DNA of 62,136 bases from Mycobacterium sp. DL440 (GTDB lineage: Bacteria; Actinomycetota; Actinomycetes; Mycobacteriales; Mycobacteriaceae), in assembly GCF_011745145.1 (NCBI RefSeq), contig NZ_CP050191.1, positions 2,494,818 to 2,556,953 on the forward strand. Direction: 5' to 3'. Made by a program: the position numbers and the translations under genes. Positions 1 through 62,136 of this stretch are shown here, piece after piece. Under the pieces are notes generated by a model that was not told the DNA's origin, searched no databases, and worked only from the letters and a program-made list of their open reading frames with translations. Numbering within the stretch: position 1 is the stretch's first letter; every line of letters begins with the position of its first letter.

Positions 1-127
1 TTTTTGGCCACATTCTTTTTCCCGTTTAGGGTGTGGTTGTTGTTTTTTTGATGCCAGTTTGTTGGTGTCTTTTGTTTGTGATCGGATTTTTCTGATTGAA
101 TTCTGCCTGGTTTTTGGACTGGGAAGT
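1..127 (+). promoter_or_regulatory. rrn leader (pre-16S)
   Basis: T-rich, non-coding stretch directly upstream of the 16S gene. It reads as the 3' part of a mycobacterial pre-rRNA leader, the region that pairs with sequence after rrs for RNase III processing. The promoters lie outside the window, so the number of rrn promoters cannot be judged. Confidence 0.6.
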
Positions 128-5165
<5,038 letters not shown>

Positions 5166-5324
5166 ACAACCAACAAACAACCAACGTTTGATGAGTTTGA
5201 AGTAAGAACACACATCTGTCTCGCAACCACACCACACATCGCACACTGCACTTGTGTAGGGAACATGAACATCATGCCCCACCACCAAAACACAAGATTT
5301 GCACTCGAAAACGAGTGAATAAAG
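5166..5324 (+). other. 23S-5S spacer
   Basis: Short transcribed spacer rich in CAACCAACAAAC repeats at its start. No tRNA or ORF is recognised. Confidence 0.6.
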
Positions 5325-5440
5325 TTACGGCGGTCCATAGCGGCAGGGAAACGCCCGGTCCCATCCCGAACCCGGAAGCTAAGCCTGCCAGCGCCGATGA
5401 TACTACCCTCTCGGGTGGAAAAGTAGGACACCGCCGAACA
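5325..5440 (+). rRNA. rrf: 5S ribosomal RNA
   Basis: About 116 nt. The 5' TTACGGCGGTCC pairs with the 3' GGACACCGCCGAA, and the CCCGGTCCCATCCCGAACCC segment of loop B and helix III is typical of actinobacterial 5S rRNA. It is the last gene of the rrn operon. Confidence 0.95.
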
Positions 5441-5448
5441 CAAATTAA

Positions 5449-5490
5449 GAATCGCCCCCCACGTTTTTACGTGGGGGGCGATTCGCTTTT
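5449..5490 (+). terminator. rrn operon intrinsic terminator
   Basis: Perfect 16-bp stem: arm 5449-5464 (GAATCGCCCCCCACGT) and arm 5469-5484, with a TTTT loop at 5465-5468. The stem is followed by GCTTTTGATTTT. It lies 9 bp after the 5S gene and is unusually strong for a mycobacterium, where classical terminators are rare. Confidence 0.9.
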
Positions 5491-5619
5491 GATTTTCAAT
5501 TTCCATAGCGCATTCGATTGATATTCGGGTGATTACACGCTGCGTCGGCGCTCACATAATTATGTCGGCCGTGGCTCCTGCCAGTATCCTTTGCGGGACG
5601 GGCGGGTAGAAAGGCACAC

Positions 5620-6474
5620 GTGGTCGGAGACAGACAGGGCGACGCAGAGCGGCGCCCGCGGCGTGCATCGAACGACCGCGCATCGAGCAACAGTTCGGGC
5701 CCTCGGCGGCACTACGATCAGCGCGGGCGGGATCAACGTGCCGGCGCCCCCCGGACCTCCGGGCCGGGCCGGGCACGGTCGGCGCAGCCCACCGAGGACG
5801 GCGATCCCAGGCAGGACGGCCCGAGACTGCCGGCCGACGTCGAGGCGAAAGAACTCGCGCCCGATGTACGTCGGGAATTGATCACCCTGGACAAGACGAC
5901 CGCGGATTTCGTCGCCCGCCACCTCGTGATGGCCGGGAAGCTGCTGGATGAGGATCCCGAGACGGCGCTGGCCCACGCTCGTGCCGCCCGCAACCGGGCC
6001 GGCCGGATCGCGGTGGTGCGTGAGGCCGTCGGTATCGCGGCGTATCACAGCGGTGACTGGGCCCAGGCGCTCGCCGAGCTGCGTGCGGCGAGGCGGATGG
6101 GCAGCAAGTCGGCCCTGCTGCCGATGATCGCGGACTGCGAGCGCGGTGTCGGACGGCCCGAGCGGGCACTGGAACTGGCCCGCGGCGACGAGGCGCTCGC
6201 GCTCACCGGCGAGGATGCCGACGAGCTTCGCATCGTCACGGCTGGTGCACGTTCAGACCTCGGGCAGTTCGAGCAGGCATTGGCCATTCTGTCCTCCCCG
6301 CCGCTGGACCCGACCAGTGTGGGCCCGACCGCGGCCCGGCTGTTCTACGTTTACGCCGACACTCTGCTGGCGGTGGGACGTGGCGAGGAGGCCCTGCAAT
6401 GGTTCGTCCACGCCGAGCAGGCTGACATCGACGGGATCACCGACGCGGAAGACCGGATCACGGAGCTGTCCTGA
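5620..6474 (+). CDS. Tetratricopeptide-repeat protein (Rv1691-like)
   Basis: 284-residue cytoplasmic protein. The first 70 residues are Arg/Pro/Gly-rich and look disordered. Residues about 85-280 are Ala-rich helical repeats (for example DPETALAHARAARNRAGRIA) that read as degenerate TPRs, so a scaffolding role is likely; no enzymatic motif is seen. The GTG start is preceded by AGAAAGG at 6-7 nt. In M. tuberculosis the equivalent gene Rv1691 precedes the HAD phosphatase and tlyA, exactly as here, but follows tyrS and lprJ; here the rRNA operon stands directly upstream. It ends one base before the next start, so the two are probably co-transcribed. Confidence 0.85.
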   Translation: MVGDRQGDAERRPRRASNDRASSNSSGPRRHYDQRGRDQRAGAPRTSGPGRARSAQPTEDGDPRQDGPRLPADVEAKELAPDVRRELITLDKTTADFVARHLVMAGKLLDEDPETALAHARAARNRAGRIAVVREAVGIAAYHSGDWAQALAELRAARRMGSKSALLPMIADCERGVGRPERALELARGDEALALTGEDADELRIVTAGARSDLGQFEQALAILSSPPLDPTSVGPTAARLFYVYADTLLAVGRGEEALQWFVHAEQADIDGITDAEDRITELS

Positions 6475-6475
6475 C

Positions 6476-7492
6476 GTGACCACGCTTGCACGGCAACATG
6501 ATTGCCTGCTGCTCGACCTCGATGGCACGGTGTTTCGCGGGCATGAGCCCACTGTGGGTGCACTGGAGAGCTTGTCCGGGCTGGACGCACGGGTGCTGTA
6601 TGTCACCAACAATGCGTCGCGAGCGCCTGAGCAGGTCGCCGAGCATCTGCGTGAACTCGGCTTCGCCGCCGAATCCGACGACGTGGTGACCAGTGCGCAG
6701 AGTGCGGCGCACCTGCTGGCCGCCCATTTGCCGGTGGACTCAGCGGTTCTCGTCGTCGGGACGGATGCACTTGCCGGTGAGGTGAGCAAGGTCGGACTGC
6801 GGCCGGTTCGGACGTTCGACGAGGGTCCAGTCGCGGTGGTGCAGGGGCATTCGCCGACTACCGCATGGCCGGATCTGGCCGAGGCGGCACTCGCTATTCG
6901 CGCCGGCGCGCTGTGGGTGGCGGCCAACGCGGATCTGACGCTGCCGTCCGAGCGTGGCCTGCTGCCGGGCAACGGCTCGATGGTGGCGGCATTGCGGGTG
7001 GCGACCGGCCAGGAGCCATTGGTGGCCGGAAAGCCCCAACCGACTTTGATGAACGATGCCCTCAGCCGTGGGACGTTCGCGACGCCGCTGGTTGTGGGGG
7101 ATCGGCTCGACACCGATATCGCCGGCGCCGTCGCGGCGGGGTTGCCGAGTCTCATGGTGCTCACCGGCGTCAGCACGGCCGGCGACGCGGTGCGTGCGGT
7201 TCCTGCCGAGCGCCCCGGGTACCTGGTCCCGGATCTGCGGGGGCTGCACGCGGATGCCGACGCGCTGCGCATCGCGGCGCAGCCGGCCTGGCGGATCGAG
7301 ATCGACCGGGACACGGTGACCGTGCATGCCACCGGGCAGGATCCCCGGGACGACCTGTCGGTGGTACGGGCTACGGCGCATGCGGTCTGGAGCGCGGACC
7401 TCGACCACGCCGCTTTCACGGTGTCGGCCGGCGACGACACGGCCCGTCGCGCGCTGCAACGTTGGTCCTTGCTGTCGGTACCCATCGACTAG
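6476..7492 (+). CDS. HAD-IIA family phosphatase (Rv1692-like)
   Basis: 338-residue HAD-superfamily hydrolase of the NagD/IIA subtype, probably hydrolysing a small phosphorylated metabolite. Motif I DLDGT (residues 14-18, with the nucleophilic Asp) is followed by motif II in VTNNAS (about 43-48), the Lys of AGKPQPT (about 185) and motif IV GDRLDTDI (about 208-215). The C2-type cap lies between motifs II and III. M. tuberculosis Rv1692 is described as a glycerol-3-phosphate phosphatase in phospholipid recycling, and the conserved position suggests the same role. The GTG start lies 1 bp after the TPR-gene stop. Confidence 0.9.
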   Translation: MTTLARQHDCLLLDLDGTVFRGHEPTVGALESLSGLDARVLYVTNNASRAPEQVAEHLRELGFAAESDDVVTSAQSAAHLLAAHLPVDSAVLVVGTDALAGEVSKVGLRPVRTFDEGPVAVVQGHSPTTAWPDLAEAALAIRAGALWVAANADLTLPSERGLLPGNGSMVAALRVATGQEPLVAGKPQPTLMNDALSRGTFATPLVVGDRLDTDIAGAVAAGLPSLMVLTGVSTAGDAVRAVPAERPGYLVPDLRGLHADADALRIAAQPAWRIEIDRDTVTVHATGQDPRDDLSVVRATAHAVWSADLDHAAFTVSAGDDTARRALQRWSLLSVPID

Positions 7493-7505
7493 CGTGAGTG
7501 TCGCT

Positions 7506-7712
7506 ATGAGTACCGATCCCGACGAACTGCGTGCCCAGGTCGCTGCGGTGTTGGCCGATGTGCCGGATCCGGCGGCGGACCCCTCTGCACTCGAAGGCAG
7601 GGACATCGACGTGGTGGCCGCGCGGCTCGAGCAGGCCCACGATCTGCTGGTGGCTGCCCTTGAATCCGTCGACAGGGGGCAACCAGGCGGACCGCAGGCG
7701 ACCGGAAGGTGA
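7506..7712 (+). CDS. Small conserved protein (Rv1693-like)
   Basis: 68-residue acidic protein, mostly helical (ALEGRDIDVVAARLEQAHDL). It lies between the HAD phosphatase and tlyA, where M. tuberculosis has the small ORF Rv1693. ATG at 7506 is chosen; an in-frame GTG at 7494 would add four residues (MSVA). No domain is recognised. It ends 6 bp before tlyA, so it belongs to the same transcription unit. Confidence 0.75.
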   Translation: MSTDPDELRAQVAAVLADVPDPAADPSALEGRDIDVVAARLEQAHDLLVAALESVDRGQPGGPQATGR

Positions 7713-7718
7713 GCGTCG

Positions 7719-8528
7719 GTGGCGCGGCGCGCTCGCGTTGATGCCGAGCTGGTGCGGCGGGGTCTGGCCCGGTCACGCCAGCAGGCGGCAGAGATGATCG
7801 AGGCCGGGCGCGTACGGATCGACGGTATGCCGGCGGCCAAACCGGCCACCGCGGTCGCCCCGGACACCAACATCACCGTGATCGCCACCGCGGAACGGAC
7901 CTGGGTCTCGCGTGGCGCGCACAAACTGATCGGTGCGCTCGATGCGTTCGACGTCGCTGTCGAGGGCCGGCGCTGTCTTGATGCCGGGGCCTCCACCGGC
8001 GGCTTCACCGAGGTGCTGCTCGATCGTGGTGCCGCGGAGGTGGTGGCTGCCGATGTGGGCTATGGACAACTGGCCTGGCCGCTGCGGTCCGACGAACGGG
8101 TACACGTGCTGGAGCGCACGAATGTGCGGGAGCTGACCCCTGAGGCGATCGGCGGGCAGGTGCAGCTGATCGTGGCCGACCTGTCCTTCATATCGCTGGC
8201 CACGGTTCTTCCGGCGCTGACGGCCTGCGCGTCCGCCGACGCCGATATCGTTCCGATGGTGAAACCGCAGTTCGAGGTCGGCAAGGATCGCGTCGGCGCG
8301 GGCGGCGTGGTGTCCGATCCCGCATTACGCATCGACGCGGTGTGCACGGTCGCCCGCAAGGCGGCCGCATTGCAGTGGCATGCTGTCGATGTGACGGCCA
8401 GCCCGCTCCCCGGACCCTCGGGCAATGTCGAGTACTTCCTGCACCTGCGTGCCCAGAGCAACCGTCCGCTGGACGGCGAATTGCTCGAACAGGCAGTGCG
8501 GCGGGCGGTCGAGGAGGGTCCGCAATGA
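7719..8528 (+). CDS. tlyA: 16S/23S rRNA 2'-O-ribose methyltransferase TlyA
   Basis: 269 residues, the family length. The N-terminal S4 RNA-binding domain (residues 1-60, with [15 protein letters not shown]) is followed by a FtsJ-like Rossmann methyltransferase. The SAM-binding motif is DAGASTGG (88-95), with VADLSFISL and [10 protein letters not shown] further on, which supply the Asp and Lys of the KDKE-type catalytic set. TlyA methylates C1409 of 16S and C1920 of 23S rRNA, and its loss gives capreomycin resistance. The gene looks intact. The GTG start is 6 bp after the preceding stop, and the stop overlaps nadK by 4 bp (ATGA). Confidence 0.96.
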
Positions 8529-9448
8529 CGGCTGAACGCACGATCCTGCTGGTGGTGCACACCGGCCGGGACGAGGCGACTGAAGTCGCCCGCCGGGTGG
8601 AAAAGGTGCTCGGCGACAACGGCATTGGTCTGAAGGTGCTTTCGGCGGAGGCCGTCGACCGCGGGCCGCTGCATCTGGCGCCCGATGACATGCGCGCGCT
8701 CGGTGTCGACATCGAGGTGGTCGACGCCGAGGAGCGCGCGGCCGAAGGCTGCGAGCTGGTTCTGGTGCTCGGCGGGGACGGCACCTTTCTGCGGGCCGCT
8801 GAGCTCGCGCGCAATGTCGAGATCCCGGTGCTGGGAGTCAATCTGGGCCGCATCGGATTCCTGGCCGAGGCCGAGGCCGAGGCCATCGACCACGTACTGG
8901 ACAGCGTCATCGGGCGTGATTACCGCGTCGAGGAGAGGATGACCCTCGACATTTCGGTGCGGGTGGGTACCGATGTGGTGAATCGCGGCTGGGCGCTCAA
9001 CGAGGCGAGCCTGGAGAAGGGCCCTCGGCTAGGAGTGCTCGGCGTGGTCTTGGAGGTGGACGGACGACCGGTGTCGTCGTTCGGCTGCGATGGCGTGCTG
9101 GTGTCGACCCCCACGGGATCCACTGCCTACGCGTTCTCGGCGGGCGGCCCGGTGCTGTGGCCGGACCTGGAGGCGATTCTGGTGGTGCCCAACAATGCTC
9201 ACGCACTGTTCGCCCGTCCGATGGTCACCAGCCCGCTGGCCAGTATCGCGATCGAGATCGAGGCAAGCGGCAACGATGCCCTGGTGTTCTGTGACGGTCG
9301 CCGTCAAATGGTGGTACCGGCCGGAGGCCGGCTGGAAGTGACCCGCTGCGGTACGCCGCTGAAGTGGGTGCGGCTGGACTCGGCGCCGTTCACCGATCGG
9401 TTGGTACGCAAGTTCCGGCTGCCGGTCACCGGATGGCGGGGGCAGTAG
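8525..9448 (+). CDS. nadK: NAD kinase
   Basis: 307-residue ATP/polyphosphate NAD kinase (ppnK), which makes NADP from NAD. The diagnostic [11 protein letters not shown] motif (residues 83-93, catalytic Asp in GGDG) is present, as is the glycine-rich nucleotide site [17 protein letters not shown] at about 200-216. Length matches the M. tuberculosis enzyme. It overlaps tlyA by 4 bp, and recN starts 6 bp later, which is the conserved tlyA-ppnK-recN order. Confidence 0.96.
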
Positions 9449-9454
9449 ATACCT

Positions 9455-11215
9455 GTGCTGTCGGAGATCCGTATCGAGTCATTGGGCGCCATCAGTGCCG
9501 CCACCGCGGAGTTCGACCGCGGGTTGACCGTGCTGACCGGGGAAACGGGCACCGGTAAGACGATGGTGGTGACCAGCCTGCACCTACTCGGCGGGGCCCG
9601 AGCGGACGCGACCAGGGTCCGTTCGGGATCTGACCGGGCCGTGGTGGAAGGCCGGTTCAGCACAATCGAACTCGGTGAGGACGTGTCCGGGAGGGTCGAG
9701 GAGATCCTGGAATCCTCCGGCGCTGAGCGTGATGATGACGGCAGTGTGATCGCGGCCCGTTCGGTGAGCCGGGCCGGACCGTCTCGGGCATATCTGGGCG
9801 GCCGCAGCGTGCCGGCCAAATCCTTGAGCAGTTTCACCGCCCAGGTGCTGGCGTTGCACGGCCAGAACGACCAGTTGCGGTTGATGCGGCCCGACGAGCA
9901 GCGGGCGGCACTGGACCGCTTCGCCGAGGTGGACAAGCCGCTGACCCGCTACCGGCGCATCCGCGACGAATGGCTGGCAGCGCGTCGTGACCTGACGGAC
10001 CGTCGGCGCCGGGCCCGAGAACTGGCCCAGGAGGCCGACCGGCTCAGCTTCGGCATCCACGAGATCGACGCGGTCGCACCGCAACCCGGTGAGGACGAGG
10101 CGATCGTCGCTGACATCCGTCGTCTTTCGGAACTTGACGCGCTGCGCGAAGCGGCGCAGACCGCCCGCTTCGCGTTGTCCGGCGAGCTCGACGAGCCCAC
10201 GGAGTCGACCTCCGCGGCCGACGGCGTGGGCCGGGCGCAGGCCGCGCTGGAATCCACCGATGATTCGGCGCTACAGGCACTGGCGGTCCGTCTGGCCGAG
10301 GCGATGGCGGTGATCGGTGACGTATCCGGCGAGCTCGGAGACTATCTCTCCGAATTGCCCAGCGATGCCAGCACTTTGGAGACGAAACTGGCGCGCCAGG
10401 CCGAGCTGCGCACGCTCACCCGCAAGTACGCCGCCGACGTCGACGGCGTGTTGGAGTGGTCGCGTGATGCCGCAGAGCGGTTGGCGCAGCTCGATGTGTC
10501 CGAGGAGAGTCTGGCTGCCCTCGACGGCAAGGTCGCCGAGCTGGAGGCGCAGTTGGTCACGGCTGCAGGCGAACTCACCAAGGCCAGGTCCAAGGCGGCC
10601 AAGGGGCTGGCCAAGGCGGTGACCGCGGAACTCGCCGGCCTGGCCATGGCCAATGCGGTGTTCACCATCGGGGTGGCGCCGATGCCGGCAAGGGCAGACG
10701 ATTCCGCGCCGGTGACCATGCCGGACGGAGCGCTGCTGCACGCCGGTCACGACGGCGTGGACGCGGTCGAGTTCGGGTTCACCGCACACCGTGGCACCGA
10801 TGTGCTGCCGCTGGCCAAGAGCGCCTCCGGTGGTGAGCTGTCCCGCGTGATGCTCGCTCTCGAGGTGGTGCTGTCGGTGTCGACGGCGGGCACCACGATG
10901 GTCTTCGACGAGGTCGACGCCGGGGTCGGCGGCCGGGCCGCGGTGCAGATCGGCCGGCGGCTGGCCCGGCTGGCGCGGACCCACCAGGTCATCGTGGTGA
11001 CCCACCTGCCTCAGGTCGCGGCATTCGCCGATGCCCACCTACTGGTCGACAGCGGTGACGGCCGCGCCAAGTCCAGCGGTGTGCGGCGCATCGACGACGA
11101 GGACCGGGTCGCCGAATTGGCCCGGATGCTGGCCGGACTGGGGGAGTCCGACAGCGGCCGGGCACATGCCAGGGAGCTGCTCGAGGCCGCTCAGCAGGAG
11201 CGCAGCGCAGGCTGA
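9455..11215 (+). CDS. recN: DNA repair ATPase RecN
   Basis: 586-residue SMC-like protein of double-strand-break repair. Walker A is GETGTGKT (29-36). The QN/Q-loop region reads ALHGQNDQLRL (about 132). A central coiled coil follows, then the signature SASGGELSRVMLAL (about 455) and Walker B TTMVFDEVDAGVGG (about 480). Start is GTG 6 bp after nadK. Its last 25 bp overlap the 3' end of the convergent PNPOx gene. No LexA-box-like sequence was noticed near its start; it appears to be read from the upstream operon. Confidence 0.95.
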   Translation: MLSEIRIESLGAISAATAEFDRGLTVLTGETGTGKTMVVTSLHLLGGARADATRVRSGSDRAVVEGRFSTIELGEDVSGRVEEILESSGAERDDDGSVIAARSVSRAGPSRAYLGGRSVPAKSLSSFTAQVLALHGQNDQLRLMRPDEQRAALDRFAEVDKPLTRYRRIRDEWLAARRDLTDRRRRARELAQEADRLSFGIHEIDAVAPQPGEDEAIVADIRRLSELDALREAAQTARFALSGELDEPTESTSAADGVGRAQAALESTDDSALQALAVRLAEAMAVIGDVSGELGDYLSELPSDASTLETKLARQAELRTLTRKYAADVDGVLEWSRDAAERLAQLDVSEESLAALDGKVAELEAQLVTAAGELTKARSKAAKGLAKAVTAELAGLAMANAVFTIGVAPMPARADDSAPVTMPDGALLHAGHDGVDAVEFGFTAHRGTDVLPLAKSASGGELSRVMLALEVVLSVSTAGTTMVFDEVDAGVGGRAAVQIGRRLARLARTHQVIVVTHLPQVAAFADAHLLVDSGDGRAKSSGVRRIDDEDRVAELARMLAGLGESDSGRAHARELLEAAQQERSAG

Positions 11216-12096
11216 CCCGGGTTGGCCGGAGATAACTCGGCGGTGCTCCACCGCAACGGGCTGACGTGGGTCAACTCGACCACCTCGGAGACCGTGAAGT
11301 CGATCGCGCATTGTGCTCCGGTCGTCGAATCGGCTTTGTCCCAGCCGATTTCAGCGGTTCCGGTGAGCTGAACGGTTGATCCCGAGGACCAGTCGACCAC
11401 CAACAGCCCGCACCTCGGATTGGCGCTGATGTTGCCCAGCGTCATGAACATGGAATTCCCGCGATAGTCCGGCCAGCGCAGGCGCCGGGGTGAGAGCACC
11501 TGCAGAAAGCCGGGATTGCCGCCGCGGTGTGACGCGTCGGCGTTGCCTGCCGCATCCGCCGAACCGATGAAGAAGGTGTCGGCAGTGGCGATGAGCTCTT
11601 GCTGTCGGTCGGTCAGTGACTCGCCACGCTGCATTTCGGGCAACTCCATCGAGGCTCGCACCTCGGCGATGTGCCTGCGAGAGATGTACTTCGGGCAGTT
11701 CGAATACACCTGATCGGTGTGGATCCGCAGGCCCGTGCCCACCGGTTCGGCGGAGCCGTTGACCCGCATCCGGCGTCGGGTCTGCGGTTCGATGGCGATC
11801 ATCCCCATCTGCTGTCCGCTGCCCAGCACATCGCGGACCGGATCGCCCGGCGCAGGCAGCGCTTCCAGCAGGATCGTGCGCGGATCGTCGGCGTGGACGA
11901 AGCCGGGTGGGCCGGCGATCAGACTGGCCCAGACCCGGCCTCCGTCGTCGGCCGCGGCGACCACGATCATCGGCTGTTCGGAGAGGAATGCGGCGGCGGC
12001 CGCTGGAACTTCCGTGCGGATCATCCGGCTGACGCGTGCGGCGATGGTCTCCTGCCCCATCTGCCGCTGCACCGCCAACTCACCCGAGTGATACAT
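11191..12096 (-). CDS. PNPOx-fold flavin/F420-type oxidoreductase
   Basis: 301-residue protein of the pyridoxamine 5'-phosphate oxidase-like split-barrel superfamily. Visible features are an N-terminal half with ERQ-like barrel strands (VVAAADDGGRVWASLIAGP) and a C-terminal barrel with GNPGFLQV, DYRGNSMFMTLGNI and GLLVVDW; the GNSMFMTLGN segment is typical of such flavin/deazaflavin binders. The substrate is unknown. It lies 15 bp downstream of the VOC gene and is probably its operon partner. M. tuberculosis has no equivalent between recN and steA. Its 3' end overlaps recN by 25 bp tail-to-tail. Confidence 0.8.
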   Translation of the reverse strand: MYHSGELAVQRQMGQETIAARVSRMIRTEVPAAAAAFLSEQPMIVVAAADDGGRVWASLIAGPPGFVHADDPRTILLEALPAPGDPVRDVLGSGQQMGMIAIEPQTRRRMRVNGSAEPVGTGLRIHTDQVYSNCPKYISRRHIAEVRASMELPEMQRGESLTDRQQELIATADTFFIGSADAAGNADASHRGGNPGFLQVLSPRRLRWPDYRGNSMFMTLGNISANPRCGLLVVDWSSGSTVQLTGTAEIGWDKADSTTGAQCAIDFTVSEVVELTHVSPLRWSTAELSPANPGQPALRSC

Positions 12097-12111
12097 GTTC
12101 TCCTACTCCGC

Positions 12112-12573
12112 TCAGAAGAATCCGCAGGTGGGGGCCGATCCGTTTGGTGCGGGAGCCGTCTGCGCCCCACTCGCCGCGTACACCTCGAGCCGGGTTCCGT
12201 CCGGGTCGGTGAAGAAGATGCCACCGGATGCGGTGCCCTCACCGTGCGCGACGACACCGTCGTGCGCGAACTCGGCGCCAAGGGTTTTCAGTGCTGCCTC
12301 GACGGTCCGAACCTCGTCGATGCTGGCCGCCTCGAACGAAAGATGGTGCAGGCCTGGTGTTTCCGTGGAGAACCTACCGTTGCTCTGCTGCCAGAGCGTC
12401 AGCCGCAGCGCGCCGCCGGCTCCCAGGAAGGCATACCGGTGCTCGCCCTCGTTGTTGACGGCCAGCGGTTCGAAGCCGAGGGCCGTTCGGTAGAAGGCGA
12501 CGGAGCGGTCCAGATCGGTGACGTTGATGCCGACGTGTCCGGTGGCGAGCTGGGGCGTGGTGGTCCCGGTCAT
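12112..12573 (-). CDS. VOC (glyoxalase/bleomycin-resistance/dioxygenase) family protein
   Basis: 153 residues with two beta-alpha-beta-beta-beta modules. Candidate metal ligands are His in TGHVGINVTDLDRSVAFY (about 13), His in PGLHHLSFE (about 75) and Glu in DGTRLEVYAA (about 129), the standard set for metal-dependent VOC enzymes. It may be a lyase, a ring-cleaving dioxygenase or a resistance protein; the substrate is unknown. ATG start with GGGAGG 6 bp upstream. A long inverted repeat 19-46 bp upstream of the start suggests repressor control. Confidence 0.85.
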   Translation of the reverse strand: MTGTTTPQLATGHVGINVTDLDRSVAFYRTALGFEPLAVNNEGEHRYAFLGAGGALRLTLWQQSNGRFSTETPGLHHLSFEAASIDEVRTVEAALKTLGAEFAHDGVVAHGEGTASGGIFFTDPDGTRLEVYAASGAQTAPAPNGSAPTCGFF

Positions 12574-12591
12574 GCAGTCCTCCCAAATGGC

Positions 12592-12619
12592 TAACCGATG
12601 TACATGATTACATAGGTTA
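12592..12619. promoter_or_regulatory. Inverted-repeat operator candidate of the VOC/PNPOx operon
   Basis: A 28-bp inverted repeat: left arm TAACCGATGTA (12592-12602), 6-bp spacer CATGAT, right arm TACATAGGTTA (12609-12619). Ten of eleven arm positions are complementary. It lies immediately upstream of the VOC start, where a repressor would cover promoter elements, and about 98 bp before the divergent CGNR-protein gene. The binding protein is unknown. Confidence 0.65.
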
Positions 12620-12716
12620 TGGCGGATTCAGGGCCGGCGTCAACCGCCTAATCGAATTTCAACGGTTAGTTCGGCGGGTGACCGTTGGTGTCGGCGGCGC
12701 GTGGTTACCCTCAGGT

Positions 12717-13238
12717 ATGCGTGATCCGCGCCCGCATGTCGGCGAACCTCTTGCGCTGGATCTGCTGAACACCCGGTGGATGTCGGCGGACGGACCGCAG
12801 GACCTGCTCGCTGATGCCGAAGGCCTGCGGTGCTGGTTGCTGGCCAACGGCCTGGGTGACCGCTGCGAGGCTGACGAGAAGTCGCGGGTCGCACTGGTCG
12901 CGGCCCGCGAGGCGATCCTGCGGGCCCTGCAGGCGGGATCCGTCGACGAGGTGAATGAGGTGCTGGAACGGGGCCGGATCCGGCGCACGCTGACAGCGTC
13001 GGGGCCTGTCGAGGCCGCCGATGTGTCACAGCCGGAATGGCTGGCCGGCTGGCTGGCCGCAGATGACTTGTTGCGGTTGCTGGGCGAGGTCCCCGACCGC
13101 ATCAAGCAGTGTGCGCACCCGCACTGCATTCTGTGGTTCCACGACACCTCCAAGAACGGGGCGCGACGCTGGCACTCGATGGCCACGTGTGGCAACCGCG
13201 CGAAGGCGGCGCGGCACTATGCAGCGAAGCGCGATTGA
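12717..13238 (+). CDS. CGNR zinc-finger / ABATE-domain regulator
   Basis: 173-residue protein with an N-terminal ABATE (putative stress-induced regulator) domain, recognisable from EPLALDLLNTRW, and a C-terminal zinc finger with CAHPHCILWFHD and TCGNRAKAARHYA, the CGNR motif that names the family. Such proteins are thought to be transcription regulators. ATG at 12717 (MRDPRPHVGEPLALDLLNT) is preferred over an in-frame GTG at 12678, because the family starts close to this motif. It is divergent from the VOC/PNPOx operon, so it could control it; that is an inference from position only. Confidence 0.85.
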   Translation: MRDPRPHVGEPLALDLLNTRWMSADGPQDLLADAEGLRCWLLANGLGDRCEADEKSRVALVAAREAILRALQAGSVDEVNEVLERGRIRRTLTASGPVEAADVSQPEWLAGWLAADDLLRLLGEVPDRIKQCAHPHCILWFHDTSKNGARRWHSMATCGNRAKAARHYAAKRD

Positions 13239-13338
13239 TACCGATTGGCTGTTACTGATGTGACAAAAGCCAACTTGTGAGGCTGGTGTTACGGCGCGCC
13301 TCCGCCTCCTGACCGGCGATGCCCGACAGAATCGGCGC

Positions 13339-14523
13339 ATGAAGATGTCCACGCTGCTCACTCGCAATGCCAGTACGCGTCCCGGAGTGACCGGCACGGC
13401 GCGAGTGGACCGCGACATCGATCGGCTGCTGCGCCGCGTCGGCCCCGGCGACATCGTCGTCCTCGACGCCCAGGATCTGGACCGGATCACGGCCGATGCG
13501 CTTGTCGAGGCCCAGATCGCCGGTGTCGTCAACGCCTCGCCGTCCATCTCGGGGCGCTATCCGAACCTGGGGCCGGAAGTGCTCGTCGCCAATGGTGTGA
13601 TGCTGATCGACGAGGCCGGGCCGGATGTCTTCCGCAAGATCAAGGACGGGGCGCGGATCCGCCTGAACAACGGCGGCGTCTACTCCGGTGACCGACGCAT
13701 CGCGGTGGGTACCGAGCGCAACGATCAAGAGATCCACGAGTTGATGCACGACGCCAAGAGCGGTCTGGTGGCGCATCTGGAGGCGTTCGCGGGCAACACC
13801 ATCGAGTTCATCCGCAGCGAGAGCCCGCTACTCATCGACGGCATCGGAATCCCGAACATCGACGTGGACCTGCACCGCCGCCACGTGGTGATCGTCGCCG
13901 AGGAACCCGACGCGGCCGAGGACCTCAAGGCGCTCAAGCCCTTCATCAAGGAGTACCAACCGGTGCTGGTCGGCGTCGGGGCCGGCGCGGACGTACTGCG
14001 CAAGGCCGGATACCGTCCCGCGCTGATCGTCGGCGACCCGGACAAGATGAGCGTCGAGGTGCTGCGGTGCGGTGCCCAGGTGGTGCTGCCCGCCGACGCC
14101 GACGGCCATGCCGCCGGGCTGGAACGAATCCAGGACCTCGGGGTGGGTGCGATGACCTTCCCTGCCGCGGGATCGGCGGCCGACCTGGCGCTACTGCTGT
14201 GTGATCACCACGGGGCGTCACTGATCGTGACGGCCGGTCACACCGCCTCGATCGAGGAGTTCTTCGACCGCTCGCGCCAGCGCAGCAACCCGTCGACGTT
14301 CTTGACCCGGTTGAAGGTCGGCGAGAAGCTCGTCGACGCCAAGGCGGTCGCGACCCTCTACCGCAGCCGGGTGTCCGGCGGGGCGATCGCGCTGCTGGTG
14401 CTGGCCATGCTGGTGGCCGTGGTCGTCGCGCTGTGGGTGTCGCGCGCAGACGGTGCCATATTCGATTGGGTTGTCGAGTACTGGAACCGCTTCACGCTCT
14501 GGGTGCAGGGCCTGGTCAGCTGA
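13339..14523 (+). CDS. steA: Cell-envelope protein SteA
   Basis: 394 residues, equivalent to Rv1697. Known work on corynebacteria links SteA/SteB to cell separation and control of the amidase RipA. Most of the protein is cytoplasmic with a thiamine-pyrophosphokinase-like fold (GADVLRKAGYRPALIVGDPDKMS, DHHGASLIVTAGHTASIEEFFD). One transmembrane helix lies at about 350-372 (GGAIALLVLAMLVAVVVALW), with a short tail outside. It is followed 14 bp later by steB, so they are a conserved pair. The start MKMSTLLTRN agrees with the family. Confidence 0.92.
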   Translation: MKMSTLLTRNASTRPGVTGTARVDRDIDRLLRRVGPGDIVVLDAQDLDRITADALVEAQIAGVVNASPSISGRYPNLGPEVLVANGVMLIDEAGPDVFRKIKDGARIRLNNGGVYSGDRRIAVGTERNDQEIHELMHDAKSGLVAHLEAFAGNTIEFIRSESPLLIDGIGIPNIDVDLHRRHVVIVAEEPDAAEDLKALKPFIKEYQPVLVGVGAGADVLRKAGYRPALIVGDPDKMSVEVLRCGAQVVLPADADGHAAGLERIQDLGVGAMTFPAAGSAADLALLLCDHHGASLIVTAGHTASIEEFFDRSRQRSNPSTFLTRLKVGEKLVDAKAVATLYRSRVSGGAIALLVLAMLVAVVVALWVSRADGAIFDWVVEYWNRFTLWVQGLVS

Positions 14524-14537
14524 GTGGTAGGTGAGCT

Positions 14538-15479
14538 GTGATCACGCTACGTGCACACGCGATCTCGTTGGCGTCGGTGTTCCTGGCGCTGGCAATCGGG
14601 GTGGCACTGGGTTCGGGGCTGCTGTCGAACACGGTGCTGTCGGGTCTTCGTGACGACAAGTTGGAACTGCAGCACCAGATCGACACGCTCACCGACGGTA
14701 AGAATGCGTTGAATGAAAAGCTCAATGCCGCAGGAGAATTCGACGCACAGATGGCGCCCCGGATGGTGCGCGACGCATTGAAGGACAAGTCGGTGGTGGT
14801 GTTCCGCACCCCGGATGCCGTCGACGGCGACGTCGACGCCGTGTCGCGGTTCGTCCGCGACGCCGGCGGCACGGTGACCGGGAAAATCGCACTCACGAGC
14901 GAGTTCGTCGAAGCGAATTCGGCCGACAAACTACTTTCCGTGGTCAACTCGCCGATCGTGCCGGCCGGCAAACAGTTGAGCACCGCGGCGGTGGACCAGG
15001 GGTCTCAGGCCGGCGACCTGTTGGGCATCACGCTGCTGATCGACCGGAACCCGGCCGCAGCACCCGTCGATGACATGCAGCGGCAGACCGTGCTCACTGC
15101 GCTGCGCGACACCGGATTCCTGACCTATGACGATCCACACATCGGCGCGGCCAACACGGCGCTGATCGTGACCGGAGGCGGGCTGGGTGAAGACGGCGGC
15201 AACCGCGGCGCGACCATGGCCCGCTTCGCCGCCGGCCTGGCTCCGCACGGCACCGGGACGGTGCTCGTGGGGCGTTCGGGGGCGGCCTCTGGGACCGGAC
15301 CGGTGGCCGTGACCAGGTCGGATGCCGGCTTGACCGCGATGGTCACCACAGTGGACGACGCCGATTCCAGCGCCGGTCAGATCACCGCGGTCCTGGCGCT
15401 GAGCGACCTCGCGGGCGGGGGGAAGCCTGGCAAGTACGGAACCGGGCAGGGTGCGACGTCGGTGACCGTCCCGCAATAG
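14538..15479 (+). CDS. steB: SteB / MctB (Rv1698-like) envelope protein
   Basis: 313 residues. The N-terminal membrane helix (HAISLASVFLALAIGVALGSGLLS, residues 4-27) is followed by a short coiled coil and an extracytoplasmic domain. It is equivalent to Rv1698, which has been described both as MctB, an outer-membrane protein affecting copper tolerance, and as SteB, the partner of SteA in cell separation. The gene order with steA supports the latter partnership. GTG start. The sequence ends in a Gly-rich tail (GGGKPGKYGTGQG). Confidence 0.9.
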   Translation: MITLRAHAISLASVFLALAIGVALGSGLLSNTVLSGLRDDKLELQHQIDTLTDGKNALNEKLNAAGEFDAQMAPRMVRDALKDKSVVVFRTPDAVDGDVDAVSRFVRDAGGTVTGKIALTSEFVEANSADKLLSVVNSPIVPAGKQLSTAAVDQGSQAGDLLGITLLIDRNPAAAPVDDMQRQTVLTALRDTGFLTYDDPHIGAANTALIVTGGGLGEDGGNRGATMARFAAGLAPHGTGTVLVGRSGAASGTGPVAVTRSDAGLTAMVTTVDDADSSAGQITAVLALSDLAGGGKPGKYGTGQGATSVTVPQ

Positions 15480-15543
15480 GCGGGTTTTGCCCGGGTGCGC
15501 GCGGCGCGCCAGCGACGGCTTGTCGGCGTCGGTGTTAAGGTGA

Positions 15544-17988
<2,445 letters not shown>

Positions 17989-17992
<4 letters not shown>

Positions 17993-18945
17993 CCACACCG
18001 TCGCCCCTCCGATCGGCCCTCGACGACCAACTGCAGGGCTACCTCGATCACCTGACGATCGAGCGGGGCGTGGCGGCCAACACCTTGAGTTCGTACCGGC
18101 GCGATCTGCGCCGTTATGCCGAACACCTGACCAAGCGTGGAATCGAGGACCTGGCCGCGGTGGCGGAGGCCGATGTCAGCGACTTCCTGATTGCCCTGCG
18201 TCGGGGCGACCCCGAATCGGGAGTGACCGCGCTGTCGGCGGTTTCGGCGGCCAGGGCCGTGGTCGCAGTCCGCGGACTGCACCGGTTCGCCACGGCCGAG
18301 GGCATCACCGAACTGGATGTCGCCCGCGGGGTCAAACCGCCCACCCCCAGTCGTCGGCTGCCCAAGAGCCTCACCCTCGACGAGGTGCTCGCCTTGCTCG
18401 AGGCCGCCGGCGGGGAGAGCGAGGCCGACGGTCCGCTGACGCTGCGTAACCGTGCACTGCTGGAACTGCTGTACTCCACCGGTGCCCGCATCTCCGAGGC
18501 GGTCGGACTCGACGTCGACGACATCGACACGCACGCGCGTTCGGTGCTGCTGCGCGGCAAGGGCGGTAAGCAGCGGCTCGTACCCATCGGACGCCCGGCG
18601 GTCACTGCGCTCGACGCGTACCTGGTGCGGGGGCGTCCGGATCTGGCCCGCCGGGGCCGCGGCACCCCCGGAATCTTCCTCAACGCCCGCGGCGGCCGGC
18701 TGTCCCGCCAGAGTGCCTGGCAGGTGTTGCAGGATGCGGCCGCTCGGGCCGGCATCACCTCGGCAGTGTCGCCGCACACGTTGCGGCACTCGTTCGCGAC
18801 GCACCTGCTCGACGGTGGCGCCGACGTGCGCGTCGTACAGGAACTGCTGGGCCACGCTTCGGTCACCACTACGCAGATCTACACCATGGTCACCGTGCAC
18901 ACGCTGCGCGAGGTATGGGCGGGTGCACACCCGCGCGCGCGTTAA
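17989..18945 (+). CDS. xerD: Tyrosine recombinase XerD
   Basis: 318-residue site-specific recombinase for resolving chromosome dimers at dif, together with XerC. The N-terminal SAM-like core-binding domain is at residues 10-110. The catalytic set is complete: Arg167 (GARISEA), Lys191 (RGKGGK), His263 and Arg266 ([12 protein letters not shown]), His289 ([12 protein letters not shown]) and Tyr298. ATG at 17989 overlaps the preceding stop. Equivalent to Rv1701. Confidence 0.95.
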
Positions 18946-19691
18946 CCCAGATACTCCGACTCCAGCACCAGATCGGGCAGCAGGGTCTGGTATTCGGCAT
19001 GTGTCTTGTGCTGGGTGGTGTCCCACAGCGAGCCCTGATGCGCACTCATGTAGGCCAGGTACTTCGGCGCCCCCGGCAGCTTCACGTTGTCGGCCACCAC
19101 GATCGAGCCCCGGTGCAGCCAACCGCGGTCCAGCAGGCTCTGCAGGTCCGGCAGGTAGGCGTTCTTGTCGTGGTCGAGGAACACGAAATCCAGCCCGCCG
19201 GTGTCGAACCCGCTCGCAACGAGCGCGTCCAGCGTGCGACCGCCGTCACCGATGGTCCCGACGACGCAGGTGATCCGGTCGGCCACCCCGGCGTGGGTCC
19301 AGATGCGTCGCGCGATGTCGGCGTTGGTGGGGGAGAACTCGACCGAGAACACCCGGGCAGCGGGCGCGGCGCGGGCGATGCGCATCGCGCCGTAACCGCA
19401 GTAGGTGCCCAGCTCGAGCGCCAGGCGCGGGTTGGCCCGGACGACTGCGGAGTCGAGCAGCGCACCCTTCTCGTCGCCGACGTTGATCAGGAACGACTTC
19501 TCGTAGGCGAACTTGTCGATGGTGGCGATGGCGTCGTCGAGGTCACCCGCGCGGGCGTTGGCCACGACATAGTCGGCGGCCGCGGCCTCCCTGCCATCGC
19601 CCCACTGCCCGGTCCGGGCGAAGTGTCTGGCGCCGATTCCCATCCGGATGAACGACCACCGCAACAGCGGTAGCCGCTGTTTGAGACTCAT
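18942..19691 (-). CDS. SAM-dependent O-methyltransferase, catechol type (Rv1703c-like)
   Basis: 249 residues. SAM-binding motif [18 protein letters not shown] (about 90-107), acidic ribose-binding residue in VFSVEFSP, metal-site Asp in [16 protein letters not shown] and VVADNV. This arrangement is that of catechol O-methyltransferase-like enzymes. ATG at 19691 is chosen; an in-frame ATG at 19703 would add MVCV. It converges on xerD with a 4-bp overlap. In M. tuberculosis a 13E12-repeat gene (Rv1702c) lies between the two; it is absent here. Confidence 0.88.
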
Positions 19692-19809
19692 GACGCACAC
19701 CATATGCGCCGGTTTGCCCGCGGGTCTGCCCGTTCTGGCTGCGTACCGACGTTAAACTTGCCGGGATGTATGCCGAGACTGCGGGATGCCCGACCAGGAG
19801 TGGTGGGGT

Positions 19810-20694
19810 ATGACCGACGACGGCGGACATGACGGGCTGTTCGAACACAGCTCACCCGAACTCGGCCTGACCGGCCGGCCTCCGCGAGACATCCCCGAAC
19901 CGCCGGCCCGTTCGACACACGGCCCGGCCAAGGTCATCGCGATGTGCAATCAGAAGGGCGGGGTTGGCAAGACCACCTCGACCATCAACCTGGGTGCCAG
20001 CCTGGCCGAGTACGGTCGCCGGGTGCTGCTGGTGGACCTCGATCCGCAGGGCGCGCTGTCGGCGGGCCTCGGGGTGCCGCACTACGAGCTCGAGCACACT
20101 GTGCACAACCTGCTGATCGAACCGCGGGTGTCCATCGATGAGGTGGTGATCAAGACCCGGGTCAGCGGCATGGACCTGGTGCCCAGCAACATCGACCTGT
20201 CGGCCGCCGAGATCCAGCTGGTCAACGAGGTCGGCCGCGAGCAGTCCCTGGCCCGGGCCCTCTACCCGGTGCTCGACCGCTACGACTACGTGCTGATCGA
20301 CTGCCAGCCCTCGTTGGGTCTGCTCACGGTCAACGGGCTGGCCTGCGCCGACGGTGTGATCATCCCCACCGAATGCGAGTACTTCTCGCTGCGCGGATTG
20401 GCTCTGCTGACCGACACCGTGGCCAAGGTCCACGACCGGCTCAACCCGAAACTGTCCATCAGCGGCATCCTGGTCACCCGCTACGACCCGCGCACGGTCA
20501 ACGCACGCGAGGTCATGGCCCGGGTGGTGGAACGGTTCGGCGACCTGGTGTTCGACACCGTGATCACCCGGACCGTGCGTTTCCCGGAGACCAGCGTGGC
20601 CGGCGAGCCGATCACCACCTGGGCGCCCAAATCGGGCGGTGCCGTCGCCTACCGGTCGCTGGCGCGCGAAGTCATCGACCGGTTCGGCGCGTGA
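19810..20694 (+). CDS. ParA/Soj-type ATPase (Rv1708-like)
   Basis: 294-residue ParA-family partition ATPase. After about 38 variable residues the deviant Walker A NQKGGVGKTT (48-57, with the signature Lys) is followed by LLVDLDPQGALSAGLG and the Walker B-like YVLIDCQPSLG. The family pairs with ScpA/ScpB here and in M. tuberculosis (Rv1708-1710), and is distinct from the oriC-linked parA. ATG at 19810, with AGGAG 9 nt upstream, is preferred over ATG at 19786, which lacks a clear ribosome site. scpA overlaps its end by 4 bp. Confidence 0.9.
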   Translation: MTDDGGHDGLFEHSSPELGLTGRPPRDIPEPPARSTHGPAKVIAMCNQKGGVGKTTSTINLGASLAEYGRRVLLVDLDPQGALSAGLGVPHYELEHTVHNLLIEPRVSIDEVVIKTRVSGMDLVPSNIDLSAAEIQLVNEVGREQSLARALYPVLDRYDYVLIDCQPSLGLLTVNGLACADGVIIPTECEYFSLRGLALLTDTVAKVHDRLNPKLSISGILVTRYDPRTVNAREVMARVVERFGDLVFDTVITRTVRFPETSVAGEPITTWAPKSGGAVAYRSLAREVIDRFGA

Positions 20695-21569
20695 ACGATG
20701 TCCTGAACACCCCGGCCACTCCGACCGGCGATCCTGCCGAACCAGCTGCCGCGGCCGGGGATGAGCCCGCCACCGGTGATCAGCAGAACCGCTTCCAGGT
20801 TCGGCTCACCAACTTCGAGGGACCGTTCGACCTGCTGTTGCAGCTGATATTCGCGCACCGCCTCGATGTCACCGAGGTCGCATTGCACCAGGTCACCGAT
20901 GATTTCATCGCCTACACCAAGGAGATCGGCGCCCGGCTCGAACTCGACGAGACCACGACGTTCCTGGTGATCGCGGCCACGCTGCTGGATTTGAAGGCGG
21001 CCCGGCTGCTGCCGTCGGGCGAGGTCCACGACGAGGAAGATCTCGCCCTGCTAGAGGTCCGTGACCTCTTGTTCGCGCGGCTGCTGCAGTACCGGGCGTT
21101 CAAGCATGTCGCGTTGATGTTCGCCGAACTGGAGGCCGCGGCGCTGCGCAGCTACCCGCGTGCAGTGTCGCTGGAGGACCGTTTCTCCGACCTGCTGCCC
21201 GAGGTGATGCTCGGCGTCGATGCCGGCAAGTTCGCCGAGATCGCGGCCGCCGCCTTCACCCCGCGTCCGGTGCCCACAGTCGGCATCGATCACATTCATG
21301 CGCCCAAGGTTTCGGTGCCTGAACAGGCGCACCGCATCATCGCCCTGCTCGAACAGCGCGGGATCGGCGAATGGGCCAGTTTCTCCGAACTGGTGGCCGA
21401 GTGCACGGACGGATTGCAGATCGTCGGCAGCTTCCTGGCGCTGCTCGAACTGTTCCGGGCCAGGGCGGTAGCATTCGAGCAACCAGAAGCGCTTGGAGTG
21501 CTCCAGATTTCGTGGACCGGAGATCGGCCGACCAGCGAACATCTGGCAACCGCTGATGCGGAAGAATAG
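20691..21569 (+). CDS. scpA: Segregation and condensation protein A
   Basis: 292-residue kleisin subunit of the SMC-ScpA-ScpB condensin. After about 35 low-complexity residues the hallmark FQVRLTNFEGPFDLLLQLI appears, then a helical region and the winged-helix C-terminus (SFSELVAECTDGLQIVGSFLALLELFRARAV). The GTG start overlaps the parA stop (GTGA). scpB follows 8 bp later. Confidence 0.95.
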   Translation: MNDVLNTPATPTGDPAEPAAAAGDEPATGDQQNRFQVRLTNFEGPFDLLLQLIFAHRLDVTEVALHQVTDDFIAYTKEIGARLELDETTTFLVIAATLLDLKAARLLPSGEVHDEEDLALLEVRDLLFARLLQYRAFKHVALMFAELEAAALRSYPRAVSLEDRFSDLLPEVMLGVDAGKFAEIAAAAFTPRPVPTVGIDHIHAPKVSVPEQAHRIIALLEQRGIGEWASFSELVAECTDGLQIVGSFLALLELFRARAVAFEQPEALGVLQISWTGDRPTSEHLATADAEE

Positions 21570-21577
21570 CGAGAACA

Positions 21578-22315
21578 ATGACTGACGAGATCTCCGATTC
21601 CGGAGAGCGGTCCGATGATGCCCCGGGTGATGTGATCCCGGTCGGAGATGACCTGGGCGTCGACGTGGCGACGGTTCCCGAGCTTGAGGACGGTGAACTG
21701 GGCGCGGTGCTCGAAGCGCTGCTGCTGGTGGTGGACACCCCGGTGACGGTGGATGCGCTGGCCTCGGCCACCGAACAGCCCGCGTACCGGGTGATGGCCA
21801 AGCTGCGCCTGATGGCCGAGGACTTCGGCGCGCGTGACAGCGGCATCGATCTGCGCGAGGCCGCGGGGGGCTGGCGGATGTACACCCGAGCGCGCTATGC
21901 CCCGTACGTCGAGCGGCTGCTGCTCGACGGCGCCAGGTCCAAGCTGACCCGGGCGGCGCTGGAGACCCTCGCGGTGGTGGCCTACCGGCAGCCGGTGACC
22001 CGGGCGCGGGTGAGCGCGGTGCGCGGTGTCAACGTGGACGCGGTGATACGCACGCTGGTGGCACGTGGCCTGATCACCGAGGCGGGCACCGATTCGGATT
22101 CGGGTGCGGTGATGTTCGCCACCACCGAATTGTTCCTGGAACGGCTGGGCTTGTCCTCGCTGACCGATCTGCCAGACATCGCGCCGCTGCTGCCCGATGT
22201 CGACGTGATCGACGATCTGAGCGAATCACTCGGCGACGAGCCGCGTTTCGCCAAACTCAACGGCGGCTCACCCGGCAGCAATCAGCCGCTGGCCTTCGAC
22301 GTGGACAAGGACTGA
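21578..22315 (+). CDS. scpB: Segregation and condensation protein B
   Basis: 245 residues with two winged-helix domains and acidic tails. Typical segments are LGAVLEALLLVVDTPVTVDALA and LTRAALETLAVVAYRQPVTRARVSAVRGVNVDAVI. It forms the dimer that binds ScpA in the condensin complex. ATG start with an AGCGAGAA stretch upstream. rluB starts one base after its stop. Confidence 0.95.
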   Translation: MTDEISDSGERSDDAPGDVIPVGDDLGVDVATVPELEDGELGAVLEALLLVVDTPVTVDALASATEQPAYRVMAKLRLMAEDFGARDSGIDLREAAGGWRMYTRARYAPYVERLLLDGARSKLTRAALETLAVVAYRQPVTRARVSAVRGVNVDAVIRTLVARGLITEAGTDSDSGAVMFATTELFLERLGLSSLTDLPDIAPLLPDVDVIDDLSESLGDEPRFAKLNGGSPGSNQPLAFDVDKD

Positions 22316-22316
22316 C

Positions 22317-23057
22317 ATGGCTGAAGAAGGCGTACGGCTGCAGAAAGTGTTATCCCAGGCGGGAATTGCCTCCCGGCGGGTGGCTGAGCGGATGATCACC
22401 GACGGCCGCGTCGAGGTGGACGGCAGATTGGTGACTGAGCTCGGTACGCGGGTCGACCCGGCGGTCGCCGAGATCCGGGTGGACGGCTCACGGGTGGTCA
22501 TCGATGACACGCTCGTCTATCTGGCGATCAACAAGCCGATCGGCATGCTGTCCACGATGTCCGACGAGCGTGGCCGCCCGTGCGTGGGAGATCTGGTGGA
22601 GCACCGGGTTCGGGGCAACAAGAAGCTGTTTCACGTCGGCCGCCTCGACGCCGACACCGAGGGGCTGCTGCTGCTGACCAACGATGGGGAGCTCGCGCAC
22701 CGGCTGATGCACCCGTCGTACGAGATCCCCAAGACCTACGTGGCGACCGTGGTCGGTACGGTGCCGCGCGGGCTCGGGAAAAAGCTGCGCACCGGCGTCG
22801 AACTCGACGACGGCCCGGCACACGTCGACGACTTCGCGGTGGTGGACACGGTTCCCGGCAAGACTCTGGTGAAGGTCACCCTGCACGAGGGCCGCAACCG
22901 CATCGTGCGGCGCATGCTGGCCGCGGTGGATTTCCCGGTGCAGGAACTGGTCCGCACCGACATCGGTTCGGTGGCGCTGGGGGACCAGCGGCCGGGCAGT
23001 ATCAGGGCGCTCAGCCGCAAGGAAATCGGCGAGCTTTATCAGGCGGTGGGAATGTGA
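22317..23057 (+). CDS. rluB: 23S rRNA pseudouridine synthase, RsuA/RluB family (Rv1711-like)
   Basis: 246 residues. N-terminal S4 domain ([22 protein letters not shown]), then the RsuA/RluB catalytic core with [19 protein letters not shown], whose first Asp is the catalytic residue, and [19 protein letters not shown]. It probably modifies the 23S rRNA helix 89 region, as RluB does. The stop overlaps cmk. It is part of the parA-scpA-scpB-rluB-cmk-der chain. Confidence 0.93.
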
Positions 23058-23740
23058 GCGGATCTCTGGTGGTGGCGGTCGATGGACCGGCGGGGACCGG
23101 AAAGTCTTCGGTTTCAAGAAGTTTGGCGCAAGCCCTGGGAGCGAGCTACCTGGACACCGGCGCGATGTACCGCATCGTCACGTTGGCGGTCCTGCGCGCC
23201 GGGGCCGACCTGGACGATGCCGCGGCGATCGACGCGGTGGCCTCAGGTGCGGTGATCGGTGTGGGCTCGGATCCCGGTGAGGACCGCGCGTTCCTGGCCG
23301 GCGAAGACGTCTCGGACGAGATTCGCGGTGACGAGGTGACCCGCGCGGTCTCTGCGGTCTCGGCGGTACCTCAGGTGCGTGCCCGGTTGGTCGATCTGCA
23401 GCGCGAGTTGGCGTCTGCGGGTGGACGCGTGGTGGTCGAGGGCCGCGACATCGGAACTGTCGTGCTGCCCACGGCCGACGTCAAGATCTTCCTGACCGCC
23501 TCGGCCGAGGAGCGGGCCCGGCGTCGCAATGCCCAGAACCTCGCCAGCGGCCTGCCCGACGACTACGCGACCGTGCTCGCCGATGTGCAGCGGCGCGACC
23601 GCCTGGACTCCACGCGGGCCGTTTCCCCGCTGCGGGCAGCCGAGGATGCGCTGGTGGTCGACACCAGTGAGATGGACCAAACACAGGTCGTGGCATACCT
23701 TCTCGACCTGGTGACCCAGCATGCGGGGGTGCGCCGATGA
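23054..23740 (+). CDS. cmk: Cytidylate kinase
   Basis: 228 residues. Phosphorylates CMP/dCMP. P-loop [10 protein letters not shown] (10-19), DTGAMYR for CMP binding, [14 protein letters not shown], and the lid-region Arg residues in SAEERARRR. The GTG start at 23054 overlaps the rluB stop, and the end overlaps der (ATGA). Confidence 0.95.
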
Positions 23741-25155
23741 GCTCCGATGGTGACGGCACCTGGTCGGACGAGAGCGACTGGGAGTTCAGCGACGAGGTCG
23801 CCGAGGTTCTCGAGGAGGCCGCCGCGCCGCCTCCGGTGCTGGCCGTGGTCGGCCGGCCCAATGTGGGGAAATCCACTCTGGTGAACCGGATCCTGGGGCG
23901 TCGCGAAGCCGTCGTGCAGGACATTCCCGGGGTGACCCGCGACCGGGTGTCCTATGACGCGAACTGGCTGAACCGCCGTTTCATGGTGCAGGACACCGGG
24001 GGATGGGAACCCGATGCCAAGGGTCTGCAGCAGTTGGTGGCCGACCAGGCGCTGGTGGCGATGCGCACTGCCGACGCGATCATCCTGGTGGTCGACGCGG
24101 TCGTCGGTGCCACCTCGGCCGACGAGGCGGCGGCCCGGATGCTGCGTAAGTCGGGCAAGCCGGTTTTCTTGGCGGCCAACAAGGTTGACACGCAGCGCGG
24201 TGAGTCCGACGCCGCGGCACTGTGGTCGCTTGGTATCGGCGAGCCGCACGCGATCAGCGCCATGCACGGCCGGGGCGTGGCCGATTTGCTGGACGTGGTG
24301 ATGGAAAAGCTGCCGACCGTCTCGGAGGTGGCCGGCGGCGGTGTCGGCGGCCCGCGCCGGGTGGCGCTGGTGGGCAAGCCGAACGTGGGCAAGAGCTCCC
24401 TGCTGAACCGGCTGGCCGGTGACGAGCGTTCGGTGGTGCACGACGTCGCGGGCACCACGGTCGATCCCGTCGACTCGCTGATCGAATTAGGCGGCAAGAC
24501 TTGGCGTTTCGTCGACACCGCGGGTTTGCGCCGCAAGGTCGGGCAGGCCAGTGGGCACGAGTTCTACGCCTCGGTGCGCACCCACGGTGCGATCGATGCG
24601 GCCGAGGTGGCGATCATGCTGATCGATGCCTCCCAGCCGCTGACCGAGCAGGACTTGCGGGTGCTGTCGATGGTCATCGAGGCCGGGCGTGCACTGGTCG
24701 TCGCGTTCAACAAATGGGACTTGGTCGACGAGGACCGGCGCTACCTGCTGGACAAAGAGATCGACCGTGAGCTGGCACAGGTGCAGTGGGCGCCGCGGGT
24801 CAACATCTCGGCCATGACCGGCCGGGCGGTGCAGAAGCTGGTGCCGGCGCTGGAGACATCACTGGCGTCCTGGGACAAGCGGATCTCGACCGGTCAGCTC
24901 AACAACTTCCTCAAAGAGATCGTGGCCGCAACGCCGCCGCCGGTGCGCGGCGGCAAGCAGCCCAAGATCCTGTTCGCCACCCAGGCAGCCACCCGGCCGC
25001 CGACCTTCGTGCTGTTCACCTCCGGGTTCCTGGAGGCCGGCTACCGCCGGTTCCTGGAGCGCCGCCTGCGTGAGACGTTCGGATTCGAGGGCAGCCCGGT
25101 GAAGATCAACGTCCGGGTCCGGGAGAAGCGCGGAGCACCCAAGAAGAAGCGCTGA
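23737..25155 (+). CDS. der: Ribosome biogenesis GTPase Der (EngA)
   Basis: 472 residues with two tandem G domains and a KH-like tail. First G1 GRPNVGKST (39-47) with DTGGWE as G3 and NKVD as G4. Second G1 GKPNVGKSS (about 213-221) with DTAGLRRK and NKWD. The lysine-rich C-terminus ([11 protein letters not shown]) is typical. It acts in 50S subunit assembly and ends the housekeeping block that parallels Rv1691-Rv1713. Confidence 0.96.
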
Positions 25156-25178
25156 ACCGGGCCGATAGGCTGGCCCGA

Positions 25179-25961
25179 GTGTCCGTCACCCACATGATCC
25201 TGATCGCGCTGGCCGGTGTCGGTGCGGGCGCGATCAACGCGGTCGTCGGGTCCGGCACGCTGATCACCTTCCCCACGCTCGTGGCGCTGGGCTTTCCGCC
25301 GGTCACCTCGACGATGTCCAATGCCGTCGGGCTGGTCGCCGGCGGGGTTTCGGGCACCTGGGGCTATCGCCGCGAGTTGCGTGGTCAGTGGAAGCGGCTG
25401 CGGTGGCAGATTCCCGGATCGCTGATCGGGGCCGCGCTGGGCTCCTGGCTGCTGCTGCACCTGCCGGAAAAAGTGTTCGTCACGGTGGTGCCGGTGCTGC
25501 TGATATTGGCGCTGGCCCTGGTGGTCGTCGGTCCCCGGATCCAGGCCTGGGCGCGGCAACGCGCCGAGGCGTCCGGTCAATCTGCCGACCATGTGAGCAC
25601 ACGCCGGATGGCGCTGCTGGTGCTCGGCACGTTCGCCGTCGGTATCTACGGCGGCTACTTCACCGCGGCCCAGGGAATCCTGCTGATCGCGGTGATGGGT
25701 CTTCTGCTGCCCGAGTCGATCCAGCGCATGAACGCCGCGAAGAACCTGCTGTCGTTGTTGGTCAACATCGTGGCGGCGCTGGCATACACGATCGTCGCAT
25801 TCGACCGCATCAGCTGGGCGGCAGCGGGCCTGATCGCGGTCGGTTCGCTGATCGGCGGTTTCCTCGGCGCGCATTACGGACGCCGGCTGTCGCCGAATGC
25901 GTTGCGCGCCGTGATCGTGGTGGTGGGACTGATCGGCCTGTACCGGTTGTTGAGCCTGTAG
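25179..25961 (+). CDS. TauE/SafE family membrane permease (copy 1)
   Basis: 260 residues with about eight transmembrane helices and the two-fold repeated family pattern: GVGAGAINAVVGSGTLITFPTL near the start and GIYGGYFTAAQGILLIAVMGLLL in the middle. TauE/SafE proteins export sulfite, sulfoacetate or other organosulfur anions; the substrate is not readable here. GTG start 23 bp after der. A second member of the same family lies 244 bp downstream. Confidence 0.88.
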   Translation: MSVTHMILIALAGVGAGAINAVVGSGTLITFPTLVALGFPPVTSTMSNAVGLVAGGVSGTWGYRRELRGQWKRLRWQIPGSLIGAALGSWLLLHLPEKVFVTVVPVLLILALALVVVGPRIQAWARQRAEASGQSADHVSTRRMALLVLGTFAVGIYGGYFTAAQGILLIAVMGLLLPESIQRMNAAKNLLSLLVNIVAALAYTIVAFDRISWAAAGLIAVGSLIGGFLGAHYGRRLSPNALRAVIVVVGLIGLYRLLSL

Positions 25962-25997
25962 GGCAAGGCCTTGCCTGTCCGAAGGCTCAGGTAAAGT
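25962..25997 (+). promoter_or_regulatory. Promoter with palindrome, upstream of the Cys-codon leader
   Basis: Perfect 14-bp palindrome GGCAAGGCCTTGCC (25962-25975), directly after the first permease stop. Its right half overlaps a possible -35 TTGCCT (25971-25976). A possible -10 TAAAGT follows at 25992-25997 (15-bp spacer, slightly short). A repressor site over the -35 box would fit sulfur-responsive control. The motif assignment is by eye. Confidence 0.4.
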
Positions 25998-26029
25998 CAC
26001 GTCGACTGTCGAGCAGGAAGGGGTGACCG

Positions 26030-26140
26030 GTGGCTGAACTCGCCTACCGCACCGCACCGTCTGCTCTGGCTGCCCTCGAGCCCTTCTGGCCCTCGCGCCG
26101 GCTGATGGCTTTCGACGAGTGGTGTTGCGCGGGTCTGTAG
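26030..26140 (+). CDS. Putative Cys-Cys leader peptide (36 aa) upstream of TauE/SafE
   Basis: GTG start preceded by AGGAAGGGG at good spacing. The 36-codon frame ends MAFDEWCCAGL, with tandem Cys codons TGT TGC four to five codons before the TAG stop. It is followed by a hairpin and then by a sulfur-type permease gene. Mycobacteria are known to use short polycysteine ORFs as cysteine-responsive attenuators of downstream sulfur genes; this ORF has the right position and composition, though only two Cys codons. A shorter form starting at the internal ATG (MAFDEWCCAGL, from 26105) is possible. No protein function is expected. Confidence 0.6.
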   Translation: MAELAYRTAPSALAALEPFWPSRRLMAFDEWCCAGL

Positions 26141-26162
26141 ACACGCGCCCAACATTCCGTCG

Positions 26163-26182
26163 GGTCACCCGGGGCGGTGACC
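26163..26182 (+). promoter_or_regulatory. Hairpin between leader ORF and TauE/SafE gene
   Basis: Perfect 7-bp inverted repeat GGTCACC (26163-26169) and GGTGACC (26176-26182) with a CGGGGC loop. It lies 23 bp after the leader stop and 23 bp before the permease ATG. There is no U-run, so it is not a classical terminator; it could be part of an attenuation structure or a Rho/translation-coupled switch. Confidence 0.5.
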
Positions 26183-26204
26183 ACAATCGAAAGCAGCCGA
26201 ACCC

Positions 26205-27122
26205 ATGCGTTCGCTTCTGATCTTCACGCTCGTCGGCCTCGGGGCCCAGTTGGTCGACGGTGCGCTCGGAATGGCGTTCGGTGTCACCGCCTCGACCCTG
26301 CTGGTGCTCAGCGGGGTGGCGTCGGCACAGGCCAGCGCCGCGGTGCACCTGGCTGAGGTCGGGACGACGCTGGCCTCTGCGGTGTCGCACTGGCGCTTCA
26401 AGAACATAAATTGGCCGATGGTGGCCAAGCTCGGCCTTCCCGGCGCTGCAGGTGCGTTCGCAGGTGCCACGGTGCTGTCGTCGTTGTCGACAGAGTCTGC
26501 GGCACCGCTCATGGCGGCGATCCTGCTGGGCATCGGACTCTACGTGCTGTTGCGGTTCTCGCTGGGTAAGCCGCTGAACCTGGGGGAGCACGGCACCAGT
26601 CACAGCGCGAAGTTCCTCGCCCCGCTGGGCTTGTTCGGCGGCTTCATCGACGCTTCCGGTGGCGGCGGGTGGGGCCCGGTGACCACCAGCACCCTGCTGT
26701 CGCAGGGCAAGACGGCACCGCGGACGGTGATCGGCTCGGTGAGCGCCTCGGAATTCCTCGTGTCGGTAGCGGCATCGGTCGGCTTCCTGATCGGGCTCCG
26801 CCAGGAATTCCTGGAGAACTGGCCCGTGGTCCTCGGGCTCATGGTCGGCGGCGTGATCGCCGCACCGTTCGCCGCATGGCTGGTCAGCCGCGTCAATCCG
26901 GCGCTGCTCGGCACGGCCGTCGGTGGGGTCATCCTGCTGACCAACAGCCAGAAGCTGGTGCATTACTTCGGTATCCACTGGCCGTGGTCGAGCGGGATCT
27001 ACGTGGTCATCGTGGCGGGCTGGGCGGCTCTGGTGGTCCGGGCATGGCAGACCTCGCGGGCGCCGCGCGATGTCGAGGATTCGGTCGTCGCCGCGGTCGA
27101 GGAGCCGGCGGCCCGGGGCTAG
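26205..27122 (+). CDS. TauE/SafE family membrane permease (copy 2)
   Basis: 305 residues, about eight membrane helices, with family segments LVDGALGMAFGVTAST and FGGFIDASGGGGWGPVTTSTLL. The latter Gly-rich form is common in predicted sulfite exporters. The preceding Cys-Cys leader ORF and hairpin suggest expression tied to cysteine supply. The ribosome site is weak (GAAAGCAG). The tail is acidic and cytoplasmic. Its last 4 bp overlap the end of the convergent GntR gene. Confidence 0.88.
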   Translation: MRSLLIFTLVGLGAQLVDGALGMAFGVTASTLLVLSGVASAQASAAVHLAEVGTTLASAVSHWRFKNINWPMVAKLGLPGAAGAFAGATVLSSLSTESAAPLMAAILLGIGLYVLLRFSLGKPLNLGEHGTSHSAKFLAPLGLFGGFIDASGGGGWGPVTTSTLLSQGKTAPRTVIGSVSASEFLVSVAASVGFLIGLRQEFLENWPVVLGLMVGGVIAAPFAAWLVSRVNPALLGTAVGGVILLTNSQKLVHYFGIHWPWSSGIYVVIVAGWAALVVRAWQTSRAPRDVEDSVVAAVEEPAARG

Positions 27123-27880
27123 TCGGTCCCTTTCGCGGGCTGCGGCAACCCGACGTACATCGTCTTGTGCAGCGACAGCACGTGATTGCGGGCTATCTCG
27201 GAGGCCGCCGGGCTGTCACGTCGGCGCAGCGCCTCCACCAGCTGGGCGTGCTCGCGGTTGGACTCATGCAGGTAGTTGATGGGGTACGGGATGAAGTAGC
27301 GGTACAGCCCGTGCAGCACGTCGCAGTAGGTGTTCATCGCCCAGCCGAGACCGCTTGCCGCGGCGACTGATTCGTGGAAACGCTGATCGGCGTGGTGGAA
27401 GCCGGTCCAGTCGGTGGTCGCGGCCGCCTCGGCGACGATGGCCGCGAGTGCGTCGAGTTCCTCATCGCCGGCGGCCTGCGCCGCGGCGGCACTGAGCGCA
27501 TCCTCGGCGAGCGCGCGCAGGTCGATGAGGCGGCGCACCTCGGCGGCATCGGCGCGGAACGTGGCCGACGGACGATCGGTTCCGGGCGTGACACGGGCAC
27601 CGCTTCGGGCGACGAACGTTCCGCCGGCCCGGCCCCGGCGGCGGACCACCAGGCCCTCGTCGGCCATCGACTGCAGGGCCCGGCGGACGGTGGCGACGCT
27701 GACGTCGAGGGCTTCGGCGATATCGGGTTCGGCGGGGAGCCGTTCCCCACCTGCCATGAGTTCCAACTCGATGGCCAGCTCGAGACGCGCCCGCACCGTG
27801 TCGACCGCACTGAGTCGGGTGATGCCCGCGACGGCGGGGGCGCTCAGCGCCGGGTGCGCGTCACCGACCTGCAACGTCAT
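27119..27880 (-). CDS. GntR/FadR-type (FCD) transcription regulator
   Basis: 253 residues. The winged-helix GntR domain (residues 25-90; GERLPAEPDIAEALDVSVATVRRALQSMADEGLVVRRRG) is followed by an FCD ligand-binding domain, with the helical bundle and metal-site candidates Asp (RRLIDLRALAE) and His (HHADQRFHESV, ESNREHAQLVEALRRRD). It is divergent from the nitrilase-permease pair, which it most likely controls in response to a carboxylate or amide. Confidence 0.88.
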   Translation of the reverse strand: MTLQVGDAHPALSAPAVAGITRLSAVDTVRARLELAIELELMAGGERLPAEPDIAEALDVSVATVRRALQSMADEGLVVRRRGRAGGTFVARSGARVTPGTDRPSATFRADAAEVRRLIDLRALAEDALSAAAAQAAGDEELDALAAIVAEAAATTDWTGFHHADQRFHESVAAASGLGWAMNTYCDVLHGLYRYFIPYPINYLHESNREHAQLVEALRRRDSPAASEIARNHVLSLHKTMYVGLPQPAKGTD

Positions 27881-27979
27881 GGCACTCAGGGTACGTGAGC
27901 TATTGCCTTATTTGTTCGTGCTGAACTAATATCTCCGCTAAATTCGCTCATCCTGGGTTATTAATTCTTCGGAGGTTCT
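27881..27979. promoter_or_regulatory. Divergent promoter region, GntR / nitrilase
   Basis: 99-bp AT-rich gap with a short inverted repeat GTTC-GTGCT-GAAC (27914-27926) that may be a GntR-type site. GGAGG at 27971-27975 is the nitrilase ribosome site. Evidence for the operator is weak. Confidence 0.35.
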
Positions 27980-28870
27980 GTGTCCGGATCGATCACGGTG
28001 GCCGCCGTCCAGGCGGCACCGCTGGACATGGCCGGGCTGCCGGTGTTCGGCCGGGACGACACCGTCACGCAGTTCGCCGCCGATGTGCTTCGAGTGCGGT
28101 CGGCGGTGACCGGGCCGGCACTGATCGTCTATCCGGAGATCCACCTGTTCGGCACCGAGGACACCGACATGTTGGCCGCGGCGGCCGAACCGCTGGACGG
28201 TCCCCTGATCGCGGCCCTCGGTGAGATCGCCCGGGCCGCCGATGCGTGGCTGGTTCCCGGCTCAGTGTGCGAGCTGGGCGAGAACGGCGAATTATTCAAC
28301 ACTGCACCAGTTTTCGCCCCCGACGGACGGCTCATGGCGTCCTACCGCAAGATCTTCCCCTGGCGGCCGTTCGAGAAGTACACGCCGGGCAGCCATTTCG
28401 TCACCGCCGACATCCCTGACGTCGGCCGACTCGGACTGTCCATCTGCTACGACGCCTGGTTTCCCGAGGTCAGCCGCCACCTCGCCTGGATGGGTGCCGA
28501 CATGATCGTCAATGTCGTCAAGACCACCACCGAGGACCGGAGTCAGGAGTTGGTGCTGGCCCGCGCCAATTCGATTGTGAACCAGGTGTTCACAGTGAGT
28601 GTCAACTGCGCCGGACCGGTCGGCAAGGGTCGCAGCATCATCGTCGACCCGGAAGGCGTTGTGCTCGAAGAGAGCTCGGACGATACGCCTGGGGTGTTGT
28701 GCCGGCGCATCGACTTCGGAGCCGTCGCCGCCGTCCGCGAGCGCGGCACCGCCGGGACCAACCGGATGTGGGACCAGTTCGGGCCGTCGGACCGCCCGAT
28801 CCCACTGCCGCTGTACGACGGCCGCATCGACCCGCAGCGCTGGTCACCGTCGAACCACCACGCCGAATGA
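27980..28870 (+). CDS. Carbon-nitrogen hydrolase (nitrilase superfamily)
   Basis: 296 residues. The Glu-Lys-Cys triad is visible: Glu53 in VYPEIHLFG, Lys in ASYRKIFPW (about 118) and Cys in LSICYDAWFPE (about 155). It probably hydrolyses an amide or nitrile to the acid and ammonia. The permease that follows 10 bp later suggests the substrate or product is taken up. GTG start with GGAGG upstream. The exact branch (amidase, omega-amidase, nitrilase) cannot be read; the short form without a C-terminal extension favours an aliphatic amidase-like enzyme. Confidence 0.88.
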   Translation: MSGSITVAAVQAAPLDMAGLPVFGRDDTVTQFAADVLRVRSAVTGPALIVYPEIHLFGTEDTDMLAAAAEPLDGPLIAALGEIARAADAWLVPGSVCELGENGELFNTAPVFAPDGRLMASYRKIFPWRPFEKYTPGSHFVTADIPDVGRLGLSICYDAWFPEVSRHLAWMGADMIVNVVKTTTEDRSQELVLARANSIVNQVFTVSVNCAGPVGKGRSIIVDPEGVVLEESSDDTPGVLCRRIDFGAVAAVRERGTAGTNRMWDQFGPSDRPIPLPLYDGRIDPQRWSPSNHHAE

Positions 28871-28880
28871 AAGGCACCCC

Positions 28881-30257
28881 ATGACACCACCCTCCGCAGG
28901 GCAACCGACCCTGGTGCGGGCCCTCGGGTTGCGCTCGCTGGTGCTCTTCGGTCTGGCGTACATGACGCCGTTGATCGTGCTCGGTATCTTCGGGGTGGTC
29001 GCCTCCACCACCGCCGGGGCGTCAGCATCGGCCTATCTGATCGCGTTGGCGGCCATGCTGTTCACCGCATCCAGCTACGGCAGGATGGCGACCGCGTACC
29101 CGGTGTCGGGGTCGGCGTACACCTACGTGCGCCGCACCATCGACCCGCGCGTCGGATTCCTCACCGGCTGGGCAGTACTGCTCGACTACCTGTTCCTGCC
29201 CATGGTCATCTGGCTGATCGGGGCGGCGTATCTGGACGCCCAGTTCCCGGGCATCCCCGGCTGGCTGTGGGTGCTTGGCTTCATCCTGATCACCACCGTG
29301 CTCAACGTCGTCGGCATCAAGGTGGCCGACAAGGCCAACTATCTGCTGATGGCGTTCCAGTTGCTGGTCATTGTGTTGTTCGTGGGGCTGTCGGTGGCCT
29401 CGGTCTACCGCAGCAGCGGTGCCGGGGGACTGATCAGTGCAAGCCCCTTCGTCGGGATCGGTGCCGGCATAGGGGGAGTGACGGCCGGAGCGGCCATCGC
29501 CGCCTACTCCTTCCTGGGCTTCGATGCCGTGACCACGTTCACCGAGGAGGCCGTCGAACCGCGCAAGAACATGCCCCGCGCCATCATGCTCATCGCGCTG
29601 ATCGGCGGTTCCATCTTCCTGGTCATCGCCTACACCACCCAATTGGTGCACCCCGGTGGGGAATTCGCCGATTCGTCGTCGGCCGCGCTCGAGATCGCCA
29701 AGCAGATCGGCGGCAATCTGTTCGGGGCGGTGTTCCTCGCGGGCCTGATCCTCGCGCAGTTCGCTTCCGGCATCGCCGCGCAGGCCTCGGCGTCGCGGCT
29801 GCTGTTCGCGATGGGTCGCGACGGCACCCTGCCGCGGTCGGTGTTCGGCACGCTGAGCGCCAAATTCCGCACCCCGGCGGCCAACCTGGTGATGGTCGGC
29901 GTGGTGGGCCTGCTGGCGATGTTCCTCGATGTCGCGACCTCGACGTCATTCATCAACTTCGGGGCGTTCGTCGCGTTCACTCTCGTGAACGTGTCGGTCA
30001 TCGTCTACTACTTCCGCCGACGGACCGCCGGCGAGGGGCACAACCCGCTGCTGTACGTCCTAGCCCCCGCGATCGGTGCGGTCATCACGTCGTATCTGCT
30101 GACGCAGCTCGACCACCGGGCGATCATCCTCGGGCTGTGCTGGCTGGGCCTCGGCATCGTCGTCCTGGCTGTGACGAGTCGCGGCTTCAAGGCGCTGCCG
30201 CCGGAGATCGCGGCCGACGAAGCCGAGGCGGTGATCACCCAACCCGCGGCGCGGTGA
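28881..30257 (+). CDS. APC-superfamily amino-acid permease
   Basis: 458 residues with twelve predicted membrane helices. It carries the N-terminal APC signature (LRSLVLFGLAYMTPLIVLGIFGVVA), the loop-2 segment TAYPVSGSAYTYVRR and the conserved FLGFDAVTTFTEEAVEPRKNMPRAI region. ATG at 28881 is used because the family motif begins about 18 residues later; an open frame upstream of it lies in the nitrilase gene. Co-directional with the nitrilase, so import of an amino acid, amine or amide for hydrolysis is the likely joint role. Confidence 0.9.
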   Translation: MTPPSAGQPTLVRALGLRSLVLFGLAYMTPLIVLGIFGVVASTTAGASASAYLIALAAMLFTASSYGRMATAYPVSGSAYTYVRRTIDPRVGFLTGWAVLLDYLFLPMVIWLIGAAYLDAQFPGIPGWLWVLGFILITTVLNVVGIKVADKANYLLMAFQLLVIVLFVGLSVASVYRSSGAGGLISASPFVGIGAGIGGVTAGAAIAAYSFLGFDAVTTFTEEAVEPRKNMPRAIMLIALIGGSIFLVIAYTTQLVHPGGEFADSSSAALEIAKQIGGNLFGAVFLAGLILAQFASGIAAQASASRLLFAMGRDGTLPRSVFGTLSAKFRTPAANLVMVGVVGLLAMFLDVATSTSFINFGAFVAFTLVNVSVIVYYFRRRTAGEGHNPLLYVLAPAIGAVITSYLLTQLDHRAIILGLCWLGLGIVVLAVTSRGFKALPPEIAADEAEAVITQPAAR

Positions 30258-30348
30258 GCGCCGACGTGTGACCGGTGGGGCGGATTAGAAGGAGGGCGGG
30301 CGGCTGCGGTAAGCTTTCGACTCGCTGCCGGTGCAAGCCGGAAGCACG

Positions 30349-30422
<74 letters not shown>

Positions 30423-30442
30423 CAGATGTAGTAGCAGGTCAG

Positions 30443-30475
30443 AGGCGGTTTCGGAGAAATCCGGAGCCGCCTTTC
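30443..30475 (+). terminator. Terminator after tRNA-Pro
   Basis: Imperfect stem of about 13 bp, AGGCGGTTTCGGA with TCCGGAGCCGCCT (11 of 13 pairs), loop GAAA, followed by TTT. It stands 20 bp after the tRNA. Confidence 0.65.
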
Positions 30476-30604
30476 CGTTGTGGGAATCAAGCTGGGCGAC
30501 AACGCTTGTTTAGATCGCCGATCGACCGACTGCCGCCTCGCTGTGACTACATCGCCCGAGCGGAGAACGAACCGTAATTCCGGAGGGCCGAGTATCGCTA
30601 CGGT

Positions 30605-30883
30605 TCAGCAGTTGTGGAGGGCGATGTCCTTGGCCACGTACGGGTCGTAGCCGCGGCCAATGACGTAATTTGTGACAGCGCGAATGCAGTCGCTGCTGCC
30701 GCTGGTTGTGGCAATGTCGGCGACCGTCGCACACGTAGCGTCACGGTAGGTCCCTACGTGGTGCACTTCTTGTGGAATGAGTAGGTTGCCGAGTTCGCAG
30801 TAGTCATCAGCATGGGCTGTGGGAGCCGCCCCTAGGAACGGCAGGAGCAGGGCCGCGGCGACGCCGGCAAAATGCTTGGTCAC
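30605..30883 (-). CDS. Small secreted Cys-containing protein
   Basis: 92 residues from a GTG start (MTKHFAGVAAALLLPFLGAAPTAHADDYC). The signal peptide has a likely AHA-D cleavage site near residue 25, leaving a mature domain of about 67 residues with four cysteines (DYC, ATCATV, SDCIRAV, HNC) that could form two disulfides. It resembles the many small DUF732-like exported mycobacterial proteins. A longer start 30 bp upstream (MRLSSDHTGV) is open but less likely. Function unknown. Confidence 0.7.
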   Translation of the reverse strand: MTKHFAGVAAALLLPFLGAAPTAHADDYCELGNLLIPQEVHHVGTYRDATCATVADIATTSGSSDCIRAVTNYVIGRGYDPYVAKDIALHNC

Positions 30884-31011
30884 CACGCCAGTATGGTCGC
30901 TCGACAGTCGCACCGGGTCCGAAACTTCAGCGCAGTGCAGCGGTGGGCAGTCGTACCTGGTCTGCCAACGGGGATGTGGGCGATGGCTCCCTGACGTTGT
31001 GCGAACCAGAA

Positions 31012-31368
31012 CTATCCCGACGCCGCCCGACGAACCTCGGCTTCATCGGCCACCAATTCCAAGCTGTCACCGACGTACACCGTCACCACGGCCGTCGCCT
31101 GGAACAGCCCGTAGAAGTCGTCGGTCCGGGCAAACGTGTGCGCGCGGGAGAACAGCGGCTGCACGTCGAACACCTTCACCCGAAGCTTCTCACGCGTGAG
31201 TCTGCCCAATTCCCGGCCGGATTCGGGATCGGTGATCACCTGATCCGACTCGGAATGCACGGCGAAGATCATTCCCGGCGTCACACCCGCCTCGGCCCCA
31301 CGGTTGAGGACCAACGTGTAGTCGTCCTCGATGAGGGCGACCTGGCCGGAGAGGGCGTGCTCGGTCAT
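31012..31368 (-). CDS. Unknown small beta-rich protein (FlgT-C-like)
   Basis: 118 residues, no signal peptide. The pattern YTLVLNRGAEAGVTPGMIFAVHSES, then DPESGRELGRL and LRVKVFDVQPLFSRAHTF, is reminiscent of the FlgT C-terminal beta domain and related modules, in which an N-x-G-x-x-x-G turn precedes a small barrel. This is a weak resemblance. The ATG start overlaps the stop of the upstream membrane protein (ATGA), so the two are probably one unit and may interact. No flagella are involved in mycobacteria. Confidence 0.6.
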   Translation of the reverse strand: MTEHALSGQVALIEDDYTLVLNRGAEAGVTPGMIFAVHSESDQVITDPESGRELGRLTREKLRVKVFDVQPLFSRAHTFARTDDFYGLFQATAVVTVYVGDSLELVADEAEVRRAASG

Positions 31369-32099
31369 GATGCAGCCAGGGAAGTGTTTTCGCGCAACGA
31401 CTTTGATACTGAGCCGACCCGGATTCGCGGCCGCGCGTCATGGTCGTCCACCGAGAGCACCGCATCGAATGCCGTGTCCTGCTCGGTCCCGAGCGTGAGT
31501 TCGACTGCGGTCTTGGCCTGGAAGAGGGCGATCATCGCGTGCTGTTGCCGCTCGGCGCCGAAGGCGTTGAGGGCGAGCGTGAGCTTCTTGTCGACGTATT
31601 CGATCGAACGCTGCAGGTCTGGTGTCGAGACTCCGACGGCGGGGCTTTCCACGCGCGCCGAGGGCTGACCATTGACTGCGCTGTACCAGCGGTGCCCGAG
31701 CGCGCCGAGGGTGATCGAGCACAGCGGGATCACCACGACGATGCACGCGAGGCCGACAGTGCCGTCCAGTGCGATCGCGCCGACGATGCCCAGGAGCGTG
31801 AAGATGCCCATCAGGGTCAGCACGCGCACGGCCGGCGGCACTGCCTCGATCGCCAGGGACAGCTGTCGAGCGGTGCGGGCGCCATATCGAGCAACCGAGG
31901 CGATGAATCCCATGATGGCGGCTACGACCTTGCGGGCGATCCGTCCGACCTCGTCCGCCTGCTCGCGCGTCACCGGGGACTTGGGCATCGTCCAGCCGCG
32001 CTGCTGCGCGGACGGGGGACTGGCAACGGCTTCGGGTTCATCCGGCACGGCGTCGGTTTCCGGTCCGGACGTCGGCGGCACTGGTTCAGCGTTGGTCAC
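31365..32099 (-). CDS. Membrane protein of unknown function
   Basis: About 244 residues from a GTG start. A Pro/Glu-rich cytoplasmic N-terminus precedes two adjacent membrane helices (VRVLTLMGIFTLLGIVGAIAL and VGLACIVVVIPLCSITLGAL), then a soluble C-terminal domain with a helix SIEYVDKKLTLALNAFGAERQQHAMIA. The start is uncertain: the frame stays open to a TTG at 32279, but the extra 60 residues are Arg/His-rich and look non-coding; GTG at 32117 and ATG at 31988 are alternatives. None has a good ribosome site. Operon partner of the FlgT-C-like gene. Confidence 0.6.
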   Translation of the reverse strand: MTNAEPVPPTSGPETDAVPDEPEAVASPPSAQQRGWTMPKSPVTREQADEVGRIARKVVAAIMGFIASVARYGARTARQLSLAIEAVPPAVRVLTLMGIFTLLGIVGAIALDGTVGLACIVVVIPLCSITLGALGHRWYSAVNGQPSARVESPAVGVSTPDLQRSIEYVDKKLTLALNAFGAERQQHAMIALFQAKTAVELTLGTEQDTAFDAVLSVDDHDARPRIRVGSVSKSLRENTSLAAS

Positions 32100-32278
32100 A
32101 TTTGCATCAACAACCACATCTGCATCATCGCGCTGTTGCTCGCAATGATGGTTCCGGCGCGCCGGAAGATCCGCAATTTCACCGCGGCAAAGGTGAACCC
32201 GACGGAGACGTGGGGCGACAGGTTTGGGCGTTCCGTGGCGAATCGCTTTTCGACGTGGTCGGAGCGGGCTATTAATCA

Positions 32279-32581
32279 ATGGTGAGCAACCATCATGTGA
32301 ACCTGACCCCGCAGGAAGAAACGTTGATCGCCGAGAGCAATCCCGAGGCGCTCGCCCGCATGGACGAAAAAGCGCTGAAAGATCTGCAGCGACGGCTCAG
32401 ACAAGCGCGCGAGAAGAACTTCAGCCTGTTGCGCCGCCAGGGGGCTGCCCGAGTAGAGGCGGAAGGTGCCCGTGGTTCCGCCCAGCCGGCCAGCGAAAAA
32501 CGCAGCGAAAAGGTGGACGTCTTCGGCGAGGCGCTGGCCCGCGTGAGCGAGCGCCTCGAAGCCGTCGGCGACACCGAGTAG
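32279..32581 (+). CDS. Small charged helical protein, unknown function
   Basis: 100 residues, strongly charged, predicted helical throughout (ARMDEKALKDLQRRLRQAREKNFSLLRRQGAARVEAEG), followed by a short Ala/Ser-rich linker and a second helix (FGEALARVSERLEAVG). It looks like a coiled-coil or nucleic-acid-associated protein. ATG start without a strong ribosome site. No family recognised. Confidence 0.6.
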   Translation: MVSNHHVNLTPQEETLIAESNPEALARMDEKALKDLQRRLRQAREKNFSLLRRQGAARVEAEGARGSAQPASEKRSEKVDVFGEALARVSERLEAVGDTE

Positions 32582-32661
32582 CAGCCGGCGCGGCACACAG
32601 CATTCGGGGGTAGCGTTTCCTAGCGGGGCTAGGTAACCGCAGGCGAGCAGAGGAGCGGCAC

Positions 32662-33138
32662 GTGGATCTCGGAATCTGGGGTGACCTCACGATTCTCGCC
32701 GGCGTGGTGGCGGTGACGTTGGCCGCGTGTGTGTTCGTGTACCTCGGCCGGTTGGAGAAGCGAACCCCGGCGTCCTTGGGTGAGAAAGTGGGCGCCCACA
32801 AGGCGGTGCTCGCCAAACTGCGCAAACGCGAACCGATGTCGCAGGACGAGTTCGATTACGCGACCGAACTGGTGAACGACGCTCGCTCGCCGCTTGCCTA
32901 CGCGATGCCCGCCGTCCTTTTCACGATGGGCTTCTTCTACGTGGTCGGCTGCCTGTACATGTTGCATCGAGACGGCGGCAACCCGTCCTTCCGGACATTC
33001 ATCGGCGGGATCCCGATGTTGACCTCCATGAACATCGCCGCTCAACTCCGCCGGGTCGCGGGGCTGAAGGGGAAGCTGCGCGACGTTCAGGTGACGGACG
33101 AAGCAACGGACGAGCTCAGTCCTGCTGCGAGAGGCTGA
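32662..33138 (+). CDS. Small integral membrane protein, unknown function
   Basis: 158 residues. N-terminal helix DLTILAGVVAVTLAACVFVYLG (7-28), a basic cytoplasmic loop (about 30-75), a second helix LAYAMPAVLFTMGFFYVVGCLYML (about 78-101), and a weaker hydrophobic stretch FIGGIPMLTSMNIAA. GTG start preceded by AGAGGAGCGGCAC, a strong ribosome site. It converges on mmpL with a 6-bp gap. No family recognised. Confidence 0.65.
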   Translation: MDLGIWGDLTILAGVVAVTLAACVFVYLGRLEKRTPASLGEKVGAHKAVLAKLRKREPMSQDEFDYATELVNDARSPLAYAMPAVLFTMGFFYVVGCLYMLHRDGGNPSFRTFIGGIPMLTSMNIAAQLRRVAGLKGKLRDVQVTDEATDELSPAARG

Positions 33139-33144
33139 CTTCCG

Positions 33145-36024
33145 TCACTTCTGGGACGGAGCGGCCGCGTCATCGTCCTCCCACAGCAGGAGCTGGCGAA
33201 CCGATGCACGCGATCCGTACGGCTGCAGCATCTGACTCGCCGGCCGCGGCCGGACCCGCAGGGGCCACCAGAACCACCGGCCGAGCAGTGTTGCGATGGT
33301 CGGTGTCATGAACGACCGCACGATCAGTGTGTCGAACAGCAGACCGAGGGCGATCGTGGTGCCGATCTGACCGAGAACCCGCAGGTCGGCGAAGATGAAT
33401 GAGGCCATGGTGGCGGCGAATACCAGACCGGCCGACGTCACCACCGCCCCGGAGCCGGCCATCGATCTGATGATGCCGGTGTTCAACCCCGCGTGTATCT
33501 CCTCCTTGAACCGGGAGACGAGGAGCAGGTTGTAGTCCGAGCCCACGGCCAACAACAGGATGACCGCCAGCGCCAGCACGATCCAGAACAAGTCGATGCC
33601 GAACAGGTCCTGCCAGATCAGCACCGAAAGTCCGAATGAGGCGCCCAGCGACAGTGCCACCGTGCCTACGATGACGAGTGCGGCGACGACGCTGCGGGTG
33701 ATGAACATCATCACCAGCAGAATCAGGCTGAGCGCCGCGATGGCGGCGATCATCAGATCGTATTTGGCGCCGTCCTGAATGTCCTTGTAAGTCGCCGCAG
33801 TGCCGGCGAGGTAGATCTTGGATCCGGCCAGCGGCGTGCCCTTGACGGCTCCCTGGGCGGCATGCCTGATGGCATCGATGTGCGAAATGCCTTCCGGCGT
33901 AGCCGGATCCCCGTCGTGGGTGATGATCATCCGGGCGGCCTTGCCGTCCGGCGACATGAACAGCTTCATACCGCGCTGGAATTCGGGGTTGGTGAACGCC
34001 TCCGGCGGTAGATAGAAGGAGTCATCGGTTTTTGACGCGTCGTACGCCTGGCCGAGCGCGGTGGCATTCTCCAGCGCGGCCTCCGTCTGGGCGTTGATGC
34101 CCGAGTTGGTGGCGTAGTTGGTCATGGTCAGATCGCGGTTGGTCTGCTGGCTGGCGATCTGAGGCGGAATGAGCGCGAGCAATTTCGGTTGCAGCGCATC
34201 CAGTTTCGAGATGCTGCCCGAGACATTGGCCAGCTGGTCGGTCAGTTCGTCGATACCGTCGAGCGCATCGAAGACCGACCGCAACGCGGCGCACATCGGG
34301 ATGTCGAAACAGTGCGGCTCCCAGTAGAAGTAGTTGCGCAGCGGTCGGAACTGGTCGTCGAAGTCGGCGATCTTGTCGCGCAGGTTCTGCGCCGTGGCGA
34401 CCGTCTGCTGGAACGCCCTGGCCTGTTCGTCAGTGACGGCGGCCGACTGTTGTTGGAGGGCATACTGCTGGCGCAGAACGTCGATCGAATTGTTGATCAC
34501 GCCAACCTGTTTGAGCAGATCGGCGGTGCGGGCCTGCTGGAAGGGCAGATTGTTGATCTGTTGTGCGCTGCCCGCACTGATCTGGAACGGGATCGACGTG
34601 TGGTCCAGTGGGGTGCCGAGGGGTCGGGTGATCGACTGGACCTGGGCGATGCCATCGGTGTGGAAGACCGCCTTGGCGACGCGTTCCAGCAGGATCATGT
34701 CGGTCGAATTGCGCAGATCGTGATCGGCTTCGATCATCAGCAGCTCGGGGTTGAGCCGGGCCTGAGAGAAGTGGCGTTCGGCGGCGGCGTAACCGACGTT
34801 GGCTGGAGCGCTGGCGGGCATGTAGGGCCGCGCGTCGTAACTCGTCTGGTAACGCGGCAGGGCGAGCAGGCCGATGAGGGCCACGGCGATCGTCACCGCC
34901 AGGATGGGGCCGGGCCAGCGCACGATCGCCGTCCCGATGCGCCGCCAACCCCGGGTGCGCATCGGCCGGGCGGGCTCGAACAACCCGAAATGGCGGCCGA
35001 TGACCAGCAATGCCGGTGCCAGGGTCAACGCCGCCGCCACTGCGACCAGGACGCCGGTCCCGGCGGGTATACCCAGGCTCTGGAAATACGGGAGCCGGGT
35101 GAAGGTCAGACACAGCACCGCACCGGCGATCGTCAGGCCCGAACCCAAGATGATGTGCGCGGTTCCGTGGTACATCGTGTTGAACGCGGTGACGCGGTCC
35201 TGCCCGGCATGACGCGCTTCGTGGAACCGGCCGAGGATGAAGATCGCGTAGTCGGTGCCGGCGGCGATCACCAGGAGCGTCAGCAGATTGGTCGAATACG
35301 TCGACAGCTCGATGATGCCGGCGTTCGCGAGCACCGCGACGACACCTCGGGACGCGGTCAACTCGATCATCACCGTGAAGATCACGAAGAACACCGTGGT
35401 GAGCCGACGGTAGAGCGAGAACAGCATCAGGGCGATCACGCCGATGGTGATCAGGGTGGTTTTCAGGGTGCCGTGGCGGCCCACCTCGAACTGGTCGGTG
35501 ACCAGGGGCGCGGCGCCGGTGACATAGGCCTTGACGCCCGGTGGCGGTGTTGTCTGGTTGACGATGTTGCGCACCGAGTCGACGGACTCATTGGCCAGTG
35601 ACTCACCCTGGTTGCCGGCGAGGTACACCTGTACCAATGCGGCCTTGCCGTCGGTGCTCTGTGAGCCGGCGGCCGTCAGCGGATCGCCCCAGAAGTCCTG
35701 AATGTGCTGGACGTGTTTGGTGTCCTGGCGGAGCTTCTGGATCAACCCGTCGTAGTAGTGGTGCGCATCGGCGCCGAGCGGTTGATCGCCCTCGAGGACG
35801 ATCATCGCCGAACTGTCGGAATCGAACTCGTCGAACACCTTGCCGATGCGCTTCGCGGCTTGCAGCGACGGCGCGTCCTGGGGGCTCAGCGACACGTTGT
35901 GCGATTCGGCGACGGTCTCGAGCTGCGGCACGAAAACGTTCGTCACCACCGCCAGGCCCAGCCAGAACAGCGCGATGAGTGCCGAGAACCGCCGGATGAA
36001 GTCCGGAACCCGGTGGGTGTTCAT
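33145..36024 (-). CDS. MmpL family RND transporter
   Basis: 959-residue resistance-nodulation-division transporter of the mycobacterial MmpL type, exporting lipids, siderophores or drugs across the inner membrane. Two membrane halves each carry the proton-relay Asp-Tyr pair: IAAGTDYAIFILGRFHEARH and LLAVGSDYNLLLVSRFKEE. The large periplasmic loop 2 (about 430-730) contains a helical hairpin (QQQSAAVTDEQARAFQQTVA) and four-Cys-type segment HCFDIPMCAALRS, as in MmpL4/MmpL5. ATG at 36024 (MNTHRVPDFIRRFSAL) overlaps the mmpS stop. The pairing with MmpS suggests the MmpL4/5 siderophore-export subgroup, but the cargo is unproven. Confidence 0.93.
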   Translation of the reverse strand: MNTHRVPDFIRRFSALIALFWLGLAVVTNVFVPQLETVAESHNVSLSPQDAPSLQAAKRIGKVFDEFDSDSSAMIVLEGDQPLGADAHHYYDGLIQKLRQDTKHVQHIQDFWGDPLTAAGSQSTDGKAALVQVYLAGNQGESLANESVDSVRNIVNQTTPPPGVKAYVTGAAPLVTDQFEVGRHGTLKTTLITIGVIALMLFSLYRRLTTVFFVIFTVMIELTASRGVVAVLANAGIIELSTYSTNLLTLLVIAAGTDYAIFILGRFHEARHAGQDRVTAFNTMYHGTAHIILGSGLTIAGAVLCLTFTRLPYFQSLGIPAGTGVLVAVAAALTLAPALLVIGRHFGLFEPARPMRTRGWRRIGTAIVRWPGPILAVTIAVALIGLLALPRYQTSYDARPYMPASAPANVGYAAAERHFSQARLNPELLMIEADHDLRNSTDMILLERVAKAVFHTDGIAQVQSITRPLGTPLDHTSIPFQISAGSAQQINNLPFQQARTADLLKQVGVINNSIDVLRQQYALQQQSAAVTDEQARAFQQTVATAQNLRDKIADFDDQFRPLRNYFYWEPHCFDIPMCAALRSVFDALDGIDELTDQLANVSGSISKLDALQPKLLALIPPQIASQQTNRDLTMTNYATNSGINAQTEAALENATALGQAYDASKTDDSFYLPPEAFTNPEFQRGMKLFMSPDGKAARMIITHDGDPATPEGISHIDAIRHAAQGAVKGTPLAGSKIYLAGTAATYKDIQDGAKYDLMIAAIAALSLILLVMMFITRSVVAALVIVGTVALSLGASFGLSVLIWQDLFGIDLFWIVLALAVILLLAVGSDYNLLLVSRFKEEIHAGLNTGIIRSMAGSGAVVTSAGLVFAATMASFIFADLRVLGQIGTTIALGLLFDTLIVRSFMTPTIATLLGRWFWWPLRVRPRPASQMLQPYGSRASVRQLLLWEDDDAAAPSQK

Positions 36025-36467
36025 CCCGACTTGTCCAGGCACGAGGTGTAGGCGTTCAAGGTGTTCACCAATCTCTCGTCCTTGACCACGTCGTCGATCT
36101 TGATCCGGCACCCGATCGAACTGCTGTCGCCCTGGGCCTGGACATTGACGAACACCGCGGGCTGCGTGGTGGTCGTGTCATACGCCCACGGCAGGGTGAC
36201 GTCGTCCGCGCGCTGTGGTTGGGCGTTGACGTCCAGGTAGGTGATGGTGGCTACTGTGCCGGGCGGGCCGAAGACCTCGATGACCACATGCTTGGGGTTG
36301 AACGGAACGATGTCGTTCACCGAGCCGCTGGGCGTGGCGGTGACGTCGTGGGAGGCGAAGATGCCGTGCAGCCGGTACACCACGAATCCAGCCACCAAGA
36401 GCACGACGATGGCCACCAGCACCATCCAGCGTTGGCCGAGTCGCCGAATGAACGAAACCCGTTGCAT
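36021..36467 (-). CDS. MmpS family membrane accessory protein
   Basis: 148 residues. N-terminal cytoplasmic basic segment, one membrane helix (MVLVAIVVLLVAGFVVYRLHGIF, about 15-37) and an extracytoplasmic beta-sandwich with two cysteines (SSSIGCRIKID and YTSCLDKSG). The core KHVVIEVFGPPGTVATITYLD is characteristic of MmpS. ATG at 36467 follows GAAAGGGTCACG; the frame is open further upstream but those residues are not family-like. It is translated first in the mmpS-mmpL operon. Confidence 0.93.
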   Translation of the reverse strand: MQRVSFIRRLGQRWMVLVAIVVLLVAGFVVYRLHGIFASHDVTATPSGSVNDIVPFNPKHVVIEVFGPPGTVATITYLDVNAQPQRADDVTLPWAYDTTTTQPAVFVNVQAQGDSSSIGCRIKIDDVVKDERLVNTLNAYTSCLDKSG

Positions 36468-36532
36468 CCGTGACCCTTTCGTAGGCGGCGACCAGGCGCG
36501 GACGGTAGGGGAAGCTCCTCTAGGACGGCTAA

Positions 36533-36545
36533 TCAACTAGGTTGA
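36533..36545. promoter_or_regulatory. Palindrome upstream of mmpS
   Basis: TCAAC-TAG-GTTGA, a perfect 5-bp inverted repeat with a 3-bp centre, 66 bp upstream of the mmpS start. mmpS-mmpL operons are often controlled by TetR or MarR repressors, for which such a site would be suitable; no adjacent regulator gene is present. Confidence 0.45.
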
Positions 36546-36642
36546 CGTTATGGCACGCAGCCGGACATCACAACCGTGTGGGTCCGGAATGTTCCTGTGT
36601 GAAAGCTGGGAATGTGGACGGCAACGCCGCCAGTCGCAAGGG

Positions 36643-37263
36643 CTACGTCAGATACGTTTCGTGCCCGGTGGGGAATCCGCCGCCGTTGGTGGCGATGTGC
36701 ACGTGGTCGAAGTGGTTGGCGGTGATCCCGCCGCGGTCCGACATCATTCTGGGCGCCTTGCCGCGGGAGTAGATGTGCTGGCGGAAGATCACGTGGTTCA
36801 CCCCGAACCGATCCGCATTGTCGAGGGCGTACGCGACGATCTTGTCTCCGAGCGCTTTACCTTCCGGGGTGGCGTAGTTCGGGATCATCACGTCGATCGC
36901 CTGCCCGTTCGGGTGCCACTTCATGGAATCGGCCCGGACCCCGCCGATGTCGAGAATCTGGGGGAATCGCGCGCTGACTGCGCGGGCGGCCAGAATGGTC
37001 TCGACCTGTAGGCCCTTTTCGGAGGCCCGGCCGGCGGGTAGGGGGAACCTCATGTTCCGGCGTACGGCCCGCTCGGCCGGTACCGCCGGGGCGGCAGGTG
37101 CGGCGACAGGCTGGACGGCCGCTGCCGGCACGACTTCGGTGTCGCCCTGGGTGGCCGGCGCGGTGTCTGCGCCGACGACGATGAGTGCGGCGGCAGGCAC
37201 GACGACCGCAGCCATGGCTGCGGATCGGCGACGCCGATCCTTTTTCAACTGGTGTCTACCCAC
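36643..37263 (-). CDS. Secreted LAS-metallopeptidase-like protein (copy 1)
   Basis: 206 residues. A positively charged start and hydrophobic helix (AAMAAVVVPAAALIVVGADT, about 15-34) form a signal or anchor, followed by an Ala/Pro-rich linker (40-68) and a globular domain. The domain holds H117-x2-G-x-A-x-D124 (KWHPNGQAIDVMIPN) and H184-x2-H187-x-H189 (NHFDHVHIAT), which matches the HxxGxAxD ... HxH zinc-ligand pattern of LAS/M15-type peptidases. A peptidoglycan-peptide target is possible. The family is widespread in mycobacteria and uncharacterised as far as I know. A second copy is at 44248-44886. Confidence 0.75.
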   Translation of the reverse strand: MGRHQLKKDRRRRSAAMAAVVVPAAALIVVGADTAPATQGDTEVVPAAAVQPVAAPAAPAVPAERAVRRNMRFPLPAGRASEKGLQVETILAARAVSARFPQILDIGGVRADSMKWHPNGQAIDVMIPNYATPEGKALGDKIVAYALDNADRFGVNHVIFRQHIYSRGKAPRMMSDRGGITANHFDHVHIATNGGGFPTGHETYLT

Positions 37264-37643
37264 GAGGACCGGACCCTACCGGCGGGTGGAACGATCCCCG
37301 GAATCGCGAAGTTCTCTGGTGCTGTCGATGGCAACCAGTTCGGCGGTTATGCGTCAACCGCGGCTTGACGCGCTGGGGTACCGGGGGAACCGGAGGTGAA
37401 CAATGACCCATGTCCGGAGAATCGGCAGGTCAGACATCATTGTACGGCCGGCTGTCGGTCCAACTTTTCGGGGGTCGGTTCGGTGTCGGAGGTGGCTTTG
37501 GCGCGGTCGCACGGAGTGACCTGCGTCCGGGGCGGCAAAATTTATGGCATTTACCACATCTGTCGCTCAACAGTGCCTCCGGAGAGGCTGACGACGGCGT
37601 AATTTGAGCGAATCTGGCCCGTCGAAAACGGGGAGGGCGACCC
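37264..37643. other. Intergenic region, divergent promoters
   Basis: 380 bp between the secreted LAS-like gene (leftward) and the amine oxidase (rightward). Short open frames exist in several frames, but none has family-like sequence or a convincing ribosome site apart from GGGAGGGCGACCC before 37644. AT-richer stretches near 37540-37560 (AAAATTTATGGCATTTACC) could hold the oxidase promoter. No clear repeat or terminator is seen. Confidence 0.5.
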
Positions 37644-39008
37644 ATGACAGATGTCGACTACTGCGTAGTGGGTGCGGGGTTCGCGGGTCTGACCGCGGCC
37701 CTGCGGCTGAAGCAGGCCGGCCGCTCGGTGGCGCTGCTTGAGGCACGTGATCGGGTTGGTGGCCGCACCTTCACCGAGGTGCTGCCGGACGGCACGTGGA
37801 TCGACCGGGGCGGGGCCTGGATCGGACCGGGCCAAGACCGCATCAAATCGCTGATGGCCGAGTTCGGCGTCGACGAATACAAGGAGTATGTCGACGGCAA
37901 CGCGATGATGGTCCTCGACGGCAAACAGCACCGCTATTCCGGCACGATTCCGTGGGCGATGAGTCCGTGGGCGATCGCCAACCTCGGCGCCGGACTGCTC
38001 GAGGTGGAGCTGATGTGCAAGACGATTCCCTTCGAGGCCCCGTGGACGGCGAAGAAGGCGGTCGAGTGGGACCGGATCAGCCTGGGCGAGTGGATCAACC
38101 GTCATATGCGCTCCAAACAGGCGCGCGAGATGCTCGACATGGCGCTCGCAGGGGTCTACACCTCGGCGGGATCCGAGGTGTCGCTGTTGTGGGCGCTACA
38201 CCAGATGGGGTCGGGCGGTGGCCCGGGCTTCGTCATCTCCAACAAGGGCGGTGCCCAGGATGCGCGGGTGCGCGGCGGCATGGCCGCCATCTACGGACCG
38301 ATGGCGGCTGAACTGGCTGGGGCGCTGCATCTTTCGCAGCCGGTGCGTCTGATCGCGCACGACGACGATGGTGTGACGGTCCACGCCGAGGACATGACCG
38401 TGCGGGCGCGGCAGGCGATCGTCGCCGTCCCCTTGGCTGTGGCGAACCAGATCCACTATGAGCCAATGCTTCCCGTGGATCGAATGTTTCTCCATCAACG
38501 GATGCCCAGCGGTGCGGTATTCAAGATCTCGGTCGTCTATGACACGGCATTCTGGCGGGCCGACGGGCTGTGCGGGCAGTCCGCCGCACCCGGCAGTCCC
38601 GCGACGCTGACCATCGACGCGTGCACCGACACCGGCACCCCGGGGATCATGTGCGTCATCACCGAAGGTCCTGCCGCCCGTCGGCTCGGGCTGCTGGATG
38701 CTGCGGAACGCAAATCCGTGGTGATCGGCGAGCTGATCGACCGGTTCGGTCCGAAGGCCGCGTCTCCGATCAGCTACCACGAGCAGGATTGGACGACGGA
38801 GCGCTACTCGGGTGGCGGGATGATCAGCCACGCACCGCCCGGTGTGCTGACCGAATTCGGACATACCCTCCGGGAGCCGTGCGGGCGCATTCACTGGGCC
38901 GGCACGGAGAGTTCGGCCGTCATGTGCGGGTGGATCGACGGCGCGGTTCGGTCGGGTGAGCGCGCTGCCGCGGAGGTGATGGCGGCCGAGAGCGTGGCGG
39001 CCGCGTAA
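37644..39008 (+). CDS. Flavin-containing amine oxidase
   Basis: 454-residue FAD-dependent monoamine/putrescine-oxidase-like enzyme. N-terminal dinucleotide fold VVGAGFAGLTAALRLKQAG (8-26), then LLEARDRVGGRTFTE (the Arg-Val-Gly-Gly-Arg motif) and the C-terminal FAD segment CGRIHWAGTESSAVMCGWIDGAVRSGERAA. The C-terminal region has the SGGGMISHAPPGVLT form of bacterial monoamine oxidases such as AofH. Oxidises an amine to aldehyde, H2O2 and ammonia; substrate unknown. Its neighbour is the amino-acid-sensing glnX operon 69 bp downstream. Confidence 0.92.
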   Translation: MTDVDYCVVGAGFAGLTAALRLKQAGRSVALLEARDRVGGRTFTEVLPDGTWIDRGGAWIGPGQDRIKSLMAEFGVDEYKEYVDGNAMMVLDGKQHRYSGTIPWAMSPWAIANLGAGLLEVELMCKTIPFEAPWTAKKAVEWDRISLGEWINRHMRSKQAREMLDMALAGVYTSAGSEVSLLWALHQMGSGGGPGFVISNKGGAQDARVRGGMAAIYGPMAAELAGALHLSQPVRLIAHDDDGVTVHAEDMTVRARQAIVAVPLAVANQIHYEPMLPVDRMFLHQRMPSGAVFKISVVYDTAFWRADGLCGQSAAPGSPATLTIDACTDTGTPGIMCVITEGPAARRLGLLDAAERKSVVIGELIDRFGPKAASPISYHEQDWTTERYSGGGMISHAPPGVLTEFGHTLREPCGRIHWAGTESSAVMCGWIDGAVRSGERAAAEVMAAESVAAA

Positions 39009-39077
39009 TAACCCCGCGTAGCGCGTTGGCGAGGGTTACCGTGCAATTCGGACCAGCCTGCGGCGAGGTGATGTCGA

Positions 39078-40384
39078 GTGCACAGCGGTGAGTTGGAGAG
39101 TCGGCAGACACTCACACTCGACGAGTCCGTGCTCGCTGACGCCGAGGAACAAGATCGGCCGGTCGTCGATTTCCTGCGGGCCACACCGGGCCGGATAGCG
39201 GTGCTGGCCGTCGTTCTGGTGGCGGCAATCCTGATTGTCGGCGTGGCGGCGTCGGTGACGGAGTCCAGTCGGCAACGCCAACTCGGGACCCAGCGGTCGC
39301 ACACCGAACCGCTGGCCGATGCAGCGCAACGGATCTACAGTGCGCTGTCGTCGGCCAACACCACCGCGGCCACCGCGTTTCTGGCCGGTGGCGTCGAACC
39401 GCACGAGGTCCGTGAGCGTTACGACACTGCCATAGGGGAGGCGTCGGCCGGATTGGTCACCGCATCGAATGGTGTGTCGCCCAACGACATCCGATCGCTG
39501 ACGTTGCTCACCGACCTGTCCAACCAGCTGGCGGTGTACACCGGCATGATGGCGACCGCTCGTGCGACCAACCGCGGCGGCCGCCCGATCGGTGTCGGGT
39601 ACCTCAGCGAATCGTCCACGTTGCTTCAGGAGTCCATCCTGCCCGATGCCGAGCGGCTGTACCGGACGCAGGCTGAGGCCGTCACGGCATCGGGACGGTC
39701 GGCCGCCACACCGCGCGTGTTGATCGCGGGAGCCGCGCTCGTGGTGGGGTTGCTGGTGGTGGCGCAGGTTTTTCTCGCCAGGAGCAGTCATCGGCGCCTC
39801 AACCCCGGCCTGGTGGTGGCGTCGGTGTTGATGATCGTGCTCGCGGTGTGGGTGGCAGTGGTGGGGTTGGTGGTGACGCATGCGGTCACCAGTGCCCGCA
39901 CGGAAGGCGGCGAGCCACTGGAATCGGCGGTGACCGCCCGGATTCTTGTCCAGCAGGCCCGTGCCGACGAGATCCTCGGACTGCTCAAACGCGGGTCCGA
40001 CCCGCTCTCCGACATCCGATTCGAACAGCGCACCACCGATGTCGGGCGGATTCTCGACGCGCACCCGGTAAATGGGGCGCAAGACGCACTGCAGGCCTGG
40101 AAGGCCTCGCACGCCGAGGCTCGGAGACTATTGGGCAGCGGCGATTACGCCGGGGCCGTGATGATCGCGCGGGACACCGGGTCTCAGCATTCCACGGCCC
40201 AGTTCGACCGGCTGGATGAAGCTTTGGGGGCTGACATCGGCCGCCTGCGCGATCGGCAGCGCGACGGGATCACCCGCGCCTACGCGGCGCTGAGTGCGCT
40301 TCCTGCCGGTGCCGCGGCCATCAGTGTGCTGGCCGCACTTGCGGTCGCCGCCGGTGTCGCGCCGAGGCTGAGCGAGTACCACTG

Positions 40385-40385
<1 letters not shown>
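39078..40385 (+). CDS. glnX: Membrane sensor GlnX (Rv0412c-like)
   Basis: 435 residues. Membrane helices at about 38-60 (RIAVLAVVLVAAILIVGVAASV), 214-236 (VLIAGAALVVGLLVVAQVF), 246-270 and near the C-terminus (AGAAAISVLAALAVAAGVA), with two helical extracytoplasmic sensor regions between them. In M. tuberculosis GlnX relays binding of aspartate/glutamate by GlnH to the kinase PknG. Gene order glnX-glnH-pknG is the same here. GTG start; the stop overlaps glnH by one base (TGATG). Confidence 0.88.
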
Positions 40386-43328
<2,943 letters not shown>

Positions 43329-43331
43329 GGC

Positions 43332-43970
43332 CTACACGTCCGTCCGGGTCACGCCTCGGACCACGGCGACGCAGAGGGTGGCGCATTCGGCCGCGAGTTC
43401 CTCGGTTGTTTCGGTGGGATCCTCGAGCCAGGCTTCGATGATCTGGTTCACGCCGCCGACCATGAACTGTGCGCCACGGCGCAATCCGGCCGGGCTCGGA
43501 GCCGCCGACTGCAGCACATCCGGTGCCAGCTGCACGATCAGGCCCGTGATCATCTCCAGGATGTGCGTGCGGTGCTCCGTCAGACCCGGGACGCTGCTGA
43601 CATCGCCGGTGGCAATGCGGTGGATGTGCGGGTCGGCCGCGATGATGTCGAGGAATGCGGTGAGCGCCGACCGGAGTTTGTCGGTCAGGGTTCCCGGGTC
43701 GCCGACGCCGGCGTTGACCAGCGCGGTCAACAACTGATCCCGCACATCGTCGGAAATGGCGAACAGCAATGCGTCTCGGGTCTCGAACTGCTCGTAGAAG
43801 TAGCGTGACGTCAACCCGGCGGCACTGCAGACGGCACGCACGGTCACCTCGGTGATCCCGGATTCGCCCCAGATCTGTCGTCCGGCGGCGAGCAGCTTGC
43901 TCCGTCGTTCGGTCCGGCGGTCGGCTGCGCTGATGCCGCCGTATCCGCGTACCACCTGTACGCGCTTCAT
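43332..43970 (-). CDS. TetR-family transcriptional regulator
   Basis: 212 residues. N-terminal helix-turn-helix (RTERRSKLLAAGRQIWGESGITEVTVRAVCSAAGLTSRYFYEQFETRDAL) followed by a helical ligand-binding domain. ATG at 43970 is used; in-frame GTG (43979) and TTG starts lie just upstream. A perfect 18-bp palindrome stands 30 bp before the start, so autorepression is very likely. It converges on pknG with a 3-bp gap. The nearest targets would be its own gene or genes in the 44-kb region. Confidence 0.9.
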   Translation of the reverse strand: MKRVQVVRGYGGISAADRRTERRSKLLAAGRQIWGESGITEVTVRAVCSAAGLTSRYFYEQFETRDALLFAISDDVRDQLLTALVNAGVGDPGTLTDKLRSALTAFLDIIAADPHIHRIATGDVSSVPGLTEHRTHILEMITGLIVQLAPDVLQSAAPSPAGLRRGAQFMVGGVNQIIEAWLEDPTETTEELAAECATLCVAVVRGVTRTDV

Positions 43971-43999
43971 TGACAACACCCTACCGGGCGCCTAAATTC

Positions 44000-44017
44000 T
44001 GACTACGTACGTAGTCA
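44000..44017. promoter_or_regulatory. Perfect TetR-type operator palindrome
   Basis: TGACTACGTACGTAGTCA, an uninterrupted 18-bp palindrome, 30 bp upstream of the TetR start. Size, symmetry and position are those of an autoregulatory TetR operator. No second copy was noticed in the window. Confidence 0.8.
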
Positions 44018-44247
44018 ATCGTGGGGCTGTTCTGTCCAGTTCGAACAAGCGCTTCGCCGAGACGATGCGGTGGGCGATGGACGTCATCGCCGACGGAGGT
44101 CTCGAGCCGTTGGGCGTCGGTTACCGGTCCACCTGATCCGCAGCGTCGCGGCGATGACATCGCTGGGCGGTATGGAACGCGCGGTCTCCCGCGGGCAACA
44201 TCGGCGAGTCGGCAGTCCACGTGAGCAACGCAGCCTGATTCTGCGTC

Positions 44248-44886
44248 CTAGCGGCTCATCGACCCCAGGAAGTAGGACTCGTGCCCGGTGGGATATCCGC
44301 CGCCGTCGGTGGCGATGTGTACATGGTCGAAGTGGTTGGCCGTCTCGTTGCCGTAGTCCGCGGTCCAGTGCGGAGCGCCGATCCCGGGATAGAGGCCCTG
44401 ACGCCAGATCACGTGCAGCACACCCCAGCGTTGGGCGTTGGCGAGGGCGAAACCCGCGATCTGATTTCCGAGCTCGATGCCGCCCTTGGAGTGATAGTTC
44501 GGGATCATCACGTCGATGGCGAGACCGTTGGGGTGCCACTTCAGCGCATCCTGGCGATACCCGCCGATCGTGGTGATCTCGGGGAACATCACGGCGATGG
44601 CGCGAGCCACCCAGATCGTCTTGACCTGAAGCCCACCCTCGGGTGCCGGACCTTTCGGCAGGGAGAACTGGAAGTCGCGGGCTACGACGGGCGCGCTGGC
44701 CGCCACCAACTCGGCCTGAGCGGGGACCGGCGCCGGTTGCTGATTGCTGGGCGGTGTTGCCGATGGGGCCTCCGGGCAGCATGTCGACTCGGTGTTCTGC
44801 ACGTACACCATGCTCGCCGCGAGGGTGACGGAGGCGGCAAGCGCCAGCAAGCGTCCCCGCCCCCTAGCCAACCGTCGTTTCCCCAC
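44248..44886 (-). CDS. Secreted LAS-metallopeptidase-like protein (copy 2)
   Basis: 212 residues. Basic start, hydrophobic helix (LLALAASVTLAASMVYV, 13-29), a Cys-Cys pair (36-37) and a Pro-rich linker, then the same domain as at 36643-37263: H118-x2-G-x-A-x-D125 (WHPNGLAIDVMIPN) and H185-x2-H188-x-H190 (NHFDHVHIATDGGGYPTGHE). Long stretches match copy 1, so they are paralogues. The putative zinc ligands are conserved in both, which argues for catalysis. Upstream of its own start is a short gap to the CHAT/MBL unit, on the same strand; independent transcription is likely. Confidence 0.75.
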   Translation of the reverse strand: MGKRRLARGRGRLLALAASVTLAASMVYVQNTESTCCPEAPSATPPSNQQPAPVPAQAELVAASAPVVARDFQFSLPKGPAPEGGLQVKTIWVARAIAVMFPEITTIGGYRQDALKWHPNGLAIDVMIPNYHSKGGIELGNQIAGFALANAQRWGVLHVIWRQGLYPGIGAPHWTADYGNETANHFDHVHIATDGGGYPTGHESYFLGSMSR

Positions 44887-44958
44887 GGCAGCAATCTACT
44901 GCTGTCATCGCCTCGGCGGGCAATGTTCGCCATCCGAATGACGAGAATCTGTTAGCTG

Positions 44959-45015
44959 TCAGCCCACGCCCCCGGAGGCGTAGGGATACCCCGGCGGGTC
45001 GCCTTCGTCGGTCAT
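44959..45015 (-). CDS. Putative 18-residue peptide of the CHAT-MBL unit
   Basis: ATG with GGAAG 8 bp upstream, starting 14 bp after the MBL stop and ending in TGA. The product is MTDEGDPPGYPYASGGVG: acidic start, a Pro/Tyr-rich centre and a Gly-rich end. Position, ribosome site and strand suggest translation as the third cistron of the CHAT-MBL operon. It is too short for homology arguments, and it may be a chance ORF. Possible roles are a protease substrate, signal or inhibitor; none can be shown from sequence. Confidence 0.4.
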   Translation of the reverse strand: MTDEGDPPGYPYASGGVG

Positions 45016-45029
45016 GTTCACTTCTTCCG

Positions 45030-46136
45030 TCACGCAGTCGCCGAAACCCGCAGTCCCTCACATCCGCTCGCCGGCAGGACGAACTTGGCACCCACATCGG
45101 CGGCCCGGTCCTGCCACGGCTCGGTGAACTGGCTGCGGTAGTTGCAGTAGAACGTGGGCGGCCGTGCCGACCCGAGAATGATCCTGGCGATCGCGGCGTG
45201 ATCCGGGTGCGCGAAATTGTCCCCGTTGGTCGAGATCAGATACCGCTTGGCCGCGATCGCATCGATCAGCTCTACGGTGACGTTGGCCCGGCTGCAGTGG
45301 TGCGGCAGCTTCACCAGATCCAGCCGAACACGTTCCTCGCCAACCGCTGTGGCGTACTTGCTCAAGGACTGCACGAGCACATCGGAGTGGGCGTCCGCGC
45401 CCAACAAGGCGCGTCGGTCCTCATATTCGACGATGAACGCAATACTCGACCCGTTGGCCTCCGAGTTGTCGGCGGTCGACGCCTTCGCCATCGTCCGCAG
45501 GATCTGGTCGGTGAGCTTGTCGGGTAGCGGTGGGACTTCCTTGTGGCGGATCGGCGGTGTCCGCGCCTCCAGCGGTGTTCCCTCGCCGGGTACCAAACCT
45601 GCTGCGGTGACCACTGATCGCCATTCGGTCGCCATCTTCTTCAGCTTCTGCCCGGTGGGGGACAACAGATGGACGGCGGCACCGCCGGGCAGTTCGATGA
45701 CGGGAAGCTCCGTCCTTGAGGCCGAAACCACCACCGGCCCACCGACCTTGGTGCTGACCCGGTCGGGGAACGGGTTGTTCCAGCGGAACGGACCGTCGTT
45801 GATCCGCTGGGTGAGTCGCTCGCCGTCGACGGGCCCCAGCACACTGCCGCCACGTTCACAGTGCACGAATCCGTTGAACCAGATGTCCCGGATCCGGTGG
45901 CGCAGATCCGGATCGGCGAGGATCTGCAGGCTCCCGCCGATGTGATCCTCGTCGACATGGGTGATGACCATCGCCTCGTAGGTTTGGTCGGGCCTTGCCT
46001 TGAGGCGTTCACGCACGGCATCCCAGGAACGCGCGGTGCCGCCGTCGATGAGTATCCGGTGCGTGTCCGCGTTGGTGCCGTACTCGACGACGATGGCATC
46101 GCCGTGACCGCCGGGCAGCATCTCGATGGCCAGCAT
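45030..46136 (-). CDS. Metallo-beta-lactamase-fold hydrolase, ComEC-like
   Basis: 368 residues, no signal peptide, so cytoplasmic. Begins MLAIEMLPGGHGDAIVVEYG, typical of ComEC-type MBL proteins. The metal motif THVDEDHIGG (about 58-67) has Asp in place of the second His of HxHxDH, as is common in this branch. Further ligands are the Asp of LLGADAHSD and the His pair in VKLPHHCSRAN (about 280). Likely a nuclease, phosphodiesterase or peptide hydrolase. It starts 8 bp after the CHAT stop with a GGAG ribosome site, so they are co-translated. Stand-alone MBL proteins of this type often accompany protease-type conflict genes. Confidence 0.85.
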   Translation of the reverse strand: MLAIEMLPGGHGDAIVVEYGTNADTHRILIDGGTARSWDAVRERLKARPDQTYEAMVITHVDEDHIGGSLQILADPDLRHRIRDIWFNGFVHCERGGSVLGPVDGERLTQRINDGPFRWNNPFPDRVSTKVGGPVVVSASRTELPVIELPGGAAVHLLSPTGQKLKKMATEWRSVVTAAGLVPGEGTPLEARTPPIRHKEVPPLPDKLTDQILRTMAKASTADNSEANGSSIAFIVEYEDRRALLGADAHSDVLVQSLSKYATAVGEERVRLDLVKLPHHCSRANVTVELIDAIAAKRYLISTNGDNFAHPDHAAIARIILGSARPPTFYCNYRSQFTEPWQDRAADVGAKFVLPASGCEGLRVSATA

Positions 46137-46144
46137 GACTTCTC

Positions 46145-48160
46145 CTACCCGACCAGCTCGAGGTCGATCTCACCGACGGCGACCAGCAGCAGGCCCACCA
46201 GGAGCCCGCCGGCGACCAGGTCGCGGCGGGCCTGGGTCAGCGCCGATCCCAACGTGATCCCGTCGATCGCCGCGTTTGCGAACAGCGCGGAGACAACAGC
46301 GATAGCGGCCTGGGAAGCGTGCTGGCCCTTGAACTTTGTCAGTGTCGCCACCACCGCTGCGGCGCCCTTGCGGATGAAGGTCGCGGGAAGCGCGCCGAAG
46401 ACGTCACCTGAAATCGCGGAGTCGCAGGCGAACAACAAGACGACCGGTGCGGGATTGGTGGGGAGTCCGAGCTCGCGCGGCGAGATGTCCGGTTGGGACA
46501 GGGTCGAATGGCCGCCGATCTCGATCCGGAACTCGGACTGGGACTGGTCGGTGTGGCCCAGCACGACCAGCAGTTGCGGGTTGGTCTGCTTCACCGCCGT
46601 GCGCCACTTCGGCCAGGTCGATACCCGCGTGCAACTGGCGGGACCTACCCGCTGGGTGAGTGCGGACTCCAGTAGCTCCGACGGCAGTTGATCTGCCGGA
46701 CTGCCGATGTCGGCGCGGTTGGCCGCTGCGTAGACAACGGGCCGCAAGGCCAGTTCAGCGAGCTTCGGGCGCGATTCAGTGGCCGGTACCCGGCCGAGTC
46801 GCACCGTCCGGGCGATGACCCGGTTCATTCCCCAGAACGCCCACGGGCACACCCGTTTGTTGGAGCGGGTCCTCGTGCACCCCTGCGCGGCGGGCCGTTG
46901 GCCGGCGCAATCGCACAGGGCCGCGGTCTCGGTCGGAGCGGGGCCGTCGTAGGCCAGCTCGAAGGGCAGGACGGTCGAGTCCGGGCGCACCATGACCGAG
47001 ATGGTTCGGGCGTCCTGCAGGCCGAGTTCAGCGAGTTTGTCGGCAAATTGGCTGCCGCGCCGGGCGAGCAGGATCAGCAATCTCACCGCTTCGGGATCGG
47101 TGATCGCTCCGGGGGCGGAGTCGTTACCCAGCACCTGCGACGCCACCTGCTCGAACACCTTCGACCAATTCTCTGCGTCGGCAAGGGGAATGCCGTCGGC
47201 ATGGTTGGTGCCGAGCACGGACAGCGTCACACCGTTGTCTTCGAGCGCGACATCCGCACCGGTGACCGCGGTGGGTTCCGAGGGTGAACTCAGGCCGATC
47301 GGCCAGAACTGGATCTCGTCGTCCGGCAGTGCGCTGCTGCGGACGACTGCGACGATCCGGCCTGCACGGATCGGCCGATTGCGGTACAGCACAGTGATGT
47401 TCAGCTGCAGAATCGTTCCATCGTCACCGGCCCGCACCGGGAATGCCGCCGTGGTGCTCGGACGGGTGTGGTCCTGCGGCAACACCATGGGCCGGGTGGC
47501 GTGAAATGTTCCGTCGTCGCTGGTTACATCGATGACCAGGTCGGCCGCTCCGTCCAGGTCGAACTCGACATCCTCTTCGTCGAAGTCGATGCCCCGCTGA
47601 CCGCGGCGGGGGACGGCGATCCGCACCGCGAGCGTATGGTCTTGTCCCGGCGTCAGCACCGTGCAGACCGCATTGTCGCGGAAAAACTCGGCGATGAGCT
47701 GTCGTGGAGTATCGGTGTCGGTGTTCACAGGGGGTGCGACGTGGGCCACCGGGCCGTCGATGCCGCTGCGTGCGGCGTCGAAGGCAGCCGCCACATCCGG
47801 CATCGAGGCCATCACCTGTAGGCCCGTGATGTGATCCCATTGCGCCAGCCGAATGGCATCTTCGGCGGTGACGACGCGGACGTAGAGCACCGAGACATCG
47901 TGATCCTGTGCGCGTCCTACGGTCTTCCGCCACGCAGTATGGAGCCGGGGTGCTACTTGTGCCGTCAATTCCAGGTCCGGTGCCACCCAGTACGGTGGGT
48001 CCGTTGACCCGCCGGGGCCCGAATCCGCGCACATCTCGATCAGTTTGTCGAGCCTTTTCAACAGTTCGTCGACGTTCAACTGCGGCCCCAGCGAGTCGTT
48101 TCCCGTCAGCAATCCGGCAGCGAACAATACGTCGACAGGTATTGCTTCACCGGAGGTCAT
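46145..48160 (-). CDS. CHAT-domain (caspase-fold) protease candidate
   Basis: 671 residues. N-terminal region 1-290 is soluble and of unknown fold, with acidic patches (DFDEEDVEFDLDG). The C-terminal CHAT domain (about 300-671) has the putative dyad His536 in LLVVLGHTDQS and Cys579 in VVLLFACDSAISGD, placed at the ends of successive strands as in caspases and separases. It also carries TFIRKGAAAVVATLTKF. A Cys cluster C416, C418, C428, C438 inserted after VLPFELAYDG may bind zinc. No membrane helix. AGGAG precedes the ATG. First gene of a unit with the MBL gene. Confidence 0.82.
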   Translation of the reverse strand: MTSGEAIPVDVLFAAGLLTGNDSLGPQLNVDELLKRLDKLIEMCADSGPGGSTDPPYWVAPDLELTAQVAPRLHTAWRKTVGRAQDHDVSVLYVRVVTAEDAIRLAQWDHITGLQVMASMPDVAAAFDAARSGIDGPVAHVAPPVNTDTDTPRQLIAEFFRDNAVCTVLTPGQDHTLAVRIAVPRRGQRGIDFDEEDVEFDLDGAADLVIDVTSDDGTFHATRPMVLPQDHTRPSTTAAFPVRAGDDGTILQLNITVLYRNRPIRAGRIVAVVRSSALPDDEIQFWPIGLSSPSEPTAVTGADVALEDNGVTLSVLGTNHADGIPLADAENWSKVFEQVASQVLGNDSAPGAITDPEAVRLLILLARRGSQFADKLAELGLQDARTISVMVRPDSTVLPFELAYDGPAPTETAALCDCAGQRPAAQGCTRTRSNKRVCPWAFWGMNRVIARTVRLGRVPATESRPKLAELALRPVVYAAANRADIGSPADQLPSELLESALTQRVGPASCTRVSTWPKWRTAVKQTNPQLLVVLGHTDQSQSEFRIEIGGHSTLSQPDISPRELGLPTNPAPVVLLFACDSAISGDVFGALPATFIRKGAAAVVATLTKFKGQHASQAAIAVVSALFANAAIDGITLGSALTQARRDLVAGGLLVGLLLVAVGEIDLELVG

Positions 48161-48684
48161 CGCCGGAATCTCCTACTCGACGCGTCGATCAGGAACTGAT
48201 CAGAGTATCCATGGGCAGAGCTCGTCTGTCCGCTATTCAGATGAGGGCCGGGCGTCAGTCGAAACCATCTGTTTCTGCTTGCAAATAAATGGCTTTGAGT
48301 CATTTATGGGATCGGAGTGAACAATGGCATGGCGCAATTTCTGACCGGTAACCGAGGCTGTCTCTCGGATGCGGTGAGAACCAGTCCGTCCGGTGCCCAC
48401 AACTCTTGGGATCTGCGTGATTCGATCGGCCTGAGCTGAACTCCGCGCAAAGGGCATGGCCAGCGAGTATCGATAATTGACGGCGCTATTTCCCGCTGGT
48501 TCGCGTTGACAGCTAACTGGGTCGTACTTAATCTCCCGCCCAAGCTGGCCAACGATAGGAATGACTGTGGGATCCGCACCGGAGTGCTCGCGCCGCGAGG
48601 CAATGACGCCGCTGTCGTCGTCGCGTGTCGACGTCTCACGGCGACCGGGGTAAACCCCGTGCCTCCCATTTTCGGCGCCGGGTC
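48161..48684. other. Divergent intergenic region, CHAT unit / mce operon
   Basis: 524 bp without a convincing gene. It should hold the promoters of both the leftward CHAT operon and the rightward mce operon. The AT-rich centre (48290-48320) and TTGACA near 48509 followed by TCGTACTTAATC could contain the mce promoter. A palindrome at 48187-48201 is listed separately. Only short open frames of atypical composition are present. Confidence 0.5.
48187..48201. promoter_or_regulatory. Palindrome upstream of CHAT gene
   Basis: GATCAG-GAA-CTGATC, a perfect 6-bp inverted repeat with a 3-bp centre, 27-41 bp before the CHAT start. Possible operator for the CHAT-MBL unit. Confidence 0.4.
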
Positions 48685-49449
48685 ATGACAGCGGTTTCCT
48701 GGGCCAAACCCGCTTTCGCAGTCGGTGATTTCGTCGTCCTGGCCGGCGAGACCTTCGCCGCGATGGTGCGCCCGCCGTTCGCCTGGCGCGAGCTGCTCGA
48801 TCAGATCTGGTTCGTGGCGCGGGTGTCGATCGTGCCCACCGTCGTGCTGTCCATCCCGTACACGGTGCTGATCGTGTTCACCCTCAACATCGTTCTGCTC
48901 GAGGTCGGAGCCGGTGACCTGTCCGGTGCCGGCGCAGCCCTGGCGTCGGTGACCCAGGTCGGTCCGGTGGTGACCGCGATCGTCGTGTCCGGCGCGGCCG
49001 CCACCGCGATGTGCGCGGACCTGGGCGCGCGCACGATCCGCGAGGAGATCGACGCGATGAAGGTGATCGGCGTCAACCCGGTGCAGGCGCTGGTGGTGCC
49101 GCGGGTGATCGCGGCGACTTTCGTTGCGCTGATGCTGTATTCGGTGGTCGCAGTGGTCGGGCTCACCGGAAGCTACATGTTCGTGGTGTACGTCCAGCAC
49201 GTCACGCCCGGGGCGTTCGTCGCCGGTCTGACACTGCTGACCGGCCTGCCGCAGGTGGTGGTGTCTTTGGTCAAGGCGCTGTTGTTCGGGCTGTCGGCCG
49301 GCCTGATCGCCTGCTACAAGGGACTGTCGGTGGGCGGCGGCCCGACCGCTGTCGGCAACGCGGTCAACGAGACCGTGGTGTTCGCCTTCATGGCGCTGTT
49401 CTTCATCAACATTCTGGCCACTGCGTTCGGGGTGAAGGTGGCTCCGTGA
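48685..49449 (+). CDS. yrbEA: Mce-associated permease YrbEA
   Basis: 254-residue membrane permease of the MlaE/YrbE family; together with YrbEB it forms the inner-membrane channel of the Mce lipid importer. Five to six membrane helices and the family core GAAATAMCADLGARTIREEIDAMKVIGVNPVQALVVPRVIA, with the EEIDA coupling motif for the (unlinked) MceG ATPase. ATG at 48685 (MTAVSWAKPAF); an open extension of 20 residues upstream is basic and not family-like. First gene of the operon. Confidence 0.95.
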   Translation: MTAVSWAKPAFAVGDFVVLAGETFAAMVRPPFAWRELLDQIWFVARVSIVPTVVLSIPYTVLIVFTLNIVLLEVGAGDLSGAGAALASVTQVGPVVTAIVVSGAAATAMCADLGARTIREEIDAMKVIGVNPVQALVVPRVIAATFVALMLYSVVAVVGLTGSYMFVVYVQHVTPGAFVAGLTLLTGLPQVVVSLVKALLFGLSAGLIACYKGLSVGGGPTAVGNAVNETVVFAFMALFFINILATAFGVKVAP

Positions 49450-50288
49450 CAACCACTTCCGACGAGCGTGGACCGGAGATCCTGCATCGGGCCGTCGACG
49501 GCACGCGCCGCGTCGGGGAGCAGACCGCGTTCTACGGCCAGGCGCTGTTGTCCACCGGTGATGCGTTGCGGCGCTATCCGGGTGAGGTTCTTCGCCTCAT
49601 CGCCACCATGGGCATGGGCACCGGGGCCCTGGCGGTGATCGGCGGGACCGTCGTGATCGTCGGATTCCTGACCCTGACGACCGGCGCCCTGATCGCCGTC
49701 CAGGGCTACAACACACTGTCCAACGTCGGAATCGAGGCTCTCACCGGGTTTCTGGGTGCCTTTCTCAACGTCCGGTTCATCGCTCCGGCGACGGCAGGTG
49801 TGGCATTGGCCGCCACGATCGGCGCCGGGGCCACCGCGCAACTGGGTGCGATGCGGATCAACGAGGAGATCGACGCGCTGGAAGTGATGGGCATCCGGGC
49901 GATCACGTACCTGGCGTCCACCCGCATTGTCGCGGGAGTGATGGCGGTGGTGCCGATCTATACGGTCGCGGTACTGATGTCGTTTCTGGCCACCAGGTTC
50001 GGTACCACGATCATCTACGGTCAGTCACGCGGCGTGTACGACCATTACTTCACCACGTTCCTGCATCCTGCCGACCTGGTGTGGTCGTTCACCGAGGCGC
50101 TCGCGATGGCGGCCGCGGTGATGGCCATCCATACCTACTACGGCTACACCGCCACCGGTGGACCCGCCGGGGTCGGTGAGGCGGTCGGCCGGGCGGTCCG
50201 CACATCGATCACCGCCGGGGTGTTCATCCTGTTGACCATCACACTGTCCGTCTACGGGCAGTCCGGCAACTTCCACCTGTCCGGGTAG
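49446..50288 (+). CDS. yrbEB: Mce-associated permease YrbEB
   Basis: 280 residues, second YrbE/MlaE permease. Core TAQLGAMRINEEIDALEVMGIRAITYLASTRIVAG parallels YrbEA. The GTG start (MTTTSDERG) overlaps the yrbEA stop (GTGA). The cytoplasmic N-terminus is about 60 residues, then helices to the C-terminus. Confidence 0.95.
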   Translation: MTTTSDERGPEILHRAVDGTRRVGEQTAFYGQALLSTGDALRRYPGEVLRLIATMGMGTGALAVIGGTVVIVGFLTLTTGALIAVQGYNTLSNVGIEALTGFLGAFLNVRFIAPATAGVALAATIGAGATAQLGAMRINEEIDALEVMGIRAITYLASTRIVAGVMAVVPIYTVAVLMSFLATRFGTTIIYGQSRGVYDHYFTTFLHPADLVWSFTEALAMAAAVMAIHTYYGYTATGGPAGVGEAVGRAVRTSITAGVFILLTITLSVYGQSGNFHLSG

Positions 50289-50293
50289 GCGCG

Positions 50294-51643
50294 ATGACCA
50301 ATTCACCCAGGCGAGAAAAGATCGATCCCATCTGGTGGGCTCCGGTCCTGGTCATCGTGATCGTGGCCGTGACTGCCCTGACCGCACTGTTGTTCACCGG
50401 CACGCTGCGCCGCACCGTCCCGCTCACCCTGGTCTCCGATCGGGCCGGCCTGGTCATGGAGGACGGCGCAAAGGTCAAGCTGCGAGGTGTCCAGATCGGC
50501 GAAGTGTCGTCGATCGCAGCCGAAGCCGCGGCAGGGGAGTCCGGCGCAAGGCTCAGACTCAAGATCGATCCCGACGACTTCGCTTATCTCCCGGGCAATG
50601 TCGAAGCGGAGATCAAATCCAGCACCGCCTTCGGAGCCAAATATGTCGACCTCATCGTCCCGGAGGCCGGTGCGAGTCCAGAGCCTTTGCGCCCCGGGGC
50701 GGTGCTGCACTCACGCAACGTCACCGTCGAGGTCAACACCGTATTCGAGAACCTGCAGTCCGTTGTCACCGCGATCGACCCGGCGAAACTCAATGCGGTG
50801 CTCTCCGCCGTCGGGGAATCCCTGCGCGGAAAAGGGGAAGTCATCGGCCAGGCCATCTCCGACGCCAACAAGGTGCTGCTCGCGGTGAACCCCCGGATGG
50901 ACACCATCCGTCAGGACTGGCAGTTGTTCGGAGGGACGACCCAGGCATACTCCGTTGCCGCGCAAGACATCCTGTCGATCCTGGACTCCTTCTCGACGAC
51001 GGCGAACACCATCAGCAGCCACGCCGGGGCGCTCGACGAACTTCTGCTGTCCGCGGTCGGCTTCTCCCGCTCGGGTGTCGATACCCTCGGCGCAAACCAA
51101 CCCAACCTCGTACGTGCGCTGAACCTGCTCGACCCGACCACCGCGCTGTTCATGAAGTACTCGCCGACCTACACCTGCCTGTTCCAGGGGGCGGTCTGGT
51201 TCCTCGAACACGGCGGCCGGGATGCACTGGGTGGCAACGGGAAATCGGTGATCATGGACGCCGCGTTGCTGGCCGGCGACGACCCCTACCGGTATCCGGA
51301 CAACCTTCCGGTGGTCAACGCGAAGGGCGGGCCCGGGGGTAGGCCGAGTTGCGGCTCGCTGCCGGACGTCAGCAAGAACTTCCCGGTGAAGTACCTGGTG
51401 ACCGACACCGGGTTCGGCACGGGACTGGATGTCCGGCCCAACCCGGGCATCGGGTTTCCCGGCTGGGCCAACTATTTCCCGGTCACCCGCGCGGTGCCGG
51501 AACCGCCGAGCATCCGCTATCCGGGCGCTCCGGCGCCGGGCCCGTTGCCGCCGTATTCGGGCGCACCTGCCTACGGCGCCCCCGAATACGGACCGGACGG
51601 AGCGCCGCTCTACCCGCCGCCGCCACAGGAGGGTCAGCCATGA
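50294..51643 (+). CDS. mceA: Mce protein A
   Basis: 449 residues. One N-terminal membrane helix (WWAPVLVIVIVAVTALTALLF), MCE/MlaD beta-barrel domain (about 40-125), long helical region (140-300), then a Cys-containing globular part (TYTCLFQGAVWFLEHGG, GRPSCGSLPDV) and a Pro/Tyr/Gly-rich tail (PPYSGAPAYGAPEYGPDGAP). Part of the heterohexameric tunnel moving lipids from the outer envelope to YrbE. The stop overlaps mceB by 4 bp. Confidence 0.94.
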   Translation: MTNSPRREKIDPIWWAPVLVIVIVAVTALTALLFTGTLRRTVPLTLVSDRAGLVMEDGAKVKLRGVQIGEVSSIAAEAAAGESGARLRLKIDPDDFAYLPGNVEAEIKSSTAFGAKYVDLIVPEAGASPEPLRPGAVLHSRNVTVEVNTVFENLQSVVTAIDPAKLNAVLSAVGESLRGKGEVIGQAISDANKVLLAVNPRMDTIRQDWQLFGGTTQAYSVAAQDILSILDSFSTTANTISSHAGALDELLLSAVGFSRSGVDTLGANQPNLVRALNLLDPTTALFMKYSPTYTCLFQGAVWFLEHGGRDALGGNGKSVIMDAALLAGDDPYRYPDNLPVVNAKGGPGGRPSCGSLPDVSKNFPVKYLVTDTGFGTGLDVRPNPGIGFPGWANYFPVTRAVPEPPSIRYPGAPAPGPLPPYSGAPAYGAPEYGPDGAPLYPPPPQEGQP

Positions 51644-52668
51644 GACGTGCAACGATCCGTGTCGCGACGCGGGTGGTGCTGTTCACCGGGCTGAGCCTGG
51701 TCTTCACCTTCATCCTGGTGACGGTGTTCGGGCAGTTCCGGTTCGATTCACGCGCTTCCTACAGCGCGGTGTTCACCAACGTGTCCGGCCTCAAGGGTGG
51801 CAATTTCGTGCGCATCGCGGGTGTCGAGGTGGGCAAGGTCAAAGACCTCACCCTGCACAAAGACGGGACGGTCACCGTCGACTTCGCCATCGACAAGACT
51901 CTGACGCTGACCGAGGGAACCCGCGCGGCGGTGCGTTACGAGAACCTGATCGGCGACCGTTACCTGTCCCTGGACGAGGGGCCCGGATCGGTTCGTAAAC
52001 TTCGACCGGGACAGTCGATTCCGGTGGATCGCACAACTCCCGCACTGGACGTGGACGCCCTGATCGGCGGGTTCCGGCCGTTGTTCCGCGCGCTCGACCC
52101 GGATCAAGTCAACGCCCTGTCCGGGGAGCTGCTCAAGGTGTTCCAGGGGCAAGGCGGCACCATCTCATCGGTTCTGGCCCAAACCTCGGCGTTGACCACC
52201 ACGTTGGCCGGGCGCGACCAACTCATCGGTCAGGTGATCACCAACCTCAACACGGTGCTCGGCACGTTTGCCAAACGCGACGAACAGTTCGCCGAAGGCC
52301 TGGACAAGCTGTCGGAGCTGGTTGCCGGGCTGGCCGAGCGCAGATCCGACATCGCCACCGGGACGGCCTATATCAACGCTGCGGCCGGCTCGGTGGCCGA
52401 CTTGCTGACCACCGCGCGCGAACCGATCAAGGAGGCCGTGACGCAGACGGATCGGTTCTCGGGGCAGATCATGGCCGACCGGGACTACGTGGACGACTTG
52501 GTCAAGACCCTGCCCGACGCCTACCAGGTGCTCGCCCGGAACGGTCTCTACGGCGACTATTTCGGCTTCTACCTGTGCGACGCGATTCTCAAGCTCAACG
52601 GAAAAGGCGGCCAGCCGGTATATGTCAAACTCGCCGGCCAGGATTCGGGACGGTGCACGCCGAAATGA
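51640..52668 (+). CDS. mceB: Mce protein B
   Basis: 342 residues. N-terminal membrane helix (VVLFTGLSLVFTFILVTVFG), MCE domain (about 38-115; YSAVFTNVSGLKGGNFVRIAGVEVGKV), helical region, then a short C-terminus with two Cys (YLCDAILKL, SGRCTPK). Shortest member of the set, as usual for MceB. ATGA overlaps on both sides. Confidence 0.94.
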   Translation: MRRATIRVATRVVLFTGLSLVFTFILVTVFGQFRFDSRASYSAVFTNVSGLKGGNFVRIAGVEVGKVKDLTLHKDGTVTVDFAIDKTLTLTEGTRAAVRYENLIGDRYLSLDEGPGSVRKLRPGQSIPVDRTTPALDVDALIGGFRPLFRALDPDQVNALSGELLKVFQGQGGTISSVLAQTSALTTTLAGRDQLIGQVITNLNTVLGTFAKRDEQFAEGLDKLSELVAGLAERRSDIATGTAYINAAAGSVADLLTTAREPIKEAVTQTDRFSGQIMADRDYVDDLVKTLPDAYQVLARNGLYGDYFGFYLCDAILKLNGKGGQPVYVKLAGQDSGRCTPK

Positions 52669-53960
52669 CGAGACTCACACTCAAGCCGCTGGCAGATCGC
52701 AGCCGGCCGGCGATCGGTGCGGTGGCCATCCTCTTGCTCGCTGCCGCGGTGGTGGCGGCCTTCTCCTACGACAAGATTCCGTTCATCAAAGGCACCTCCG
52801 ATTACTCCGCATACTTCGCAGAGGCCGGCGGTATCAAACCCGGTAGCGATGTGCGGGTTTCGGGACTGAGCGTGGGCCGGGTCTCGGAGATCCGGCTTCA
52901 GGGCGCCCGGGTTCTGGTGGACTTCACGGTCCGCGACGGAGTCGAACTGGGGGAGCGTACGGAGGCGGCGATCAAGACCGAGACCGTGCTCGGAACCAAG
53001 GTGCTCGAGCTGACTCCTCGCGGCGACGGCACGCTGAGCGGACCCATCCCGATCGAACGGACGACGTCGCCCTACGATCTGCCCTCCGCGCTGGGTGATC
53101 TGACCACCACGATCAGTGGACTCGACACCACTCGATTGTCCTCGGCGCTCACCACATTGGCCGAGACGTTCCGTGACACCCCGCCGGATCTGAAACTCGC
53201 ACTGCAAGGTGTGGCCCGGTTCTCGGACACCCTCAATGTCCGAGACGCGCAGCTGCGCAACCTGTTGGCCAACGCCAACAAGGTCACCGGTGTGCTCGCC
53301 AAGCGCAGTGACCAGATCGCCAACCTGGTGGTGACCACCAATGCACTCCTGGCCGAACTACTGTCCCAACGCGACTCGGTCGACGCGTTGATGAACAACC
53401 TCACCGCGGTGTCACATGAGCTCTCTGGTCTGGTCGCCGACAACCACGCGCAACTCAAGCCCGCCGTCGACAAGCTCAACGGGGTGCTGGAGATCCTGGA
53501 CAACCGCAAGGGTGAACTGCAGCGCACGCTGTATCTGCTGCGTCGGTATGCGATGTCGTTCGGCGAAGTACTCGGGGCCGGACCGTTCTTCAAGGCCTCG
53601 CTGGTCAACCTGTTGCCCGGGCAGATCGCCCAGCCCTTCGTCGATTCCGCGTTCTCCGACCTGGGCCTGGATCCCAATGTGCTGCTGCCATCCCAACTGG
53701 TCGACCCGGGTACCGGCCAGCCGGGTACCCCGCCGCTGCCGATGCCGTACCCGCGCACCGGACAGGGCGGGGAACCGAACCTGAACCTGCCCGACGCGAT
53801 CACCGGCAAGCCGGGAGATCCGCGTTACCCGTACCGGGAACCACTACCCGCTCCGCCGCCGGGTGGGCCGCCGCCCGGACCGCCCGCATTGGCCCCCGCG
53901 CCAGGAGAACTCCCGCCGCCCAGTTTCGGGCCGCCGGTACCGGCGGAAGGCGGGCAGTGA
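52665..53960 (+). CDS. mceC: Mce protein C
   Basis: 431 residues: N-terminal helix (AIGAVAILLLAAAVVAAFSY), MCE domain (about 40-115), long helical stretch (120-330), and an extended Pro-rich tail (PLPAPPPGGPPPGPPALAPA). The ATG at 52665 overlaps the mceB stop. Pro-rich tails are common in MceC and are thought to reach into the wall. Confidence 0.94.
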   Translation: MTRLTLKPLADRSRPAIGAVAILLLAAAVVAAFSYDKIPFIKGTSDYSAYFAEAGGIKPGSDVRVSGLSVGRVSEIRLQGARVLVDFTVRDGVELGERTEAAIKTETVLGTKVLELTPRGDGTLSGPIPIERTTSPYDLPSALGDLTTTISGLDTTRLSSALTTLAETFRDTPPDLKLALQGVARFSDTLNVRDAQLRNLLANANKVTGVLAKRSDQIANLVVTTNALLAELLSQRDSVDALMNNLTAVSHELSGLVADNHAQLKPAVDKLNGVLEILDNRKGELQRTLYLLRRYAMSFGEVLGAGPFFKASLVNLLPGQIAQPFVDSAFSDLGLDPNVLLPSQLVDPGTGQPGTPPLPMPYPRTGQGGEPNLNLPDAITGKPGDPRYPYREPLPAPPPGGPPPGPPALAPAPGELPPPSFGPPVPAEGGQ

Positions 53961-55222
53961 CCATGTCGACGCGCGTACTGCGGATCGGAATCGCTTCGGC
54001 GCTGAGCGTCATCCTGGTCGTCGCGATCACCGTGGTGGCCACCCCGTGGTGGGATCGGGTCAGGGACAACACCTTCACCGCCTACTTCGCGAATACCAAC
54101 GGGCTCTACACCGGGGACGAGGTGCGTATTCTCGGCGTGGCGGTGGGGACCGTCGAGAGCATCGAGCCCCAGCCCGACGCCGCCAAGGTCACCTTCACGG
54201 TGGACGAGCAATACCCGGTGCCCGCCGACGTCCAGGCGGCGATCCTGTCGCCGTCACTCGTCAGCGCCCGCGCGCTCCAGCTCGTTCCGGCCTATGAGAG
54301 CGGTCCGAAACTGGCCGACGGCGCGTCGATTCCACGGGAACGCACCGCGGTGCCCGTCGAATGGGACGATCTGCGTCAGCAGTTGGAGAAGCTCACCGAC
54401 TCCCTGCAGCCCACCACCCCCGGCGGGCCCAGCCCGGTCGGCGAGTTCGTCAACAGCGCGGCAGGCAATCTGCGCGGCCAGGGCGATACCGCCCGGGACA
54501 CGGTGATCAAACTGTCCCAAGCGGTTTCGGCGCTGGGCGATCACAGCTCCGACATCTTCAGCACCGTCCGCAACCTGCAACTGCTGGTATCCGCGCTGAC
54601 CTCGAGCAGCGATCTGCTGGCGTCGTTCAACACCAACCTGGCCGACATCAGCACCGTGTTGAGTAACACCCCCGACGAGGTGGCCAACGCCACTCAGGCC
54701 CTCGACATCGCGGTCAACGACCTGCGCGGGTTCGTCGCCGAGAACCGCGAGGGCCTCGGCGTCACGTTCGACCGCCTCAACACGATCACCACCGCACTCA
54801 ACGACAGCCGTGCCGACGTCAAGCAGGTCCTGCACATCGCGCCGACGGTGTTCCAGAACTTCATGAACATCTACCAGCCGGCGCAGAGCGCGGTGACCGG
54901 GATCCTGGCACCGGTCAATTTCGCGAACACCGTCCAGTTCATTTGCAGCGCAGTACAAGCCGCATCCCGGAAGGACTGGGAGCAATCGGCGAAGTTGTGC
55001 GTGCAATACCTCGCGCCCATCATCAAGAACCGCCAGTACAACTTCCCGCCGCTCGGGATCAATCCGTTCGTCGGGGCATCAGCGCGGCCCAACGAGATCA
55101 CCTACAGCGAGGACCGGCTGAATCCGCACCTGCCGCCACCGCCTCCTGCATCGCCCGCGCCGATCCAAACCGATCCCGCACTGGGGCTTCCCGGCCTGAT
55201 GCTCCCCGGGGGGACTCCATGA
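53957..55222 (+). CDS. mceD: Mce protein D
   Basis: 421 residues: N-terminal helix (IGIASALSVILVVAITVVA), MCE domain with YFANTNGLYTGDEVRILGVAVGTV, helical tube region (150-310), Cys pair (FICSAVQAA, KLCVQYLAP) and a Pro-rich tail. GTG start overlapping mceC; the stop overlaps mceE. Confidence 0.94.
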   Translation: MTMSTRVLRIGIASALSVILVVAITVVATPWWDRVRDNTFTAYFANTNGLYTGDEVRILGVAVGTVESIEPQPDAAKVTFTVDEQYPVPADVQAAILSPSLVSARALQLVPAYESGPKLADGASIPRERTAVPVEWDDLRQQLEKLTDSLQPTTPGGPSPVGEFVNSAAGNLRGQGDTARDTVIKLSQAVSALGDHSSDIFSTVRNLQLLVSALTSSSDLLASFNTNLADISTVLSNTPDEVANATQALDIAVNDLRGFVAENREGLGVTFDRLNTITTALNDSRADVKQVLHIAPTVFQNFMNIYQPAQSAVTGILAPVNFANTVQFICSAVQAASRKDWEQSAKLCVQYLAPIIKNRQYNFPPLGINPFVGASARPNEITYSEDRLNPHLPPPPPASPAPIQTDPALGLPGLMLPGGTP

Positions 55223-56340
55223 GGCGGCTGGTGGTCGCGGCATTCGTCGTCATGTGCCTGTCGGTGATCCCGGGATGTGAATGGCGCGGGCTGAATTCAC
55301 TGAGTCTGCCGGGAACCCAGGGCAACGGTGACGGCTCGTACACCATCCAGGCGCAGTTGCCCGATGTGGTGGTGATCCAGCAGAACACCCGCGTGCGCGT
55401 CGGAGACGTCAACGTCGGCAATGTCACCAAGATCGAAGTCCAGGACTGGCATGCCCTGGTGACCATGCGCATCGACGGCGGCGTCCACCTGCCGGCCAAC
55501 AGCACCGCCAAACTGGGACAGACCAGCCTGCTGGGCTCCATGCACATCGAGCTCGCGCCGCCGGCGGGCGAGGCGCCGCGTGGCGAACTCGCCGACGGCT
55601 CGGTGATCCCGCTGTCGGCCGCCGCGACCTATCCGACCACCGAGCAGACACTGGCGTCGGTGTCGGTGCTGCTCAACGGCGGTGGGCTGGCCCAACTGCA
55701 GGAGATCAACCAGACCTTCGCGAAGGCGCTGGCCGGCCGGGAGGACGACATGCGCAGTCTCCTCGGCCAATTGGACACCTTCATCGCCGGGCTCAACGCC
55801 CAGACCGATGACATCATCACCGCCACCGAGCGGCTCAACTCGCTGGCCGGTCAGGTGGCGGCCCGGGACGACACCGTCGACACCGCGCTCACCACGATCC
55901 CGAAGGCGCTTGCGGTGTTGTCCGAGCAGCGCACCAAGATCGCCGATGCCGTCGACGCACTCGGAAAGTTCAGTGCGATCGCCACCTCGACTGTCGCCCA
56001 GACCAAGGAATCACTCGTCAGCAACCTGCGCAACATCGCACCGGTGCTGCGGGAACTCGCCAACGCCGGACCCGCACTCACCCGGGGCCTGGACTTCCTG
56101 TCGACGTATCCGTGGGTCAAGAGCACGGTGGCCAACTGGTTCCGGGGCGACTTCGCCAACATCACGCTGGTGGTCGATCTGACGTTGAGCCGGATCGACA
56201 GCAGCCTGTTCACCGGAACCCGGTGGGAAGGCAACCTCACCGAGCTCGAGATGCAATGGGGCCGAACGATCGGCCAGATGCCCAGCCCGTACACGGCCGG
56301 CAACCCATTGATCGCTCCCTACCGGTGGGGGGCGTACTGA
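55219..56340 (+). CDS. mceE: Mce protein E, lipoprotein (LprK-type)
   Basis: 373 residues. Lipoprotein signal peptide with lipobox VIPGC, so Cys20 is lipidated; this marks MceE in most mce operons. MCE domain follows (about 40-115; VVVIQQNTRVRVGDVNVGNVTKI), then a helical region to the C-terminus. ATG overlaps the mceD stop; mceF starts one base after its own stop. Confidence 0.94.
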   Translation: MRRLVVAAFVVMCLSVIPGCEWRGLNSLSLPGTQGNGDGSYTIQAQLPDVVVIQQNTRVRVGDVNVGNVTKIEVQDWHALVTMRIDGGVHLPANSTAKLGQTSLLGSMHIELAPPAGEAPRGELADGSVIPLSAAATYPTTEQTLASVSVLLNGGGLAQLQEINQTFAKALAGREDDMRSLLGQLDTFIAGLNAQTDDIITATERLNSLAGQVAARDDTVDTALTTIPKALAVLSEQRTKIADAVDALGKFSAIATSTVAQTKESLVSNLRNIAPVLRELANAGPALTRGLDFLSTYPWVKSTVANWFRGDFANITLVVDLTLSRIDSSLFTGTRWEGNLTELEMQWGRTIGQMPSPYTAGNPLIAPYRWGAY

Positions 56341-56341
56341 C

Positions 56342-57799
56342 ATGATCCGGCTGTCCCGTCAGGTGTGGATCCAGTTGGCGATCCTGTCCACGATCACCGT
56401 CGTCGCCGTGGGCATCATGGCATTCGGCTTCGTCAACGTCCCGGCACTCCTCGGATTCGGCCGGTACACGGTCACGGTCCAACTTCCTGCCACCGGCGGA
56501 CTGTATCCGACCTCGGTGGTCACCTACCGCGGTACCGAGGTCGGTAGGGTCAAATCGGTCGGCGTCACCCGTGCCGGAGTCGATGCGGTGCTGACCCTGG
56601 ACTCGGACATCGCAGTGCCGTCCCCGGTTTCGGCCGCCGTGCACAGCCGGTCCGCGGTCGGGGAGCAGTTCCTCGAACTGACTCCCGACCGCGGCGCAAC
56701 CGGCACCTTGCGCGACGGCGACGTCATCGGCGTCGACAAGGTACGCATCCCGGCCGACATCGGGAACCTGCTCGATGCGACCAACAAAGCGCTGCAGGCC
56801 ATTCCGCCGGACAATCTACGCACGGTGGTGGACGAGTCGGCCAAGGCCGTCGGGGGACTGGGGCCCGAGCTGTCTCGCATCGTCGACGGGTCGACCGCAC
56901 TGGCCATAGAGGGCGGTAAGAGCGTCGATCAGCTCGGTCAGTTGATCGACCAGTCCCGACCCGTACTGAATTCTCAAGTACAGACCTCTGATTCGATTGC
57001 AACGTGGGCGCAGCGGATGGCCTCGATCACGGGCCAGCTGAAAGCCAGGGACGCGGCGTTCGCGGACCTGCTGACGGTCGGCGCGCCGGCGCTCGGGGAG
57101 GGCAAGGCGCTGTTCGACCGGGTGGCGCCCGCCCTGCCGGTCCTGCTGGCCAACATGGTGAGCCTCGGTGACATCGCGGTGACCTACCGCAACGATCTGG
57201 AGCAGTTGCTCGTCCTCTACCCGCAGGGGACCGCCGTGATGTCGGCGATCACCCTGGCCAATGCCGATACCAAACAGGCCTACCGGGGCATCTACCTCGA
57301 CTTCAACCTCAACCTGAATCTGCCGCCGCCGTGCAATACCGGATTCCTCCCGGTCCGCCAGCAGCGATCACCGTCCGATCAGGACTACCCGGAACGCCCG
57401 GCGGGCGAGCTGTATTGCCGCGTACCGCAGGATTCGGACCTCAATGTGCGTGGCGTGCGCAACATCCCGTGCGAGACCAAGCCATGGAAGCGCGCACCGA
57501 CTGTCGAACTGTGCGAGAGCGACCAGGAGTACATCCCGCTCAACGACGGGTTGAACTGGAAGGGAGACCCCAACGCGACGCTGTCCGGTCAGGGAGTGCC
57601 CCAGTACGCCCCCGGCACGGATCCGCGTCTGCTGCCCCCGCAGGGAACCGGTACCGCACCGCCGGTGGCCTTCGTCCCCTATGACCCGGCGACCGGAACG
57701 TATCTGGGGCCAGACGGCAAGGCCTACACCGACACCGACCTCGCCGACAGCACGAAAGGCAAGACATGGCAGAGCATGCTGACACCGCCGAGCGGCTAG
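56342..57799 (+). CDS. mceF: Mce protein F
   Basis: 485 residues: N-terminal helix (LAILSTITVVAVGIMAFGF), MCE domain (VTVQLPATGGLYPTSVVTYRGTEVGRV), helical region, and a C-terminal part with Cys residues (PPPCNTGFLP, LYCRVPQ, IPCETKP, VELCESD) and a Pro/Gly-rich end. Longest of the six. Its last 34 bp overlap the first Mas gene in another frame. Confidence 0.94.
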   Translation: MIRLSRQVWIQLAILSTITVVAVGIMAFGFVNVPALLGFGRYTVTVQLPATGGLYPTSVVTYRGTEVGRVKSVGVTRAGVDAVLTLDSDIAVPSPVSAAVHSRSAVGEQFLELTPDRGATGTLRDGDVIGVDKVRIPADIGNLLDATNKALQAIPPDNLRTVVDESAKAVGGLGPELSRIVDGSTALAIEGGKSVDQLGQLIDQSRPVLNSQVQTSDSIATWAQRMASITGQLKARDAAFADLLTVGAPALGEGKALFDRVAPALPVLLANMVSLGDIAVTYRNDLEQLLVLYPQGTAVMSAITLANADTKQAYRGIYLDFNLNLNLPPPCNTGFLPVRQQRSPSDQDYPERPAGELYCRVPQDSDLNVRGVRNIPCETKPWKRAPTVELCESDQEYIPLNDGLNWKGDPNATLSGQGVPQYAPGTDPRLLPPQGTGTAPPVAFVPYDPATGTYLGPDGKAYTDTDLADSTKGKTWQSMLTPPSG

Positions 57800-58299
57800 A
57801 CAAGCCGGACACCGGCGGCCCGGCCATCCGTATCCCGATCGTCGTGGTGCTCGTCGTCGTGGCGTCGCTGGCGGTCCTCACCGGTTGGCTGGGATACCGC
57901 GATCAGCGATCCCACGCGGCCGAGGAGCAGCGCAACCTGTTCGTGCAGGTGGCACGCCAGGCGGCGGTGAACCTGACCTCGATCGACCACTCCGAAGCCG
58001 ACGCCGACATCCAGCGGATCCTGGATTCGGCGACCGGAACGTTTCGCGATGACTTCGAGAAGCGGTCGGCGCCGTTCGTGGAGGTCGTCAAGCGGACCCA
58101 GTCGACATCCCGTGGGACCGTTGCCGAGGCGGGTCTGGAATCGGAGGCCGACGGCGTCGCCAGGGTACTCGTCGCGGTCTCGGTGAAGACCGCGAACACT
58201 GCTGCACCCGAACAAGATCCGCGTCGCTGGCGCATGCGCATCAGCGTTGAGCAAGTTGGCGACGACATCAAAGTGTCGAATGTGGAGTTCGTGCAATGA
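57766..58299 (+). CDS. Mce-associated membrane protein (Mas 1)
   Basis: 177 residues: short cytoplasmic N-terminus, one membrane helix (IPIVVVLVVVASLAVLTGWLGY, about 24-45), and an extracytoplasmic NTF2-like/VirB8-like domain (GTFRDDFEKRSAPFVEVVKR). Mas proteins follow mceF in mycobacterial mce operons and are needed for stable Mce complexes. ATG lies 34 bp inside mceF; the stop overlaps Mas 2. Confidence 0.88.
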   Translation: MAEHADTAERLDKPDTGGPAIRIPIVVVLVVVASLAVLTGWLGYRDQRSHAAEEQRNLFVQVARQAAVNLTSIDHSEADADIQRILDSATGTFRDDFEKRSAPFVEVVKRTQSTSRGTVAEAGLESEADGVARVLVAVSVKTANTAAPEQDPRRWRMRISVEQVGDDIKVSNVEFVQ

Positions 58300-58880
58300 C
58301 TACAGATACCGAGCAGGAGACCGACGACCTCGTCGTCGAAGAACTGATTGAGGACGAGGCCGAGCCCGCGGAGCAGGACCGGCCCGGACGCCGGTCCATC
58401 TCGTGGACGCGCATCCTGGCCTTCGGTGTGCTGCCCGCCGTGGCATTGATCCTGGCGCTGGGGGCGGGATACCTGAAATGGCAGGACGGCACCGCACGGT
58501 CGGCGCAGGCCTCCAGCGTGGAATCCGTCCGCGCCGCGAGCGAAAGTACCGTGGCGATCCTGTCCTATCGACCCGACACCGTGGACACCGAGCTGCCAGC
58601 GGCCGCGGGCCGGCTCACCGGTGAGTTCCGCGACCAGTACACGCAACTGATCGACGACGTCGTCATCCCCGGGGCCAAACAACAGGTCATCTCGGCAGTT
58701 GCGTCTGTCCCGGCTGCCGCCGCAGTTTCGGCGTCGGCCCGGCATGCGGTGGTCCTGGTGCTCGTCGACCAGACCACCACGATCGGCACCGGTCCGCCGA
58801 CCAAATCCACCTCCAGCGTGCGGGTAACCCTCGACAAGGTCGAAAACCGATGGCTCATTTCGCAATTCGAACCGGTCTAG
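58296..58880 (+). CDS. Mce-associated membrane protein (Mas 2)
   Basis: 194 residues of the same type as Mas 1: acidic cytoplasmic tail (about 45), helix (ILAFGVLPAVALILALGAGYL), extracytoplasmic domain with LTGEFRDQYTQLIDDVVIPGAKQ and RVTLDKVENRWLISQF, which matches the Mas C-terminus. ATG overlaps the previous stop. The CAP-domain gene starts 31 bp before its end. Confidence 0.88.
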   Translation: MTTDTEQETDDLVVEELIEDEAEPAEQDRPGRRSISWTRILAFGVLPAVALILALGAGYLKWQDGTARSAQASSVESVRAASESTVAILSYRPDTVDTELPAAAGRLTGEFRDQYTQLIDDVVIPGAKQQVISAVASVPAAAAVSASARHAVVLVLVDQTTTIGTGPPTKSTSSVRVTLDKVENRWLISQFEPV

Positions 58881-59341
58881 CCGCCGTCACGGCCCTGACC
58901 GCACTGGCATGGACTCCGGCGCCCGCGCATGCCGACAACCAACGGCTGAACAGCGGCGTGATCGCCAACGTGTTCACGATCCAGCGTCAGGCGGGTTGCA
59001 CCAATAATGTGAGGTCCGACCCGAAACTGAGATTGGCGGCCGAATGGCACACCAACGATCTGCTCGGTAATCGTGACCTGGACGAGCATGTCGGCTCCGA
59101 CGGGTCGACGCCGCAGTCGCGTTCCGAGGCTGCCGGATTCCGCGGCCGGGTGGCCGAAACGGTTGCCATCAACCCGGCGTTGGCGATCAACGGCATCGAG
59201 ATCCTCAACCAGTGGTACTACGACCCGGTCGATTTCGCGATCCTGTCCGACTGCGCCAACACCGCTATCGGGGTGTGGTCGGCCAATACTCTGGACCGAT
59301 CGGTGGTCGTGGCAGTGCTCGGTCAGCCGGCGGACACGTAG
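58850..59341 (+). CDS. Secreted CAP-domain (SCP/PR1) protein
   Basis: 163 residues. Signal peptide (LAAVTALTALAWTPAPAHA-D, cleavage near residue 28) and a compact CAP domain with LRLAAEWHTNDLLGN, DEHVGSDGSTPQSRSEAAGF and VAETVA. The His, Glu and Ser/Thr positions of the CAP cleft are partly recognisable. Two cysteines (QAGCTNN, SDCANT) probably bridge. CAP proteins bind sterols or lipids in several organisms, which would suit a lipid importer operon. It is coupled to Mas 2 by a 31-bp overlap, so it is part of the operon. Confidence 0.78.
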   Translation: MAHFAIRTGLAAVTALTALAWTPAPAHADNQRLNSGVIANVFTIQRQAGCTNNVRSDPKLRLAAEWHTNDLLGNRDLDEHVGSDGSTPQSRSEAAGFRGRVAETVAINPALAINGIEILNQWYYDPVDFAILSDCANTAIGVWSANTLDRSVVVAVLGQPADT

Positions 59342-59385
59342 TAATACCCATCCCGACCCGGCGCTCCGACCGGCAGACTGAGGTC

Positions 59386-60711
59386 ATGCCAATCGACGAG
59401 GCTGTGCCCTCTCAGGACACCGTCACCCGTGACACCAAGCCGGACCGTGACCGTGCGGTCGATGTCGCGCGCCTGGGTGCCCTGCTCGTGGTGATCTTCG
59501 GTCACTGTGCCCTGCTGCTGGCCACCATCGATTCCGGGGGCGTACGGGTCGGCAACATCCTCGGCGCACTCCCGGGACTGGCCCCGATCACGTGGATACT
59601 GCAGGTGATGCCGCTGTTCTTCCTGGCCGGAGGGGCTGCGGGTGCCTACAGTTGGCGGACCGGAAGCCCGTGGGGCGGATGGTTGCTTGCCCGTGCCCAG
59701 CGGCTGTGCCGGCCGGTCTTCTGGTACCTGGCGGTGTGGTCGGTGGTCCTGGTCGTGGTGCACGTGACGATGGGGGCCGAGTCCGCCGCTGCGCTCGGGC
59801 GCGAATGTGTGGCCCTGTTGTGGTTCCTGGGTGTCTACCTGATGGTGCTCGCCTTCGTCCCGGCGCTGATGCGCCTGCGCACCGGACGGGCGCTGGCGCT
59901 GGTGGTCGCCGGACTGATCGTCGCGTCCGGAATGGTGGATGCGATCCGCTTCGCGGTCGGCACCCCCGAGGCGGGCACCGCCAATCTGATCGTCGTCTGG
60001 CTGATTCCCGTGGTGATCGGGGTGGCCTATGCGCGACGCCTGATCTGCGCGCGGCGGGCGATAGCGATCGCGGTCCTCGCCTTCACTGCGCAGGTGATCC
60101 TCGCTCTCACCGGCATTTACGACGTGTCCCTCGTCGTCACCGGAACCGAGCACGTGTCGAACGTGTCACCGCCCACGCTTCTGCTGGCACTGCACTGCAC
60201 ATGGATGCCATGCCTGTTCATCGCTGCTGCGAACCCGATCCGGCGCTGGGCCGCCCGTCCGCGGGTCTGGTACGTGGTGGCAACGGGAAACGGGGGAGCC
60301 ATGACACTGTACCTGTGGCACATCCCGGTGATCGCGATCGCCGCGTTCAGTCTGCACGCCCTCGGCCTGGATGCATTCGACCCGCACGCCCCGGGCTTCT
60401 GGGCCCATCTGGCCCTGCGTGCAGTGGTTTTCACCGTTCTCATGGCCGCGGCGTTCCGGCTGCTGTCGCCGCTGGAGCACCGCCCGCTGCCGTGGTGGGA
60501 CGATCCGGTCCAGATCGGCGGCGCCCGGTCGGTGGTCACCGGCGTGTTGTTGTGTGTCGCCGGCGCCGCGTTGACCCTGATGGCCAAGAACGGCCTCGAC
60601 GGTGTGCTGGGCTGGTCGGCGCTCGGCGGGTTCGTCCTCGCGGCCGTTGCTGCACGCGTGAGCGTAGGACGGGCGGCGGAGACCCAATTATCGCAAGGTC
60701 GGGCAACGTAA
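59386..60711 (+). CDS. Acyltransferase 3 family membrane protein
   Basis: 441 residues with ten or more membrane helices. It has the acyltransferase-3 N-terminal motif RAVDVARLGALLVVIFGHC (catalytic His about 41), the MPLFFLAGGAAGAYSW segment and the terminal MTLYLWHIP motif. It would transfer acyl groups onto envelope carbohydrates or lipids. M. tuberculosis Rv0228 is of the same kind. ATG at 59386; an open extension upstream is not family-like. 44 bp after the CAP gene, possibly co-transcribed with the mce operon. Confidence 0.85.
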   Translation: MPIDEAVPSQDTVTRDTKPDRDRAVDVARLGALLVVIFGHCALLLATIDSGGVRVGNILGALPGLAPITWILQVMPLFFLAGGAAGAYSWRTGSPWGGWLLARAQRLCRPVFWYLAVWSVVLVVVHVTMGAESAAALGRECVALLWFLGVYLMVLAFVPALMRLRTGRALALVVAGLIVASGMVDAIRFAVGTPEAGTANLIVVWLIPVVIGVAYARRLICARRAIAIAVLAFTAQVILALTGIYDVSLVVTGTEHVSNVSPPTLLLALHCTWMPCLFIAAANPIRRWAARPRVWYVVATGNGGAMTLYLWHIPVIAIAAFSLHALGLDAFDPHAPGFWAHLALRAVVFTVLMAAAFRLLSPLEHRPLPWWDDPVQIGGARSVVTGVLLCVAGAALTLMAKNGLDGVLGWSALGGFVLAAVAARVSVGRAAETQLSQGRAT

Positions 60712-60779
60712 TTCACTACCACGATGGATGAATCGTGCGTTGTGGAAAACGCCTCCACGTGTCTGCCGCCCGTTGTCTT

Positions 60780-61670
60780 GAGTCTAGATTTTGGCAGGTT
60801 TTTCTCGTCGAGGTAGGCCTGTTTGGGGGTGCGGTCGTCGAGGGCTTGGTGGGGTCGGATGGTGTTGTAGATGATGCGGAATCGGTGTACTTCCATGTCG
60901 AGAGCGTCGCCGTCGCCGATGTGGCCGCGGTACAGATGCTCGTATTTTAGGGTGCCGAAGAACCGTTCGACGACTCCGTCGGTCTGAGGAGATTTCACTC
61001 GGGTGCGGACGTGGCGCAGCAGTGGATCGTTCCGGTCGGCGAATAGGGCCTGGAAGTCCTTGCCGCGGTGACAGGGCCCGTTGTAAGAGACGATCGCGAT
61101 CGGGGCGGGAATCTGGCCGATGATGTTCTCGTGGTCATCCAGGAGGTCCATCAGGCCGCGATCTGTGCGTAGGTCGTCGATGTCGAGGATGCGTTGGGCT
61201 TCGTCGATGGCCAGCTGTACGCAACGCACCGCGTCGATGCCCCGGCTGGTGGGGGTGACGGTGATGGCTAGGCAGTATTTGGTGGCGTAGTCGATGACCG
61301 CACTGATCTGCCAGACCCGGTTGCGTTCGGTGGGCGGGTCAGCGAACGACTTTGCGTCGTAGCGCTGCCCAGGATTTGCGGTCAGCGCGAAAGCCTTGCG
61401 GCAGAGGCAGTCCCCGGCGTCGTAGGGATCGGGCTAGCGAGGAGTTCGTCACCTCATGGCCGTCGGCGCGCATCATCGCGGCGATCTTGCGGTAGCCCCA
61501 GGCCGGCCACGCCTCGGCGTATTTGGCGGCCAGGGCTTCGATGCGATCGACCACTGGTCCCGGCCACGGTCCTTTGGTGGATTGGCCGCCGCGCAGGCGG
61601 CCAAGCGTTGCCGGTAGGTGCGTTCGGGGATGTCGGCCAGTGGGGCGAACCTCGAAGCCGGCAGACCCGC
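60780..61670 (-). pseudogene. IS3 OrfB transposase, inactivated
   Basis: Recognisable HTH_21 and integrase-core segments. The HTH frame (WGYRKIAAMMRADGHEV, LARSLRRRGLPLPQGFRADRKSW) ends at 61339, and the core continues in another frame after an extra base near 61363. A second frame change lies near 61590-61620. Between VWQ and VIDYATK only about four residues remain where about 20 are normal, so the first catalytic Asp is deleted. The second Asp (SDNGP in relatives) reads SYNGP. The Glu (DGVVERFFGTLK) is intact. The frame also runs on without a stop beyond the conserved end. Confidence 0.8.
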
Positions 61671-61678
61671 TGCCTCTC

Positions 61679-62029
61679 TTAGGGCTTCGAGGTCGGCGAA
61701 GGGACTTGGTCAGCCAATGCCGCTCCGCGTTGCCAGATCCGCAGTTGCACGGTGGCTTCGGCTAACGCCAATTTCAGCTGTTCGTTTTCGATCTGCATCC
61801 GACGTTGCTCGGGGTTGCCCCTGGCTCCGGCTGAGCCGCTGGGGATCTCTTGGAGGCGCTGCGCGCCGGCCGCCAAGAACTGATGTTTCCACTTGGTGAC
61901 CGTGACTATGGAAGCCCCGCACCGGCGAGCGGCCTGGGCACAGGTCATCTCGTTGGCCAAGATCGCCAACACCAATCGAGTTTTCTCTTCGGCGGGGATC
62001 TTCGTCCGACGCGACCGGGATATATCCAC
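61679..62029 (-). CDS. IS3 OrfA (HTH_Tnp_1) protein
   Basis: 116 residues. Helix-turn-helix (TRLVLAILANEMTCAQAARRCGASIVTVTKWKHQFLAAG, 17-55) and a leucine-zipper-like helix (QIENEQLKLALAEATVQLRIW) typical of the DNA-binding OrfA of IS3 elements. GTG start. It may still be translated, but the transposase itself is dead. OrfA alone could act as a repressor of related elements. Confidence 0.75.
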   Translation of the reverse strand: MDISRSRRTKIPAEEKTRLVLAILANEMTCAQAARRCGASIVTVTKWKHQFLAAGAQRLQEIPSGSAGARGNPEQRRMQIENEQLKLALAEATVQLRIWQRGAALADQVPSPTSKP

Positions 62030-62050
62030 AACCTTCCGCCGTGGCCGCAG

Positions 62051-62059
62051 TTATCCACA
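62051..62059 (+). promoter_or_regulatory. DnaA-box-like site
   Basis: TTATCCACA, the perfect DnaA-box consensus; a related ATATCCACA is at 62022-62030. Two such sites 29 bp apart near a gene start may be chance or may link the downstream gene to replication status. No origin features (parA/parB/dnaA/dnaN, further boxes) are present. Confidence 0.3.
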
Positions 62060-62105
62060 ACCTGCAACCCTGTCAAAAAGTATGAGTCAGTGGACGGTGG
62101 CATAA

Positions 62106-62121
62106 TCGAACGTATGTTCGA
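62106..62121. promoter_or_regulatory. LexA (SOS) box
   Basis: TCGAAC-GTAT-GTTCGA, a perfect match to the mycobacterial LexA consensus TCGAAC-N4-GTTCGA. It covers the ATG of the following gene. LexA binding here would block transcription until DNA damage. Confidence 0.8.
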
Positions 62122-62136
62122 CACTGATCCCGATGT
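62114..62136 (+). CDS. Truncated SOS-regulated gene, perhaps 13E12/DUF222-HNH type
   Basis: Only MFDTDPD is within the window. The start codon is embedded in a perfect LexA box. That arrangement, together with an MF[DE] start, is known from 13E12-repeat (DUF222/HNH) genes of mycobacteria, so this is the best guess; the family cannot be confirmed from seven codons. Confidence 0.45.

What the first reader, a model, noticed from the sequence alone, without database searches (positions are those of the whole stretch)
44959..48160. CHAT protease-candidate / MBL / micro-peptide operon
The sequence shows a CHAT-type protein with apparent His-Cys dyad (H536, C579), a ComEC-like MBL protein 8 bp downstream, and an 18-codon ORF with its own ribosome site 14 bp after that, all on one strand. 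CHAT proteases and stand-alone MBL enzymes are both recurrent effectors of bacterial conflict and cell-death systems. This pairing in a mycobacterium, between a secreted-peptidase-like gene and an mce operon, is not one I recognise as described. A two-step system (proteolysis plus nucleic-acid or nucleotide hydrolysis) is an inference.
Basis: partly seen in the sequence, partly recalled or inferred. Interest (0 to 1): 0.75.

Follow-up and report, generated by a model that had tools for sequence, protein, structure and literature searches.

The report
Protease-switched DNase defence gene pair
This mycobacterium carries two neighbouring genes that look like a caspase-type protease and the locked DNA-cutting enzyme it unlocks to kill or stall an infected cell; relatives often add a membrane-lipid-cutting third gene, of which this genome keeps only a short scar.

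Summary
The genes, dyad and spacings are real. H536 and C579 are invariant in 26 of 26 CHAT relatives. The pairing recurs: in 56 loci found with the MBL alone, CHAT lies directly 5' of the MBL in 16, a C14 caspase is in the gene group in 10, a trypsin-like protease lies 3' in 20. CHAT and MBL distances correlate (r 0.92); one genome fuses them.

The MBL belongs with the 'gated pro-nucleases' (Avs1a/LmuA/CanC-like). Its two loops carry a motif matched to the partner: [IV]S with trypsin, E-x-[MF]-G with caspases, L-G with CHAT. So CHAT most likely cuts the MBL and frees a DNase, as in Canu (PMC12799240). The window clade keeps L-G in loop 1 only.

The '18-codon micro-peptide' is an in-frame deletion scar of a patatin phospholipase gene, intact in the orthologous locus of a relative. 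Patatin or Tle1-like phospholipases recur beside CHAT-, caspase- and subtilase-MBL pairs; my nine literature searches showed no description of that. New variant of a known kind; no structure could be predicted.

The parts
46145..48160 (-). CHAT (caspase/separase-like) protease gene, 671 aa; variable N-terminus, conserved C-terminal peptidase domain
46553..46555 (-). codon of catalytic His536
   Evidence: invariant in 26 of 26
46424..46426 (-). codon of catalytic Cys579
   Evidence: invariant in 26 of 26; aligns with the separase GCSS stretch
45030..46136 (-). MBL-fold hydrolase gene, 368 aa, Avs1a/LmuA/CanC-like gated pro-nuclease candidate
45942..45959 (-). HxDxDH metal motif, residues 60-65
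   Evidence: H60, D62, D64, H65 invariant in 36 of 36
45783..45872 (-). gate loop 1, residues 89-118, with putative cut motif S-V-L-G101|P
   Evidence: L100-G101-P102 in 36 of 36 of the window clade; alignment to other protease classes
45456..45620 (-). gate loop 2, residues 173-227, with L204-P205 at the place where other classes carry their motif
   Evidence: L204 in 28 of 36, P205 in 31 of 36; L204 aligns with the trypsin-class Ile
44959..45015 (-). 18-codon ORF: in-frame internal-deletion scar of a patatin-like phospholipase gene
   Evidence: starts like, and ends like (9 of 13 residues, 21 identical nt across the stop), the patatin of G349; alignment score 57 against at most 40 in 2000 shuffles
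44248..44886 (-). conserved flanking gene of unknown family; marks the orthologous locus in G124 and G349

Best explanation
A two-gene suicide or growth-arrest switch of the nuclease-protease type. The CHAT protein is a caspase/separase-like endopeptidase whose variable N-terminal region senses or is triggered by infection or damage (inferred). When active it cuts the adjacent MBL protein in two loops that cover its metal site; the most probable cut in the window protein is after Leu100-Gly101 in loop 1, with a less certain second cut around Leu204 in loop 2 (inferred). The freed MBL degrades DNA (inferred from HamM and CanC). The fuller system of this locus, as in G349, has a third gene, a patatin phospholipase, probably a membrane-attacking second effector; in this genome an in-frame internal deletion removed nearly all of it, while CHAT and MBL stayed under purifying selection. 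Shown here by sequence: the conserved pair, the conserved catalytic residues, the loops and their protease-matched motifs, the patatin scar. Not shown: any cleavage, nuclease activity, phage defence or trigger.
For: Adjacency: CHAT directly 5' of the MBL in 16 of 56 loci found by an MBL-only query. A CHAT HMM made from proteins found with the window CHAT already hit 14 of 41 loci, 13 of them within 33 nt of the MBL or overlapping (one of the 14, L034, is the same protein as P0011 in the HMM). Coinheritance: distance correlation r 0.92 over 23 pairs, 0 of 5000 permutations as high. MBL-CHAT fusion ORF in L092, both domains over Pfam cut-offs. Dyad invariant 26 of 26. Gate: about 85 extra residues against ComEC (148 against 63 between anchors). 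Class-specific motif: trypsin class [IV]S in both loops 12 of 15 (expected 6.5 per loop), agreeing with the published Ile sites; C14 class E.[MF]G in both 11 of 13 (expected 0.2 per loop); CHAT outside the window clade LG in loop 2 13 of 13 (expected 4.1), [LM]G in loop 1 12 of 13 (expected 6.0). Plasmid loci not used before: DLLG/DLLG and DVLG/DVLG in the two new CHAT loci. Sister MBLs with different partners (L091 CHAT, L025 C14; 97/96, or 93/95 with loops left out) carry DLLG/DFLG against EPMG/ERMG. Published mechanism: PMC12799240.
Against: The window clade lacks Gly at the loop 2 site: LG in 1 of 9, and L[GP] in 8 of 9 is not above chance (expected 5.8), so its second cut is unsure or absent. 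Motifs were chosen after seeing the alignment; the shuffle values are therefore descriptive. The two new CHAT loci fall in a clade (100/100) that already held four training loci. For the seven new C14 loci the strict motif E.[MF]G holds in only 4 (loop 1) and 2 (loop 2). An E-x-[MFYLHQ]-[GA] string also occurs in loop 2 of 6 of 23 CHAT-linked MBLs. On the tree without loops only 1 CHAT/C14 contrast lies on supported branches, too few for significance. One C14-linked MBL (L120) has ESLG, a CHAT-like P2. No structure could be made. CHAT has no detectable relation to CanB. The MBL motif 'HHCS' of the window occurs in 2 of 36 (27 have G, 7 A).
Confidence: 0.6

Rival explanations
1. The pair in this genome is a decaying remnant: after loss of the patatin the system no longer works, although relatives' systems do.
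For: Patatin reduced to a scar in the window and absent in G124; 'HHCS' change; loop 2 motif not canonical.
Against: dN/dS of CHAT 0.24 and MBL 0.14 between the two genomes without patatin, against 0.20 and 0.10 for the window and the genome that has it; frames intact; 13 of the 16 CHAT-adjacent loci show no phospholipase in the DNA held, some of them on short contigs.
Confidence: 0.18
2. CHAT is itself the executioner (cleaving many host proteins) and the MBL is an independent hydrolase, for example of a nucleotide messenger or nucleic acid; no proteolytic activation between them.
For: Both enzyme types act alone in other systems (recalled); nothing was assayed.
Against: Protease-matched motifs in the MBL loops, strong coinheritance, and the assayed relatives HamM and CanC, with Avs1a cleaved in infected cells (PMC12799240).
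Confidence: 0.13
3. The 18-codon ORF is a functional micro-peptide (regulator, decoy or substrate of the CHAT protease).
For: Own start codon and plausible ribosome site; frame kept; it retains the tail that 116 of 120 listed patatin homologues share.
Against: Present in 1 of the 3 orthologous loci; intact patatin in G349, nothing in G124. An in-frame outcome is expected in one deletion of three.
Confidence: 0.05
4. Housekeeping role in DNA uptake or DNA turnover rather than conflict.
For: Similarity to the ComEC nuclease domain; the locus lies among ordinary mycobacterial genes.
Against: Patchy: MBL at E<=1e-20 in 9 of 396 genus genomes and at 1e-15 in 3 of 396 phylum genomes, the window's own counted in both; relatives of the L036 MBL on 48 plasmid records, 36 typed conjugative; protease partners.
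Confidence: 0.05

Closest known systems
Canu (caspase-nuclease, KaeCanABC; PMC12799240)
   Same: Caspase-clan protease gene upstream of an MBL pro-nuclease with two gate loops; conserved Gly in both gates of caspase-linked relatives, recovered here as E-x-[MF]-G.
   Different: Protease is CHAT, not C14; no CanB-like gene or homology; two genes, with a patatin or Tle1 gene as third in some relatives; loop motif L-G; loop 2 Leu-Pro in the window clade. The paper's supplement, where other protease partners are shown, was not seen.
AVAST type 1 (Avs1a MBL, trypsin-STAND)
   Same: Homologous MBL (NCBIfam Avs1a E 6.6e-53).
   Different: Score 179.8 against cut-off 420; no trypsin-like hit in the window; protease lies upstream, not downstream.
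Lamassu, Hachiman and DRT variants with an MBL nuclease and fused trypsin
   Same: PADLOC LmuA is the best model for the MBL (6.3e-61), then RTasMBL 2.2e-41.
   Different: No Lamassu, Hachiman or DRT partner among the 10 neighbouring genes scanned.
TPR-CHAT / Craspase (Csx29) and separase
   Same: CHAT/separase-type His-Cys peptidase; profile meets separase.
   Different: The substrate here would be an adjacent MBL; no CRISPR gene seen. Craspase papers seen in search listings only.
Caspase with alpha/beta-hydrolase neighbour in VMAP ternary systems (PMC7159879)
   Same: Precedent for a caspase with an alpha/beta-hydrolase partner gene (passages).
   Different: MoxR-vWA systems; 'lactamase' and 'patatin' not in the main text (0 hits).

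Membership tests
CHAT peptidase family | His-Cys dyad in the C-terminal domain | tested here: met
   H536 and C579 invariant in 26 of 26
CHAT peptidase family | Match to PF12770 | tested here: inconclusive
   Window protein: no match; 9 of 26 relatives match; PF12770 is precomputed for P0003, P0004, P0007, P0010, P0011
CHAT peptidase family | Caspase fold and dyad geometry | not testable with these tools
   Structure prediction off
Canu | MBL of the gated-nuclease group next to a caspase-clan protease, protease upstream | tested here: met
   (gating itself inferred from the extra residues)
Canu | C14 caspase with Ig-like domain (CanA) | tested here: not met
   Protease is CHAT; no Peptidase_C14 match, no C14 HMM hit in the window. 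Ig-like fold not testable
Canu | CanB-like middle gene (three-gene prototype) | tested here: not met
   No gene between CHAT and MBL (8 bp); hhalign of CHAT against a CanB-like set of 12, probability 0.3%
Canu | Conserved Gly in both gates | tested here: inconclusive
   Loop 1 Gly101 36 of 36; the loop 2 site has Pro205 in 31 of 36
AVAST type 1 | Avs1a over curated cut-off, with trypsin-STAND Avs1b | tested here: not met
   179.8 against 420 bits; no trypsin-like hit in the window
Lamassu | LmuB SMC partner | tested here: inconclusive
   Not among PADLOC matches of 10 neighbouring genes (for the kinase gene the best 25 of 32 matches were shown); the rest of the window was not scanned for it
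Anti-phage defence system | Protection against phage | not tested
   No experiment

The most novel reading that the evidence does not exclude
Bacteria have a modular two-pronged death cassette in which one infection-triggered protease licenses both a gated DNase and a phospholipase: DNA and membrane are attacked together. The protease slot has been filled by unrelated folds (CHAT/C14 caspase clan, subtilase, possibly an M4-like metalloprotease) and the lipase slot by two families (patatin, Tle1-like), while the pro-nuclease rewrote the same two gate sites when its protease changed. The shared patatin tail may be a recognition or control element.
Probability: 0.3. Interest if true: 0.82.

Novelty: new variant of a known kind. 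Interest (0 to 1): 0.62.

Why it matters
It extends protease-gated nucleases from trypsin and caspase partners to CHAT proteases. It proposes a sequence code (loop motif matches partner protease) that makes cut sites directly testable, and it points to phospholipases as a recurrent third component that I did not find described. It also shows how a tiny ORF in an operon can be a deletion scar rather than a micro-protein.

Tried and rejected
Micro-peptide as a gene: rejected (scar). Window MBL as a direct Avs1a: rejected on score and partners. CanB hidden inside the CHAT protein: no homology found. Relocated copy of the patatin elsewhere in the genome: the own genome has 4 Patatin hits, the only tblastn match to the lost type being 27% identical, and none at E<=1e-50. 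Direct repeats that would explain the deletion: only short, chance-like ones among the 20 of 25 families shown for G349. Phage collection: 1 weak, unannotated match, not followed. First gene calls with a GC3 score missed genes (the caspase of L027); replaced by six-frame HMM searches. Independent-pairs test: too few contrasts to decide. Base composition shows no clear island (GC 0.61-0.69 over 40-52 kb). Literature searches: nothing on CHAT-MBL pairs or on patatin or Tle1 with protease-MBL pairs in the rows listed (at most 20 each, out of up to 15,742 papers). Only open-licence PMC papers are held, and the supplement of PMC12799240, whose fig. S2 is cited for 'other diverse' protease families, was not seen, so CHAT may already be listed there.

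Rows dropped: the loop tests use 57 of the MBLs in hand; the 9 of 56 loci without protease, L032 and some trypsin loci were not in them. In class lists 'window clade' means window, L019, L020, L029, L030, L031, L033, L034, L048 (9 of the 22 CHAT rows). L129 was left out of the new-locus count because its loops and scores are those of L058. L020, L026, L054, L077, L112 were left out of the tree and L020, L026, L054 of that, with L125, L129, L131. L020, L021, L022, L032, L129 were left out of the Mantel test. 12 of 48 matching plasmid records were fetched. Several HMMs were built from members of the loci they then searched (C14, trypsin, Tle1, subtilase, M4-like wholly or mostly; CHAT and MBL in part).
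Full report
What is there. On the minus strand, a 671-codon gene (46145-48160), 8 bp, a 368-codon gene (45030-46136), 14 bp, and an 18-codon ORF (44959-45015). The first protein has H536 and C579 invariant in all 26 aligned relatives. It does not reach the Pfam CHAT model itself, but 9 of 26 relatives do, and the family profile finds separase in the PDB with the cysteine stretch aligned (E 7.5e-4; that this Cys is the catalytic one in separase is recalled). C416 and C438 are also invariant and C428 nearly so, perhaps a metal site. The second protein is an MBL hydrolase: PADLOC LmuA 6.3e-61, RTasMBL 2.2e-41, Avs1a 2.6e-37, NCBIfam Avs1a 6.6e-53 but below its cut-off, PDB ComEC 1.1e-6. Around it lie a PknG-type kinase gene, a TetR regulator, a gene of unknown family and, on the other side, an mce operon; 10 neighbouring genes gave no convincing defence match.

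The third ORF is a scar. In the unnamed relative G349 the same locus reads CHAT, MBL, then a 366-codon patatin (PF01734, E 3.8e-18) that starts MTDDV and ends DPPGFPYPTEGVG. The window ORF, MTDEGDPPGYPYASGGVG, keeps the start and the last 13 codons; 9 of 13 tail residues and 21 nt across the stop are the same. The alignment score is 57, against a maximum of 40 in 2000 shuffles. The tail is a family signature: 116 of the 120 listed patatin homologues have it, against about 5 of 120 for internal windows. In G124 the patatin is gone without this scar. Flanking genes show that the three loci are orthologous on one side. CHAT and MBL are under purifying selection between the two genomes that lost the patatin (dN/dS 0.24 and 0.14).

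The pair is conserved. One scan of GTDB contigs with the MBL alignment gave 56 loci. By HMMs on six-frame ORFs: CHAT directly 5' of the MBL in 16 (L029-L031, L033-L038, L041, L047, L048, L051, L058, L061, L062); CHAT 2.3 kb away on the other strand in 1 (L032); a C14 caspase in the same gene group in 10, usually with one gene between; a trypsin-like protease 3' in 20, weakly scored in those of L069-L082; none found in 9, at least 4 of which start or end within about 1.1 kb of a contig end. Some HMMs were built from members of these loci; an earlier CHAT HMM from proteins found with the window CHAT hit 14 of 41 loci, one of them (L034) the same protein as a member of the HMM. CHAT and MBL distances correlate (r 0.92, 23 pairs, 0 of 5000 permutations). 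In L092 one ORF holds MBL and CHAT, both over Pfam cut-offs. Within the genus the MBL occurs in 9 of 396 genomes (E<=1e-20) and CHAT in 7 of 396 (E<=1e-3, one of them, G390, weak and without an MBL hit), the window's own counted in both: a patchy spread. Relatives of the L036 MBL lie on 48 plasmid records, 36 typed conjugative; 20 of the 48 are Agrobacterium, several of them alike.

How it probably works. Tuck et al. 2025 (PMC12799240; I read the abstract, introduction, results, discussion and legends, not the supplement) showed that the MBL pro-nuclease of a Hachiman system is cut in two gate loops, after Ile, by a trypsin-like partner, that AVAST uses the same mechanism, and that in Canu a caspase complex activates CanC, whose gates hold conserved Gly. 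Their main text has no mention of CHAT, patatin or phospholipase. I aligned 57 MBLs of known partner. The gates fall at the same places and each class has its own motif: trypsin-linked [IV]S in both loops in 12 of 15 (expected 6.5 of 15 per loop); C14-linked E.[MF]G in both in 11 of 13 (expected 0.2 per loop); CHAT-linked outside the window clade LG in loop 2 in 13 of 13 (expected 4.1), [LM]G in loop 1 in 12 of 13 (expected 6.0), [DE].LG in 8 and 9 of 13 (expected 0.9 each). The subtilase class showed none of these motifs above chance. The trypsin result agrees with the published sites and serves as control. The motifs were read from the alignment before testing, so these expectations are descriptive.

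New loci. Twelve plasmid loci were then fetched; 7 have a C14, 3 a CHAT and 2 no recognised protease beside the MBL. The two new CHAT-linked MBLs (the third equals L058) read DLLG/DLLG and DVLG/DVLG; they belong to a clade with four of the earlier CHAT loci, so they are a mild test. Of the 7 C14-linked, 6 have E-x-x-G in loop 1 (the seventh DVFG) and 6 have E-x-hydrophobic-[GA] in loop 2 (L127 has none); the strict motif E.[MF]G holds in 4 and 2 of 7. Across 41 rows, Glu at the first place of the loop 1 tetrapeptide ending in Gly occurs in 16 of 18 C14-linked and 0 of 23 CHAT-linked MBLs, Leu before the Gly in 1 of 18 and 21 of 23; in loop 2 the string E-x-[MFYLHQ]-[GA] occurs in 17 of 18 and in 6 of 23. 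Partner labels interleave on the MBL tree; the sisters L091 (CHAT) and L025 (C14), support 97/96 with all columns and 93/95 without the loops, differ in both loops as their partners differ. Only one CHAT/C14 contrast lies on fully supported branches, so this is not a significant test.

The window's own clade is an exception in part: loop 1 L100-G101-P102 is invariant in 36 of 36, but at the loop 2 site it has L204 (28 of 36) and P205 (31 of 36), and LG in loop 2 in 1 of 9 rows; L[GP] there is not above chance. PMC12799240 concludes for AVAST that cutting a single gate suffices, so one usable site may do (inference).

A third component. Phospholipase genes recur near these pairs: patatin in L037, L045, L047, L084 and Tle1-like (PF09994) in L036, L040, L053, L054, that is 8 of the 36 loci without trypsin (3 of 16 CHAT-adjacent, 3 of 10 C14, 2 of 9 without protease, 0 of 1 for L032) and 0 of the 20 with it (Pfam confirms L036, L037, L040, L045, L053). 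At the own genome's density (4 Patatin and about 2 PF09994 genes in 6.4 Mb) about 0.5 of 36 would be expected; densities in other taxa were not measured. In the genus, 6 of the 9 MBL genomes have one beside the pair (G349, G156, G269 patatin; G054, G066, G367 Tle1-like), the window has the scar, G124 and G245 have none. Two of the 12 plasmid loci have one (L120, L121). Taking the patatin as query instead, 15 of 396 genus genomes hold it (E<=1e-50); in 11 of 15 it sits beside a protease and an MBL: 2 CHAT, 1 C14, 7 subtilase (patatin-subtilase-MBL operons, PF00082 E 1.9e-41 in L112) and 1 with a weakly M4-like protein (E 0.025). In the other four (L108, L109, L114, L118) no such full set was seen; L118 keeps a subtilase piece and L108 a weak MBL hit. 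So the lipase slot recurs with different protease folds. That the lipase is activated by the protease is inference; the losses in this small clade show that it is dispensable there.

Verdict. The pair is real and selected, and is best read as a CHAT version of protease-gated nuclease defence. The micro-peptide is the trace of a gene loss. New, as far as my searches show, are the CHAT class with its matched motif and the recurrent phospholipase; the principle itself is known.

Noticed in passing
L111 5651-10220, L112 8760-13338, L113, L115, L116, L117, L119: Patatin-subtilase-MBL three-gene operons in 7 mycobacterial genomes, with overlapping or closely spaced genes; the subtilase class gates carry different residues.
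   Followed up: partly
L092 8392-11640: Single ORF joining an MBL domain and a CHAT domain.
   Followed up: partly
P0010 and P0011 (the latter in L021 8899-12147, G245): CHAT relatives whose N-terminus reads as Hsp70/actin-like (1 of 26 rows of A2 matches PF00012; the rest by eye); N-terminal modules of this family are variable, perhaps sensors.
   Followed up: no
L022 and L023 (G054, both ends of contig 1): Two CHAT-MBL copies near the ends of one contig, one with its MBL broken by a stop, each with a C14 caspase nearby.
   Followed up: no
L021 8165-8929: MBL of G245 is truncated (255-codon open frame; match ends at residue 206).
   Followed up: no
L025 4160-11730 and L026: Five-gene cluster: HExxH-bearing protein (no Pfam match), a second MBL, C14 caspase, MBL, Tle1-like phospholipase.
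   Followed up: partly
G000:C1:2892685-2893195: Tle1-like (PF09994) gene of the window's own genome appears split over two open frames.
   Followed up: no
window CHAT residues C416, C428, C438: Conserved cysteines inside the CHAT region (C416 and C438 invariant in 26 of 26), possibly a metal site.
   Followed up: no
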